DNA of 64,000 nucleotides, from positions 26,075 through 90,074 of the forward strand of contig JAPLRU010000105.1 of assembly GCA_026399025.1 (NCBI GenBank), given 5' to 3'. The notes beneath the pieces are model-generated. The model was not told where the DNA came from. It made no database searches and saw nothing but the letters and a program-made list of their open reading frames with translations. Both the position numbers and the translations under genes were made by a program. Shown one piece after another: positions 1 to 64,000 of the stretch (positions are counted from its first letter, which is position 1; each line of letters begins with the position of its first letter). Origin of the DNA: Methylobacter sp. (GTDB lineage: Bacteria; Pseudomonadota; Gammaproteobacteria; Methylococcales; Methylomonadaceae).

Positions 1-4
1 AAGC

Positions 5-110
5 GGGACGGGGTTTACAACCCCGTCCCTAACGTTTTGGTGATGTCTGAGCTAAATGGCTACAGGCAACCAATGCAAAACGTTTCGAACGGGGCAACAT
101 GCCCCGTCCG
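5..110. repeat. Nested REP/BIME-like inverted repeats
   Basis: GGGACGGGG(5-13)/CCCCGTCCC(21-29); AACGTTTTG(31-39)/CAAAACGTT(76-84); ACGGGGC(89-95)/GCCCCGT(101-107); all arms perfect. Confidence 0.8.
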
Positions 111-154
111 GCTGTGAGAAATCCGATAAAACAAAACCTAACTGAAACGATCAA

Positions 155-679
155 ATGAAGACGTATTGTTTTTTATTTTTGCTGGTTCTTTCAATCACCC
201 AAGTCAATGCGGAAACAAGTATTGCTATTTTGGATTTTGAACTTAACGACTTGACGATGAAACCAAGGACGGCTGCTGAAATCAATAGAACAGCATCGTT
301 AAAGCCCTTGCTGGAAAAAGAGCTTAAAAGCGCCGATTACCGTATTGTTTCAATTGATTCAGTCAGCCAAGATAAAGCCAGTAGCGGTTTCGGTTATCTG
401 TTCGACCATGATGACGTTGCTGCCGAGCTTGGTCGAATAGTAGGCGCTGATTATGTATTGGTTGGAAGACTGCATAAGCCCAGCTTTTTATTTGCCTATA
501 TTATGGGGCACTTAATCAGGGTTAAAGACGGTCGCTTAATCGGTAACTATATTTCAGAAACTAAAGGCGGGGATGAGAAACTGACGCTTAAAGGTATTGA
601 AAGTATTGCTGATAAAATCGATAAGGATTTGGATAATCGTTATACGCCGCCAGCTCCTAAGCATATCCCTTCACCCTAG
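155..679 (+). CDS. Secreted uncharacterised protein (DUF2380/DUF3280-like, CsgG-like fold)
   Basis: N-terminal signal peptide; 'IAILDFELNDLT...LKPLLEKELKSADYRIV' pattern. Confidence 0.6.
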   Translation: MKTYCFLFLLVLSITQVNAETSIAILDFELNDLTMKPRTAAEINRTASLKPLLEKELKSADYRIVSIDSVSQDKASSGFGYLFDHDDVAAELGRIVGADYVLVGRLHKPSFLFAYIMGHLIRVKDGRLIGNYISETKGGDEKLTLKGIESIADKIDKDLDNRYTPPAPKHIPSP

Positions 680-682
680 CCT

Positions 683-734
683 CGTAGGCCGGAATAAGCC
701 TGTTCGAGCGGCGGCGAGAATTGGCGTTTCCGGC
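683..734. repeat. Intergenic REP-like element
   Basis: GTAGGCCGGAATAAGCC...GGCGTTTCCGGC, a common proteobacterial REP form. Confidence 0.6.
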
Positions 735-816
735 AAACACCGCTGATGCAAAAGGAATTGATTGAGTAATGAATCAAAGTGCTGGAACACTGCCATAAAA
801 CCGGAGAACACCCCCT

Positions 817-1041
817 ATGCACACCATACAATTAGACCAACCCACAGAACAAGCCTTAAGCCATGCAGCCACTAGACAAGGCTTGACACCTGACACGATT
901 ATTAAAAACGCCATACTTGACTATTTAGCGGAAGAGCAAGCGATAACGAAAGCAGACACCGCTTATAAAAACTATCTGGACGGCAAAGAATCTATTCATG
1001 ATTTTGACGATGTGGTGAAAGAACTTGGCCTGGACGATTAA
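817..1041 (+). CDS. RelB-like antitoxin (ribbon-helix-helix)
   Basis: 74 aa, HTIQLDQPTEQALSHAATRQGLTPDTIIKNAI; overlaps the following RelE-like ORF. Confidence 0.75.
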   Translation: MHTIQLDQPTEQALSHAATRQGLTPDTIIKNAILDYLAEEQAITKADTAYKNYLDGKESIHDFDDVVKELGLDD

Positions 1042-1291
1042 AATTTTAGATAGCGCAAAACAAGATTTAAAAAAACTGGATAAACCTATTCAACAAAGGA
1101 TTGCTTCATTCCTACGAAAACGACTTGCGGACACTGATGATCCGAAGCTGCTGGGAAAAGCGCTACAAGGGCAATATGCCGGTTACTGGCGATATAGAGT
1201 TGGCGATTACCGCCTGATCTGCCATTTAAAAAATGAAGAACTGATTATTATAGTTGTTGAAATTGGGCATCGAAAAGACATCTATCGCTAA
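1025..1291 (+). CDS. RelE/ParE family toxin
   Basis: 88 aa; 'WTIKILDSAKQDLKKLDKPIQQRI...GYWRYRVGDYRLICHLKNEELIIIVVEIGHRKDIYR' is a classic RelE pattern; TTG start likely. Confidence 0.9.
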   Translation: MAWTIKILDSAKQDLKKLDKPIQQRIASFLRKRLADTDDPKLLGKALQGQYAGYWRYRVGDYRLICHLKNEELIIIVVEIGHRKDIYR

Positions 1292-1305
1292 TACACAGAA
1301 ACCTT

Positions 1306-2469
1306 ATGACCAAACTACTCTTTCTTATAGTCTTGCTATTTTCCTTCAACGCCGTTGCAGATCTACGCGCCACCGGCGACCTAGGCATCGTCATCGAACG
1401 CGAAGACGGCAATGCGCTGATCGTCAACACCACCGAGCATAAACGCTTAGCCGAAATCGAAAAGCTGGGCGATTTATCCCACGCTTCGGTGGTTTTCTCC
1501 CGCGATCAGCGTTATGCCTATGTGTTCGGCCGGGACGGCGGCTTGACCAAAATCGATATGCTCAAGGACGCCATTGATAAACGCATCGTCCAGGCAGGCA
1601 ACAGCATCGGCGGGGCGATTTCCCAGGACGGCAAATTAATCGCCGTGTCCAACTACACGCCCGGCGGCGTTAAAGTTTTTTCCTCGGACACGCTGGAACT
1701 GGTCGCCGATATTCCTTCCAACTATGGCGACGGCCTGCGCTCTAAAGTGGTCGGACTGGTCGATGCGCCCGGACAACTGTTTGTGTTCAGCCTGTTCGAT
1801 GCCGGTGAAATCTGGCTGGCCGATTTTAAAAATCCCAAAGCACCGGTCATTAAAAAATTCCCGAACATCGGCAAGCAACCTTACGATGCGTTAATGTCGC
1901 CGGACGGGCATTATTACATTGCCGGTTTATTCGGCGAACCCGGCTTGGCCTTATTGGATTTATGGAATACCGATGCCGGAGTCAAACGCATTTTGCCCGA
2001 CTACGGCAAAGACGATGAAAAACTGCCGGTTTATAAAATGCCGCATCTTGAAGGCTGGGCGGTCGCCGGCGATTATGTGTTTGCTCCGGCAATAGGCCAA
2101 CATAAAGTCTTGGTCATCGACAAAAATACCTGGAAACTGCATGACACTATCGCGGTCGCAGGACAGCCGGTTTTTGTAATGGCCCGGCCCGATGCGCGGC
2201 AAGTCTGGGTTAACTTTGCCTTCCCGGATAACAATCAGTTGCAGATTATCGATGTTAAAGACCTGTCCCTGCGTCTTACCTTAACGCCGGGAAAAGCCGT
2301 TTTGCATATGGAATTCACCCCGCGCGGCGAACAAGTCTGGGTTGCGGTAAGAGACGATAATCAACTGGTGGTTTACGATACCGACACCTTGCAGGAAATT
2401 ACCCGTTTACCCGCCAAGCAACCCAACGGTATTTTCTTTAGCTCGCGGGCGCATAAAATCGGTTTGTAA
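1306..2469 (+). CDS. nirF: Heme d1 biosynthesis protein NirF
   Basis: Signal peptide; RATGDLGIVIEREDGNALIVNTTEHKRL and cytochrome d1-like propeller; followed by nirDLGH homologues. Confidence 0.9.
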   Translation: MTKLLFLIVLLFSFNAVADLRATGDLGIVIEREDGNALIVNTTEHKRLAEIEKLGDLSHASVVFSRDQRYAYVFGRDGGLTKIDMLKDAIDKRIVQAGNSIGGAISQDGKLIAVSNYTPGGVKVFSSDTLELVADIPSNYGDGLRSKVVGLVDAPGQLFVFSLFDAGEIWLADFKNPKAPVIKKFPNIGKQPYDALMSPDGHYYIAGLFGEPGLALLDLWNTDAGVKRILPDYGKDDEKLPVYKMPHLEGWAVAGDYVFAPAIGQHKVLVIDKNTWKLHDTIAVAGQPVFVMARPDARQVWVNFAFPDNNQLQIIDVKDLSLRLTLTPGKAVLHMEFTPRGEQVWVAVRDDNQLVVYDTDTLQEITRLPAKQPNGIFFSSRAHKIGL

Positions 2470-2473
2470 GGCC

Positions 2474-2932
2474 ATGTTGACGACTTTGCATAAACAGCTG
2501 CTCAACGACTATCAGCACGATTTTCCGCTGTCGGCGCGACCTTACCGGGACATCGCCGATGCGCTGGGCGTGACCGAAGCCGAGGTTTTATCGGCTTTTA
2601 CCGAGCTGAACGATAATAATTTCATCAGCCGCATCGGCCCGGTCATTCCGCCTAACCATATCGGCGTCAGCGCTCTGCTTGCTATGTCGGTTCCCGAACA
2701 GCAGTTGCAGACCGTTGCCGATAAAATCAGCGCTTATCCCGAAGTCAATCATAATTACGAACGCGAACACCGGCTTAATCTCTGGTTTGTGGTTATCGCT
2801 GCCGATGCCGAACATTTACGCGCCGTGATTGAAGCCATAGAACTGGATACATCTTACCCCGCCATGCTACTGCCGATGCTGGACGATTTTTTTATCGACT
2901 TGGGCTTTAAGCTGGAGCTGAATCATGATTGA
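2474..2932 (+). CDS. nirD: Siroheme decarboxylase subunit, NirD-like (Lrp/AsnC family)
   Basis: FPLSARPYRDIADALGVTEAEVLSAFTELNDNNFISRIGPV; position after nirF. Confidence 0.85.
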   Translation: MLTTLHKQLLNDYQHDFPLSARPYRDIADALGVTEAEVLSAFTELNDNNFISRIGPVIPPNHIGVSALLAMSVPEQQLQTVADKISAYPEVNHNYEREHRLNLWFVVIAADAEHLRAVIEAIELDTSYPAMLLPMLDDFFIDLGFKLELNHD

Positions 2933-3416
2933 TGCCCGTGACCGCCAACTGCTCGAACATATTCAGTTAGGTTTGCCGGTTTGCGCCCGGCCTTATTTGG
3001 AAATCGGTCGGCTTTGCGATATGCCTGAAACCGAAGTGCTAGAGCGCTTAACTAAGCTTAAACAACAAGGCCTGATCAAACGCATGGGCGTTATCGTCAA
3101 ACATCGACAACTCGGTTACCGCGCCAATGCGATGATCGTCTGGAATGTGCCGGACAATCTGGTTAAACAGCTGGGCGGTCATATCAGCCGGTTTTCGTTT
3201 GTGACTTTGTGTTATCAGCGCCCCAGACAGCCGGAATGGCCGTATAACTTGTATTGCATGATACACGGCAAAGACAAGGCGACGGTGTTAAAGCAATTAG
3301 ACCAGCTTATCGATGCTTGCGGCTTAAGCGCTTTCAATAGAGAAATCCTGTTCAGCAAGCGCTGTTTTAAACAACGCGGCGCTGTTTATAAAAATACGGC
3401 TTTAGCGGATGGATGA
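2925..3416 (+). CDS. nirL: Siroheme decarboxylase subunit, NirL-like
   Basis: LPVCARPYLEIGRLCDMPETEVLERL...RMGVIVKHRQLGYRANAMIVWNVPD; overlaps nirD by 8 nt. Confidence 0.8.
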   Translation: MIDARDRQLLEHIQLGLPVCARPYLEIGRLCDMPETEVLERLTKLKQQGLIKRMGVIVKHRQLGYRANAMIVWNVPDNLVKQLGGHISRFSFVTLCYQRPRQPEWPYNLYCMIHGKDKATVLKQLDQLIDACGLSAFNREILFSKRCFKQRGAVYKNTALADG

Positions 3417-3852
3417 AATAGACAAACGCATTATCAATGCCCTGCAAGACGGCTTTCCGATTTGCGCCGCACCTTATCGGCAAGTCGCCGCGCAACTGGG
3501 GCTAAGCGAACAGGAACTGATAGCTAGGTTAAAAGCATTGTTGGATAACGGCAGCTTAACCCGCTTCGGCCCTTTGTATAATGCCGAACAAATGGGCGGC
3601 GCTTTAACCCTGGCTGCCGTTAAAGCGCCCATTGAGCGCTTCGACGAAGTCACCGAAATTATCAATGCCTTTCCCGAAGTCGCCCATAATTACGCGCGCA
3701 ACCATGAATTGAATATGTGGTTTGTGATTGCGACCGAAACGCCTGAACAAATCCAACAAACCATCGCTGCGATAGAACGGCAAACCGGCCTGAGCGTTTA
3801 CAACATGCCGAAAAACAAAGAATACTTTGTTAACCTGAAACTGGAAGCCTGA
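3409..3852 (+). CDS. nirG: Siroheme decarboxylase subunit, NirG-like
   Basis: FPICAAPYRQVAAQLGLSEQELIARLKALLDNGSLTRFGPLYNAEQMGG; overlaps nirL. Confidence 0.85.
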   Translation: MDEIDKRIINALQDGFPICAAPYRQVAAQLGLSEQELIARLKALLDNGSLTRFGPLYNAEQMGGALTLAAVKAPIERFDEVTEIINAFPEVAHNYARNHELNMWFVIATETPEQIQQTIAAIERQTGLSVYNMPKNKEYFVNLKLEA

Positions 3853-3854
3853 AC

Positions 3855-4331
3855 ATGCTTGATGAAACAGACCGCAAAATCATCCAGGCAACGCAGGCCG
3901 GTTTGCCGTTAACGCCCGAACCTTATCAGACGATTGCCGAACAACTCGGCCTAACCGCTGATAATGTTATGATGCGGCTCACAGCCATGCAAAACAGCGG
4001 CATTATTCGCCGCATCGGCGCAGTGCCCAATCACTATAAACTGGGCTATCGGTTTAACGGCATGACGGTTTGGAATATTCCCGATGAAGTCATCGACGAG
4101 TTGGGGCAAAAAGTCGGGCAATTGGAATTCGTCAGCCATTGTTATCACCGTCCCCGGCATCTTCCCGAATGGCCGTACAATTTATTTGCGATGGTGCATA
4201 GTAAAAGCCAAGAAGGTGTCGATGAACAAATCCAACGGATTGCTGACCTGCTTAGCAGTTATAATCAAGGCTGCGACGTGTTATACAGCAGCAAAATTCT
4301 GAAAAAAACCGGCTTTCGCACCAGTACTTAG
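3855..4331 (+). CDS. nirH: Siroheme decarboxylase subunit, NirH-like
   Basis: LPLTPEPYQTIAEQLGL...RRIGAVPNHYKLGYRFNGMTVWNIPDE. Confidence 0.85.
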   Translation: MLDETDRKIIQATQAGLPLTPEPYQTIAEQLGLTADNVMMRLTAMQNSGIIRRIGAVPNHYKLGYRFNGMTVWNIPDEVIDELGQKVGQLEFVSHCYHRPRHLPEWPYNLFAMVHSKSQEGVDEQIQRIADLLSSYNQGCDVLYSSKILKKTGFRTST

Positions 4332-4387
4332 GCAACTTGCAATTAATACCCCCCTATTTTCGTTAAAACATTAGAAAGGCAATATCG

Positions 4388-4485
4388 TAGGATGTGGTGA
4401 ACGCAGTGAACCGCATCAATCGAGGACGGCGCGAACGGCGCAAACGGTGCGGTTCGTTCCTCACCGCACCCTACGCCCCCCCTTG
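4388..4485. repeat. Intergenic REP-like repeat
   Basis: GTAGGATGTGGTGAACGCAGTGAACCGCATC...GGTGCGGTTCGTTCCTCACCGCACCCTAC: imperfect inverted repeat. Confidence 0.75.
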
Positions 4486-4597
4486 TCCACACGATTAAAT
4501 AAAGCTGAAATTTAAGTGTTTTTTGTATTGTTCGCGAACCGATTGATTTATCCTAATCGTACAGGTCGAAATTTTTAACCGTAAATCCGCAGGACAG

Positions 4598-4981
4598 ATG
4601 ATGGGAACTACCTACGCAGAACTCAAGCTCACCAATTTATTCAGCAAGCAAAGTGTGAGCATACGCGCCTTAGTGGACACCGGCGCGACGTTCATGTGCG
4701 TAACCGAAGCCATCGCGGTGCAACTGGGGTTTGATACCACCGAGGTTAGCCGACATATCGTCACGCTTGCCGATGGCAGGCAGCTTAAGGTGCCGCGTAT
4801 CGCTCCGATTGAAATTATCTTCGGCAATCGCTCGTATATTACGGAGGCGCTGGTGCTGGGCGATGAGGCATTGATGGGCGTGTTACCTTTGGAAGCCATG
4901 GACTTGATGGTCGATCCTTTGCGGCAACAATTGATTGTCAATCCCGCGCATCCGAACTTTCCCGTTGCACTGGCAAAATAA
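4598..4981 (+). CDS. Retropepsin-like (clan AA) aspartic protease
   Basis: ALVDTGATFMCVTEAIAVQLGF (DTGA motif) and VLPLEAMDLMVDPLRQQLIVNP. Confidence 0.85.
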   Translation: MMGTTYAELKLTNLFSKQSVSIRALVDTGATFMCVTEAIAVQLGFDTTEVSRHIVTLADGRQLKVPRIAPIEIIFGNRSYITEALVLGDEALMGVLPLEAMDLMVDPLRQQLIVNPAHPNFPVALAK

Positions 4982-5049
4982 GTTACCGTCACTATTGCCT
5001 GAGCGCTTAATCAGCTGTTTTACAAGCTCAATCCTGTAGAGGTTTTACC

Positions 5050-6186
5050 ATGTTCAGACTAAGCCACTATATGCGGGAACTGATAGACCCGACACCGTTA
5101 AAACCCGCTCGTAAACCGGCGGCTCCTGTCGTTATCTGGAATTTGATCCGCCGCTGCAATCTGACTTGCAAGCATTGCTACACGACTTCCACAGACATCA
5201 ATTTTCCCAATGAGTTAACTACGCCGGAAATTTATACGGTCATGGACGACCTGAAAGCCTTTAAAGTCCCGGTGCTGATTTTATCCGGCGGCGAACCGTT
5301 GCTGCATCCCGATATTTTCGACATTTCCCGGCGCGCCAAGGACATGGGCTTTTATGTCGCACTATCGACTAACGGCACTAAAATTTCCGCAGCCAATATC
5401 GATGAAATCGCGAGTATAGATTATCAATATATCGGCGTCAGCCTGGATGGTCTGAAAGACACTCATGACCGCTTCCGTCGGGTGCAAGGCTCTTTCGACC
5501 AAGCTTTAAACGGCATCCGCCTATGCTTGGAAAAAGGCATCAAAGTCGGTCTGCGTTTTACCTTAACGCAAGATAACGCTCATGATTTTCCGGCGTTGTT
5601 ACAGTTAATGGATCAGCGCAATATCGACAAATTTTATTTATCGCATTTGAATTACGGCGGTCGCGGCAATAAAAACCGAAAAGACGACGCCCATTTTGCA
5701 ATGACCCGGACCGCGATGGATTTGCTGTTTGAAACCAGCTATGACTGGCTTAAGGCAGACAAAGACCGCGAATTCGTTACCGGCAATAACGACGCCGATG
5801 CGGTTTATTTTTTACACTGGGTCGCCCGGCATTTTCCCGATAAAACCGAACACATCAAAGCCAAGCTGGAACAATGGGGCGGCAATGCCTCCGGCGTCAA
5901 TGTCGCCAATATCGACAATTTGGGCAATGTCCATCCCGACACGTTCTGGTGGCATTATGAACTGGGCAATGTCAAAGAACGGCCTTTTTCGGAAATATGG
6001 ATGGATACCGGCGATCCGTTGATGGCGGGTCTTAAACAACAGCCAAGACCGCTCGAAGGCCGTTGCGCCAGATGCCGGTATCAAGAAATATGCAACGGCA
6101 ATACCCGGGTCAGGGCCGCGCAAACGACAGGCAATTTCTGGGCTGAAGATCCGGGCTGCTATCTGAGCGATGCCGAAATAGCCTGA
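5050..6186 (+). CDS. nirJ: Heme d1 biosynthesis radical SAM protein NirJ
   Basis: CNLTCKHCYTTS (CxxxCxxC), LSGGEPLLHPDIF; C-terminal CARCRYQEICNGNTRVRA SPASM-like cluster. Confidence 0.92.
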   Translation: MFRLSHYMRELIDPTPLKPARKPAAPVVIWNLIRRCNLTCKHCYTTSTDINFPNELTTPEIYTVMDDLKAFKVPVLILSGGEPLLHPDIFDISRRAKDMGFYVALSTNGTKISAANIDEIASIDYQYIGVSLDGLKDTHDRFRRVQGSFDQALNGIRLCLEKGIKVGLRFTLTQDNAHDFPALLQLMDQRNIDKFYLSHLNYGGRGNKNRKDDAHFAMTRTAMDLLFETSYDWLKADKDREFVTGNNDADAVYFLHWVARHFPDKTEHIKAKLEQWGGNASGVNVANIDNLGNVHPDTFWWHYELGNVKERPFSEIWMDTGDPLMAGLKQQPRPLEGRCARCRYQEICNGNTRVRAAQTTGNFWAEDPGCYLSDAEIA

Positions 6187-6422
6187 TGAAAGCATTATGA
6201 ACATTGATTTTCAGCACTGCCAAGTGCGCTCAGGCAACTGGAAAAAAGCCTTGCTTACGCCGGATCGGAAATGACGGAAAACAATAACGACTTGTTCGAA
6301 CAATTTCGTAATTCGGTTATTCAATAAACATCTTTCCTAAATAATCGTTATAGGGTTCGTTTAGAATAGCAGTTCACCCTCTGAAAACACGGATAGCGCT
6401 GAGGCCTTAAAGACTAATAGCC

Positions 6423-6617
6423 GTCGAAATTACCGAAAAGCAGCGTAAATCCACGACCGTCGATTAGCAGGTGCGCGACAGCGTCCGAGCCCGGCTCAAG
6501 ATACTGGTTCGGCGCACGTTGCAGCGTTACAAATATCCGCCGGATAAGGCCGCCGAAGCGGGTCATGCAGCAAGTCGAATCGCTGTCGAATTCATGGACC
6601 TCTTGAACGCTGTTTAA
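6423..6617 (+). pseudogene. C-terminal relic of type I restriction subunit HsdR
   Basis: Translation VEITEKQRKSTTVD*QVRDSVRARLKILVRRTLQRYKYPPDKAAEAGHAASRIAVEFMDLLNAV*; matches the HsdR C-terminal pattern with an internal TAG. Confidence 0.75.
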
Positions 6618-6663
6618 TCGGCATTACCGCGTTTTCAGGCTTGGTTAGTTATCAGAAGGCGCT

Positions 6664-9600
6664 TTAATCAATATCCTTAATCAGCGCCATCATATCCTCA
6701 ACCGACATTTTGCCGCTGACTTCGCCACCTTCCAGCAAACTATTGGCTAAATCGCGTTTGTGTTTATGCAACTCGACAATTTTGTCTTCAATGGTGTCTT
6801 TGGCGACCAAGCGATAAATCGTGACCGGGCGTTTTTGCCCCATCCGGTGGGCGCGGTCGGAGGCCTGATCTTCAACCGCCGGATTCCACCAAGGGTCCAT
6901 ATGGATCACATAATCGGCGGCGGTTAAATTCAAGCCGGTGCCGCCCGCTTTCAAACTGATTAAAAACAAATCGCCGTCCCCCGCCTGGAATGCAGTCATG
7001 GCTTTTTTCCGTTGCGGAACCGGGGTTGCGCCGTCCAGGTAATGATAGGCGATGCCTTTTTTGTCCAGCAATTCGCGAATCAGCGTTAAATGCCCGACAA
7101 ACTGGCTGAACACCAAGGCTTTATGGCGGTTTTCCAGCAATTCATCAACCAGCTCTTCAAAAGCTTCCAGCTTGGAACTGGGCAGGGTGCTGTCTTCCAT
7201 GACCAAACGCGGATTACAACAAGCCCGGCGCAGTTTCATGATTTCGGCCAAGACTTTCAGTTGCTGATGTCCGGGCTGGCCGGTGGCTTCCATCATGGTC
7301 TGCATCGCGTTCCGCCGCAGGGCTTCGTAAAGGGCGCGCTCTTCGGGGCTTAATTCGACATGCAAGGTCACTTCGGTACGGGACGGCAATTCTTTTAATA
7401 CGTCGTTTTTAAGCCGCCGCAAGATAAAGGGGCGCAACAGTTTTTTAAGCCGTTGCTGCACTTCCCTATCCTGCTCGTTTTCGATGGACTGCGCGTAACG
7501 TTGGTTAAACTTTTGCAACGTGCCTAACAAGCCCGGATTGATAAAATTAAACAAATTCCACAGTTCGCCCAGATGGTTTTCTATCGGCGTGCCGGTAGTA
7601 ATCAGTTTAAAGTCGGCCTGTAATTCCATCGCGGCTTTGGAGCGCTTGGTCAGCGCGTTTTTAATGGCTTGCGCTTCGTCGGCAACCAAGGTTTGCCAGT
7701 GTTTTTGCGCCAAGCGCTCGCCTTCGGTTTGCAACAGGCCGTAACTGCACACGATCACATCGAAAGGCCCGGCATCATCCAGCATCGCTTGCCGATCGCC
7801 GCTACCGAATTGCCGGACATTCAGCGTCGGCGCAAAGCGGCCGCATTCTTCCAGCCAGTTAATGCAGACCGAAGTGGGCGCTAAAATCAGCGTGGGCCCG
7901 TCCGGAGCGCGGGATAAAATCAGCGCCAACGCCTGTACGGTTTTGCCCAAGCCCATGTCGTCGGCCAGACAAGCGCCTGCGCCCCAGTGCGCCAAACGCG
8001 TCATCCATTGATAACCTTCGCGTTGATAATCGCGCAATTCGCCTTGCAAGGTTGACGGCAGTTTAGGGTTTAAATCGGCGGTTTCGTTAAGACGGCGCAA
8101 TTGATCCTGCCACGGTTTGGCGGCGCTGATGTTCATGCCGGTGGTGATTTCATCCAAAGCCTGCGCCGCCAGCGGATGGAATCGCACTTTGTCCTTTTGC
8201 ACCTCGCCCAATCCGGCTAAATCGTCCAAGCGTTGGCGCAATTCGCGGGTCAACGCGATAATTTGGCCGTCTTCGAGTTTTAAAAAGCGGCCCGGCGAGC
8301 TGTTTAGCAGGTTCATTAAACGCTGCATGTCCAGCACCTCCTGTTCGTCAATCTGCAACGCACCTTCGACGCTGAACCAGTCTTTTTCCTTGCGCACCGA
8401 AAATTGCGCTTGCGACAAACCGAGTTCGCGGCTGATTTGAATTTTTTTACCTTTCGGCCATTCCAGCACCGCAAAATCGCCCAAAGCCTGTAACTGCAAC
8501 AGCGTATCCAGCGCCGCTTCGGGATCGTCCAGCAGCCACTTGGCGTCTTTGTCGGCGTAGAGCTGCGGACATTCGTTCAGCACGTGTTTTAAGTGTTTTT
8601 TCTCAAGCTTGAAATCGCGGGCGGTTTGCAGTTGCTTGCCGTCGATTTCCGCCAACACCGTGGTGCCGCCTGCGCCGGGCTTGTAAAGCGGCCCGCCGGT
8701 ACTAAACGGTTGCACGAAAATCTCTATTTGTATGCCCTGCCCGACTGGTTGTAAATGAACATGCAGACGGCTGTCGGCATCGACGCTTTGCGCCAGACTG
8801 GAGGTGCCGCCTATATCGGATTGCACGGTTAACATCGAGGCGACCGAGGCAATCGAGTCGATCACTTGCTGGCGCGCCGTAGCCGGTACGGTTAAGCCTT
8901 TTTTACCCAGAATCTCGGCGACTTGGCGATGCTGGTCGTTAATTTTGTAAACCAATAAGCCGTTACCGGCGGTTTTTTGGGCAATGATTTTTTGTTTGCT
9001 AATGGCAGGAATTAATGAAATATGCAGGTTTGGCTGATGCTCCTTCACCAGCAATTGCGGTTCGGCGGTGCTGATTTCGACCGGAGCACCGGATAATTCC
9101 TGATTGACCCAGTAAATAGCCGGATGGCCGATGGCGGCTAAAATAGCCTCCTCCGACAACGCGTAAATCTCTCTACTGGAATAACCGTAGTAGCCGCTGC
9201 TTTCCTTTTCCATCTGAATTTGCGCGCAAATGCGATGATCGTGCTCGGATAAATAATCGAAGTCGGATAAATTATGATACAGACGCTTTAAAGACAGCGG
9301 ACGGCCTTTTGTCCAACGGCCGCTTTTACCCAACTTTTGTTCCTTCGGCTCTAATAAAGCCTGATTATCTTCCAAGCTGAGTACCCATATCATCCGTATT
9401 TCCTGAGGCGTCTGGCCTGCTGCCGGAGAACTTTTTAATTGGCTTAGCGCATCCAAGGCTCTTTGCCATTTCGACACTTGCGGCAATAGATCGAGAATCG
9501 CACTAAACGGTGAATCCGCATACTGCTGTGCGATAGGCTCGCAAGCCCAGGTTGTATTCTTATAACCCAAACGTTGCAGCAATGCCGAACTCACGGCGGC

Positions 9601-10800
9601 ATACCAGACAAAGCCCTGTTGTTGCGCTTTCTCGCAAAACTTGGCTAATCCGGCCAAAAAGTCTTTATTTTTAGCGGTCATCGTTTCGATTTCGCCCAGC
9701 CAATACAGCAGCAAGGCTTGGAACAAGCGTTCATAAGCAAAATCATTGCTTTTAAATAAATGCGCACTGCTTTCGACGGACAGCTTGCCTTGATAAATAT
9801 CGACGGCATCCAGCAGGACTAAATTGAGCAGGTAAAAGGCATTGTGCAGCCCTTCATACTTAACCGTCATCTGCGCGTTTTGTTTAAGCAAGGTCAGATC
9901 GCTAAAGCTGCGATTGCGCAATAAGGCCAAATTAAAAAAATAACCGTGCACGCCGCTGAAACTGATATTGCGTTTACCGCTGTCTTTTTTAAGCGTTTTC
10001 AGCGCGGCATTAAACAGCTCTAAGGCTTCATCGTTACGGTTTTGTAAAAAACGCAAGACCGCCACTATTTTTAAACCGCGCATTGATGTGTCGCCGCTTA
10101 ACCAAGCTTCCGCATCGTTAAAATTGCCGCGCAGCAAGCGTTGTTCAAGCACCGTATGGACAATTTCCGGCGTGTCCGATTTGACCGCGCCGAAATACTG
10201 TTCCAGCAATTGATACTGCAAGGCGAAATCGGTTAAATCCCAAAAATTGCCATTGACGAAATAACTTAAAACCCAAAATTTAATCCGCTCAGGCACACCG
10301 GCAAACCAGTCCGCATCAAAGTCATTAAAGAAAATCTTATAAATAACATCGGTAAATTGACTGGGATGCGTTGCCCGAATCCGGTCCATTTCAGCGAAAA
10401 ACGTTTTCTCGTCACCCCGGTATAAATAAATGCGCATTCTTTTTATGTAATGAGCAAGAAGCACTCGAGCGTAATAATAGGACTTATGGTCGGCAACCAC
10501 AAAAGTCGCCCACTCATTAAACCAAGGCTGCCGAACAGCAAGCCGCATCAAGGGCTCGATAATGTTCGGGTGGCACTGCCAACCGTCGGGTGAAAGCACA
10601 ATCAACTCCGCTTGCTGTAGTTTATCCCTGACTGTTTTATTAATGATGACGGCTTTATTGGCTAAGGAGATGGCGGATTTTTTTAATAATGTTTGAAATT
10701 CAGTTTGCCCTATCGGTGCGTAATGCACAGCCAAAAGTTGGAGGATTTGCTGTTCGTCGTCTGATAATGCGTTAAAGGATGCGAGTTGTTTATTGTTCAT
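6664..10800 (-). CDS. SNF2/Rad54 family helicase, 1378 aa, with long uncharacterised N-terminal region
   Basis: [85 protein letters not shown]. Confidence 0.95.
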   Translation of the reverse strand: [1378 protein letters not shown]

Positions 10801-11351
10801 TTAAGTTTTGTTATCCCAATTATGTATAAGCATATTTTGCCATAATTTCCGCGTACTTAACTAGGTTATGAGTGAGTGTACTTATACCGTAAAAACAAAC
10901 AGTTTTTTGCTGAAAGAGACTTAGCAGAACGTGATAAATCGAAATACTGAGACTGATCGGCGTTTTAAGTTTTAAAGCGGATTCGCACGCGCGCCATAAG
11001 ATATTGTTTGCTTATTTATAACGCGCTGATTAATATTATTTTTTTAGATTAATCTTTGGTAAGCCAATCCGGATAATCCGATCATTTCCAGTTAATGCCG
11101 ACATTTAAAAATCAAGCCGTATGTATAAATACTTACATATCATGTATATTGACGGCTTTTAAGAATACAACCGGCTATCTATATCCACGGCCCGCTTATT
11201 TTTTGTAAGCCATTGATTACATAAGACGTCTTTACCCCCTAAAAGTAAAGCCGGCCTCTTCAGACAATACAACACACTGAATATAAAAACCGCTTTAAAA
11301 ATAAGCAAACAGAGGTTTTAGACTTGACTAATAAAAAGGTGAAAAAAAGTT

Positions 11352-11996
11352 ATGATTAGCGTCCTGCTTGTTGATGATCATGAGCTTGTTCGAACCGGGA
11401 TTGAAGCGTTATTGAATGATGTTGAAGATATTACCGTTAGCGGCATAGCTAAATCCGGCGAAGAAGCGGTTGATGCTGTTGTCGCCCTGTCTCCGGATGT
11501 GGTGTTAATGGATGTTAACATGCCGGGAATAGGCGGAGTAGAAGCCTGCCGTAGAATCCTGCAACAGAACCCTAAAGTCAAAATCATCGCCTTGTCCGTT
11601 CATAATGACGGCCCGATTCCTCATCAATTACTTAAATTGGGTGTTTTAAGTTTTATTTCCAAAGGTTCCCCGGTAGAAGAGATGGTTCAAGCCATTCGCA
11701 AGGTCGTCGACGGTAAACGTTATCTGTGCTCCGAAGTCGCCAACAACTTGGCTTTTCAGGGCTTGCCGGGAAGCAATGACTCACCCTTCTCTATCCTGTC
11801 CCATAGAGAATCGGAAGTGGTGACGCTCATTCTTCAAGGCAACACCATTAAAGAAATGTCGGAAATGTTGCTGCTCAGCGATAAAACGATCAATACTTAT
11901 CGCTACCGGCTGTACAGTAAATTGCATGTAAAAAATGATGTCGAATTGATCCGTCTGGCGATTAAATTCGGTTATATCGATAACGCTTTGATTTAA
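11352..11996 (+). CDS. LuxR-type response regulator, GacA/UvrY-like
   Basis: Receiver domain VLLVDDHELVRTGIEALL, VVLMDVNMPG; C-terminal HTH LSHRESEVVTLILQGNTIKEMSEMLLLSDKTINTYRYRLYSKL. Confidence 0.9.
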   Translation: MISVLLVDDHELVRTGIEALLNDVEDITVSGIAKSGEEAVDAVVALSPDVVLMDVNMPGIGGVEACRRILQQNPKVKIIALSVHNDGPIPHQLLKLGVLSFISKGSPVEEMVQAIRKVVDGKRYLCSEVANNLAFQGLPGSNDSPFSILSHRESEVVTLILQGNTIKEMSEMLLLSDKTINTYRYRLYSKLHVKNDVELIRLAIKFGYIDNALI

Positions 11997-12075
11997 ATCC
12001 GAGCACTTGCTCACGCCTCCAGCTAAGCTATTCCGCTTCCTGACAACGGTGGCTAAGCAACAGCCGCCGTTTATT

Positions 12076-12550
12076 AGTGGCGTGTCTCAAAAGTTTTCAG
12101 ATTAAGCCGTAGCCGGCCTGTTTAACATTAAGTTAAGCATAGCGCTGTGGATAAAAGTCTTGCTAGAATCGGTACAGACTTCGTAATCCTTGCTCAAACG
12201 GCGATAACGATAAAGCCAGGCAAAGGTTCGTTCCACAACCCAACGGCGGGGCAATCATTTCAATCCTGAACTACCTTGGGGGCGGAGTACGGTCGCCCAG
12301 ATGATTCGGCAGCATTCAGCAACCCAAGCGGTGAATGCCTTGCCGTTATAACTCCCGTCTACCCAGATGCGGCGTATTTTTTTGCAGTTGCCTGTCAGCT
12401 ATGGCGAAAATAAGCTTCGCCCCTTCCCGCTCGGGTACATGGGCAGCCGTTACCACAGCCAGGATGAGCCACAAGGTATCGACGAGGATATGGCGCTTGC
12501 GTCCTTGGATACACTTGGCGGCATCTTTGATGCCCGTTGGAGGCAACAAC
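12076..12550 (-). pseudogene. Degenerate IS5-family transposase
   Basis: KCIQGRKRHILVDTLWLILAVVTAAHVPEREGAKLIFA in minus-strand frame, split across frames. Confidence 0.7.
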
Positions 12551-12554
12551 AAGA

Positions 12555-12790
12555 CGATTAGCCAAGACACCGGCTTGTGTGAAGACACGGTTGTTTTTTG
12601 GCGGAAACATTGGTTAGAGGGCGGTGCCGATTTGGAAAAGCCGGGAGGCAAACCAAAATTATTACGTGAAGCTGTCAGACAAGCCGCGCCGGGTAGCCTC
12701 GGCATCTTTACGGCAGAACAAATCTGCCGGCTATTGGCGGTGGCCTGTGAAACGCCACCGGAGCAGGTCAGCCCTTCTGGTCGATATTGA
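12555..12790 (+). pseudogene. N-terminal fragment of IS630-family transposase
   Basis: TISQDTGLCEDTVVFWRKHWLEGGADLEKPGGKPKLL...FTAEQICRLLAVACETPPEQ. Confidence 0.65.
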
Positions 12791-12860
12791 CAGGACCTAC
12801 TGCGGCTTGTATTTTCCTCGCTAACATCAAATATAAGAGCATGTGTTATTCGCTTGGACT

Positions 12861-13346
12861 CTAATTGTCAGCATTTATCTGTTTCAGCCAAAAATCAAGA
12901 TCGGGATTAGTTAATAAACGCCCTGCAAACCGGCATGCTTCTGCCAGATTATTTTCAGCGTCTGCACTTAACCCTTCACCCAATTCGAATTTTTCGGCTT
13001 TTATACTCAGCAGAAAACACGGTGGCGGTATTTGGTTTTTTATCGATTGATATACATCCAACACAGCCGCAGGGCTCATCGCGTGAGTAGTGTAGCTTTT
13101 GTCCCGAGCGGGTTGCAGTACGGTAAAATCGAATGCCTCGGCGCAGGCTACCGAGGCATCGACAAACAACACTAAGCTCCGGTTTTCGAGATCCAGCGCA
13201 TGTTCGATTTGGAGTTGAAAGTCGGACAATATTTCAATGGCGTCCAAACTACACTGGCTTTCGATATGCTCCAGCAGTAACGGCCCCAGCGCGTCGTCGC
13301 CGCGGCTGAGGTTGCCGTAACCGAACAGTAATACCGGTTTAGGCAT
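12861..13346 (-). CDS. hoxW: [NiFe]-hydrogenase maturation endopeptidase HoxW
   Basis: LFGYGNLSRGDDALGPLL; directly downstream of hoxH. Confidence 0.88.
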   Translation of the reverse strand: MPKPVLLFGYGNLSRGDDALGPLLLEHIESQCSLDAIEILSDFQLQIEHALDLENRSLVLFVDASVACAEAFDFTVLQPARDKSYTTHAMSPAAVLDVYQSIKNQIPPPCFLLSIKAEKFELGEGLSADAENNLAEACRFAGRLLTNPDLDFWLKQINADN

Positions 13347-14838
13347 TATTCCGCTCGATTTGACCGTCGCTGTGTTTGACCAGTTTATCGATCAGCTTGC
13401 CTTCGGCGTCGACCAACTCCAGTTGCAGCGGCATTTTGCCTACCGCGTGGGTCGCGCAGGACAAACAAGGATCATAAGCGCGAATCGCCACTTCCAGATT
13501 ATTCAACAAGGGTTCGGTAAGTTCCCGGCCGGACAAATATTCCGCCGCTACTTGCCGCACCGACTCGTTCATCGCCATGTTGTTGCTGGTGGTCGAAACG
13601 ATTAAGTTGGCTTTGGTAACGATGTCGTTTTCATCGACTTGATAGTGATGGAACAACGTGCCGCGCGGCGCTTCGATGACGCCGACGCCTTCGTAGCGCT
13701 TTTCGCCTTGTGCGACCAAATCATGACCCATGATATCCGGGTCGTGCAGCAAGCCTTTAATGCTTTCGGCGCAATGCAGGGTTTCAATCAAGCGCGCCCA
13801 GTGAAACGCCAAGGTACTGTGCACCATCGCTTCGCCGCTGTGCGCTTTAAATTCGACACGGGCGGCTTCCGCCAACGGCGTGTCGATATAGTCGCAGTTA
13901 TTGACTCGCGCCAACGGTCCGACCCGGTACCAGCCTTGTTCCTGTCCTAACGACAGCAAGTAAGGGAATTTCATATAAGTCCAGGAACGCACTTCTTCAT
14001 GGATATAATCGTTATATTTGCAATAATCGATATGATCCATGATGGTTTCGCCGTGCTCATTCTTGGCGCGGATACCGCCGTGATAAAGTTCCAGCGCGCC
14101 GTCCGGTTTGGTTAAGCCCAGGTAATTGCTGCGTATCGTGGCAAAGTCATCGTAAAAAGGCAGGTTGGAGCAATGCACTTTCTTGATCAGTGCGACCGAT
14201 CCTTCCGCCCACGCTATCATTTGGTCTATATCTTCCAGCAGATAATCGCGTTCGGCTTTGCTTAATGATTTATTCATGCCGCCGGGAATCGCTCCGGTGC
14301 CGTGAACACGTTTGCCGGATACCATGCGGATAACTTCCTGGCCGTATTTGCGTAGTTTTACGCCTTGTACGCCAATGTCGGTATACTCGGCCAATACCGC
14401 AACAACCGAACGTTTACTGATGTCGCTTTCAAAGCCGAACAGTAAATCCGGGCTGGATAAATGGAAAAAATGCAAAGCATGGGATTGCAATACTTGACCG
14501 AAATGCAGCAAGCGTCTTAATTTATCCGCGGAGACGGGCAAATTTTCGGGATCGATACCAACCAGTTGGTCGATGGCTTTGGCGGCGGCCAAATGATGGC
14601 TGACCGGGCAGATACCGCATAAACGCTGCACCAAAACCGGCAGTTCCCAATAGGGGCGGCCCTGAATAAAACGCTCAAAGCCGCGAAATTCAACGATATG
14701 TAAACGGGCTTGCTGGACTTTGTTGTTTTCGTCCAGCAATAAAGTGACTTTACCGTGTCCTTCAACACGCGAGACCGGATCAACGACTACGCGTTTTAAA
14801 TTGTCCCGATTTTCGGCTGTTTCTAAATGTTCGTACAT
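13339..14838 (-). CDS. hoxH: NAD-reducing [NiFe] hydrogenase large subunit HoxH
   Basis: VDPVSRVEGHGKV, RLCGICPVSHHLAA, AYDPCLSCATHAVG. Confidence 0.95.
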   Translation of the reverse strand: MYEHLETAENRDNLKRVVVDPVSRVEGHGKVTLLLDENNKVQQARLHIVEFRGFERFIQGRPYWELPVLVQRLCGICPVSHHLAAAKAIDQLVGIDPENLPVSADKLRRLLHFGQVLQSHALHFFHLSSPDLLFGFESDISKRSVVAVLAEYTDIGVQGVKLRKYGQEVIRMVSGKRVHGTGAIPGGMNKSLSKAERDYLLEDIDQMIAWAEGSVALIKKVHCSNLPFYDDFATIRSNYLGLTKPDGALELYHGGIRAKNEHGETIMDHIDYCKYNDYIHEEVRSWTYMKFPYLLSLGQEQGWYRVGPLARVNNCDYIDTPLAEAARVEFKAHSGEAMVHSTLAFHWARLIETLHCAESIKGLLHDPDIMGHDLVAQGEKRYEGVGVIEAPRGTLFHHYQVDENDIVTKANLIVSTTSNNMAMNESVRQVAAEYLSGRELTEPLLNNLEVAIRAYDPCLSCATHAVGKMPLQLELVDAEGKLIDKLVKHSDGQIERNNA

Positions 14839-14855
14839 AATAATTCTCGTATGAG

Positions 14856-15115
14856 TTATTTGTTGTAATGATACTTACAGCTGATAATAATCAGCCTGTC
14901 GGTTTCAACCTTGTACACTAAACGATGCTCATCATTAATTCGGCGTGACCAATAACCTTGCAACTCATGTTTTAAGGCTTCAGGTTTACCTAAGCCTGTG
15001 TATGGATTACGCACAGTTTCTTTAATCAAGCTAACAAGTCGTTTATAAAGTTTTTTTCCTCAGTTGCCCAGTAGGTAAAATCTTTAAAGGCATCTTGGTC
15101 AAAAACAATATTCAT
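14856..15115 (-). pseudogene. yoeB: YoeB/Txe-type toxin with 1-nt frameshift in an A7 run
   Basis: Adding one A at 15051-15057 gives MNIVFDQDAFKDFTYWATEEKKLYKRLVSLIKETVRNPYTGLGKPEALKHELQGYWSRRINDEHRLVYKVETDRLIIISCKYHYNK*; start overlaps the antitoxin stop (ATGA). Confidence 0.9.
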
Positions 15116-15348
15116 GACAGATTGTTTAAATCGACAGCGACCAATTTACTGTTTTTAACATTATCTATAGCTTCTAATAGACGTGCTTTATTCGCGGAAT
15201 CTCGCAATAAATAGTCGGTTTCATCCTGTTCGACTTGCGCTGTTTCGCAAACGGCAATCTCAATATCTTGGTGTTGAAACTGCGCTTTAATTGATGCTAT
15301 AAAATTTTCATTGAGTTCATCGGCATTGATTTTATAAACTGTGTACAT
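15112..15348 (-). CDS. YefM/Phd-like antitoxin
   Basis: 78 aa directly upstream of the YoeB-like frame, sharing an ATGA overlap. Confidence 0.7.
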   Translation of the reverse strand: MYTVYKINADELNENFIASIKAQFQHQDIEIAVCETAQVEQDETDYLLRDSANKARLLEAIDNVKNSKLVAVDLNNLS

Positions 15349-15371
15349 AATCTTCTCCCTTGTTGAAGCGC

Positions 15372-15920
15372 TTAATCGTAATGAACCAACTCATATGGCA
15401 AGGAAGGTTCGCGCCCTTCAATTAAATCGGTCAGGAATTTCCAGAACACGTCCGCTGAGGGCGGACAACCGGGTAAAAAATAATCGATTTTGACCACTTC
15501 ATGAATCGGATGCACCTGATTCAACAGCAAGGGTAATTCTATGTCGCTCGGAATCTGAGGGTTTTCCACGCCGATTCCGTCCAAATAAGCCTCGTTCAGG
15601 CATTCTTCGAGCGGGATATGATTGCGTAGGGCAGGCAGTCCGCCGTTAATCGCACAAGCGCCGACTGCAACCAGAATCTTGCAGTTGTTCCGAAATTCCC
15701 GCAACACATGCACGTTCTCGGAATTGCACACGCCGCCTTCAATCAGGCCTATATCGCAATTAGTGCAGTGCTCTATGTCGGTCAGCGGCGAACGGTCGAA
15801 CTCAACCACTTCAACCAATTGCAGCATGCGCTCGTCTATATCCAAAAACGACATGTGACAGCCGAAGCAGCCTGCCAGCGATGTTGTTGCTACTCTAATT
15901 TTATTCGCCATGTTTGACAT
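15372..15920 (-). CDS. hoxY: NAD-reducing hydrogenase small subunit HoxY
   Basis: KIRVATTSLAGCFGCHMSFLDIDERML; start shortened to MSNMANKIRV (ORF track extends to 16025). Confidence 0.92.
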   Translation of the reverse strand: MSNMANKIRVATTSLAGCFGCHMSFLDIDERMLQLVEVVEFDRSPLTDIEHCTNCDIGLIEGGVCNSENVHVLREFRNNCKILVAVGACAINGGLPALRNHIPLEECLNEAYLDGIGVENPQIPSDIELPLLLNQVHPIHEVVKIDYFLPGCPPSADVFWKFLTDLIEGREPSLPYELVHYD

Positions 15921-16671
15921 GCTCCGTTTCGACTGCCAAGGATGGTGGAAGTGCCTCATCCGGTCTGGAACCGGATGAGGCCAAGCTGACTTGATCGATT
16001 TGTTTATGATCGTAAATACGCTCACCGATCGGCACTTGATAACCGGTGCGTTTAATTAAAATCGCGCCGGTTGGACAAATATGCGCCGCTTGGTCTGTTG
16101 CCTCCAGGGCGGTATCTTTTAACAAGCCGCTTTCGGCATTAAAAATCAAATGCTTGTTAATGCCGCGTCCGCTGATCGCAAACACATTTTTACCATCTTT
16201 TTGTTGACTGGCGCGAACGCATAAGGTGCAAAAAATACAGCGGCTTTGGTCAATCATCACATCAGGATGTGAGGCGTCAATTTCCCGATCCGGGTAAAAC
16301 AACGGAAAATGGTTGTCGAGCATATTCAAATGGTAACCGACCGCTTGTAACTGGCAATTACCGGTTTTTTCGCAGCCGGGGCACAAATGATTGCCTTCGA
16401 CAAATAGCATCTGGGTGATTTTCCGCCGGTCGTCGATCAGTTCTTCGGTTTCGCTCAGTACATCCTGACCGTCCATGGCCGGAAAGGTGCAGGCGGAACA
16501 GTTGCGCCCGTTGACTTTCACCGTGCACAGCTTGCAACTGCCGTGCGGGGTAAACTCGGGCTGATGGCATAAATGCGGGATATAGATCCCGGCCGCCATC
16601 GCGGCATCCATAATGGTTTGACCTTCTTCAAAAGGGATAATTTTGCCATCAATGGTAATTGTTTTACTCAT
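15901..16671 (-). CDS. hoxU: Hydrogenase diaphorase subunit HoxU
   Basis: 2Fe-2S ferredoxin-like N-terminus (GSCKLCTVKVNGRNCSAC), CPGCEKTGNCQLQ, SRCIFCTLCVR. Confidence 0.92.
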   Translation of the reverse strand: MSKTITIDGKIIPFEEGQTIMDAAMAAGIYIPHLCHQPEFTPHGSCKLCTVKVNGRNCSACTFPAMDGQDVLSETEELIDDRRKITQMLFVEGNHLCPGCEKTGNCQLQAVGYHLNMLDNHFPLFYPDREIDASHPDVMIDQSRCIFCTLCVRASQQKDGKNVFAISGRGINKHLIFNAESGLLKDTALEATDQAAHICPTGAILIKRTGYQVPIGERIYDHKQIDQVSLASSGSRPDEALPPSLAVETEHVKHGE

Positions 16672-18451
16672 GTTCGCTCTCCGTTTGAGCTAAATGGGCT
16701 CCGGCATCATATCGATTCGCCATGCGCCGTGCTGTTTCCAACGCACCGTCCAAATCGAATCCCGGTTCGAAACTGATTTCTTTTAATTGGCTCTCGTACA
16801 GACCAAGGTAACGTTCCAATGTTGTTAATATCGGATTTGCCGCCGTTTGCCCAAGGCCGCAGTGGCTATAGTTTTTAACCAGCTGACACAGTTCTTCAAG
16901 TGCGACAATATCGCCCGCCGAGCCGTGACCCTCAACAATTTTATCCATCTGTTTTTTCAGTAATGAGGTGCCGACCCGACATGGCGTACAAAATCCGCAG
17001 CTTTCATGGGCGAAAAAATGCGTGAAATTCTGAACAGCATCGAGAATATTACGGCTGGAGTTGAAAATAATGAATGATCCGCCAGTCGCCAAATCTTCAA
17101 AAGCCAGCTTACGCTCAAACTCTTGATTGGAGATAAACGTGCCCGACGGGCCTCCGACCTGGACACCCAACACATCAACAGCTCCGCACTCGTTAAGAAT
17201 GGTTTGGATAGTTGTGCCGAAAGGATATTCATAAATACCGGGACGCGCACAATCGCCGCTGATGCTGAGTATTTTGGTGCCTTTCGATTTTTCGGTGCCG
17301 ATATCGGCAAACCAATCACCGCCATTGACCGCAATAGTCGCCGCCGCCAGAAATGTTTCTACATTATTGACTACGGTCGGTTTGCCCAAATAGCCTTGGG
17401 TGACGGGATAGGGCGGGCGATTGCGCGGAATACCGGCTTTGCCTTCCAGCGACTCGATCAGCGCGGATTCTTCGCCGCAGATATAAGCACCGGCGCCCAG
17501 ACAGATTTCAATATCGAAATCCACGCCTGCGTTCTGAATGTTGTTGCCCAGCAAACCGTTTTGACGGCGCTGATCCAGAATATCTTGCAGTTTATCGTGA
17601 AGATGCAAATACTCACCGCGCAAATACAAAAAGCCCTGTTTGGCTCCGATAATAGCGGCGCACACGGTCATGCCTTCAAAAACCTGATCCGCATAAGAAT
17701 TTAACAGCACTCGGTCTTTAAATGTGCCGGGCTCGCCTTCATCGGCGTTGCAAACTACATAGCGCTCGGTCTGTGGCTCTTCCGAGCAAAATTGCCATTT
17801 GATTGCCGTTTTAAATCCGGCGCCACCCCGACCCCGCAAGCCTGATTTATCGATTTCTTTAAGTGTCTCCTTAACGCCGCGGCTAAAGGTCGAGCTGAGC
17901 GCAGCGCCTTGCTTAATCTGCCGATTCAGCAGCAAGCCGGATTTATAAATGTTGTCTTCTACCTGAAATAACTCGGCTGGCCACTCGTTCAAGGGCTTTT
18001 GCCGATTAATCAGCTCTGCGATTTTATCGCACGCGGGCCGATCCAGGCGGGTCAATGCATAGCCGTTAACCAGCCCGGCCGGGCCTTGATCGCACATGCC
18101 GGTACAGGATGTATTGTCCAGGCTGACCAGGCCGTCTTCCCGAACTTCGCCTACTGTTACAGCCAATTTATCGGCCAGATAGTCGAGCAAGTCTTTTTTG
18201 CCCAGCATATGATCGGTTATCGAATCGCTGATTAGCAACTCATATTGACCTTTAGGAGTCAGGTGAAAAAAACTGTAGAATTCAATGACACTGATGATTT
18301 GCGTGCGGGAAATGTTGAGCGAGTCGGACAGCTGTTCTATCGCTGCCTCTGGGATATAATGATAACGGGATTGGATTTGTCTTAGAATTTGCAATAAATG
18401 GGTTGCTTGATAATGGTTATTTTCTGCGATGTCCTGAATAAATTGTCTCAC
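16664..18451 (-). CDS. hoxF: Hydrogenase diaphorase subunit HoxF with fused HoxE-like N-terminus
   Basis: NuoE-like N-terminal region; GLRGRGGAGFKTAIKW, CNADEGEPGTFKDR, ESCGFCTPCRVGTSLL. Confidence 0.93.
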   Translation of the reverse strand: MRQFIQDIAENNHYQATHLLQILRQIQSRYHYIPEAAIEQLSDSLNISRTQIISVIEFYSFFHLTPKGQYELLISDSITDHMLGKKDLLDYLADKLAVTVGEVREDGLVSLDNTSCTGMCDQGPAGLVNGYALTRLDRPACDKIAELINRQKPLNEWPAELFQVEDNIYKSGLLLNRQIKQGAALSSTFSRGVKETLKEIDKSGLRGRGGAGFKTAIKWQFCSEEPQTERYVVCNADEGEPGTFKDRVLLNSYADQVFEGMTVCAAIIGAKQGFLYLRGEYLHLHDKLQDILDQRRQNGLLGNNIQNAGVDFDIEICLGAGAYICGEESALIESLEGKAGIPRNRPPYPVTQGYLGKPTVVNNVETFLAAATIAVNGGDWFADIGTEKSKGTKILSISGDCARPGIYEYPFGTTIQTILNECGAVDVLGVQVGGPSGTFISNQEFERKLAFEDLATGGSFIIFNSSRNILDAVQNFTHFFAHESCGFCTPCRVGTSLLKKQMDKIVEGHGSAGDIVALEELCQLVKNYSHCGLGQTAANPILTTLERYLGLYESQLKEISFEPGFDLDGALETARRMANRYDAGAHLAQTESEHE

Positions 18452-18620
18452 TTTATCTCCCGTGCTTATCTTTAAGGATGTTTGTGGATATGATACTAGT
18501 GGGTTATTACACTAAAGCTACTTATTCCATTAAAGTATCTAACTATATCCCACTCTTTCCAATAAACCAATAATTCCGATAAAGACTTTTCGACTCTGGC
18601 GGATTAACTGAGCAGTATTA

Positions 18621-19121
18621 ATGGCAATAAAACCAACTTCTTTTAAAGCGGCATTGTCATTCCCAAATCGCACTATCGCCCATCTTTATAGCCGGATCGA
18701 GCAGCAAAAACAGGTGCTGCAGCGTATTCATGAGGTATTGCCGGTAACGATAGCCAAGCATGCTTTGCACTGCGTTATTAATGGTAAGAAGCTGTTGGTT
18801 TACACCGATACGGCCGCGTGGGCATCGCAACTTCGCTTTTATAACAGCGCGATACTTGCCGCTATCGCTCCGCTCACCCGAGAATCGGTGTCGATCATGC
18901 AGATTAAAGTTAGGTTGGAGACTTCATCTACAGGACGTAGGGAAGGAGGACTGGCAGGTGTGGAGGTTTTTCAGTCAGGAAGAAAGCCGATTATTCCGTC
19001 GGCGGAAAAAATAGAACTAATCCGTCAGCATAGTCTCAGCGTTTCCGATCAGCAATTGAAGCTGTCTTTACTGAGATTAAGCGCAACGTTGACTAAGCTG
19101 TCGGAAGGTCAAGCCAAGTAG
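18621..19121 (+). CDS. DciA/DUF721 family protein
   Basis: LPVTIAKHALHCVINGKKLLVYTDTAAWASQLRFYNSAIL is the DUF721 signature; adjacent to lpxC. Confidence 0.8.
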   Translation: MAIKPTSFKAALSFPNRTIAHLYSRIEQQKQVLQRIHEVLPVTIAKHALHCVINGKKLLVYTDTAAWASQLRFYNSAILAAIAPLTRESVSIMQIKVRLETSSTGRREGGLAGVEVFQSGRKPIIPSAEKIELIRQHSLSVSDQQLKLSLLRLSATLTKLSEGQAK

Positions 19122-19144
19122 GACGACCGACTCGGCCGTCCTAC
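19118..19144. terminator. Palindrome between convergent dciA and lpxC, possible bidirectional terminator
   Basis: GTAGGACGaCCGactCGGcCGTCCTAC. Confidence 0.5.
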
Positions 19145-19161
19145 AGCTGCTTGCAGCAAAC

Positions 19162-20085
19162 TTATGCTGCTGTTCGAGGCGATTCCGCTGAACGCATAAA
19201 AGAAATCGGTGCGTCTTCGTTGTCGTCGAAAGTCACCATTTCCCAAGCATCTTTATCATTCAATAAAGCGCGAAGTAATTTATTGTTCAAGCCGTGGCCG
19301 GATTTATAACCGGTAAATTCGCCAATCAAGCTATGTCCCAACAGATATAAGTCGCCTATCGCGTCGAGAATCTTGTGTTTGACAAATTCATCCGCATAGC
19401 GCAAACCGTCTTCGTTGATAATTCTGTCATCATCAACCACAATGGCATTATCAAGGCTTCCACCTAATGCCAAATTGTTTTGTCTGAGCATCTCAATGTC
19501 TTTCATGAAGCCGAAAGTTCTGGCCCGGCTGACTTCCTTGACAAAAGTCGTCGAGGAAAAATCCATGGTGGCGGTTTTTACATGATCTTCAAACGCCGGA
19601 TGTTCGAAATCAATCGTAAAAGTCACTTTGAAACCGTCGAAGGGCTCGAAAGACGCCCATTTATCCTCATCTTCAACTCTTATACTACGTTTTATACGCA
19701 GATACTGCTTAGGGCTGTCCTGTTCTTCAACGCCGGCAGACTGGAGTAAAAAAACAAAAGGTCCGGCACTGCCATCCATAATCGGAACTTCCGCGGCGCT
19801 GACATCGATAATGGCGTTGTCTATACCTAAACCGGCAAAAGCCGAAAGCAGATGTTCTATGGTCGATATTTTGACGTCGCCCGCAACTAACGTTGTCGAC
19901 AACATGGTTTCGCCGACATTTTCCGGCGTGGCTTCAATCGTCACCGGATTAGCCAAATCGACACGGCGAAATCGGATTCCGGTATTGGCCTCAGCTGGCC
20001 GTAAAGTCAGATAAACTTTGTCGCCGGTATGTAGCCCTACCCCTGTTGCCCTGATTGTATTTTTTAAAGTTCTCTGTTTAATCAT
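19162..20085 (-). CDS. lpxC: UDP-3-O-acyl-N-acetylglucosamine deacetylase LpxC
   Basis: [63 protein letters not shown]. Confidence 0.97.
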
Positions 20086-20180
20086 AAAATAAATAACGCT
20101 AAGTGAAGAGGGCAAAAGGCGTGAATTTTACCATAATCAGGCCAAAAAACGGAGGTTGAATCCATTGTTACCTGCACTTA

Positions 20181-21350
20181 CTAGTCAGCTTGGCGTCTTA
20201 AAAAGGCTGGAATATCCAGGTAATCCAAATCTATGTCTTTTTTAGGCTGAGCGCCAAAGCGCGTTTCTCTGCCTTCGGTTTTGTTTTGACGCATAACCGT
20301 AGGTTTATCCAGGCCTTCATAACTGACTTCGCCCACCACATTTTGATTGATGTAGCCGGCTGTCGATTTTGGCGCCATTTTAACCACTCGGGACGGCAAG
20401 CCCATTCCGGTCGCGACAACGGTCACTTTAATCTCATCGCCTAACTCTGGATTAATCGACATGCCGATTTTGATCACCGCATCTTCCGAAGCGAACTCAT
20501 GAACGATATTACCTACCTCGTCGAACTCTGCAATGCCCATATCGGCGGCGGAAATATTCACTAAAATACCGCGCGCGCCTTGTAAATTGATGTCTTCCAG
20601 CAACGGACAGGCAATCGCTTTTTCAGCCGCTTCCCGTGCCCGATATTCTCCTTTTGCCGCACCGGTTCCCATAATCGCGGCGCCCATGCCGGACATTACC
20701 GTTCTGACGTCGGCAAAATCGACGTTAATCATGCCGGGATGTACGATCAGCTCGGTAATACCCTGTACGGCATCCAATAACACATCGTTAGCCGCTTTAA
20801 AGGCATTGACTAAAGACATATCGCTGCCCAGTACCGGCAATAATTTTTGATTCGGAATAATGATCAAGGAGTCGACGAATTTTTCAAGCTCCGCTATCCC
20901 TTGCTCCGCAGTTGCCTGTTTCTTTTTGCCTTCAAATGAAAACGGTTTGGTCACTACCGCCACCGTCAAAATACCCATGCCTCTGGCAATTTCGGCGATA
21001 ACCGGAATCGCACCGGTACCGGTACCGCCGCCCATGCCCGCAGTCAGGAAAACCATATCGGCGCCTTGCAATACTTCCCTGATGCGCTCCTTGTTTTCGT
21101 CTGCCGCCATTCTTCCGACTTCGGGATTGGTTCCCGCGCCCAAACCCTTGGTTAATTCAACACCCAACTGAATAATCGTGCCGATATTCAGCTTTCTTAA
21201 TGCCTGCGCATCGGTATTCGCGCAGATAAACTCAACCCCCTCGACAAGACTCCCCACCATGTGACTAACCGCATTACCGCCCCCGCCACCAATACCGATG
21301 ACCTTAATCACCGCATGATCATTGCTCATATCCATCAATTCATATTTCAT
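20181..21350 (-). CDS. ftsZ: Cell division protein FtsZ
   Basis: GGGGNAVSHMV, GGGTGTGAIPVIAEIA. Confidence 0.98.
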   Translation of the reverse strand: MKYELMDMSNDHAVIKVIGIGGGGGNAVSHMVGSLVEGVEFICANTDAQALRKLNIGTIIQLGVELTKGLGAGTNPEVGRMAADENKERIREVLQGADMVFLTAGMGGGTGTGAIPVIAEIARGMGILTVAVVTKPFSFEGKKKQATAEQGIAELEKFVDSLIIIPNQKLLPVLGSDMSLVNAFKAANDVLLDAVQGITELIVHPGMINVDFADVRTVMSGMGAAIMGTGAAKGEYRAREAAEKAIACPLLEDINLQGARGILVNISAADMGIAEFDEVGNIVHEFASEDAVIKIGMSINPELGDEIKVTVVATGMGLPSRVVKMAPKSTAGYINQNVVGEVSYEGLDKPTVMRQNKTEGRETRFGAQPKKDIDLDYLDIPAFLRRQAD

Positions 21351-21386
21351 AGCCGTTACCTCTGCCCCTAGTTGTTATTCAAATCA

Positions 21387-22613
21387 CTAAAAATTACCCT
21401 GAAACCAATTCTTCATTCTAGAGAACACGCCTGGGCCGTCAGAGTCGATGCCTCGACCAACCCCTTGGTGTTCCTTACCATACATTAATAATCCAACTCC
21501 CGTGGAGTGAATCGGATTTTTTACCACTTCAGTTAACCCGGTCACATTTTGCGGTCCGCCCATACGTACCGGCATGTGGAAAATCTCTTCCGCCAAATCG
21601 ATTAAGCCCATAACTTTTGAACTGCCGCCCGTTAACACGATCCCGGCGGCAATGAGTTCTTCAAAGCCGCTACGCCTGAGTTCCGATTGAACCAGCAGCA
21701 TGAGTTCTTCATAGCGGGGCTCAATAATTTCCGCCAGATTTTGCGTTGAAATCTTGCGCGGCGCTCTATCGCCGATGCTGGGCACTTCAATCACCTCATC
21801 AACATTCGCCAGCTGGGTTAAAGCGCAGGCATATTTACGTTTAATATCCTCGGCATTAAGCGTCGGTGTACGCAGTGCGACGGCAATATCATTGGTTACT
21901 TGATCGCCGGCAATGGGGATCACCGCCGTATGCTTTATCGCACCCTCGACAAAAATCGCAATATCCGTCGTGCCGCCGCCAATATCGATCAGGCAAACGC
22001 CCAGTTCTTTTTCATCGTCGGTGAGCACCGAATTACACGATGCCAATTGCTCCAACACAATATCGTCGACTTCCAGACCGCAGCGCCGAATGCACTTGAC
22101 GATATTTTGCGAGGCGCTAACGCTGCCGGTGACCATATGAACTTTGGCTTCCAGACGAATACCCGACATGCCGATGGGTTCCTTGATGCCTTCCTGAAGA
22201 TCAATTACAAACTCTTGGGGCAGAATATGCAGGATTTTCTGATCAGCAGGAATTGCTACCGCGCGGGCCGAATCTATTACTCTATCTATATCGTATTGGG
22301 TCACTTCTTTATCCTTAATGGCCACGATACCGTGAGAATTAAGGCTTCTGATATGGCTGCCGGCAATACCGGCATAAACCGACCGGATCTGACAGCCGGC
22401 CATGAGTTCGGCCTCTTCAATCGCGCGCTGTATCGATTGCACGGTCGATTCCAGATTAACCACAACCCCTTTTTTCAGACCGCGCGAGGGTGTTGATCCA
22501 ATACCTATGATTTCTATATTGCCATCACTGGTGATCTCACCAACAATAGCCGCGACCTTCGAAGTCCCGATGTCCAGTCCGACTATTAAATTACGTTCTG
22601 TTTTTTTCGCCAT
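21387..22613 (-). CDS. ftsA: Cell division protein FtsA
   Basis: NLIVGLDIGTSKVAAIVGE; GGGTTDIAIF. Confidence 0.97.
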   Translation of the reverse strand: MAKKTERNLIVGLDIGTSKVAAIVGEITSDGNIEIIGIGSTPSRGLKKGVVVNLESTVQSIQRAIEEAELMAGCQIRSVYAGIAGSHIRSLNSHGIVAIKDKEVTQYDIDRVIDSARAVAIPADQKILHILPQEFVIDLQEGIKEPIGMSGIRLEAKVHMVTGSVSASQNIVKCIRRCGLEVDDIVLEQLASCNSVLTDDEKELGVCLIDIGGGTTDIAIFVEGAIKHTAVIPIAGDQVTNDIAVALRTPTLNAEDIKRKYACALTQLANVDEVIEVPSIGDRAPRKISTQNLAEIIEPRYEELMLLVQSELRRSGFEELIAAGIVLTGGSSKVMGLIDLAEEIFHMPVRMGGPQNVTGLTEVVKNPIHSTGVGLLMYGKEHQGVGRGIDSDGPGVFSRMKNWFQGNF

Positions 22614-22648
22614 TTTGTTTACTCTGTATTACCTTTGGCATTAGCCAT

Positions 22649-23461
22649 TTATTGTATGTTGCGGAAAGGCACAATCTTCCGGAGGACGGAAGCGTCGTGT
22701 TCGGCCGGGAACCGATGCGACCAGTCGATTTCTTCAGTTCCCGGTTTCCATGAAACTGCATACCCGTTGGGGTATCTCAAATCAACTATTGCTATTTTCT
22801 CAACTTGTTCTTGTCCCAGTACGTCCAGCGTTTTCAAAAACCGTTGTAATTTCTTTAACTGTTCGTTTCGTCCCAGCAGTATTTCCAAGCCCGTAGTTAA
22901 TTTAATCTTCCAGGCCCATCGGTCGTTAATCGTAAATTCCGCCATTTTCAGGGATTGATCGGCTAATGCCGTGTTAACGCCCTTCATAATTTCCAGTGTT
23001 TTAAGCTGTTGTTGTTTAGGTCCTTGCAGTATGGGTAAAGTTTTAAATAAGTCTATGTTTTTCGGTGTAATAATTTCGCCCCGTGCGCTGACCAAGCTTT
23101 GTTGACCCCAGCGTACATAAGGCTTTTTTTCGCGGATCTTGATGTCAATCGCATCGGGCCAGACTCGTTTAACCGCAACCGCATCAACCCAAGTCAATTC
23201 CGAAACGGCCTGATGAATGGCTTGCATATCGGCATCGAAAAAACCGGTCGTCACCAAGGGCTGCAAAGCCGTTTTTATCTCGTCCTTACTGAGATATTGA
23301 AAAACGCCTTCGGTTCGCACATATTTAATCGGTATGTCTTTAAGGCCGAAAACAGCTATCCAGACCAGAGCGATCAGCGCCGTTACGGCCATCGCGATTT
23401 TTATAACGGTCATCACTAAGTCGCTTGGAACTGATTTGCACTTGCCGATAAGGCATGGCAA
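22649..23461 (-). CDS. ftsQ: Cell division protein FtsQ
   Basis: POTRA-like FFDADMQAIHQAVSELTWVDAVAVKRVWPDAIDIKIREKKPYVRWG; position between ddl and ftsA. Confidence 0.93.
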   Translation of the reverse strand: MPCLIGKCKSVPSDLVMTVIKIAMAVTALIALVWIAVFGLKDIPIKYVRTEGVFQYLSKDEIKTALQPLVTTGFFDADMQAIHQAVSELTWVDAVAVKRVWPDAIDIKIREKKPYVRWGQQSLVSARGEIITPKNIDLFKTLPILQGPKQQQLKTLEIMKGVNTALADQSLKMAEFTINDRWAWKIKLTTGLEILLGRNEQLKKLQRFLKTLDVLGQEQVEKIAIVDLRYPNGYAVSWKPGTEEIDWSHRFPAEHDASVLRKIVPFRNIQ

Positions 23462-23481
23462 AAATAGTTATGCATGACCCA

Positions 23482-24414
23482 TTACCTGCAACTGGTTTCC
23501 AGAATGCGCCAAACCAACTCCTCAAAATCAATACCCGCTTGTTTGGCCGCCATCGGCACCAAGCTGTGGTCGGTCATGCCGGGAACGGTATTCACCTCAA
23601 TCAACTGGTATTGCCCCAAGTCATCGATAAACACATCCACCCGTCCCCAGCCTTTAACGCCGACCGCCTTGCAAGCCGTTACCGCCAAATCTTTTATAAA
23701 CTGCTCTTGATCCCGGTTCAGGCCGCACGGACAATGATATTGCGTGGTTGTTGCCTGATATTTTGCCTCGTAATCATAAAATGCATGAGGCGTTTCCAAG
23801 CGGATAACCGGCAACGCTTCATCATCCAGTACCGCAACGGTATATTCTTTACCGGTAACCCAGGCTTCCGCATAAACATCGCAGCGATATTTTGCCGCCA
23901 CGGTTAACGCTTTTTGCAGTTCTTCCCGATTGCCGGCCTTGCTCATGCCGATGCTGGAGCCTTCCTGCGCCGGTTTGACGATCATCGGGAAGCCCAGTTT
24001 TTCAATGCAATCGTCAAGATCGGTTTCGTCTTTCAACACATGCCATTTGGGCGTAATCAGTCCGTAACCTTGCCAGCACAGCTTGGTTCTAAGCTTATCC
24101 ATAGTCAATGCCGAGGCCATCACGCCGCTGCCGGTATACGGAATTCCTAATACTTCCAACACTCCTTGCAATACGCCGTCTTCGCCGCCGCGTCCGTGGA
24201 TGATGTTAAATACCCGGTCGAATTTTTGTCCTGCCAATGCTTCAATCGGATTGCCTGTTACATCAACGGCAAGCGCATCCACGCCTTTAGCTTTTAATGC
24301 TTTATAAACGGCGGCTCCGCTTCTTAACGAGACTTCCCGTTCCGCCGCCGAGCCGCCCATCATGACCGCGACCCGTCCGAATTGCTCGGGATTATTTAAC
24401 GCTAATACTTTCAT
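23482..24414 (-). CDS. ddl: D-alanine--D-alanine ligase
   Basis: GRVAVMMGGSAAEREVSLRSG, EGSSIGMSK, IEVNTVPGMTDHSLVP. Confidence 0.97.
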   Translation of the reverse strand: MKVLALNNPEQFGRVAVMMGGSAAEREVSLRSGAAVYKALKAKGVDALAVDVTGNPIEALAGQKFDRVFNIIHGRGGEDGVLQGVLEVLGIPYTGSGVMASALTMDKLRTKLCWQGYGLITPKWHVLKDETDLDDCIEKLGFPMIVKPAQEGSSIGMSKAGNREELQKALTVAAKYRCDVYAEAWVTGKEYTVAVLDDEALPVIRLETPHAFYDYEAKYQATTTQYHCPCGLNRDQEQFIKDLAVTACKAVGVKGWGRVDVFIDDLGQYQLIEVNTVPGMTDHSLVPMAAKQAGIDFEELVWRILETSCR

Positions 24415-25337
24415 AATGCTACACCTACCATACAAACCTCAGTCTGCAAGATTACCCCCTGCTGTTGCTCAACTTTATCCTGCACATAACGAATCAAGGT
24501 TTCTATGTCTGCTGCCGTTGCTTTGCCGGTATTGACGATAAAATTCGCATGTTTTTCAGATACACAGGCACCGCCGATGGCATAGCCTTTTAATCCGCTT
24601 TGTTCAATCAATCTTGCCGCATAATCGCCTTCCGGGTTTTTAAATACCGACCCGCAACTGGGTTGATTGGTCGGCTGCGTCGCCCCCCGCTTTTCCAGCA
24701 AGGTTTTGATTTTCTGCTGGCTCTCGGCTGTGTCGCCCGGCTGTAATGTGAGTAGACAAGACAGAAACCACTCGTTTTCAAAGCCCTCTACAGATCTATA
24801 ATTCACCCTAAAGTCCTGCGCTTTCCTGCCGATAACATTTCCTGACGCATTCAACATTTCCACACTGTTAACAATAGCCCATGTTTCTCCGCCAAAAGCA
24901 CCCGCATTCATTTTTAAAGCCCCGCCCATGGTTCCGGGAATACCGGCTAAAAACTCGGCTCCTATTAAGCCCCGTTCTCCGCAAAATCGCGCGACATGCG
25001 CACAGGGGACTCCCGCTTCAACATAAACCAAGCCGTCGCCGCTCAAGTTCATCTGTTTTAATCGGCCTTTGGTATTAATCACCGTGCCACGTATGCCGCC
25101 ATCCCTGACCAATAAATTACTGCCTAAGCCCATCCAGAATATCGGTTCGGTATTGGGAAGAGTCTTGATAAACTCGATCAGATCCTGCCGGTCTTGCGGG
25201 ATATACAGTTGATCGGCCGGGCCGCCAACGCGCCAGCTGGTGTACTTTGCCAGTTTTTCATGTTTCAGCAAACGGCCTTTCGCCAGTGGTTCCCTGTAGT
25301 TGTTTTGCTTCCATTCAGATGCTGTTTCAACGGTCAT
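24411..25337 (-). CDS. murB: UDP-N-acetylenolpyruvoylglucosamine reductase
   Basis: [55 protein letters not shown]. Confidence 0.96.
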
Positions 25338-26787
25338 TTCTTGTAAGGACCTTGTCCTGCAAGGTCTCTCCCAACAATTGCGGCAATTGCGCGGCAATCT
25401 GCCCGACATTGCCGGCCCCCATAGTCAAAACCACATCCTCGGTATTTACGATGCCCGCTAATAATTGCGGTAATTCTTCCCAGTTTTCGACAAACACCGG
25501 ATCAACTTGGCCGCGTATACGGATCGCTCGGCTTAACGCTCTGCCGTCGGCACCGGGAATCACCGTTTCGCCTGCCGAATAAACGTCCATCAGGATCAGC
25601 ACATCGACGGTAGACAGCACTTGCACGAAGTCTTCAAACAAGTCCCGAGTGCGGGTATAGCGGTGCGGCTGAAAAACAACGACTTTACGCCGATCCGGCC
25701 AAGCCTGACGCAAAGCTTCAAGCGTCGCCGCAATCTCACGCGGATGATGGCCGTAATCGTCAACCAGTGTCAGCTTGCCGCCGTCCATCATCACGTCGCC
25801 ATTGATTTGAAAACGTCTGCCGACGCCTTTAAACGCTCCCAAGCTCTTGATAATGGCGTCATCATCGACCGCCAGTTTGGTCGCGACGCTGATAGCCGCC
25901 AGCGCATTGAGCATATTATGCCAGCCGGGCATATTCAAAGTAACTTGCAACGGCGGATAGTCGCCTCTTCGTAGCACGTCAAAAGAGGTATGCATGCCTT
26001 CTTGTTTAATATTGATTGCTCGCACATCCGCATCTTCATGAACACCGTAAGTCGTTACCGGTTTCGATATTTCCGGCAGAATCGCTCTGACGCCTTCATC
26101 GTCCAGGCACATCACGGCCAGTCCGTAAAAAGGCAAATGATGTAAAAACTCTTTAAACGTATCTTTCAAGCGTTGGTAGCAGCCCTTATAGGTCGCCATA
26201 TGATCTTGGTCGATGTTGGTAACTATCGCCATCATCGGTTGTAAATATAAAAACGAAGCGTCGCTTTCGTCGGCTTCGGCGACTAAGTAATGGCCTAAAC
26301 CTAACTTGGCATTGCTGCCGGCGCTATTTAAACGACCGCCGATTACAAAAGTAGGATCGAGCCCGCCTTCGGCCAAAATGCTTGCAACCAAACTGGTGGT
26401 TGTGGTTTTGCCATGGGTCCCGGCAACGGCAATGCCGAACCGGAATCGCATCAATTCAGCCAGCATTTCCGCGCGAGGAATAACCGGTATTCTCTGAATA
26501 TAGGCTTCGTCGATTTCTTCATTACTACGGTCAATGGCGCTGGAAGCCACCACTACGTCGACCTTGGCTATATTTTCCCGTTGATGTCCGATGTTGATGG
26601 ACACGCCTAAACCGGCCAATCTTTGGGTCACGGAGCTTTCCCTGATATCCGATCCCGAGACTTGATAGCCCAAATTCGACAATACCTCGGCAATGCCGCT
26701 CATACCGGTTCCGCCTATGCCGATGAAATGTATTCGATTGATACTGCCTAAAGCCTGAACCGGCATTGGGTTATTAGGCGGAGTCAT
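25327..26787 (-). CDS. murC: UDP-N-acetylmuramate--L-alanine ligase
   Basis: [34 protein letters not shown]. Confidence 0.97.
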
Positions 26788-27848
26788 AGTCCGGCCTCGG
26801 CTATGCAAATATCGGCAACGGCTTCGGTTGCATCCAACCGGGCGTATTGTTTTGCTGTTTTACTCATGACATCCAATTGTTTAACTACCTTTGTTATATG
26901 CTCTACCAGCGTTACTGTATTCAAATCTTTTTGCATTAATATAAGTCCGGCTCCGGCATCGGCTAAATACCGAGCGTTAGCGGTTTGATGATCGTCAATC
27001 GCGCTCGGCAACGGTATAAAAATAGCCGGAACTCCTGCCGCCGCCACTTCACTGACGGTCATCGCGCCGGACCGGCAAATCACCAAGTCCGCCCATTGAT
27101 AGGCCGACACCATATCTTCAATAAAGGCATGGACTTCGGCTTTTATGCCTAAGGACCGGTATTGATCCTTAACTTGCTTGTGCATTGCGACACCGGTTTG
27201 GTGTTTTATGTGCAGCTCGTTGGCCCCTAAAGCAGCCAGTGCATTCGGCACGACTTCATTCAATATCTGAGCGCCTTGGCTGCCGCCAACGACTAATATT
27301 TTAATCTCCCCTCGTCGACTCTTTGAAAAAGGAGCATCGAAGGCGATTGCAAACTGTTTTCTTAACGGGTTTCCGGTAAATTTGGCCTTGAGCTTCTTAT
27401 TAAAACTGTCCGGAAAGGCTTCCAGAACTTGATTGGCCATACGCGCCAACAACCGGTTCGTTGTGCCGGGCACCCGGTTTTGCTCGTGAATAATCAGCGG
27501 TATGCCTAATAGCTTTGCCATCAGTCCGCCCGGACCGGCGACAAAACCGCCCATACCCAACACTACATCCGGTTTGCGTTTGCGCAATATTTTGAAGGCT
27601 TGTAGGCAGGCTTTCATTAATAACAACACCGCTGTAATAAGCGACAACAATCCTTTGCCGCGTACTCCCGCAACCGACAGCCAATCGATCTCTATGCCCT
27701 GCTCAGGAATGACCCGGCCTTCCAATCCTTTTTGAGTACCCAGCCAGCTCACCTGCCAGCCTTTTTCGATCAGCGCTTGAGCTACCGCCAGTGCGGGAAA
27801 TACATGACCGCCGGTTCCGCCGGCCATAATAACAATGCGCTTACTCAT
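26784..27848 (-). CDS. murG: UDP-GlcNAc:undecaprenyl-PP-MurNAc-pentapeptide GlcNAc transferase
   Basis: [32 protein letters not shown]. Confidence 0.97.
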
Positions 27849-29001
27849 GTCGATTCCTCTTTCGCGCACCGGCATTGATTGCTGCGATTTCACTCTGCAC
27901 CCGAAATAACAACGCAAGCGCGCAGCACATGATCATCATGCTGCCGCCGCCGTAACTCATTAAGGGTAAGGTCAGGCCTTTGGTCGGCAAAATACCCATG
28001 TTAACGCCCATGTTAACGAATGACTGAAAGCCGAACCAAATCCCCAAGCCATAAGCAATAAATGCGGAGAACCGTTGGCCTGCCTGCTCGGCGGCCGCGG
28101 CTATCGCAAAGGTACGCCATACCAATACCGAAAATAAGCCGATCACCGTCACCACACCGACAAAGCCCAACTCTTCTGCTATCACTGAAAACAAAAAATC
28201 GGTATGCGCTTCCGGCAAATAAAATAATTTTTGCACGCCGCTACCCAAGCCTACGCCCAACCATTCTCCGCGTCCGAACGAAATCAGCGCTTGCACCAAT
28301 TGAAACCCGGTTTTTAAAGGATCCGCCCAAGGGTCCATAAAACTGGTGACCCGAACTAATCGATAAGGCGAGAAATAAACCAGTAATATCGCCAGTACGC
28401 CAATGATCAACAGCAGCACTATAAATTGCGACAATCTCGCCCCGGCCAAAAACATGATACCCATGGCGATCATTAGAATAACAACGGACGAGCCGAAATC
28501 CGGTTCCAACAACAACAAAAAGCTGGCTACCGAAAACAGTCCCAGCGGTTTGAGCAAGCCGAACGCCGAGTTTTGCACCGATTCCTGATACCGAGTGACA
28601 TAACCGGCCATATAAATAACGGAAAAAAACTTGACCACTTCCGATACCTGTATTCTGACTCCGGCTAAGGACAGCCAACGCACACTACCGTTAACCTTTA
28701 CGCCAAGGCCGGGAATCAGAACAACGATGAGCAACAGCAATCCGGCTAAAAACAACTTAGGGCCGTTTTCTTCCCAGACTCGCATCGGAACTGCCGCTAC
28801 GCCGATACCGAATACCAAGCCCAAACCGATATGCGCTAATTGCCTGACCGGGTAATACATACCGTTACCGGTCATTTTTATGCCCAGATGCAATGAAGCG
28901 GAGGCCACCATTACATAGCCGATTAGCAATAAACCGATACTTACGGAAAGCAGCACCGGATCAAAATGAAAGCGGCTAAAAGGGGCTAATAAGGATTTCA
29001 T
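27841..29001 (-). CDS. ftsW: Lipid II polymerase FtsW (SEDS family)
   Basis: Multi-TM; LEPDFGSSVVILMI; LPEAHTDFLFSVIAEELGFVG; LTLPLMSYGGGSM. Confidence 0.96.
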   Translation of the reverse strand: MKSLLAPFSRFHFDPVLLSVSIGLLLIGYVMVASASLHLGIKMTGNGMYYPVRQLAHIGLGLVFGIGVAAVPMRVWEENGPKLFLAGLLLLIVVLIPGLGVKVNGSVRWLSLAGVRIQVSEVVKFFSVIYMAGYVTRYQESVQNSAFGLLKPLGLFSVASFLLLLEPDFGSSVVILMIAMGIMFLAGARLSQFIVLLLIIGVLAILLVYFSPYRLVRVTSFMDPWADPLKTGFQLVQALISFGRGEWLGVGLGSGVQKLFYLPEAHTDFLFSVIAEELGFVGVVTVIGLFSVLVWRTFAIAAAAEQAGQRFSAFIAYGLGIWFGFQSFVNMGVNMGILPTKGLTLPLMSYGGGSMMIMCCALALLFRVQSEIAAINAGARKRNRHE

Positions 29002-29006
29002 TGGCT

Positions 29007-30452
29007 TTAGCTGCGCTCAGCCAATGTGGTTCGATGATTATGCGGAACTCGTTGGCTGAGCGAAGCCGACGCTAAGGGGAAACTGTCAACCAAGGCCAAT
29101 ACCGCTTTGGTAAATTTCTCACCTCTATCCTGGTAGTTTTTATATTGGTCAAGACTGGCGCAGGCGGGAGACAGCAACACGCTTTCGCCAACATCGGCCA
29201 AACTCGCTGCAATCTGTACCGCTTCCGTCATAGTGTTCGCCGAATAAACCGGGACGCAGTCGTGCAGAGCCTGTTTTATCAAGTTCGCGTCCTTACCCAT
29301 CAATATCACGCTTTTCGCTTTTTCTTTGATCGCAGGCGCCAACTCATTCATGTCGGCGCCTTTCGCATCACCGCCGGCGATAAGGATCACCTTCCGTGAA
29401 TAACCTTGCAAAGCCGCAACGCAAGCGCCGATATTGGTTGCTTTTGAATCATTAACCCAAGTAACGCCGCGTATTTCCGCGACGCGCTGCATTCTGTGGC
29501 TTAAGCCTTTGAATTTGCGTAAGGCGTTACACATCACCTGTTCATCCAAGCCGACAGCTACGCCCAAGGCTAAGGCCGCCAGCGCATTGGCCGCATTATG
29601 CCGGCCTTCAAGCGGTAATTCGGCCAGCGGCATTAGGCACGATTCGTTGTGCATCAGATATTCGGTATCGCCCTGATAGGCAAGGTGAAAATCGGCTTTT
29701 GCGTTTATCGAGAAGGTGTAAGTATTCCTGCTGTTGTTATACATAGCGTAGACAACAGGATCATCGGTATTGATGACCATGATGCCGTCACCTCTGAAAA
29801 TTCTTTGTTTTTCCCGTGCGTATTCGGCTATATCGAGATGCCTGTCCAAGTGATCGGCACTGACATTGAGCACTGTCGCAGCCGCTGCATTCAAAGTTGA
29901 AGTTCGTTCCAACTGAAAACTTGAAAGTTCCAATACATATAACTGTGCATTTAATGCCAGTAAGTCCAAAGCCGGCGTACCCAGATTGCCGCCCACACCC
30001 ACTTCGATCCCGGTAGCTTTGGCCATTTCACCGAGCATGGTGGTCACGGTGCTTTTACCGTTGGAGCCGCTGATTGCGACAATGGGTTTGTCGACAGAAC
30101 AGGCGAACAGGTCAATATCGCTGACTATTTTTGAGCCGTTGGCTATCGCTTTAATGATCGCCTGTTCGTTCAGCGACACGCCGGGGCTGACTACCAAATG
30201 TGTCGCCACTTTAAACGCGGCTTCGTCAAAACCACCGGTAAACACCGGCGTATCCGGCATTTGCTGAAAAAACTCCTCCATCATCGGCGGCTTGGCGCGA
30301 CTATCGATAATGGCGAATTTAAAATCTAAGCTATGTAAATAATGCGCGACCGAAATTCCCGTGTTGCCCAGCCCCACGACCAATATCTTGGCCGTTTGCG
30401 GGTCCAAAGCGAAATTCTTTTGCAACAATGCAATAATCGCGGCACTATCCAT
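29007..30452 (-). CDS. murD: UDP-N-acetylmuramoylalanine--D-glutamate ligase
   Basis: AISGSNGKSTVTTMLGEM; SKATNIGACVAALQG. Confidence 0.96.
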   Translation of the reverse strand: MDSAAIIALLQKNFALDPQTAKILVVGLGNTGISVAHYLHSLDFKFAIIDSRAKPPMMEEFFQQMPDTPVFTGGFDEAAFKVATHLVVSPGVSLNEQAIIKAIANGSKIVSDIDLFACSVDKPIVAISGSNGKSTVTTMLGEMAKATGIEVGVGGNLGTPALDLLALNAQLYVLELSSFQLERTSTLNAAAATVLNVSADHLDRHLDIAEYAREKQRIFRGDGIMVINTDDPVVYAMYNNSRNTYTFSINAKADFHLAYQGDTEYLMHNESCLMPLAELPLEGRHNAANALAALALGVAVGLDEQVMCNALRKFKGLSHRMQRVAEIRGVTWVNDSKATNIGACVAALQGYSRKVILIAGGDAKGADMNELAPAIKEKAKSVILMGKDANLIKQALHDCVPVYSANTMTEAVQIAASLADVGESVLLSPACASLDQYKNYQDRGEKFTKAVLALVDSFPLASASLSQRVPHNHRTTLAERS

Positions 30453-30455
30453 TTC

Positions 30456-31538
30456 TTATCTCAGTTTCAAGGTAGCCAAGCCGATTAATACTAAAATGAC
30501 GGTAATAATCCAGAACCTTACGATTACACGAGGTTCAGGCCATCCTTTCAATTCAAAATGATGATGTATCGGCGCCATGCGAAAAACCCGTTTTCCGGTC
30601 ATTTTGAACGAGGCCACCTGAATAATCACCGATACCGTTTCCATGACGAAGACGCCGCCCATAATCATCAGCACGATCTCCTGTCTGACCAGTACGGCCA
30701 AAACGCCTAAAGCTCCGCCCAGCGCCAATGCGCCGACATCGCCCATGAAGACCATCGCGGGGTAGGCGTTAAACCACAAAAAGCCCAATCCGGCGCCGAC
30801 TAAAGCCGCACAAAATACGATCAGTTCTCCGGCATTAGGTAAATAAGGGATGGCCAAATATTCGGAAAAAGCGACGTGGCCGGAGAGATAGGCAAAAATC
30901 CCTAAGCCGGTAGCCACCATCACGGTCGGCATAATCGCCAGTCCATCCAGCCCATCGGTCAAGTTGACCGCATTGCTGGTTCCGACAATCACAAAATAGG
31001 TCAGAACAATATACATCCAGCCCATGTTCAACATGACGTCTTTAAAAAACGGCACAATCAACTGCGTTTCTGCCGGCAATATTGCAGTTTTGTATAAGAA
31101 AACCGCCGCTATTAAACCTATAATCGATTGCCAGGAATATTTGGCTTTAGCCGATAAGCCGTCGCTGTTGCCCTTGATAACTTTTCTATAATCATCGATA
31201 AAACCGATCACGCCGTAGCCCATGGTTACCAGCAAAATAACCCATATATAACGATTGCCCAGATCAGCCCACAACAGCGTGCTGATTGCAATGGCGACCA
31301 GTATCAGGGTTCCGCCCATGGTAGGCGTACCGGCTTTTTCGTAATGCGATTGAGGACCCAAGGTGCGGATGCTTTGCCCGATCTTGTTGCGGCTCAATTT
31401 CCTGATCATGACCGGGCCGATAATAAAAGAAATGATCAACGAAGTTAAAGCGCCAAGAATGGCGCGAAAGGTCAGGTAATGAAAGACCCGAAAACCGCCG
31501 TCAAAGGTCATCAAATAATCTGCAAAGTAAAGTAACAT
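30456..31538 (-). CDS. mraY: Phospho-N-acetylmuramoyl-pentapeptide transferase
   Basis: [36 protein letters not shown]. Confidence 0.97.
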
Positions 31539-31543
31539 TATTT

Positions 31544-33052
31544 TTATATCCTGAAATTTTCAACCAATGCAGCCGCTACTTTCTCCATGCGTTGAGCCCT
31601 TGACCCTTTGATCAAAATCGCTTCATCACCTTTGAGTTCTTGCTTTAACACTTCAATTAAATCGTTTTGGTTGTCAAAAAAAGTGGCGGCTTCACCGAAA
31701 GCCGCTGCCGTATGCCGAGCGTCGGAGCCTACCGCGAAGAGACGCACAACACCGCCCGCTTTGATGAGTTCGCCCATTTGCTCATGTATTTTCAGGCTTT
31801 CAGGACCCAACTCGCCAAAGGCCCCTAAAACCAGCCAAGGTTTGCCGGGGCAGTTAGCCAATACATCCAGTCCCGCTTTCAGTGAGGCCGAATTGGCATT
31901 ATAAGTGTCATCTATAACGATATTGCCTAAACGGCTTACCAATGGTTGCAAGCGGCCAGTAACCGGTTTTACATTTTCCAGGCCTTGTTTAATCTGTTGC
32001 AGATTTATGCCCAAGGCTAAGCATGCCGCCGTTGCGGCCAATGCGTTACCGACGTTATGTCGGCCTGCGAGCTTTAGCTTTACTGTGAGCGTGCCTTTCG
32101 GTGTCGCTAATTCAAAGGTGGTGGCGAATTCATGATTAATAATTTGTGTTTTAATGGAATGCGCGGTTATATCTGCATCCTTATCTATTCCAAACGATAT
32201 AATCTTTCTGCTCCCGGCTACTGATTTCCAATAGTCGAAATAGGCGTCATCGTGATTAAGAACAGCGACGCTGTTCTGTTTCAGCGTCCGGATGATTTCC
32301 CCTTTCGCTTCGGCAACCCCGTCAACACTACCGAAACCTTCTATGTGCGCGGCTCCGACATTGGTAATAATCGCAACATCGGCTTGTGCATATCGGCTGG
32401 TATAGTCAATTTCGCCCGGATGGTTTGCACCCATTTCGATGACGGCATACCGGTGTTGTTCGTTCAAGCGCAACAAGGTCAAGGGCACGCCAATGTCATT
32501 ATTTAAATTGCCTTGCGTAAACAGCGTAGCGGCATTAACACTCAAAATCGCCGCCACCATTTCCTTGACGGTCGTTTTTCCGTTACTGCCGGTAATGCCG
32601 ACTACGGATACGGCTGATTTCTTCCTCCAAGCTCCTGCCAATTCAGCCAGTGCCAAGCGCGTATCGTCAACAACAATATGCGGTATTGATGGTCGCATCA
32701 GTCCCCTCGGCAACGGCTCCATGCGTTGCTCTACCTCGGCAACTGCTCCCTGCGTTGCTCTACCTCCTGCATCCATGCAGTCGTCCTGCTTCCGTGCAGT
32801 CATACTGATTGCGACACTTCCGCCATCCATGGCGGTCGCTGCAATGCCTTGATGCACGATTGCTGCCGCAGCGCCGTTTTGTTCCGCTGCCGCCACAAAC
32901 TCATTGCCATCGAAGTTATGGCCTTTAATCGCGACATAAAGCTGACCGGGCTTTATCGCTCTTGTATCGATACTAATCGACGATATCGCAATATCGTCCC
33001 CGACCAACACTCCCTGCACACAGGTCGCTATCTCACTCAACATCATATTCAT
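31544..33052 (-). CDS. murF: UDP-N-acetylmuramoyl-tripeptide--D-Ala-D-Ala ligase
   Basis: [37 protein letters not shown]; atypical internal segment near residues 71-121. Confidence 0.95.
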
Positions 33053-34632
33053 TGATTGCGTCTGCTCAATGCATCAAGTACAACTTGCCTGTCGCTGAAA
33101 GGTGCGCATATCCCATTGCTTTCCTGATATTGCTCATGGCCTTTGCCTGCAATCACAACGCAATCGTTTTGAGCCGCACTTGTTACCACTCTTTGTATCG
33201 CCCGTTCTCTATTTTGAATAACTTCAACCTTCGCTGATTGCACCGGTTCCGTACCGATTGCGGCACTCCCATTATCCCTGGCAGTCGAGCTGCAACCGGC
33301 TAAAATATCATTGATTATATCCAGCCCGTTTTCGTAACGTGGATTGTCATCGGTAATCACTACATGATCCGCCCAAAACTCTGCAATTTTTCCCATTTGC
33401 GCACGCTTGCCGGTATCTCTGTTGCCGCCACAGCCGAAAACTACCCATAAAGCCTGTTTGCAATGCTTGCGTAAACTGGACAAAACCTTGTCTAAGGCAT
33501 CGGGGGTATGAGCATAATCGACAAAAACCAATGGATCGGCTTCTGTACCAAAGCGCTCCATGCGACCATCAACCGGCTTTATGTCGGTTAGCCTTTGGAC
33601 TGACTCATTCAATGAAATACCCATAGCCAGCATTACCGTCAAGACAGCCAAGACATTCTCTACATTAAAATCGCCGTAGAGCGGTACTTTCACTCGCTGA
33701 AATTGATCCTGCCGGCGCAGATCAAATTCGATGCCATCGGCTTTATGCAATATGTTTTCCGCACTGACGCATTCGCCTGAATCGGCTATTTTTCCTTTCA
33801 CACTAAACTGCCAAAGTGTTACCGATTCAGGTACGGCAGCAATAATTTGGTTGCTGTAAATATCATCCAAATTTACCACCGCGAAAACTAAGCCCGGCTT
33901 ATTTAACAACTCCAGCTTGGCTTGTACATAAGCGTCCATGGTGCCGTGATAATCCAGATGATCACGGCTGATATTGGTAAATACGGCGCCTTTAAACTTC
34001 ACGCCGTTGACACGGCCCTGCTCTAAGCCATGCGAAGAGACTTCCATAGCTACCGTGCATTTTTTATTTTTTAATAATTCAGCCAGTATTTTCTGAATCG
34101 CCAAAGCATCAGGGGTAGTATTCAATGTCTTGTTGAGCTTACCCCATTCTCCCCAACCGAGCGTCCCTATAATGCCGCAATCGTCCAGCATTTGGCTCAA
34201 AAACTGACTACATGATGTTTTGCCATTGGTGCCGGTAATGCCGATAACTGTCATAAATTGGGAAGGATCGCTATAAAAGCGCGTAGCCAATTCACCCAAC
34301 TTTATGCCCAGATTTTCCACGGCGACCATGGGTACATCAATAACAGTATTACGTTGCAATGTTACCGCCAGTTGCCGACCGTTTCCGGCAGGATCAAAAA
34401 TGACTGCACAGGCACCATTATTAAGAGCCTGTTCAGCATGTGTTAAACCATGTTGTTTGGCGCCGGCTAACGCAATAAACATATCTCCTGACACCACTTC
34501 ACGACTATCCAAAGCCAAGCCGGTAACAGATATATCGATATCATCGGTGTTTACAGAGACTAGTCCGTTTAGTAACGCTTTAAGCGTCGGCATACCGCTA
34601 CGTTGCTCTTGCATTGCTCTATGATGTTCCAA
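33049..34632 (-). CDS. murE: UDP-MurNAc-tripeptide synthetase MurE
   Basis: GITGTNGKTSCSQFLSQ; VDYAHTPDALDKVL; VFGCGGNRDTGKRAQMG; DNPRYE. True start may be MPTLKALL. Confidence 0.95.
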   Translation of the reverse strand: MEHHRAMQEQRSGMPTLKALLNGLVSVNTDDIDISVTGLALDSREVVSGDMFIALAGAKQHGLTHAEQALNNGACAVIFDPAGNGRQLAVTLQRNTVIDVPMVAVENLGIKLGELATRFYSDPSQFMTVIGITGTNGKTSCSQFLSQMLDDCGIIGTLGWGEWGKLNKTLNTTPDALAIQKILAELLKNKKCTVAMEVSSHGLEQGRVNGVKFKGAVFTNISRDHLDYHGTMDAYVQAKLELLNKPGLVFAVVNLDDIYSNQIIAAVPESVTLWQFSVKGKIADSGECVSAENILHKADGIEFDLRRQDQFQRVKVPLYGDFNVENVLAVLTVMLAMGISLNESVQRLTDIKPVDGRMERFGTEADPLVFVDYAHTPDALDKVLSSLRKHCKQALWVVFGCGGNRDTGKRAQMGKIAEFWADHVVITDDNPRYENGLDIINDILAGCSSTARDNGSAAIGTEPVQSAKVEVIQNRERAIQRVVTSAAQNDCVVIAGKGHEQYQESNGICAPFSDRQVVLDALSRRNQ

Positions 34633-34772
34633 ATACGATTCTGTCTATCTCATTCATAGGGACATACCTGCTGCACAATTCACACGGATGTGTAGCGAGG
34701 GTAAATATCTCAAGCACTACGCATAATGTGTATTAAGGTAATACGGGAACAGTTATTTATTTATGCACCCTG

Positions 34773-36551
34773 TTAAGAACCTTGTCCGGTTAACAAAATG
34801 GGCATATTGTCTTGTTGATCGGGAGCAACTTCCAGTACCCTCAAGGCCCCGGCCATCACTTTAGAAAACACCGGAGCCGAGACTATCCCACCGTAGTATT
34901 GCCCCGCGGATGGCTCATCAATCATGACGACGATAATCAAGCGTGGATTTTTTGCCGGCGCCATACCGGCAAAAACGGAAAAATAACTGTTCTCGACATA
35001 GCCGCCTGCGCCGGCTTTTTTTACCGTTCCGGTTTTTCCTGCTGCGCTGTAACCATCGACTCTGGCTTCGTAAGCGGTGCCGTCTTTCATCAGCACGGTT
35101 TCCATCATGGCCCTGACCCTCTTGGCGGTCTTGGCGGAAAATATCCGCTGTTGATCAACATCTTCATCCCGCTTTAGCAAACTCACCGAATGCAAAATGC
35201 CGTCGTCGGCCAATGCGGTATAGGCTCTTGCCAACTGCAATGCTGATGCATTGACGCCATAACCAAATGACAAGGTCGCTCTATCGAATTCATGCCATTT
35301 TTGATACTCAAGCAAACTTCCACTGGCTTCTCCAGGAAAACCGGAGCCTGCCGCAACACCAAAACCCAGCTTGTTGTAAACACTCCAAAAATATTCCGGC
35401 GGCATTCTCAACGCCATCTGGCTGACTGCAACATTGCTGGATTTCTTCAGTACGCCTGTCAGATCCAGCGTCCCGTAGTTATGCACATCTTTAACCACAT
35501 GATTACCGATCTGATAGAAGCCATGAGTTTCGAAAACTTCGTTCGGTTTGACGTAGCCCCCGTCCAAAGCAGCTGCGACAACAAATGGCTTAACCGTTGA
35601 TCCAGGTTCGAACACATCTGTTAATGATCGGTTTCTGTACAGGCTTTCTTTTAAACTCTTCCGGGTATTCGGGTTAAACGACGGCTGATTGACTGCAGCC
35701 AAAATTTCCCCACTCTGAGCATCCAACACCACTAGTGCTGCTGATTTTGCCTTGTTAAGGTTAACCGCCAACTGCAATTCCCGGTATGCCAAATATTGGA
35801 TGCGCTGATCAATACTTAAATCCAGATTCCTGCCTGCAACCGGCTCTTTAATATTTTCTACATCTTCAATAATCCGGCGCTGACCATCCCTGATAACACG
35901 CTTGCTACCTGGAATTCCTTTTAACGATTTTTCGTATCCCGCCTCAAGCCCGGCCTGACCTATATCGTCAATATCGGTAAAGCCGACCAAGTGCGCTGAA
36001 ACTTCTCCTGTCGGATAAAAACGTTTAAATTCGCGCTCGAAATAAATACCCGCGAGCTTCAATGCTTTCACTTGGTCTGCAACTACCGGACTAATCTGTC
36101 GGGCAATGTAAGCAAACTGCCTATGCGTATCTCCCTTCATTAGCTCATCAATCTTTCCGTTCGGCAAACTCAGCAATTCTTCCATTTGCCTGATTTCATT
36201 TCCTTTGGTCGATTCGATCTGTTGCGGATTCATCCAAATCGACTCGACAGGCGTGCTAATTGCCAGCGGGGCGCCATTTCTGTCTTTTATCATGCCTCTG
36301 TATGCAGCGACTTCCACATCAGTAACATGGCGCATATCGCCTTGTTCTTTAAGAAACTGCTTATTCAGCACCTGCAAGTCGATGGCTCTACCAACCAGTG
36401 CTGCCATACAAGCCATTATAAAAACAATGACTATTTTCCTTCTACCGCCATAGATGGAGGATGTGTCTCGATCGGTAGAGAACCGGTGCGAGCGATCTGA
36501 AAAATTGCTGACCGGCTTACTGGTCTTATGTCTACCTTGAAAATGCATCAT
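34773..36551 (-). CDS. ftsI: Peptidoglycan transpeptidase FtsI (PBP3)
   Basis: FEPGSTVKPFVVAAALDGG, KKSSNVAVSQMAL, AAGKTGTVKK. Confidence 0.96.
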   Translation of the reverse strand: MMHFQGRHKTSKPVSNFSDRSHRFSTDRDTSSIYGGRRKIVIVFIMACMAALVGRAIDLQVLNKQFLKEQGDMRHVTDVEVAAYRGMIKDRNGAPLAISTPVESIWMNPQQIESTKGNEIRQMEELLSLPNGKIDELMKGDTHRQFAYIARQISPVVADQVKALKLAGIYFEREFKRFYPTGEVSAHLVGFTDIDDIGQAGLEAGYEKSLKGIPGSKRVIRDGQRRIIEDVENIKEPVAGRNLDLSIDQRIQYLAYRELQLAVNLNKAKSAALVVLDAQSGEILAAVNQPSFNPNTRKSLKESLYRNRSLTDVFEPGSTVKPFVVAAALDGGYVKPNEVFETHGFYQIGNHVVKDVHNYGTLDLTGVLKKSSNVAVSQMALRMPPEYFWSVYNKLGFGVAAGSGFPGEASGSLLEYQKWHEFDRATLSFGYGVNASALQLARAYTALADDGILHSVSLLKRDEDVDQQRIFSAKTAKRVRAMMETVLMKDGTAYEARVDGYSAAGKTGTVKKAGAGGYVENSYFSVFAGMAPAKNPRLIIVVMIDEPSAGQYYGGIVSAPVFSKVMAGALRVLEVAPDQQDNMPILLTGQGS

Positions 36552-36824
36552 TTACGGTTTTATATAAATAATTTTTTCCCGTAACGGCATGACCAGCTTC
36601 AGTTGTTCCCGCGCCACTTGTTCTACCCGGTTCTGTTCTGCCAAGGTTGTCAACTCCAATTGCAGTTGGCCCCATTCCACTTCATACTGATCAAGGGCTC
36701 TTTCCTGTTTTTGGATTTCAATAAAAATTAATCGCGAATGGTACTTGCTGTAAATCACGGCCAGTGCGGATAACAATAGTACTAATAGCATTCCGCCTAT
36801 GCCTAAGTAGCGAACTATTACCAC
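36552..36824 (-). CDS. ftsL: Cell division protein FtsL
   Basis: Single-TM small protein with coiled coil between rsmH and ftsI. Confidence 0.9.
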   Translation of the reverse strand: MVIVRYLGIGGMLLVLLLSALAVIYSKYHSRLIFIEIQKQERALDQYEVEWGQLQLELTTLAEQNRVEQVAREQLKLVMPLREKIIYIKP

Positions 36825-37751
36825 TTAAATTCTCTCGGCTACTCGCATAATTGCGCTTCGTGCTCTGGCATTTTGAGTGATTTCCAGTTGCCCTGCTTTC
36901 AGCGCCTTACCTGTTTTATTCAAAATCCCCTTAGCTATATCGCTCTCTTTGATCGGTAATTTGCCCGGATTATATTTAGCTCCGGACTCGGACCTGATAA
37001 AGCGCTTGACGATTCGGTCTTCTAATGAGTGAAAAGAAATAACTACTAAACGCCCGCCGGGTTTCAATATCCGGGCGGACTGCTGTAGAACCGCTTTTAA
37101 TTCATCCAGTTCATTATTGATTTCGATACGAATTGCTTGAAAACTACGGGTTGCCGGATGCTTGTGTTTTTCTCTTACCGGGACTACATCTTCAATAAGC
37201 TTTGCCAGCTCTCGGGTTGTCGTAATTGGCGTTTCAGCTCTTTTTTCAATAATTGCGTGAGCTATGCGGCGTGCAAATCGCTCCTCGCCATACTCAAATA
37301 AAACCGTGACCAGTTTCTTTTCATCAACACAGGAAAGCCATTGTTCAGCCGTGACGCCTGCTGTGCCGTCCATTCGCATGTCCAACGGTCCGTCGCGTAA
37401 AAAACTGAAGCCTCTTTCAGGATTATCCAACTGGGGTGAGGACACGCCCAAATCGATTAGAATGCCATCAATTTTTCCCGTTAAGCCTTCATGTAGGATT
37501 ATGTTTTCCAACTCGGAGAAATGGGTGTGCTTTAGCATAAAGCGCTTATCTTCAAGCAGAGTCCGTGCATAATCGGAATTAACCGCATCCAAATCTCGAT
37601 CAAAAGCCAATAACCGGCCTGTCGGTCCCAATCGGTCTAGAATTCCTTGGCTATGCCCACCCCGACCGAAAGTACAATCCAGATAAATACCGTCTTTTTT
37701 AATCGCCAACTGCTGCAAAGCTTCTGCAAACATCACGGGCAAATGTTCCAC
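36825..37751 (-). CDS. rsmH: 16S rRNA m4C1402 methyltransferase RsmH (MraW)
   Basis: LDCTFGRGGHSQGIL; DLGVSSPQLDNPERGFSFLRDGPLDMRMD. Confidence 0.97.
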   Translation of the reverse strand: MEHLPVMFAEALQQLAIKKDGIYLDCTFGRGGHSQGILDRLGPTGRLLAFDRDLDAVNSDYARTLLEDKRFMLKHTHFSELENIILHEGLTGKIDGILIDLGVSSPQLDNPERGFSFLRDGPLDMRMDGTAGVTAEQWLSCVDEKKLVTVLFEYGEERFARRIAHAIIEKRAETPITTTRELAKLIEDVVPVREKHKHPATRSFQAIRIEINNELDELKAVLQQSARILKPGGRLVVISFHSLEDRIVKRFIRSESGAKYNPGKLPIKESDIAKGILNKTGKALKAGQLEITQNARARSAIMRVAERI

Positions 37752-37768
37752 TCACAAATCTCCCGTTA

Positions 37769-38236
37769 TTAAAAGGATAAGGAACCTAAATCTTCCAGCC
37801 CTTCATTATCATCACCTTCCAGCCATTCATTTTCCTTTGCTCTCCAAGCTTCTTCATTCCAGAGTTCAAATTTATTGAGCTGACCGATCAGGATAATTTT
37901 TTTATCTATATTCGCGAATGTTCTCAGTTTCTCCGGTAGCAACAAACGACCCTGGACGTCCATTTCACACTCGGATGCATTGCCGATAATAAACCGCCTT
38001 AATTTACCGGCCATTTTATTTAAGGTGGGTAACTTACTGATTGTTTGCTCGAGCTTTTCCCATTCAGGCATCGGGTAAAGCCATAAACAACCATTCTCTC
38101 CAACACATCGTTCATTTACCGCAACTGTTACAACCATCTGGCATTCGCAACAGTCCTGCAATTCTTCCCGATAACGGGTAGGGATTGCAAAGCGTCCTTT
38201 GCCATCTAAATTGAGCGAACTAATGCCTCGAAACAA
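37769..38236 (-). CDS. mraZ: Transcriptional regulator MraZ
   Basis: FRGISSLNLDGKGRFAIPTRYREEL; DVQGRLLLPEKLR. Confidence 0.96.
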   Translation of the reverse strand: MFRGISSLNLDGKGRFAIPTRYREELQDCCECQMVVTVAVNERCVGENGCLWLYPMPEWEKLEQTISKLPTLNKMAGKLRRFIIGNASECEMDVQGRLLLPEKLRTFANIDKKIILIGQLNKFELWNEEAWRAKENEWLEGDDNEGLEDLGSLSF

Positions 38237-38599
38237 AATTTACCCCTAAAAAACCATTTTCCTCCACTTTTCTCCACTTGTGTCCACTATAAATTTCAAA
38301 GAACACCTAGTCAAGGAGGATTTCACTTAGATTCTTTCTTTTTCGCCAACGACTTACACAGTCATCAAAATGAAATATAACCATATAAAATTTAGAAAAA
38401 TAATTCCTATTCTTTATCATAAAGTTAATTTGTTTCAATAAGAAATTACTTTAAGTATAAGACTGAAGTGATTTCCAGGTTTTTTGACAACGGATGGAAA
38501 TTAAATTTAACACTGCTGCCGCGGTAATTACCTGGAAGTATTTATGCTTTTAGCGAGGCAGGAAGGAACCAAGTACAAAGTACTCGGAAAAGGAAGGAA

Positions 38600-38946
38600 A
38601 GAGTCGGCCTATAAGCCGGGTTCTGTCTAGAACAGTCATTCATCTAGGTTGCAAGTCGCCTTGCAACTCAAGCAATCTACCCAGGAACCGCGCGGGCCAC
38701 GCGTCTGTCCCTCTATTTGATCTTGCTCCGGGTGGGGTTTACCATGCCACTCCTGTTACCAGTTGCGCGGTGCGCTCTTACCGCACCTTTTCACCCTTAC
38801 CGGTTATAAAACAGGCGGTATATTTTCTGCGGCACTTTCCGTAGGCTCACGCCTCCCAGGCGTTACCTGGCACCCTGCCCAATGGAGCCCGGACTTTCCT
38901 CCATTTCATCTCGCGATAAAACAGCGACTGCTCAGCCGACTCTTTC
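38600..38946 (-). ncRNA. rnpB: RNase P RNA (bacterial class A)
   Basis: Reverse strand carries GAGGAAAGTCCGGGCTCC, GGGTGCCAGGTAACGCCTGGGAGGC, AACAGGAGTGGCATGGTAAACCCC and a terminal ...ACAGAACCCGGCTTATAGGCCGACTC. Confidence 0.95.
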
Positions 38947-39186
38947 GACGGCTAGTGTAGCACATATTCATTTCCATAGTGACGAAAAGAGGTCTTTATA
39001 TAAGCAATAACCAGACCAGCAAAACAGCTTGTTTTATTAACGTAAAAAGTAAGTTTTATTGGTTTTTATTGTTTGAGCTTAATAGATTTCTTTTTGGCTT
39101 CACTGATTTTCAAAATCAATTTCACCGTATTAATAAAGCATTTAGTCAATAACATTCGTGCTGCTCATAAATAGCGAAACCGAGAA

Positions 39187-40050
39187 CTAAGCCTCTTTCT
39201 CCATATCCAGTGCCGCTTGATACAATAGCTTTTTCCTGACTCCGGTGATCTCCACCGCCATTGTAACGGCGGTCTTGATAGAGCATTCGCGCAATAACAC
39301 GCTCAGTATTTTTTGCTGCTCAGGTGTAATAATCTGCTCTTTCTTATCGATAACAGCGCCGTCGACAATCACCACAAATTCGCCTTTCCTCATATTGGCA
39401 TCTTGTTCAACCCGCTTTAGCATTTCGCCCAAGCTGGTTTTTACAATGGTTTCATGCAACTTGGTCAACTCCCTGGCAATAACAATTTGCCGATTCAACG
39501 GCAATACTTCCGCCATATCCTGCAATGACGCCAGAATCCGGTGACTGGACTCGTAAAATACCCACGTTGTCGGGCACATCAACCGCTCGCTAAAGAACGC
39601 TTTTCGGGCTGACGACGTTCTCGGCGAAAAGCCTTCAAACGCAAATTGCGTGACCGGCAATCCCGACGCCGACAATGCCGCAATCAACGCGCAAGCGCCC
39701 GGCACCGGCACTACATCGACATTCGCCTCCTTGAGCATTTTTATCAATGGCATGCCGGGGTCGCTGATCAACGGCGTTCCGGCGTCGGACACCAGCGCGA
39801 TAGATAAACCTTCGCGCAGCTTTTCCAACAATCCCGTCGATGCTTTGTCTTCATTATGCTGATGCAAGGAAATCAGTTTATTGCTGATGCCGTAATGCTG
39901 GAGCAGCATTTTTACATGCCGGGTGTCTTCTGCGGCGATCAAATCGACCCGTTTTAATATTTCAACCGCCCGGAAAGTAATGTCCGCTAAATTACCTATC
40001 GGCGTAGCAACAACGTATAATTTGCCGCATTCACTTGACATTCGGTGCAC
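39187..40050 (-). CDS. rsmI: 16S rRNA 2'-O-ribose C1402 methyltransferase RsmI
   Basis: LYVVATPIGNLADITFRAVEIL; AEDTRHVKMLLQHYGI. Confidence 0.96.
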   Translation of the reverse strand: MHRMSSECGKLYVVATPIGNLADITFRAVEILKRVDLIAAEDTRHVKMLLQHYGISNKLISLHQHNEDKASTGLLEKLREGLSIALVSDAGTPLISDPGMPLIKMLKEANVDVVPVPGACALIAALSASGLPVTQFAFEGFSPRTSSARKAFFSERLMCPTTWVFYESSHRILASLQDMAEVLPLNRQIVIARELTKLHETIVKTSLGEMLKRVEQDANMRKGEFVVIVDGAVIDKKEQIITPEQQKILSVLLRECSIKTAVTMAVEITGVRKKLLYQAALDMEKEA

Positions 40051-40072
40051 TCACTTGAAAACTCCTGAAAAG

Positions 40073-41968
40073 ATGCGGCTCCCATACAAGCCGCCATTAT
40101 GGTGTGTCCTGTTCCCCAGTCTATTGCTTTTTTCCGGTTGCGCATCGACGCCTGCAAGCAGTGCCTTGCCTGAGCAAGAAGTGCTGGTGACTCATCCCTT
40201 AATAGATAATGACCGGCCGGAACGGATGACTGAATTATACCAGCATCCCTTCGCGTCTTCGTCTCTGGAAAGAAATCAGCAGCGTTTACAAGCCATTGAG
40301 ACTTTAATTCAGGCTGGCGACGGTGCCAATGCAAAACTGAACGCCGATGCGATCCGCCCCGCCGAACTGTCGTCCGAACAACGCGCCCAACTCAGTCTTC
40401 TTTACGCCCAGATTCTGCTCAGCTTCGGCGAAGCCGAACAAGCTATCGAGAGTTTGGCCTTGATACAATCGCAACAGCTTAGCCCGGATAACCAAATCAA
40501 GTATTTTCAATCGCAAGCTTTTGCTTACTCGTTAACGGGAAACCTGCTCGACAGCGCTAAATCCAGAATTCAATTGCACCCGTTGATCACCTCGCCCGAG
40601 GAGCGGGAAAAAAACCAGGCTGCCATTCTTGAAGCGTTACGGCTGTTGCCCGATACCGCGTTGCAGACCCATCAAACTGACACCTTGGCCGGCTGGATGG
40701 CCCTAGCCAACGTTTTAAAATACATTAACCAGCCCGATTTTGACGCTCAAATTAACCAATGGCGCACCACCTTTCCGGGGCATCCTGCCGATTTAGGTTT
40801 TTTGTATCGCCCTCAGGACACGCCGGAAAATACGCCTTTGCAAGCCAAAGCCATGGCCTTACTGCTACCCGAATCAGGGACCTTTGCCCAGGCAGGCAAA
40901 GCCATCCGTGCGGGGTTTATGGCTGCCTTCAACCATGCGGATAATGCATCCAAGCCTACGATTCGCTTTTACGATACCCAAAAATCGGCGCCGCAAGCCT
41001 TGTACGAGCTGGCTGTTGCAGACGGCGCTCAATTGATTATCGGACCGCTGGACAAAGAGCATATCCAAAGTTTGGCCGATACCGTTACCTTTAGCGTGCC
41101 TGTACTGGCCCTGAACCATATTCCGGGCCTGCAAAGAAATAAGCTCTACCAGTTTAGCCTCAGCCCTCTGGATGACGCCGACCAAATCGCTCATAAAGCA
41201 TCGGCGGACGGGCATCGGAAAGCGCTGCTGCTGATTCCTGAAAATGCGCAAGGCAAACGCGTCACCAATTATTTAACCGAAGATTGGCAAGATCTGGGCG
41301 GTACTGTCCTGGAAACACAAAGCTATAACCCCAAAGAAACCGACTTTTCGGCGCCGATTCAAAAGTTGCTCAATTTGGATGAAAGCGAACAGCGTTACAC
41401 TAAAATTCTTGCGCTGATACCTAACCTAAAATATACCCCTCGAAGACGCCGGGATGCAGATGCTGTCTTGTTAAGCGCTTACAGCGCAGAGGCTCGTTCT
41501 ATAAATCCCCAGCTTCAATTTTACCAAGCCGGCGACCTTCCCGTTTATGCGATGCCCAACGTTTACACCGGACAAGCTAACGCGTCGTTGGATAGCGACC
41601 TGAATAAAATAACTTTTTGCGACACCCCTTGGTTATTCCCTAAAGTTTATCAAGGGGAACTCGGCATGGACGCGCTGAAAGAAACCTGGAAGCAATTTCC
41701 CAGCGCCTATTTTCGCTTGATTGCGATGGGTATTGACGCTTATAACTTGACTGCACGCTTGGACGACCTGGAAACCAATTCCTATTCCGGCGCTACCGGA
41801 AATTTGTCGCTGACTGTCGACCGGCGCATCGAACGCGAATTGATATGCGCCAAGTTCATCGACGGACAGCCTGAAGTCAGCGGCTTTATCGGCGGAAATT
41901 ACGATGTCGCCATGCCGCCACCTGAGCCCAGCCAATCGATAAAGCCGGTTGATCATGCTGTTTATTAA
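40073..41968 (+). CDS. lpoA: Penicillin-binding protein activator LpoA
   Basis: Lipoprotein signal LLLFSGCAS; periplasmic binding-like C-terminus; divergent from rsmI, upstream of yraN. Start set at MRLPYKPPL. Confidence 0.88.
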   Translation: MRLPYKPPLWCVLFPSLLLFSGCASTPASSALPEQEVLVTHPLIDNDRPERMTELYQHPFASSSLERNQQRLQAIETLIQAGDGANAKLNADAIRPAELSSEQRAQLSLLYAQILLSFGEAEQAIESLALIQSQQLSPDNQIKYFQSQAFAYSLTGNLLDSAKSRIQLHPLITSPEEREKNQAAILEALRLLPDTALQTHQTDTLAGWMALANVLKYINQPDFDAQINQWRTTFPGHPADLGFLYRPQDTPENTPLQAKAMALLLPESGTFAQAGKAIRAGFMAAFNHADNASKPTIRFYDTQKSAPQALYELAVADGAQLIIGPLDKEHIQSLADTVTFSVPVLALNHIPGLQRNKLYQFSLSPLDDADQIAHKASADGHRKALLLIPENAQGKRVTNYLTEDWQDLGGTVLETQSYNPKETDFSAPIQKLLNLDESEQRYTKILALIPNLKYTPRRRRDADAVLLSAYSAEARSINPQLQFYQAGDLPVYAMPNVYTGQANASLDSDLNKITFCDTPWLFPKVYQGELGMDALKETWKQFPSAYFRLIAMGIDAYNLTARLDDLETNSYSGATGNLSLTVDRRIERELICAKFIDGQPEVSGFIGGNYDVAMPPPEPSQSIKPVDHAVY

Positions 41969-42320
41969 GTTCAAGGAGAAAGCGGCCCATTTAATTCGCG
42001 GCGAAAGCGCTGAAGAACAAGCCCACAAATTTCTGATTGACAAGGGACTGAAACCGGTGAGCCGAAATTTTCGCTGCAAACAGGGCGAACTCGACTTAAT
42101 AATGACTGATCGGCAGACCCTGGTTATTGTCGAAGTCCGCTTCCGTAAAACCGACAAATACGGCAGCGCGGTTGAGAGCATTACCCGCACCAAGCAATCG
42201 CGCATTATCGCGGCAACGCATATTTATCTTTCCGCGCAAAAAACAGACCGCCCGATCCGTTTTGACGTGGTTGCCATTTCCGGCAACGGCAACATCGATT
42301 GGATCCAAAACGCGTTTTAA
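41949..42320 (+). CDS. yraN: YraN/UPF0102 nuclease-like protein
   Basis: AEEQAHKFLIDKGLKPVSRNFRCKQGELDLIMTDRQTLVIVEVRFRK. Confidence 0.93.
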   Translation: MIMLFIKFKEKAAHLIRGESAEEQAHKFLIDKGLKPVSRNFRCKQGELDLIMTDRQTLVIVEVRFRKTDKYGSAVESITRTKQSRIIAATHIYLSAQKTDRPIRFDVVAISGNGNIDWIQNAF

Positions 42321-42429
42321 GCCATCGCGCTTTACAGGGTGTGCTAAAGTTTTAGCTATTCTTAAGAATGAACAGATTCGCTTTATTTATTAGGCAACCG
42401 TAAACAACGCTGGAAAAGGACGGACATCA

Positions 42430-42693
42430 ATGGCTAAATTAAAAAACGAACCTCAGTTGTTAAAAAAAGCGCTGGAGGTTGCTGAAAATTATGCAAAAAA
42501 TCGCGGCTATTCAGGATTCGCTTCGACCAACTCGGCGAAGGATAAGGTTGAATGTCTTTATCGCCTGCTGGTGAACGATCAGCTGATTCAGCCCTTGGCG
42601 ATCGATCAGGAAAACGCGTTGAATATGAAGCATAAATTAGCGTTATGGATAGCGCGGCAATTGCCGAAAGATCATCCGCTGTTAAAGCCGTAA
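42430..42693 (+). CDS. DUF5062-like small protein
   Basis: KLKNEPQLLKKALEVAENYAKNRGY pattern. Confidence 0.65.
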   Translation: MAKLKNEPQLLKKALEVAENYAKNRGYSGFASTNSAKDKVECLYRLLVNDQLIQPLAIDQENALNMKHKLALWIARQLPKDHPLLKP

Positions 42694-42710
42694 CGGAGCT
42701 AAAAAGCAGT

Positions 42711-42765
42711 CACCACGAAGGCACGAAGAATACGAAGAAATAAAAATTTCGTGCCCTTCGTGGTG
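42711..42765. repeat. Long inverted repeat, CACCACGAAGGCACGAA family
   Basis: CACCACGAAGGCACGAA...TTCGTGCCCTTCGTGGTG; related copy at 50380-50423. Confidence 0.85.
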
Positions 42766-42806
42766 AATTTTTTTACGTATACAAAGCCGTATTCGGAAAA
42801 GGCGGT

Positions 42807-44573
42807 CTATTTAACAACTCCCTCAGGCGAGGTATTAGTCGAGGTATTGGTGCTGATAAAAAGCGACTGATCCGACAGGTCATCCGGTTTACTCAGGGCG
42901 TTCAATAACACCGCGTCATGCCCATAAATATCGGGAAAAAACTCTAAACCCTCCTTTTGATCGAAAAAGGCCGTAGTATAAAAAAACAGCACCGGTATCG
43001 GCTTTTTCAATATCACACGTTGCGTTTTGGGCGTGTTCATGGCCAGTTGTATCGTCTCGGGAGTCCAATTGTCCTGGTTTTTAAGCGCAAACTCAGCCAA
43101 TTTCTGCGGATTGGCAACCCTTACGCAGCCATGGCTAAGATCCCGTCGCGATTTACTAAACAAAGAATTCGACGGCGTATCGTGCAAATACACGTCATCT
43201 TTGTTAGGGAAAATAAATTTCACCTTGCCCAGCGCATTTTTTCCTCCGGGACGCTGTCTGATTCTTAACTTGCCCTCTTTCAGCAAATTCATAGCTTCCG
43301 GGGTCAGCGCAGTCGGTTTTTCAGCGTCGCGAAATACCGACACCAGTTCCATATTTTCCTTGTTAAGATAATCGCCGTTTTGGCTTAACTTGGGTAATAT
43401 TTCATTTTTTATAATGCTGTAAGGCACATTCCAATAAGGCATGAAATCGATAAAATGCATTTCCGCCATCAACACCGGAGTTTGGGTTTTCAGCGCATTG
43501 CCGACCACCACCCTCATATTGACCACATCGGCATCCGGCTGATCAATCGACTCAAACGCCCATAATTGAAAGGCCGGAATATTAACAATAATAGAGGATC
43601 CGGTACTCAGTTCCGGTAACCAGCGCAGCCGTTCCATCGCCAACTCGATTTGCGTTACCCGGTAGCTTAAAGGCACATTGAGCGCGGCCACCGAACCTTT
43701 TCCGAGATGCCCGTCCGCGGTCAAGCCATGACGTTTTTGAAACTTTTTAACCCCGTTAACGATTGCGTCACTGTAGCGCAAGGATTTTTCGGCGTTGCCG
43801 GGCGCTTTATCTTCAGGCATATCGCCGATAAAAATTAAAAACCGGCGCAGCTCGGCCACTTGCGGATGACTCTCGCCGGGATGCAAGGTTTCTTTAATGT
43901 CCAGTTTAAACGGCAACGCTTTCGCGGCAAGTTCACGGTAATCAGCCAATGACTGCTTTAACTTTTGATATTGCTTTAATTGGGGCTCAGCCGATAGCGC
44001 TAATTGAGCCAGCGTGTTTTGCGCCAGACTGTTTTTAATCAGCAGCGGCAAATCGACCAGCTTTTTCTCCCTTAACTTTAAGTTAAAATTGATGCCTTGC
44101 GGGTTGACTCGACCATAATGCAAATCATGCAGGAAGCGTAGCAACGAAATACTGAGCGCCGTATCGTAGAGCGCCAAGTCTTTATAGGCGTCCGGTTTCA
44201 ATGTTAACGCGGGCGGCAGTTTTTGCCGTAGCGTTTCCGTATCGTAATTTTTCGAATTTAAGCCGTCGGCAGCCGCGTTCGCCAATAGATTAAGCGCTTC
44301 GTTGATGTTTTTTTCCGCATCCGCGTTGCCTAGCCATAGCAACCGGTGCTCCGACTGCTTATAGAGAGACTCAAGGTCCTCGGTACGATTGGGGAAATTG
44401 GACAGCGTCAAGTAAGGATGCTGTTTCGCCGCAATAATAGCGCTAATTTCCTGAGCGACGCCGGGAGGTTGTTCCTGACTGACGACTTCTTCGGCAAGCG
44501 CGGCTTGCAGGGGGAGCGCTAAGAAAAGAAATATTAGCAGTCGGGGAATAGGGTGGCTTATGATCTTTTTCAA
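42807..44573 (-). CDS. L,D-transpeptidase (YcbB/LdtD-like) with peptidoglycan-binding domain
   Basis: VKKFQKRHGLTADGHLGKGSVAALN; LHDTPSNSLFSKSRRDLSHGCVRVANP (HxnnSHGCVR). Confidence 0.93.
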   Translation of the reverse strand: MKKIISHPIPRLLIFLFLALPLQAALAEEVVSQEQPPGVAQEISAIIAAKQHPYLTLSNFPNRTEDLESLYKQSEHRLLWLGNADAEKNINEALNLLANAAADGLNSKNYDTETLRQKLPPALTLKPDAYKDLALYDTALSISLLRFLHDLHYGRVNPQGINFNLKLREKKLVDLPLLIKNSLAQNTLAQLALSAEPQLKQYQKLKQSLADYRELAAKALPFKLDIKETLHPGESHPQVAELRRFLIFIGDMPEDKAPGNAEKSLRYSDAIVNGVKKFQKRHGLTADGHLGKGSVAALNVPLSYRVTQIELAMERLRWLPELSTGSSIIVNIPAFQLWAFESIDQPDADVVNMRVVVGNALKTQTPVLMAEMHFIDFMPYWNVPYSIIKNEILPKLSQNGDYLNKENMELVSVFRDAEKPTALTPEAMNLLKEGKLRIRQRPGGKNALGKVKFIFPNKDDVYLHDTPSNSLFSKSRRDLSHGCVRVANPQKLAEFALKNQDNWTPETIQLAMNTPKTQRVILKKPIPVLFFYTTAFFDQKEGLEFFPDIYGHDAVLLNALSKPDDLSDQSLFISTNTSTNTSPEGVVK

Positions 44574-45031
44574 TTGATGTCTTCGCTGAATGGTCGTGAT
44601 AGTCGGTTTTGCGCTTAGGGCGCGCCAAAACTCTCTAATATAGGATAATCAGTCTTTTACTATACGAGTCGATAGTGCGGCGATTTTAACATCAACTCTA
44701 TCGTTCGAGGAAGTTTTGAGGCAACAGGGACGCAGGGGCATTGCCGTGAGGTTATGAAGCGATTGTACATTCCATTGGAATCAAACCCGGTAAACAAAGC
44801 ATTTATTCACCCCAGAGTCGATGACCCTCAACAAAATTGTCGGCGGAGTGGTTATTCATGCGGGCCCGATTTCAAGCGTGTTGGGGCTGTCGAATATCCT
44901 TAAAGCTGGGGAGAGGATTACCATTTAAATCAGGCGCCGTCGATTTTTAAAGTGCAAACGTGTTGCTGGTACAATACGCCTCCCACAGAAAACCGCCCGC
45001 AAGGGTTTCCCCAAATTAAAGAGAATGACCG

Positions 45032-45331
45032 ATGCGCCTTAGTCCCCAAAACGTCGCCGCCTTGCGCGAAGCTATCGGCTCGATTGCGCCGGATGCGGCA
45101 GCCATCCGCTTGTTCGGGTCCCGGTTGGACGATGACGCACGCGGCGGCGATGTCGACCTGATGATCGATTTCGACCATCCCGTTGAACATCCCGCAGCGC
45201 TTTCAGCGCGCTTGGCTGTCCGCGCCTCACGCGCAATCGGCGGCAGACAGGTTGATGTTTTGTTACGCGCGCCCAATCTGACCCAAAGCGCGATACACCG
45301 AATTGCGCTGGCAGAAGGCTTCTTGCTATAA
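45032..45331 (+). CDS. MNT-type nucleotidyltransferase (putative antitoxin)
   Basis: IRLFGSRLDDDARGGDVDLMIDF = GSx10DxD motif. Confidence 0.9.
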   Translation: MRLSPQNVAALREAIGSIAPDAAAIRLFGSRLDDDARGGDVDLMIDFDHPVEHPAALSARLAVRASRAIGGRQVDVLLRAPNLTQSAIHRIALAEGFLL

Positions 45332-45810
45332 CTCAACTTACTCCTCAGCAAGAAAGACTGCTGTTTCTTGCCAGAGTCGTCAGGCGCGAGATCAAGCATC
45401 TGCAAAGCACCGATAACCGCTTATTTGCCCAGTCATTGACGGTGACGCTTGTTGCCGAGCTGAATAACGATGAGGATTTGGCCGAAAGGGTGGAAGCCTT
45501 CATCAGCCGGTTCGGACGACTCCAGGATACCTTGGGCGATAAGCTGTTGCCCCATTTGCCGGCGTTCGTCGGCGAGCGCACCGCCACGGCAGTGGACAAC
45601 CTGGATCGTGCCGAGCGCTTGGGCTGGATCAAACCCAGCGATAGTTGGTTGGAAACCCGAAAACTCAGAAACAAAATGGTGCATGAATATATCGAAGTCC
45701 CGGAAGTACTCGCCGATGCGCTCAACACAGGTCATCAGTGCGTAGCGGATTTGGTTTATGCCGCCAGCCGGATGTTGGCGGAAATCGACAAGCGGATAGT
45801 GGAAAAATAG
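45331..45810 (+). CDS. HEPN-like protein (putative toxin partner of the MNT)
   Basis: Frame stays open upstream of the track ORF to the MNT stop: TQLTPQQERLLFLARVVRREIKHLQSTDNRLFAQS...; RNKMVHEY = Rx4H motif. Start codon not certain. Confidence 0.75.
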   Translation, partial: TQLTPQQERLLFLARVVRREIKHLQSTDNRLFAQSLTVTLVAELNNDEDLAERVEAFISRFGRLQDTLGDKLLPHLPAFVGERTATAVDNLDRAERLGWIKPSDSWLETRKLRNKMVHEYIEVPEVLADALNTGHQCVADLVYAASRMLAEIDKRIVEK

Positions 45811-45930
45811 GGCTTTTATCCCAAGTAATCGGCATTTTTAGCTTTTTGCCGGTCAATTCATCCTGAATTGGCGTTTATCCCAAACGGCTTAGAAACGAGC
45901 ATGAAATAAAGTGAACAACTGTGTGCGGCA

Positions 45931-46059
45931 GGAGTGCAAGCTTTGCTTACACATGCAGGCGAAGCCTGCACTCCGACTATTGGCAACTTGCCTAAGGAAC
46001 GTGCATGAAATAACTTCGGCATCTGGCTCCCTCTCCTGCTGGAGAGGGTTGGGGTGAGG
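45931..46059. repeat. Intergenic repeat cluster
   Basis: GGAGTGCAAGCTTTGCTT...GCAGGCGAAGCCTGCACTCC and CTCCCTCTCCTGCTGGAGAGGGTTGGGGTGAGG. Confidence 0.6.
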
Positions 46060-46194
46060 AGAATCAAAATGCTCAAGTTATTCCACGCCCCACTCATTCG
46101 GTGCTGAACTGATTTTCCAGGTTGGTAGCTACGGTCAATTGCTGTTCCGGTGATAAAATAGCCCATCACTTTTATCGTTACATAGGAAATCCTT

Positions 46195-49100
46195 ATGTCA
46201 CCCGCACCGCGCTCGCCCCGGAAAATGGTTATCGCTTTGTCCTTGTTCCTGGCCGTATTGATCTCGTGTTTAATGCAAACCAATGAATATTTTGTCAATG
46301 GCAAAGGATTGGATAGCGATTGGTTAAATCTGCAAACTTGGTTGACGCCGCTGAGTAACCATGAGGCTTTGGGGCAGGCTGGGGTTAATGTAGGTGCTCT
46401 GAATGATGTGATTTTTGTAGACTCGCAACACGGCTGGGCGGTTGGATGGGATGGCGTCATTTTAGTTACCGATGACGGCGGGCAAAACTGGCGGCAGCAA
46501 CAAAGCCGGGTGAACGCAGTGCTTGAGGCGGTCCGGTTCACCGACCCGCAACACGGCTGGGCGCTTGGGGAAGGCGTCATCCTGGCTACCGACAACGGAG
46601 GGCAAAGCTGGCGGCAGCAACAAAGCGGCGTGAAGGCAGGACTTAACGCGGTTCAGTTCACCGACCCGCAACACGGCTGGGCGCTGAGTGAGTATGGCAT
46701 TATCCTGGCTACCGACAACGGAGGGCAAAGCTGGCGGCAGCAACAAAGCGGTGTGAAGACAGGGCTTAGGGCGGTTCAGTTCACCGACCCGCAACACGGC
46801 TGGGCAGTTGGATGGGGTGGTATCATTCTGGCTACCGACAACGGCGGGCAAAGTTGGCGGCAACAACAGAGCGGAGTGATTACAGCTCTGGACGCGGTAC
46901 ATTTCACTGATCTGCAACACGGCCGGGCGGTGGGACAGGATGGGGTTATTCTGGCTACCGATAATGGGGGTAAAAGCTGGCAGCAACAACAGAGCGGAGT
47001 GAGCACAGCGCTGAACGCGGTACATTTCACTAATCTGCAACATGGCTGGGCGGTGGGGGGGGACCCTATGCGTAATTACGGCATCATTCTAGTCACCGAT
47101 AATGGAGGTCAAAGTTGGCATCAGCAACAGAGAGGTGTGAAGGCTCGTCTTTACTCGGTACAGTTCACCGATTCGCAACATGGTTGGGCGGTCGGATATG
47201 ACGGCATTATTCTCGCTACCGACAATGGTGGGCAAGATTGGCATCAGCAACAGAATGCTGTGAAGACTTGGTGGCTTAATGGGGTACAGTTCGCCGATTC
47301 ACAACATGGTTGGGCGGTCGGATATGATGGCATTATTCTCGCCACTGACAATGGTGGAGGAGGTTGGCATCAGCAACAGAGTGGTGTAAAAACAATACTT
47401 GGTGCGGTACAGTTCATTGATCAGCAACATGGTTGGGCGGTGGGTGATAGGGGTATCATCCTTGCTACCGATGACGGCGGGCAAAGTTGGCGGCAGCAAC
47501 AAAGCGGAGTAAATACAATGCTTTACTCGGTACAGTTCACCGATTTGCAACATGGTTGGGCGGTCGGATATGACGGTATTATTCTCGCCACCAATAACGG
47601 CGGACAAAGTTGGCATCAGCAACAGAGTGGCGTGGAAACAAGGCTTGTCGCGGTGCAGTTCATCGACCAACAACACGGTTGGGTGGCGGGGTGGAATGGT
47701 ATTCTCGTTACTGACAACGGCGGGCAAAGTTGGAGACAGCAACAGAGTGGCGTGGAAGCAAGACTTGTCGCGGTACATTTCACTGATCTGCAACATGGTC
47801 GGGCGGTGGGACAGGATGGGATCATTCTCGCCACCGACAATGCCGGGCAAAGCTGGCATCAGCAACAGAGCGGGGTGACAACGTTTCTTAGTGCGGTACA
47901 GTTCGTCGATTCGCAACACGGTTGGGCGGCGGGTGAGAATGGCGTTATTCTCGTCACAGACAACGGCGGCGTAACTTGGCAAAATCGCGCGCCTAATCCA
48001 AAAGTATTTGCCGAAGGCCGCGCCAAACTAGCCGTTTTCCCGAGCCCTTTAGCTCTGCTGTTATTACTGCTTACCGGTTTCTCACTGTTCCTACACACCT
48101 ATCGCTATTACGCCGAGCCGCGTAGGCTGCAAGGCGGCATCAGCGACGCGCCCGTCACCCAAGCCAAAGAAGACTGCTTAGGACGACTGGAGCTGGTCAA
48201 AACCCTGGCCAATTTAATCCGCAACCGCGATACCGTGCCGCCGCTGGCGATTGCGATTACCGCGCCCTGGGGTAGCGGCAAAAGTTCGGTGCTGGGCTTG
48301 TTAGAGCATGAGTTGAAAGGCGATGTGTTTACGGTGCAGTTGAATGCTTGGCATTACCGCGATGATGGGCAATTGCTGGCGGCGTTAATGGAACATGTTC
48401 GCGAGCAAGCTTTGCCGCCGTTATTAAGCTGGGACAACCTGCTGTTTCGCTTTCATCTGGTGCGGCTACGCTGTTTTGCGGGCTCCGGCTTCCGTAGTTT
48501 GATAGCGCTGTCGGCAGGTCTTACGACAACAGCGTTTTTTGCCCAACAACAGCAATGGCAAATCCTCGGCGATTGGCTAAACCGTGAATTACCGGCATTA
48601 ATTCCGTCGTGGTTGCAACCATCAGCCGCCGAACCCTGGTTTAAACTGGTGTTGGCGCTGTTGGCGGCATTGCTGGTTTACCGTTTGCTGAAATCGTGGC
48701 TATCAGTATTTTCCGCGTTTTCCCCGGAGTTGGTCGCCGTGGCAAATCGTTTGAGCAAGTCCACCCGCGAGGCGATGCAGGTTGCCGACTGGTCGAAAGA
48801 TGCCGGCTTGCGCTTTCGCTTCGCGCGGGATTTCGAGACGGTGGCAAAGGCTTTGGGCAAAGGCCGCTTGCTGCTGTTGATCGACGACCTGGATCGTTGC
48901 GAGCCTAAGCAAATCGAGTCGGTGATGACGACGCTGAACTTTTTGTTTTCAACTCCCGCGCCCTGTTATGCGGTGCTGGCGATGGATTGGCGTTATGTAA
49001 CCGATGCCTTGGGGCTGGCGTTTAAGGACTTGGCCGTAGCCCGCGCCGATACCGATACCAAAGGCAAAGCTTTTGCCGAACATTATCTAGAAAAAATTAT

Positions 49101-50289
49101 TCAGATCAGCATCGATTTACCGGCAGTGGACGGCAGCCGAGTCGCACTCATCGACCGGACTCAGCGTAAGACGGAAGAGGTTATCGATTGGTGGGATAAG
49201 CTGACCAGCTATTGGCCTTGGCTGAGCAATGCGCCGGGTGTGTTTTATCCCCTTTCTCCCATTCTTTCCCTGAGGCAGAGCGGGCTTGAGCGTGTTAGCG
49301 ATTTGCCCCGTCAGCGTTGGCGGCGTTTTGCGATTGCCGTGTTGCAGAGCCCGTTGCGTTTGTTGGTGTCGGTCGGCTGGCGGGAGCTGGAGGCCGGTTT
49401 GTGGATGGGGTGGCAAGCCATTAAGCGGCTTAACGGCAAGATGTTGACGCCGGTTTCCGATGGCTTGCTGATTTTATGGTTGGCGACGGCATTGGCTTTT
49501 GCCGGAGTGCAGCTGGGTTTGATTACTCAGGAGTTTGCCGCCCGGCAATTGAAGCCTGATGCAGTGGAAAGTAAAGCGACCGTTATTGATCCCGCTAAAA
49601 ATGCCAAGCCTGAACTTGAGAAAAAGCCGGTCGAAGCGCCTGAGTCTAAAGCCGCAGCCGCGCCTGTGGTATTTGTCGATGAACAACGCTATCCCACGTA
49701 TTATGGGTTGTGGGCTTTTGTCGGTATTTTAAGTTTGATGTTGTTACTGATGGTTTGGCGTTTAAGTTTGCGGCTGCAAGATACCCAGGTTTTTATCGAG
49801 GTTATGAGTCAATGGCAGCTTTGGCTTGCCCAACACCATGACACGCCGCGCGATTGGAAGCGTTTGTTCAATCGTGCGCGGTTGTTTGCGATGCGGGTGC
49901 GCGTTTATCGGCAAAAGCCGTGGTACGAGGCGTTCGATGAAAAATGGCGGGCTTGGCGTTTTCAAGAGTATTCTCCGGCTCAACGCGACGAATTGGATGA
50001 GCGTTTAGCGATGCATTTGTTGATGCTGGATGTTTATATGAAAGGTGAGCTGGCAACAATCGTATGGCAATTTTTTAAAAATAAAAAAGATAATGATAGA
50101 TTCCACAGACTCATTGAGGCACTTATGACAAGGTCGAACGATTTTCCTGAACTGAAGATACTAATGAATCATCTTGAACGCTCGTATAATGAGGCCAATG
50201 ATGAACGATCTGCCGAACAAGAAAAGGCTGAGGCTCAACTGCGCTTATGGTTTAGTTTGTATGCGGCCTTGAATACGTTGCGCTTGTAA
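46195..50289 (+). CDS. Membrane protein: N-terminal TM, about 13 Ycf48/BNR-like propeller repeats, TM segments, KAP-family P-loop NTPase
   Basis: Repeat QHGWAVGYDGIILATDNGGQSWRQQQSGVKTxLxAVQFTD; TM FPSPLALLLLLLTGFSLFL; Walker A APWGSGKSSVLGLL; Walker B RLLLLIDDLDRCEP; WHYRDDGQL. Confidence 0.9.
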   Translation: MSPAPRSPRKMVIALSLFLAVLISCLMQTNEYFVNGKGLDSDWLNLQTWLTPLSNHEALGQAGVNVGALNDVIFVDSQHGWAVGWDGVILVTDDGGQNWRQQQSRVNAVLEAVRFTDPQHGWALGEGVILATDNGGQSWRQQQSGVKAGLNAVQFTDPQHGWALSEYGIILATDNGGQSWRQQQSGVKTGLRAVQFTDPQHGWAVGWGGIILATDNGGQSWRQQQSGVITALDAVHFTDLQHGRAVGQDGVILATDNGGKSWQQQQSGVSTALNAVHFTNLQHGWAVGGDPMRNYGIILVTDNGGQSWHQQQRGVKARLYSVQFTDSQHGWAVGYDGIILATDNGGQDWHQQQNAVKTWWLNGVQFADSQHGWAVGYDGIILATDNGGGGWHQQQSGVKTILGAVQFIDQQHGWAVGDRGIILATDDGGQSWRQQQSGVNTMLYSVQFTDLQHGWAVGYDGIILATNNGGQSWHQQQSGVETRLVAVQFIDQQHGWVAGWNGILVTDNGGQSWRQQQSGVEARLVAVHFTDLQHGRAVGQDGIILATDNAGQSWHQQQSGVTTFLSAVQFVDSQHGWAAGENGVILVTDNGGVTWQNRAPNPKVFAEGRAKLAVFPSPLALLLLLLTGFSLFLHTYRYYAEPRRLQGGISDAPVTQAKEDCLGRLELVKTLANLIRNRDTVPPLAIAITAPWGSGKSSVLGLLEHELKGDVFTVQLNAWHYRDDGQLLAALMEHVREQALPPLLSWDNLLFRFHLVRLRCFAGSGFRSLIALSAGLTTTAFFAQQQQWQILGDWLNRELPALIPSWLQPSAAEPWFKLVLALLAALLVYRLLKSWLSVFSAFSPELVAVANRLSKSTREAMQVADWSKDAGLRFRFARDFETVAKALGKGRLLLLIDDLDRCEPKQIESVMTTLNFLFSTPAPCYAVLAMDWRYVTDALGLAFKDLAVARADTDTKGKAFAEHYLEKIIQISIDLPAVDGSRVALIDRTQRKTEEVIDWWDKLTSYWPWLSNAPGVFYPLSPILSLRQSGLERVSDLPRQRWRRFAIAVLQSPLRLLVSVGWRELEAGLWMGWQAIKRLNGKMLTPVSDGLLILWLATALAFAGVQLGLITQEFAARQLKPDAVESKATVIDPAKNAKPELEKKPVEAPESKAAAAPVVFVDEQRYPTYYGLWAFVGILSLMLLLMVWRLSLRLQDTQVFIEVMSQWQLWLAQHHDTPRDWKRLFNRARLFAMRVRVYRQKPWYEAFDEKWRAWRFQEYSPAQRDELDERLAMHLLMLDVYMKGELATIVWQFFKNKKDNDRFHRLIEALMTRSNDFPELKILMNHLERSYNEANDERSAEQEKAEAQLRLWFSLYAALNTLRL
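46426..47960 (+). repeat. About 13 tandem repeats of about 126 bp inside the KAP gene
   Basis: Recurring CAACA(C/T)GG(C/T)TGGGCGGT...ACCGACAA(C/T)GG(C/T)GGGCAAAG(C/T)TGGC at roughly 126-bp spacing. Confidence 0.92.
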
Positions 50290-50379
50290 TTGCAATAAAA
50301 CCAGCGAGTTGTCGCTGTAACAGTAACTTATTTATTAATAAGGAGTGAATACAAGAGTTCGGCTAAAAACCTAAAAAAT

Positions 50380-50423
50380 CACCATGAAGGCACGAAGAAA
50401 TAAAACGTCGTGCCTTCATGGTG
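50380..50423. repeat. Inverted repeat, second copy of the CACCACGAAGGCACGAA family
   Basis: CACCATGAAGGCACGA...TCGTGCCTTCATGGTG. Confidence 0.85.
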
Positions 50424-50520
50424 AATAAGATTTTTTAAAACACTAAATGAGCTTTGTAAACCGGGATGCAGGCCAGTCCTGCATTTTTTTCAATTAACAC
50501 CCACCACAGAGAACCCAATA

Positions 50521-51482
50521 TGGCCGGAACCAGTCTTTTAGCGTTACTTGACGATATTGCCTCAGTCCTGGACGACGTGGCCTTGATGACCCAAATGGCG
50601 GCGAAGAAAACAGCCGGCGTATTGGGCGATGATTTGGCGCTGAATGCCGAGCAGGTGTCCGGTGTTCGTGCGGATCGAGAGTTGCCGGTGGTGTGGGCGG
50701 TAGCGAAAGGCTCACTGAAAAACAAACTGATTTTAGTGCCGACGGCGCTGGCGATTAGCTGGAGTGCAGCATGGCTGATCATGCCGCTATTAATGTTGGG
50801 CGGCGTTTATTTGTGTTTTGAAGGCTTTGAAAAACTGGCGCATCCGTTGTTGCGGGAACAGGGTGAACATGACGCCTATCGTGCCGAACTGGCTGCGGCC
50901 GTCGCCAATCCCGAGATTGATTTGGTGTCGTTTGAGCAAAGCAAAATTAAAGGAGCCGTGCGTACTGATTTTGTATTGTCGGCGGAAATTATTGTGATAA
51001 CTCTGGGAGCCGTCGCAACCGCGGCTTTTGCGACTAAAGTAGCCGTGCTTGCCGGTATTGCGTTGATTATGACCGCCGGGGTATACGGCTTGGTGGCGAT
51101 TATTGTGAAACTGGATGATGTAGGGCTTTACTTGTGCCGGAAGCCAAGTCTAGGGCTCTGGACGAAAATCCAGCATAAAGTCGGTCGAATGTTTTTGCAT
51201 GGCGCGCCTTATTTGATGAAGTCGTTGACGGTTGTCGGTACTGCGGCGATGTTTATGGTGGGTGGCGGGATTCTTACTCACGACATCCCCGTCGCGCACC
51301 AGTTCATCGAGTATCTTGGTCAAAGCGCCAATGCTGTGCCCGGCATTGGCGGCTTGCTGGAAACGCTGACTTCTTCATTGCTTCACGTATTGGCGGGTAT
51401 TGTTGCCGGTGCGCTGGCGTTGGCGGGTATGACGATAGCTGAGCGGATTTATAGTCGCTTTGAAGCAACTTGCAATAAATAA
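50521..51482 (+). CDS. DUF808 (YedI-like) membrane protein
   Basis: MAGTSLLALLDDIASVLDDVALMTQMAAKKTAGVLGDDLALNAEQVSGV; start shortened from ORF-track 50466. Confidence 0.9.
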
Positions 51483-51587
51483 ACGACATGATGAATCAAC
51501 CCGGAATAGAACGCAGATGGCGCGGATGATTATGATAAACACGGATACGATATGAAAAACCCGCGTCAATCGTAACTATCCGCGTTG

Positions 51588-51640
51588 CCTCGGCAACTGC
51601 TCCTGCGTTGCTCTACCTTCTACATCCATGTAGTCGTAGA
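51588..51640. repeat. Dispersed repeat, matching a segment inside murF
   Basis: CCTCGGCAACTGCTCCTGCGTTGCTCTACCTTCTACATCCATGTAGTCGT is near-identical to 32734-32784. Confidence 0.88.
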
Positions 51641-51811
51641 GGCGCCTACTTTTGGCATCGGCGTTCTATTTTGGCTCGATTCACCTTATTGCGAGTTGCC
51701 TGGGTTATATAGCTACACGTATAGCATGTAAGATATTCGGGCGGAGCAGCAGGCAACTACCGCGAACATAAGCCGTTGACATAATCGATAACAATTCCGG
51801 AGGAAATCCTA

Positions 51812-52432
51812 ATGCCAAAGAAAACTTTAACAACAAAAGAAGAGCTCGAAAGACCGGAACATCGGCCGGATTTGCAACGCCGGGCCAAAGAATTCGTGGA
51901 TGACGAATTGTCGTTTTTCGAGTCGGAACAGCAGTCCTCGGCGTTGCAGAAACAGTTCATGGAACACGTAGCGGCCTTCGAGGACGCCGAATGGACGACG
52001 AATTTCGATCAACTGGCGCAGGGCGGGATGACCTTGCCCGCTCCGGACGATCTGGACGACGCTCAATTGAACGCCAAGCTGTGGGAAGTGATACGCGGTT
52101 TGGCGATGCTGCGGACCTTTCTATACAACACCGACCATCTCAGCGATCGGGAACTCTATGAGGAATTGTGGCATCAGGTGTTGCGGGAGGAATCGCCGAA
52201 TATGCCGATTAACGCGGATTCGGCTTGTCATATCGATTTGGTGGGCAGCGGTAGCGAGCAGGATAATGAATTTTACCTGCGCTACTACGCCGATGAGGAA
52301 GATCGGCGTCTTTGGGCTCAAGACTGGCCCGACGACGTCCTGCCGGCACATGAAACGCTACCTTATGACCGCGACCGGCATTTGCCAAACCGTAACACGG
52401 AACTAGGAACTGCATTAGATAGAGTGCATTAG
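51812..52432 (+). CDS. Hypothetical protein, acidic
   Basis: 206 aa ORF preceded by GGAGGA; no family recognised. Confidence 0.65.
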   Translation: MPKKTLTTKEELERPEHRPDLQRRAKEFVDDELSFFESEQQSSALQKQFMEHVAAFEDAEWTTNFDQLAQGGMTLPAPDDLDDAQLNAKLWEVIRGLAMLRTFLYNTDHLSDRELYEELWHQVLREESPNMPINADSACHIDLVGSGSEQDNEFYLRYYADEEDRRLWAQDWPDDVLPAHETLPYDRDRHLPNRNTELGTALDRVH

Positions 52433-52485
52433 CGGCACTGTAGGAAGAATCGCTGTGAGTTGCGCAGCCCGCCTACGCTGCAAAA

Positions 52486-54894
52486 TCATTTTTCCATCGC
52501 ATTGGCCAGTATTTCATCGACACTTTCCAACCAGATAAAGCGGAGCTGGTTTCTGACCGCTTCGGGTATTTCTTCAAAGTCTTTTTGGTTACGCGCCGGA
52601 AGCATGACTGTTTTCAAGCCCGCCCTGGCCGCGGCAATGACTTTTTCTTTAATGCCGCCGACCGGTAACACCAGTCCACGCAGGCTGATTTCTCCGGTCA
52701 TCGCCATATCGCTACGCACGGTACGCTCGGAAAATGCGGAAAATAAGGCGGTAAACATCGCAACGCCGGCGCTGGGGCCGTCTTTAGGAATAGCGCCCGC
52801 CGGTACATGGACATGAATATCGTTTTTCTTGAAGATGTCCGGGCTTAAGCCTAACTCGTGAGCGCGCGATTTTACCAAGCTTAATGCGGCTTGAGCGCTT
52901 TCTTTCATGACTTCGCCTAATTGGCCGGTCAGGATCAGCTTGCCGTTACCGGGTACGCGGGTGGCTTCGATAAACAGAATATCGCCGCCGACCGGCGTCC
53001 AGGCAAGCCCTGTTGCCACGCCCGGAACGCTGGTGCGCATGGCGACGTCGCTGTAAAACTTTTTCGGCCCCAAAATGCCCGGAATGTGTGCGCTGTCGAT
53101 GTGTTCGTTAGCGACGATACCCTCGGCAATGCGCATCGCGACATGACGAAACACCGAGCCAATCTCACGTTCCAGATTTCTGCAACCGGCTTCGCGGGTG
53201 TAGTCCTGAATCAGGGTCAGTATCGCGTTGTCGGTAAGTGCGCATTGCTCGGGGCTTAAGCCGTTGCTTTCCTGTTGCCGATGCACCAGATAGCGTTTGG
53301 CAATCTGAAGTTTTTCCTCGGTGGTGTAGCCGGTTAATTCAATGACTTCCATCCGGTCGCGCAAAGGTCCGGGGATGCTGTCCACGACATTGGCGGTGCC
53401 GATAAACATGACATGGCTCAGGTCGAAGGCGACCCCCAGGTAATTGTCGCGAAAGCTTGAGTTTTGCTCGGGGTCCAAAACTTCCAGCAAGGCCGACGAG
53501 GGATCGCCATGAAAGCCGGAGCCGAGCTTGTCCATCTCATCCAGCATGAACACCGGGTTATTGGTGCCGGCTTTGCGGATGGATTGAATGATGTTGCCCG
53601 GCAAAGCGCCGATATAAGTGCGGCGATGGCCGCGTATTTCGGCTTCGTCGTGCAATCCGCCCAAACTGGCGCGGACGAATTCGCGTTCGGTGGCGCGGGC
53701 GATACTGCGTCCCAACGAGGTTTTGCCGACTCCGGGCGGCCCGATAAAGCATAAAATAGGGCTTTTGCCGTTAGGGTTCAGTTTGCGCACGGCCAAAAAT
53801 TCCAAGATGCGCTGCTTGATTTTATCCAAGCCGTAATGGTCTTCGTTGAGAATATTCCGGGCTTTTTTGATGTCGATAACGCCGGCGCTGGAGACCGACC
53901 AAGGCAGTTCGGTCAGCCAATCGAGATAAGTACGAACCATCGAATATTCACCGCTGGCATCGGGCATATGCTGTAAGCGGGCGAGTTCCTTGCGCGCTTG
54001 CTTTTCGACGTCTTCAGGCATCTTGGCCGCAGCGATGGCGTTGCTGATTTCTTCGATTTCGGCGGCGCCGCCTTCTTCTTCGCCCAGTTCCTTTTGGATA
54101 GCTTTCATTTGTTCGCGCAAAACGAATTCGCGTTGCCTTTGGCCCATGGTTTCTTGGGTTTTGTCGCTGATTTTATTGGAAAGTTTTAACACTTCGACTT
54201 GATAATTGAGCAACTCCAGAATCTTGTCGATACGCTCCCGGATATTAAACAGCGACAGTATTTCCTGTTTTTCTTCCGGTTTCGAAACCAGGTAACTGGC
54301 AATCAGGTCGGTCAGCATCACCGGCGACGCGATAGAGCGAATCGCATTAACCAGTTCGTCAGGCGCTTGGCGGCTCTGAGCCAGCGCTTCCAGCGCTTGC
54401 TGTTTGAGTGTAATGACGCGGGCTTCGACATCCTGAGTGTTTAATTCAGGCTCTTGGTAACGCTGAATCCGGGCGACCGGAAACGGATAGCCGGGCAGAA
54501 ATTCCTGTATCCGAAACCGTTGCACACCTTGGCACACGACATGATGGGTGCCGTCAGGAGCGGTTATGTAGCGTAAGATTTCCGCCACCGTGCCGACCGT
54601 GTAAAGATCGGCCGGGGTGGGCTCTTCATCGGTGTCGCGTAATTGCATCAGCAAGCCGATCGCTTTCTCCGAACGTACCGCCTGTTGCACCGAGGCGATG
54701 GAGGATTTGCGGCCTATCACCAACGGAGCGACGTTTTGCGGAAACAGCACCGTCGAGCGCATCGGCACAATGATCAGTGCGTCATTGGGAATCGGGGGGA
54801 ACTGCGGCGGCGTTTCTTGCTTTGCCTCCGAAGAGGTTTCCGCCGCGTCCGCCGTCGATCCCAGAAGTATGTTTTTCAGATCCTTGATTTGCAT
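52486..54894 (-). CDS. lon: ATP-dependent protease Lon
   Basis: GPPGVGKTSLGRSIARA; PKDGPSAGVAMFTAL; N-terminal LON substrate-binding domain. Confidence 0.97.
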   Translation of the reverse strand: MQIKDLKNILLGSTADAAETSSEAKQETPPQFPPIPNDALIIVPMRSTVLFPQNVAPLVIGRKSSIASVQQAVRSEKAIGLLMQLRDTDEEPTPADLYTVGTVAEILRYITAPDGTHHVVCQGVQRFRIQEFLPGYPFPVARIQRYQEPELNTQDVEARVITLKQQALEALAQSRQAPDELVNAIRSIASPVMLTDLIASYLVSKPEEKQEILSLFNIRERIDKILELLNYQVEVLKLSNKISDKTQETMGQRQREFVLREQMKAIQKELGEEEGGAAEIEEISNAIAAAKMPEDVEKQARKELARLQHMPDASGEYSMVRTYLDWLTELPWSVSSAGVIDIKKARNILNEDHYGLDKIKQRILEFLAVRKLNPNGKSPILCFIGPPGVGKTSLGRSIARATEREFVRASLGGLHDEAEIRGHRRTYIGALPGNIIQSIRKAGTNNPVFMLDEMDKLGSGFHGDPSSALLEVLDPEQNSSFRDNYLGVAFDLSHVMFIGTANVVDSIPGPLRDRMEVIELTGYTTEEKLQIAKRYLVHRQQESNGLSPEQCALTDNAILTLIQDYTREAGCRNLEREIGSVFRHVAMRIAEGIVANEHIDSAHIPGILGPKKFYSDVAMRTSVPGVATGLAWTPVGGDILFIEATRVPGNGKLILTGQLGEVMKESAQAALSLVKSRAHELGLSPDIFKKNDIHVHVPAGAIPKDGPSAGVAMFTALFSAFSERTVRSDMAMTGEISLRGLVLPVGGIKEKVIAAARAGLKTVMLPARNQKDFEEIPEAVRNQLRFIWLESVDEILANAMEK

Positions 54895-54903
54895 AACAAG
54901 CCC

Positions 54904-55353
54904 TTACGTTTTCCGCAGTGAAATAAGTAAACAACCGTTTGTTAATTCACACGTGCTGATTTCAAAAAGTCCGGCGGGCAGTTCAATGCGCCGCTCAAAT
55001 CGTCCATAGGGAATTTCCAAGCGTAAAATATGCGATTCCGCGCAGGCTGAATGCCTGCGCCGCCCGCTGATAATCAAATGATCGTCTTCCAGCATTACGC
55101 TTAAATGCTCAGGGTTGACACCCGGTAGCGCGATCATGATGGTGAAGCCGTAAGCGGTTTGATAGATATCGATCGGCGGCTCCCAATTAGGCTGATCGGC
55201 CTCGATAGACACCGGTCTAAAGAATTGCCGATGTAGCTGATCGGCTCGATCCAGTATTTGGCAAGCTTCGGTCCACATCCAGGTTTCAAGATCGCGTAAT
55301 GGCATAAGGTGCAATTCCAGAGTGTTGCTGTTTAATCCTGCAAGCCGTGTCAT
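54904..55353 (-). CDS. Hsp20/alpha-crystallin small heat shock protein
   Basis: YQTAYGFTIMIALPGVNPEHLSVMLEDDHLIISGRRR. Confidence 0.88.
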   Translation of the reverse strand: MTRLAGLNSNTLELHLMPLRDLETWMWTEACQILDRADQLHRQFFRPVSIEADQPNWEPPIDIYQTAYGFTIMIALPGVNPEHLSVMLEDDHLIISGRRRHSACAESHILRLEIPYGRFERRIELPAGLFEISTCELTNGCLLISLRKT

Positions 55354-55459
55354 TGTTTGGTCCGAGGAAAAAGTAAAGCCGGCTTCTGTTTTTTCACATG
55401 GGTTTAAGCCGCCCCCTCGGCGTTACCAATTGTTAAGACGGGCAGTTGCCGGATTTAAT

Positions 55460-56005
55460 TTATTCCGCCGGGATTAAATGGTGCTGGATATGTTCAGGGA
55501 TGACCTCGTTGCCGTGCTCGATTTGCTGCGCTTCAAACCATTCATGAAGAGCCTGAACAAACTGGGGGTATTCCGTCGAATAGTGAATCTGAGCGCCATC
55601 GGGTAACGCTTTATAGTCGAATTTTATATCGTCGGGTTGCGCCGTTTTTAACCGGGCCAAGCCCGGCATTGCAGCGCCATGCATGCGTTCCGTCACAGAA
55701 AAGTTGCCTTTTCTGAACTCATTGGCAATTTCAAGCAAGTGCGCCTGAATCAATTTTATTTGCCGGGTATTGTCGGGCGATTTGGCGACAACATGCTGAA
55801 CGCCGCCATGAACGGTTTTGGTAAACGTTTGTCGAACTTGATCTAAGGTATAGGGCACTATTTGCTGTACGCGTTGGCGCACTTCAGCGACGGATTCAGG
55901 CTCGGTTTTTTCAACAGCCGAGACTGTGGTAGAAAAAAGCAAAAGCCCAAGCATGGCTAATAGGTAATGTCTCATCAATATCTCCCTTACCGAGTTGAGG
56001 CCCAA
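55460..56005 (-). CDS. Secreted uncharacterised protein
   Basis: Signal peptide; KTVHGGVQHVVAKSPDNTRQIKLIQAHLLEIANEFRKGNFSVTERMHGAAMPGL pattern. Confidence 0.7.
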   Translation of the reverse strand: MGLNSVREILMRHYLLAMLGLLLFSTTVSAVEKTEPESVAEVRQRVQQIVPYTLDQVRQTFTKTVHGGVQHVVAKSPDNTRQIKLIQAHLLEIANEFRKGNFSVTERMHGAAMPGLARLKTAQPDDIKFDYKALPDGAQIHYSTEYPQFVQALHEWFEAQQIEHGNEVIPEHIQHHLIPAE

Positions 56006-56155
56006 TGAACGCCGCTATAAACTTTCTAAATGTCTATGTTGAAGTATCTCCTGTTCGTGAGCTGCGATAAATCCGTACGGCTACTTAGGCAAAACTTCAT
56101 GCAAGGGAACGTAGATCGGGCCGTTTATTGATTAGCCCGGATTTTTTATGATCTA

Positions 56156-56830
56156 TCAGGGGCATCGGTGTGGTTTGCGTTCTATTTTGGCTTTTTCAGT
56201 ACGCAGCTGTTTTCGCTCGTCCGTGCTTAAATCACGGGCCTCGGCTTCAACTGCATACAAGGTAGCGATACGGTTTAGGGCTTCTTGCGCGATAGGACTC
56301 TGGCCGGCTTGAAACAGGTCGAAGAATTTGCGCCGCGCATGGGCCAAGCAGGCCAGTTCGATACACGGCTCAAGCAGGCGTTGCGATTCAGGATGTGCGC
56401 GGGCAGCGGCAAACAGGGCTTTATAGCCGCCGCCGTAGTCATCAACCAACAGAGGGTCGTGCCAGTCACCCGAAAATTGCTGCGCATACCGGCCACTGCG
56501 ACCGGCTTGATAGTCGAAGACGATAATCTTGAGGCCCGGTTGCAAATCATTACTGCGATAGGCCCACAGATAGGCTTTCTTGGTTTTACCCTTGCCGGGA
56601 TCGAGTTGCAGTACGGGCGTCTCACGGCGTGCAAGCTATCTCTCTGCAATAAATGCCAAGCCAATCGATCGACTAAGGGCGCTAAAGCGATACCGAGTCG
56701 CCCCACCCAATCCGCCAGAGTGGAGCGTGACAAGATCACCCCATCGCGAGCGGCGATTTGTTCCAAGCGGCGATTTGTTCCAGCCGGTACAGCGGCAGAT
56801 GATCCAGGTATTTGTTGATGATCACCCAGG
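56156..56830 (-). pseudogene. IS66-family transposase remnant
   Basis: DHLPLYRLEQIAARDGVILSRSTLADWVGRLG, LLVDDYGGGYKALF, LACLAHARRKFFDLF, in more than one frame. Confidence 0.85.
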
Positions 56831-57260
56831 CCAACAAACACAGACGGTCATCCTCACCTCTCAATGTCGAATAGATGCCATCCGCCCAGATGTAAACGAT
56901 CTTTTCATCGGCTAAATCTCGGCGATTCCAGGCCAGATAGTCCTCAGACCACTGCGCCTTGAGCCGACTCACCACTGCCGGCGACAGGCCTTTGGCTTCA
57001 TCTCCCAACAGCACTGACAAGGCGTCCTGCATGTTGCCCGTGGAAATGCCGCGCAAATACAGCCAAGGCAAGGTCGCTTCGACCCGCTTGGCTTTTCGCA
57101 CATAGGGCGGAACAATCGCTGAGTTAAATTTGACCCCAGCACCGGAACGATCACGTACCTTGGGCACCTTAACCGTTACCGAGCCAAGTCCCGTTAACAC
57201 TTCACGTTCCGGTAAATAACCGTTGCGGACTATCGCTTTCCGTCCGTTCAGGTCTGTTAC
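56825..57260 (-). pseudogene. IS256-family (Mutator) transposase remnant
   Basis: GSVTVKVPKVRDRSGAGVKFNSAIVPPYVRKAKRVEATLPWLYLRGISTGNMQDALSVLLG; truncated into IS66 sequence. Confidence 0.85.
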
Positions 57261-57591
57261 GTTCTCATACTGACTCAGGAAAAATTGCAGTTCTGTCTAA
57301 ACCGCTTTTTCTATCAGCCCTCGCGCTCCATGCCTTAATAGCTCTGTCAGGCTATCGTTAATTGTCCCTGGAGTATCCAGTCCTTTTGCGTTATCTTTGT
57401 TCATGGCGTACCTTTTTTGCTGATTATTTGATCTCGTTAATCTTATTTCAGCAGAGGTCGCCACCTTGTTTCAAGTTTGTCATACACCAGATTTATTTAT
57501 ACCTCCAATATTCCGCTTGCTATAAACCGCTACGTTGCCACGCTTCAATATGTTGACGCCATTTCGATGTGATGGCCATGCCTTCTCCTGC

Positions 57592-57852
57592 TCAAAAAAT
57601 CACAGAATGCCGTAGCCACCCCAAATTAGGAAACCAGTCATGCCAGTGATTATGAAAATAGCGCCATATACCCTCGTCATGGTCTTTGCCCATAAATTCA
57701 CCCATGATCTCCATCGTGATGGCTTCAGCATCGCTCAGCTTGGGCATAATCCCTCGGATTCTTAGCGGTTGGTTGACGATGATTCGGCAGATATCTTCTA
57801 CACAGCAATAAACATAGATAATAACGTCTTCTAGGAGCCTGTCGGACTTCAC
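57592..57852 (-). pseudogene. IS982-family transposase N-terminal fragment
   Basis: LSDAEAITMEIMGEFMGKDHDEGIWRYFHNHWHDWFPNL. Confidence 0.75.
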
Positions 57853-57951
57853 ACTGTAACTAATTGATAAATATGGATTAAGTTATTTTTAGTAATTTAA
57901 TAAAATCATTAACTATCAATTGGTTAGGCTATAAGTCCGACAGCCTCCTAG
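57831..57951. mobile_element. MITE-like element, about 121 bp, with 19-bp imperfect terminal inverted repeats
   Basis: CTAGGAGCCTGTCGGACTT ... AAGTCCGACAGCCTCCTAG (one mismatch), AT-rich core, extended subterminal complementarity (AATTGATA/TATCAATT). Confidence 0.8.
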
Positions 57952-58039
57952 TAACATGACCCTTCTCTCTCATAAAGTTGCTTTTGGTAGAACAACTCTA
58001 AGGGAGTCGCAACCTTGTCTTCAACTCATTTAAAGTTGA

Positions 58040-58650
58040 GCATCGCGTATGAATGAGTTGATGACCTGGACCGCAATGGCGCTGTCAAAACGGTGATACA
58101 CAAACGCTGGACCGGCAAACATTACGAAATAGACACCTACCGTTATGTGAGCACTGTGCCCTTGCGCGATACCGATGATGCGTTGCTTGTGAACTAGTGC
58201 GAAATTACCACGCGCACGGAAGACGGCAAGGTTCTGTACCGGAATGCATTCGCTACCTCCTTGAGCGTTAACGATGGCAATGTGGCAGAGGTGATTGCTT
58301 CAGGGCGGGCGCGGGAAGGTTGAAAATCAAAACAATAATACATTGAAAACCAAGGGTTACCACTTCGAACATAACTTCAGTCATGGCGAACAGTTTTTAT
58401 ATTCTTTATTGGCAACGCTTATTTTGCTCGCCTATTTGCTGCATACCCTGTTAGATCTAATGGACGGCAGCTTTGTTTGCTTCGTCAGAAGCTACCTTCG
58501 CGCTGGCGTTTGTTCGATGATATGAAGGCGATTACGGCCTACTTGTGTTTTGATAGCTGGGAGCACCTGCTCCATTTTATGCTGGAAGGCTGGTCTTATA
58601 AGCCGGAAAGTCGAGTCGGTCGGCCGCCCCCAAAGCCTGACATTGGGTAG
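58040..58650 (+). pseudogene. Degenerate transposase
   Basis: DRNGAVKTVIHKRWTGKHYEIDTYRYVSTVPLRDTDDALLVN*CEITTRTEDGKVLYRNAFATSL..., with internal stops and frameshifts, ending KAITAYLCFDSWEHLLHFMLEG. Confidence 0.7.
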
Positions 58651-59067
58651 ATTGGGCTCATAATGAGAATTTCTGTTAATCAGTCACGAAGTAATTGTGA
58701 ATTTAATTGATCTCACAACAACGGAACAGGGATTACGATTCAAGCCGAATTAGATGAACACCTATCCCAGAGGGATCAAGATAAGTGATGAAAATCTACA
58801 AGGAGCTAATCTCTCGCCAACAAGGTTCCAGGACAAGGGCTGAACTATGCCATCAAATCTCGATAATAAAAGGGATTAATAGGACAGTTAACACCTACTT
58901 AAGGCTGTTTCTCAAGGCCAGACTAACCTTATTTAAAAAATCAGCAGGGAAAGCTGAGGGCTGCTTGCGCCTTACATTTATCAGAATTGAGCGATTCACC
59001 ACTTTTACTCAAAAATCAAGTAACTCCCGAATTTTTCAAGTTTTTTTATTTTTTACAAGCCCCCTAT

Positions 59068-59112
59068 ATAAAAAAACCCCCGTCACCTTATTTGGTAACG
59101 AGGGTCTAATTC
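59068..59112 (-). terminator. Rho-independent terminator of pmoCAB
   Basis: Minus strand ACCCTCGTTACCAAATAAGGTGACGGGGGTTTTTTT. Confidence 0.9.
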
Positions 59113-59150
59113 CTTAACTAATAACTAAAAGTTGTCAGTTAATTATTTCA

Positions 59151-60395
59151 TTAGATGAAAGATGGAATTAATGGAGCATCTACCATAACCATTTGACGGT
59201 TTCCAGCTTCATCAAAGAAGAATAACAAACCAGCAAAACGGCTGTCTGGATCATAGATCAAGTCAGCTAAACGGTAAACTTCCCAAGCAGCGTCAGAAGC
59301 AGTAACTTGAACAGTTCTTGATGTACCAGGAGCGATTGGGCTGTTATCGCTAACAGTCAAACCTTCTTCAGCCAACAAGTCATCTGGATAACCTGTTTCA
59401 TCAGTGTGAACTTTAGGATCCAAGAAGCGAACACCAGCAGTATTGAACTCGCCCAAACGAACTGATGAATCACCGTTATTAGTAATAGTCAATGTCATTT
59501 GCATTGCACGACCTGGGACACGATAAGTTGCATCTTCAACTTTAACGTTAACAGTTTTTGCAGGCAATTCAATTGGCTTCATTCCACGTAACAGACCAGC
59601 TTGTAATGGAGTAGTTACAGGATAAGCTGCGTTTGTACTGCTCATACCGAAAGCAACAACCGCAATAGTACCTACTGCAAAACCCAAAGCAACTTTCTTG
59701 TCAGCAGCAGTAATCAAAGAATCCGCTTTACCAGCTTCAACAGCAATATGACGTGGAACGAAGATTGGTTTACGAGCCCAATATGCCAACCAAGCCAAAC
59801 CTAAAGCATACCAGAAAGCGTGCCAGAAGTAAGTGTTGCTCAAGTTATACGTTTCCAGGTTGATTGTATCACCTAACAGCGTAGTAACTGGGTTAACAAA
59901 TGATCCCATAGTACCAGTAACAGTTACCCATTTACCTGGACCGATGATTGGACCACCACCTTTAACGTTCATCATAGTGTGTACGTGCCAGTCACCTGGA
60001 CGACGTGCTTTCAACAATACTTTAAACTCATAAGTTTCGCCCAATTCCAGAGTAACTGAACGAGGAACTAATTGACCACCGATCCATGAACCTTGACGAA
60101 TAAATACAGGTCCTGGAATACCGATGTTCAAGAATGAAATTTCGGGTTTATCAACAGTTTCAGGCCATCCTGCGAAAACATGGAATTTACCAGAAATTGT
60201 CATAGTATCGTTAACAGGCACTGTATCTTTTGACCAGTTCAAGTCAAACCAGTGAATTGTACGCATACGCATAAATGCAGCTTGCGATTTTTCACCATGA
60301 GCAGATGCAGTTGGTGCGTAAAACATCGCTGCTGTAACAGTTACCAGCAGTGCGACAAAGGATAATTTAGCAACCTTGTCTTTTATTAATTTCAT
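59151..60395 (-). CDS. pmoB: Particulate methane monooxygenase subunit B
   Basis: HGEKSQAAFMRMRTIHWFDLNWSK; GDWHVHTMMNVKGGGPIIGPGKWV. Confidence 0.98.
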   Translation of the reverse strand: MKLIKDKVAKLSFVALLVTVTAAMFYAPTASAHGEKSQAAFMRMRTIHWFDLNWSKDTVPVNDTMTISGKFHVFAGWPETVDKPEISFLNIGIPGPVFIRQGSWIGGQLVPRSVTLELGETYEFKVLLKARRPGDWHVHTMMNVKGGGPIIGPGKWVTVTGTMGSFVNPVTTLLGDTINLETYNLSNTYFWHAFWYALGLAWLAYWARKPIFVPRHIAVEAGKADSLITAADKKVALGFAVGTIAVVAFGMSSTNAAYPVTTPLQAGLLRGMKPIELPAKTVNVKVEDATYRVPGRAMQMTLTITNNGDSSVRLGEFNTAGVRFLDPKVHTDETGYPDDLLAEEGLTVSDNSPIAPGTSRTVQVTASDAAWEVYRLADLIYDPDSRFAGLLFFFDEAGNRQMVMVDAPLIPSFI

Positions 60396-60511
60396 ATATC
60401 CTCCTCTATAATAGAGAATCTATAGTTTCCAGAGTATCTAGTGTCAACTAGCATATTGCTTCTTGTTAACACCAGTCTTTTTGTGTGATTTCCTACAACC
60501 AAACTCTTAAA

Positions 60512-61261
60512 TTAAGAGCTTTGTGTGAATGAAGTACCACCGAACCATTTACCGAAGAAATGCCACAAGAAGTAAATCAAGATACTCACGAAAGCAGAGA
60601 AGAATGCTGATACTGGAGCAACGTCTTTACCAAAAGTTCTTAATGTACCTTTTTCAACCATTCTGATGTACTCAGGTGTACCAGTTCTTACGTAGTGGTA
60701 ACCTTGTAAATCAGCAAGAGTCATCATCATGCCATTGTATTCAACAGGAACATGTAATGGAGCCATGATTGGCCAGTTGCCTGGATAGAACAACAAACCA
60801 TAAGCCATACCACCAATTACCGCTGTAATTGTCATGCTGTTTGTCAGCATTAACACAACGTCAAGAACGATAGCACCTGGCATCAGGTTTGAAGGGAAAC
60901 AGAAATTCACTGGGAAATAAGTCCAACCCCAGAAGTTCATATATCTGTTGATCCACTCACCTAACAGAAGACCTAAGATACAAACTACCGCACCGAAAGG
61001 CAAACGGTAACGCCACCACAAAACTGCTTGAACAGCTGCTGGGAAAGTAATTGAAACGATTGGAGCTACAGTTACCCATAGACGTCTATCTTTCCAGTCA
61101 GTCCAGAAATCCCAGTCACCACCAGTTAACATATAGTGAATGTGATAACCGCCAAGTACAACGAAGAACAATGTAAACAGAATTAGCCAGTCGAACGTAC
61201 GTGAAACTTTAACTGCTTCAGCGCGTGAACGTACAGCTGATTGAGATGCGCTCATTAGCTT
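60512..61261 (-). CDS. pmoA: Particulate methane monooxygenase subunit A
   Basis: GGDWDFWTDWKDRRLWVTVAPI; FWGWTYFPVNFCFPS; start set at MSASQSAVRSRAEAVKVS. Confidence 0.98.
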   Translation of the reverse strand, partial: KLMSASQSAVRSRAEAVKVSRTFDWLILFTLFFVVLGGYHIHYMLTGGDWDFWTDWKDRRLWVTVAPIVSITFPAAVQAVLWWRYRLPFGAVVCILGLLLGEWINRYMNFWGWTYFPVNFCFPSNLMPGAIVLDVVLMLTNSMTITAVIGGMAYGLLFYPGNWPIMAPLHVPVEYNGMMMTLADLQGYHYVRTGTPEYIRMVEKGTLRTFGKDVAPVSAFFSAFVSILIYFLWHFFGKWFGGTSFTQSS

Positions 61262-61375
61262 ACCTCCTAAAGGATTTAAATTATTTTTATTAATGACTAT
61301 CTTCATCTTTAGCTGCTTCGCCCTGAAAAAAAGCGAAACAGCCAGGAGGAGATAGTAATTACAACCAAAGACTTA

Positions 61376-62128
61376 TTAAGCTAAGTCTTTTTTCAGAAGC
61401 TTAGCAATAGCTATAACTTCTGTGTTCACAACACCCATTACACCTAAAGCAGCCCATCCGAAGAATACGAAACCGTAGTGCAAAGGAGCAACAAACAACT
61501 CTTCCATAAACCAGAAAGTGTGACCCCATTCGTTCAAACCAACATTTGGCAGAATCATGAAAGGACCAACAACTGCAACCATATATTGAAGGTGCAGACC
61601 TTGCTGATAAGTAGGAAGTCTTGTTTTCGCATACAAGAAACAAGCGCCACCAGTGATGATGTAGATAGGATAGCTCAAGTAGAATTCAATGATATGACTT
61701 GGTGTAAAGTCAGTATCACGAACGATAGTTTGATGCCAAGTTCCATCTTGTTCTGTAAAGTAGCTAGCGCCGTAATAAATAGCGAAAGCGTACATTACCA
61801 ACCAAGTCCAATGAGTAAAATGTCTTCTTAACTCTTCTCTTGGTGTGATTGACATTACTTTACGATCACGAGTTTTCCAGATGTAGCCCCACAGGATACC
61901 TGCAGTTGAAACTTCCAAAACAAACTCAATATAAAGAAAGTTCATCCAATATGTTTCGAATTCAGGTGCGAATGAATCCAGACCAGCTGACCAGCCATAG
62001 ATACCTTCATACCAACGAACCCAAGCATAAAACACTACATATAGCAGTGATCCAAGGATCATATTTTTCTTATTTAACAGCGGTGCTTCCGCAGCATCAG
62101 CTCTCACTGATTCAGTTGTAGCTGCCAT
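61376..62128 (-). CDS. pmoC: Particulate methane monooxygenase subunit C
   Basis: YEGIYGWSAGLDSFAPEFETYWM; RDTDFTPSHIIEFYLSYPIYI; start set at MAATTESVRADAAEAP. Confidence 0.97.
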   Translation of the reverse strand: MAATTESVRADAAEAPLLNKKNMILGSLLYVVFYAWVRWYEGIYGWSAGLDSFAPEFETYWMNFLYIEFVLEVSTAGILWGYIWKTRDRKVMSITPREELRRHFTHWTWLVMYAFAIYYGASYFTEQDGTWHQTIVRDTDFTPSHIIEFYLSYPIYIITGGACFLYAKTRLPTYQQGLHLQYMVAVVGPFMILPNVGLNEWGHTFWFMEELFVAPLHYGFVFFGWAALGVMGVVNTEVIAIAKLLKKDLA

Positions 62129-62263
62129 TTCTACCTCCAAAAATTATCAAATCCCTAACTTATTATGGCCAGGGGCTATAGTTACAACTCCATTTTCTCA
62201 CTCGGACTTAATAAAACTAAAAACCAAGTACTAAGTGCCACCAAGTCAATTTAGTGAGCTGTC

Positions 62264-62291
62264 AGTCTACCAGTTCAATTCGCCTTGTCAA
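62264..62291 (-). promoter_or_regulatory. Candidate sigma70 promoter of pmoCAB
   Basis: Minus strand TTGACA (62291-62286), 16-bp spacer, TAGACT (62269-62264), upstream of pmoC. Confidence 0.5.
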
Positions 62292-62527
62292 GCCAAAAAC
62301 AAACATCCTGTTACCAATAAACAGAAATATCCGATTTTAAGCACATTGACTGTCTAGTTTTGTGGCGCGAGCAGGGGAAACAACAAAGGTTGCAACACTA
62401 ACTGCATCCCCACACACCACAAAAACGGAATGACTTACTATCAAATTTAACCCCCCAGACTATATACTCTCTGCGGTCAAATTTGCGGAAAATGTAAAGA
62501 GCATAATACCTAGTACTCAGTCATTTT

Positions 62528-63540
62528 TTATAATGTCGGGTAGAGCTTCTTCAACTTTATCCGCGCATCCTCATTAGTAAATCGCCATTCCATGGGGCGC
62601 GTGATCACATTTCTATTTTCTTGCCAAGTTGCGACTTCTGTTTTTAATGCCTTTTGGTCTGGAATACGCCGACCCAGGCATTGCCTGGATAAAATGCTTA
62701 ATTCGATTTCAGCCATGTTCAGCCAACTACCGTGCTTTGGCGCGTAGTGGATTTCCAGTTTATCTATATAGTCGCCGAGCTTCCTCAGGCGGAAAGGCCT
62801 TATAAAGCAATGCACCGGGTATGGGTATTTAAGTTATCCATCACCAATGAAATACGTTCCGCGCGAGGATACATGACATCAAACAAGTGGCGTATTTGAT
62901 GCGCCCAATCCAGCGCTGTTCGCTGATCTGTCACCGCAACATGCCGTCTTCCTTCCAGCGACTCAAAAAACATAAACAGATTGCTGACGCCATTGCGTTC
63001 ATATTCGGTGTCGTATTTTTCAACCGATCAGGATTTGGCGGGTATCGGCCGGCGTGTTTCCTTGAGGTGCTGTTTGCCACTTTCATTTATACAGATTAAT
63101 GGATGCACTTCGTCGTAAGAACGCTTGTAAACATCCAATATATTTTCCATGGCGCAGACAAATTCAGCCTTCTCTTTTACCGGAATACACCATTCCTTGT
63201 TCTGCCAAGGTTTTAACTCGTTTTTTTTAACGCCTGACAAATCGTTTCATGAGCGATGCTTTCAACATAGCCCAGTTCCACCATCTGTTGTCCAAGCAAG
63301 CGTAATGTCCAGCGACTACGGACATCAGGGCGCATCCCAGCACATTAAAGCGACCAGATGAGTTTCGTTTTCACCATCAAGCTTTCGCTTTATAGCCCGA
63401 GTCGTGACCATCCGATTTAAGGCGAACGCTAAACCTTCTTGAACCAGTCGCTCCCTGACGCGGTCAACGGTGCATGTCGGAACCCCAAAGGTTTCACTGA
63501 TTTGTTTATCCTGCCATTTTTCACCTAAGTGCGTGTTTTA
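62528..63540 (-). pseudogene. Degenerate IS630-family transposase
   Basis: LEIHYAPKHGSWLNMAEIELSILSRQCLGRRIPD and upstream pieces in other frames. Confidence 0.8.
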
Positions 63541-63588
63541 AAAATAGCCGGTACCGGGGAAAACTTAGAAAATGGCAATTTTTTTGCT

Positions 63589-63830
63589 ATGTCCAAACGA
63601 AAACACCCTAAACGCTACCCGACCGATTTAAACACCCGTAAATGGAATGTGATCCGTGACCTGTTGCCGACCGCCTTGTCCGGTGGACGACCGAGAAAAG
63701 TCAACCTACGGAAAATACTTAACGCCACTTTAACTATATCGCCCGGCGTGGTTGCGCTTGGCATTTGTTGCCGACGAACTACTTTCCGCCGTACCAAACA
63801 GATAGGACATCCGGTATCGGCACAAGCTCC
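63589..63830 (+). pseudogene. Truncated IS5-family-like transposase
   Basis: MSKRKHPKRYPTDLNTRKWNVIRDLLPTALSGGRPRKVNLRKILNA then frame loss. Confidence 0.7.
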
Positions 63831-64000
63831 GCTGTTTTGCTGAGGAATTCACAAAAAACCGTAACTACTCGCCCCCTAAATATCAAACTTACCCGCCAAA
63901 GCCAATTGCACAGCAATGAGCGGGTTATATCCCTTATTTGCCATAGTTTGCAAATAGCTTGAAATGCGGCAATAGGCCTTGGCATAATCTTCCGACCGAA

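Follow-up and report, generated by a model that had tools for sequence, protein, structure and literature searches.

The window, a 64,000-nt stretch of a Methylobacter draft genome (5.23 Mb in 138 contigs), contains a murF gene on the reverse strand (positions 31544-33052), next to murE (33049-34632) and ftsI (34773-36551) of a division and cell-wall cluster, both also on the reverse strand. The murF product has 502 amino acids and is matched by the Pfam models Mur_ligase, Mur_ligase_M and Mur_ligase_C. Aligned with its orthologues, the protein has exactly 49 extra residues after the motif HQGI. The corresponding DNA spans positions 32692-32838, that is 147 nt or 49 codons in frame, and is absent from most orthologues. 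These limits make exact the in-frame insertion of about 50 residues that an earlier note had read from the DNA. The same note held that the flanks of the segment lie closer together in typical MurF, and this is the case: E. coli MurF (1GG4) has four residues at this position, between residues 69 and 74, and among the matches listed from 100 other genomes of the family, all except some Methylobacter skip query residues from about 73 to 121. The empty site of one relative (L145) reads GTATCGTTG joined directly to CTGTAATACC, and the window reads GTATTGATG, the 147 nt and CTGCAATGCC. Filled and empty flanks sum exactly, hence nothing was duplicated at insertion.

In the AlphaFold model of MurF, 394 of the 502 residues have a pLDDT of at least 90, and most of the protein outside the insert exceeds that value. 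Residues 71-117 of the insert fall below 50 and are predicted to be disordered, in a loop joining two strands of the N-terminal domain. Outside the insert, the comparison with the closest relative, G117, gives a dN of 0.07 and a dS of 0.76 (dN/dS of about 0.09). Such values point to strong purifying selection on the core, and fit an enzyme that took up repeats and stayed functional, as the earlier note had supposed. An assembly artefact was considered as the source of the insert and rejected, because the same nest is found in G117, a genome of 3 contigs. The draft genome also holds a second MurF-like gene (contig C27, 95823-96947; L162), 43% identical to the window MurF and interrupted by an internal TAG stop, with intact-looking homologues in G083, G116 and G111.

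Nested elements in murF

Judged from its sequence, the murF insert is composed of three complete elements placed one inside another: a 51-nt element B, a 48-nt element A and a second 48-nt A (51 + 48 + 48 = 147). All of their parts read on the forward strand, and matches to them were scored with two covariance models, R1 for A and R2 for B. The left part of B (16 of 51 nt) occupies 32692-32707 and its right part (35 nt), an R2 match with the palindrome CCGCCATCCATGGCGG, occupies 32804-32838; the same B is found uninterrupted in two orthologues (L112 and L144). The first A, which begins with CGGCAAC and ends with GTCAT, interrupts the loop of B's first hairpin. It is itself split between CTACCT and CCTGC into 29 nt at 32708-32736, a repeat matched by R1, and 19 nt at 32785-32803, CCTGCTTCCGTGCAGTCAT, which together restore its 48 nt. 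Between them lies the second A, complete at 32737-32784 (77.3 bits with R1), which reads CGGCAACTGCTCCCTGCGTTGCTCTACCTCCTGCATCCATGCAGTCGT and has identical cores elsewhere in the genome.

Both palindromic cores pointed out in the earlier note are present, CCGCCATCCATGGCGG at 32820-32835 and CTGCATCCATGCAG at 32767-32780. It had also described a motif CGGCAAC...TGCGTTGC in two adjacent copies. The two matches are indeed there in the window, with none in shuffles, but they belong to one 48-nt element split by another; likewise, what had been taken for dispersed palindromic repeats are repeats, nested rather than dispersed. The MurF of the window would thus be 49 residues longer because three small hairpin elements landed one in another with the frame unbroken. 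Each insertion keeps the frame since the units found in genes are multiples of three and mostly free of stops.

Besides the window, the analysis covered about 0.8 Mb of the same genome and 0.4 Mb of G117. Relatives carry this site in several other states. Two Methylobacter have B alone (51 nt, 17 codons) at the same place in murF (L112/L031, from M. tundripaludum OWC-G53F, and L144/L033), reading GTCGCATCAGTTCC.TACTGATT.CGACACTTCC... In G117 the extra DNA amounts to 198 nt, made of the B+A+A nest and another 51-nt B-like element, reversed, inside B. Apparent decayed remains are found at the insert place in three loci (L151, L114 and L156). Inserts of the same kind occupy a second MurF site in G083 and G104, and in another genus (G089) a B match has a flank running into the same motif as this second site (L136).

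On a tree of MraY, MurE and MurF, a single gain does not account for B at the first MurF site, since a minimum of two changes is required by strongly supported branches. Any of three processes would account for the mismatch: repeated insertion at this place, seamless loss, or exchange between species. Moreover, silent divergence from G117 is lower in the insert (about 3 of 44 codons) than in the remaining murF (about 115 of 364; p = 3e-4). It could result from recent exchange, gene conversion or constraint at the nucleic-acid level; an old neutral insert passed on simply by vertical descent would not be expected to show it.

Both observations would also suit a nest moved as a block, with B already holding one or two A, or a murF segment exchanged between species. 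Blocks that could be so moved exist elsewhere: 99-nt blocks, as long as A within B, are found again in three loci (L291, L375 and L403), and blocks of 102 nt that combine B with a B-like element also occur. We nevertheless consider this scenario rather doubtful, as the orthologous murF genes with B alone at the same position fit a stepwise build-up, and the trinucleotide YCT, which A uses as target (see below), is present both in B's loop and within A, making repeated local insertion easy.

Structure, targets and copies of the elements

A and B are each built of two hairpins, and the length of the unit is nearly constant (47-52 nt). In B, 9 of the 17 stem pairs show changes on both sides, with 40 double-change cells where shuffles give 12.5; for A the figures are 17 and 5.4. 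The covariation score of either element was matched by none of 500 shuffles, counts that do not represent probabilities since the structures were derived from the very sequences tested and related copies cannot be treated as independent. Four units tested as DNA fold 3.5 to 7 s.d. below their shuffles. A ends with GTCGT and B with GTCG (ACGAC and CGAC on the other strand). A search of 32500-33400 with the 4227 models of Rfam returned no match up to E = 1.

In a profile-based tally, 54 of 64 distinct A insertions are preceded by YCT (29 by CCT, 25 by TCT), with T as the last letter at 63 of them, and no target duplication accompanies A. B has a loose target and caused no duplication in murF. 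Both elements are often inserted into or beside other palindromes. Among their intergenic palindromic hosts are CCCTCTCC...GGAGAGGG and AGACCTTCCAGGTTTT...AAAACCTGGAAGGTCT (L247 2016-2066; L002-L030). In two loci, the second hairpin of A is in turn interrupted by an unrelated palindromic segment, CATAA.CCACAGGGATGTGG... (L221, about 9545-9592; L206, 3594-3689), so by its sequence a third element family seems to enter A.

The other copies in the window include three of B that had escaped the earlier note. The first (51 nt, 33237-33287, forward strand, 55.8 bits with R2) lies in frame in murE near its 3' end; the second (51 nt, 36442-36492, reverse strand, 53.0 bits) lies in the N-terminal tail of the ftsI reading frame, perhaps upstream of the true start. 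Both reading frames stay open. The third (52 nt, 15930-15981, reverse strand, 65.9 bits) is placed at the start of a gene with a Pfam-recognised 20-kDa domain of NADH oxidoreductase, probably upstream of its true start. A copy similar to the murF insert had been reported as intergenic near 51588; we find it as a 47-nt A at 51591-51637 (forward strand, 74.0 bits with R1), in no open reading frame of at least 100 aa. B seems dense around the division and cell-wall cluster: by length, about 2 of the 150 best matches in the genus would be expected within 25 kb of murF, and 16 are found there, although orthologous copies among them are not independent. Such stretches are found at 33237-36492 of the window, in G117 (C1:1576111-1593303) and in G083 (C21).

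By covariance model, with rough E-values and with the counts of A capped at about 150 scored candidates, the genome holds at least 148 copies of A and about 26 of B; other Methylobacter genomes hold 4-158 and 2-129, respectively. Several copies of A are no more than about 180 nt away from the end of a contig (contigs C43, C51, C70, C77 and C88), which suggests that the repeats break the draft assembly. The abundance of copies bears on the plainest reading of the locus, a normal loop of MurF, specific to the lineage, retained for the function of the protein and resembling the repeats by chance. Such a loop would be in frame in an essential gene and common to the window and G117, as observed, but the same letters recur throughout the genome in unrelated proteins and frames, and the AlphaFold model gives the segment no structure. 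The genomic copies lead us to reject this reading, whose probability we regard as negligible.

Among 101 sampled genomes of the family, 65 carry A and 49 carry B. Across 196 genomes of the class, A is found in 41, with some scores equal to those of the best Methylobacter copies, and B in 17, with weak scores outside the genome of the window. A also occurs on megaplasmids of Pseudoalteromonas. The pglX gene of BREX systems contains a part of it in Moellerella, Salmonella and two E. coli genomes, including systems on enteric plasmids (L457 100-3801; L460 109-3819). The PglX of Moellerella has exactly 16 residues more at the A-derived point than that of an E. coli plasmid, in frame. In another family of the class, three tandem 48-nt copies of A stand in frame in a 676-aa open reading frame (L441 1470-1613; G296:C7). 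No A was found in phage records; seven IMG/VR contigs carry A and two carry B, but these may be host DNA and we make no claim for a phage vehicle. The wide range of near-identical copies, from Methylobacter to other gammaproteobacterial families and the enteric BREX gene, suggests horizontal spread of this 47-48-nt element.

Open reading frames around the copies were called mechanically. Well inside frames of at least 150 aa lie 56 of 80 copies of B, against 82% of random positions in the same loci, which makes B nearly as common in reading frames as a random position. A is mostly intergenic, with 11 of 64 copies in frames of at least 200 aa, a threshold that differs from the one used for B. 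Across related bacteria, A and B are found within dozens of further genes that seem to work. The hosts of B confirmed by Pfam are varied. They include MurE, MurF, FtsI, a D-Ala-D-Ala ligase, AnmK, LppC, CobN, a CobB/CobQ-type amidotransferase, a pterin-binding enzyme (FolP), an aminotransferase, an Fe-S protein, exonuclease V gamma (RecC), an SbcC-like protein, an SRP54-type GTPase, an NrdR-type regulator, CcmI-type and thioredoxin-like cytochrome c maturation proteins, PilP, ABC ATPases and class I tRNA synthetases, read as ValRS and LeuRS. B is used unevenly in its reading frames: TARDGGSVAIGREPMR (19 copies) and RIGSLPIATLPPSLAV (18) lead, in counts inflated by orthologous copies, and frames rich in Trp and Cys are rare. 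As for A, a 48-nt copy stands in frame in a 482-aa open reading frame of the nitrogenase component 1 family in the genome of the window (L006 985-2430; G000:C42).

The lengths of A tell the two settings apart: 10 of 11 copies in reading frames are multiples of three, compared with 18 of 53 elsewhere (Fisher p = 7e-4). We take this as direct evidence of frame selection filtering A insertions.

Proposed mobilisation and frame selection

We propose that A and B are non-autonomous mobile hairpins, nested in murF, moved as single-stranded DNA by an enzyme of the HUH/Y1 type and filtered by selection on the reading frame. To this joint explanation we give a probability of roughly 85%. B, with its 17 codons, would have entered murF first; A, with 16 codons, would then have entered B's first loop, and a second A the first one. 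MurF presumably tolerates the added peptides since they make a disordered loop on its surface. The elements would move as single strands recognised by their hairpins, cut and joined by a trans-acting enzyme resembling that of IS200/IS605, and would insert on the 3' side of a short fixed target, which is YCT for A, with no duplication, often in or beside palindromes. Selection would then remove the copies that break needed frames.

Y1 genes are present in 93 of the 101 family genomes, many of them devoid of A. No enrichment of the elements was seen near these genes: the 73 Y1 transposase loci examined (224 kb) contain 3 B and few A, about the background. This weighs on the rival idea that A and B are classical REPs or REPINs copied by a RAYT (TnpA-REP) of the same genome. 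Compensated hairpin stems, high copy number and the Y1 transposase genes of every Methylobacter examined would all suit it, but neither element carries a GTAG tag, neither A nor B flanks the 73 RAYT/Y1 loci, and B lies mainly within genes when REPs are extragenic. On balance we hold it to be unlikely.

Tentatively, and with less than even confidence, we suggest that A and B belong to a class of fixed-length double hairpins, mostly multiples of three and nearly free of stops, that spread between bacterial families, persist in genes as 'mobile peptides' and owe their movement to an enzyme that has yet to be connected with any palindromic repeat. Comparative genomics could identify the enzyme that mobilises A. 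For murF, orthologues are available that are empty or filled once, twice or three times, and they make the mode of insertion, seamless excision and the tolerance of a conserved enzyme to insertions directly testable.

Comparison with known palindromic elements

Rickettsia is the best-known source of in-frame palindromic insertions; the present ones lie in essential genes of free-living methanotrophs with large genomes. We found no description of palindromes from Methylobacter or other methanotrophs, nor the letters of A or B, in the open-licence literature. A target-site duplication, sought at murF as for a MITE of a DDE transposon, was not found.

Insertion sequences of the IS200/IS605 family and their non-autonomous derivatives are recognised by their hairpins, insert as single strands 3' of a short fixed target with no target duplication, and excise seamlessly. 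A resembles them by its insertion 3' of YCT without duplication. However, there is no tnpA or tnpB in or beside A and B, and the units measure only 47-51 nt.

REPINs are replicating units of two hairpin-forming parts with compensatory changes, whose excision has been reported (PMC3116915, Bertels and Rainey 2011). A and B share with them and with GTAG REPs stem-loops kept by compensatory changes. In contrast, REPINs are inverted REP doublets, extragenic and next to RAYTs, while neither A nor B is an inverted doublet or lies near Y1 genes.

The GTAG and CGTC REPs are tagged short stem-loops of many copies, some of them in open reading frames of several free-living species (PMC3733652, Di Nocera et al. 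2013). Their intragenic clusters code for up to 43-82 aa, and CGTC REPs have no linked transposase (PMC3733652). A and B are likewise short multicopy stem-loops, some intragenic, and similarly lack a linked transposase. They carry neither tag, though, each unit combines two different hairpins at a fixed length, and B is mainly intragenic; the REP survey makes no mention of methanotrophs (PMC3733652).

Rickettsia palindromic elements (RPEs) are single long palindromes of 105-146 bp from an obligate intracellular alphaproteobacterium, where a guanylate kinase bearing one is active (PMC2229807). The earlier note had likened the murF insert to them. The analogy stands: in both cases palindromic mobile repeats lie in frame in genes that stay open, here those of MurF, MurE and other Pfam-confirmed hosts. 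Membership does not, as sequence, unit size and end tag differ. A and B have 47-52 nt and two separate short hairpins, instead of long terminal inverted repeats in a unit of about 105-146 bp, they are nested in one another, and their hosts are free-living gammaproteobacteria. RPE-4 and RPE-6 end in CGTC (PMC3733652), a tag not found in A and B, which end in GTCG(T). Altogether, and by analogy, A and B work like RPEs and intragenic REPs, but are set apart from them by size, end tag and linked transposase.
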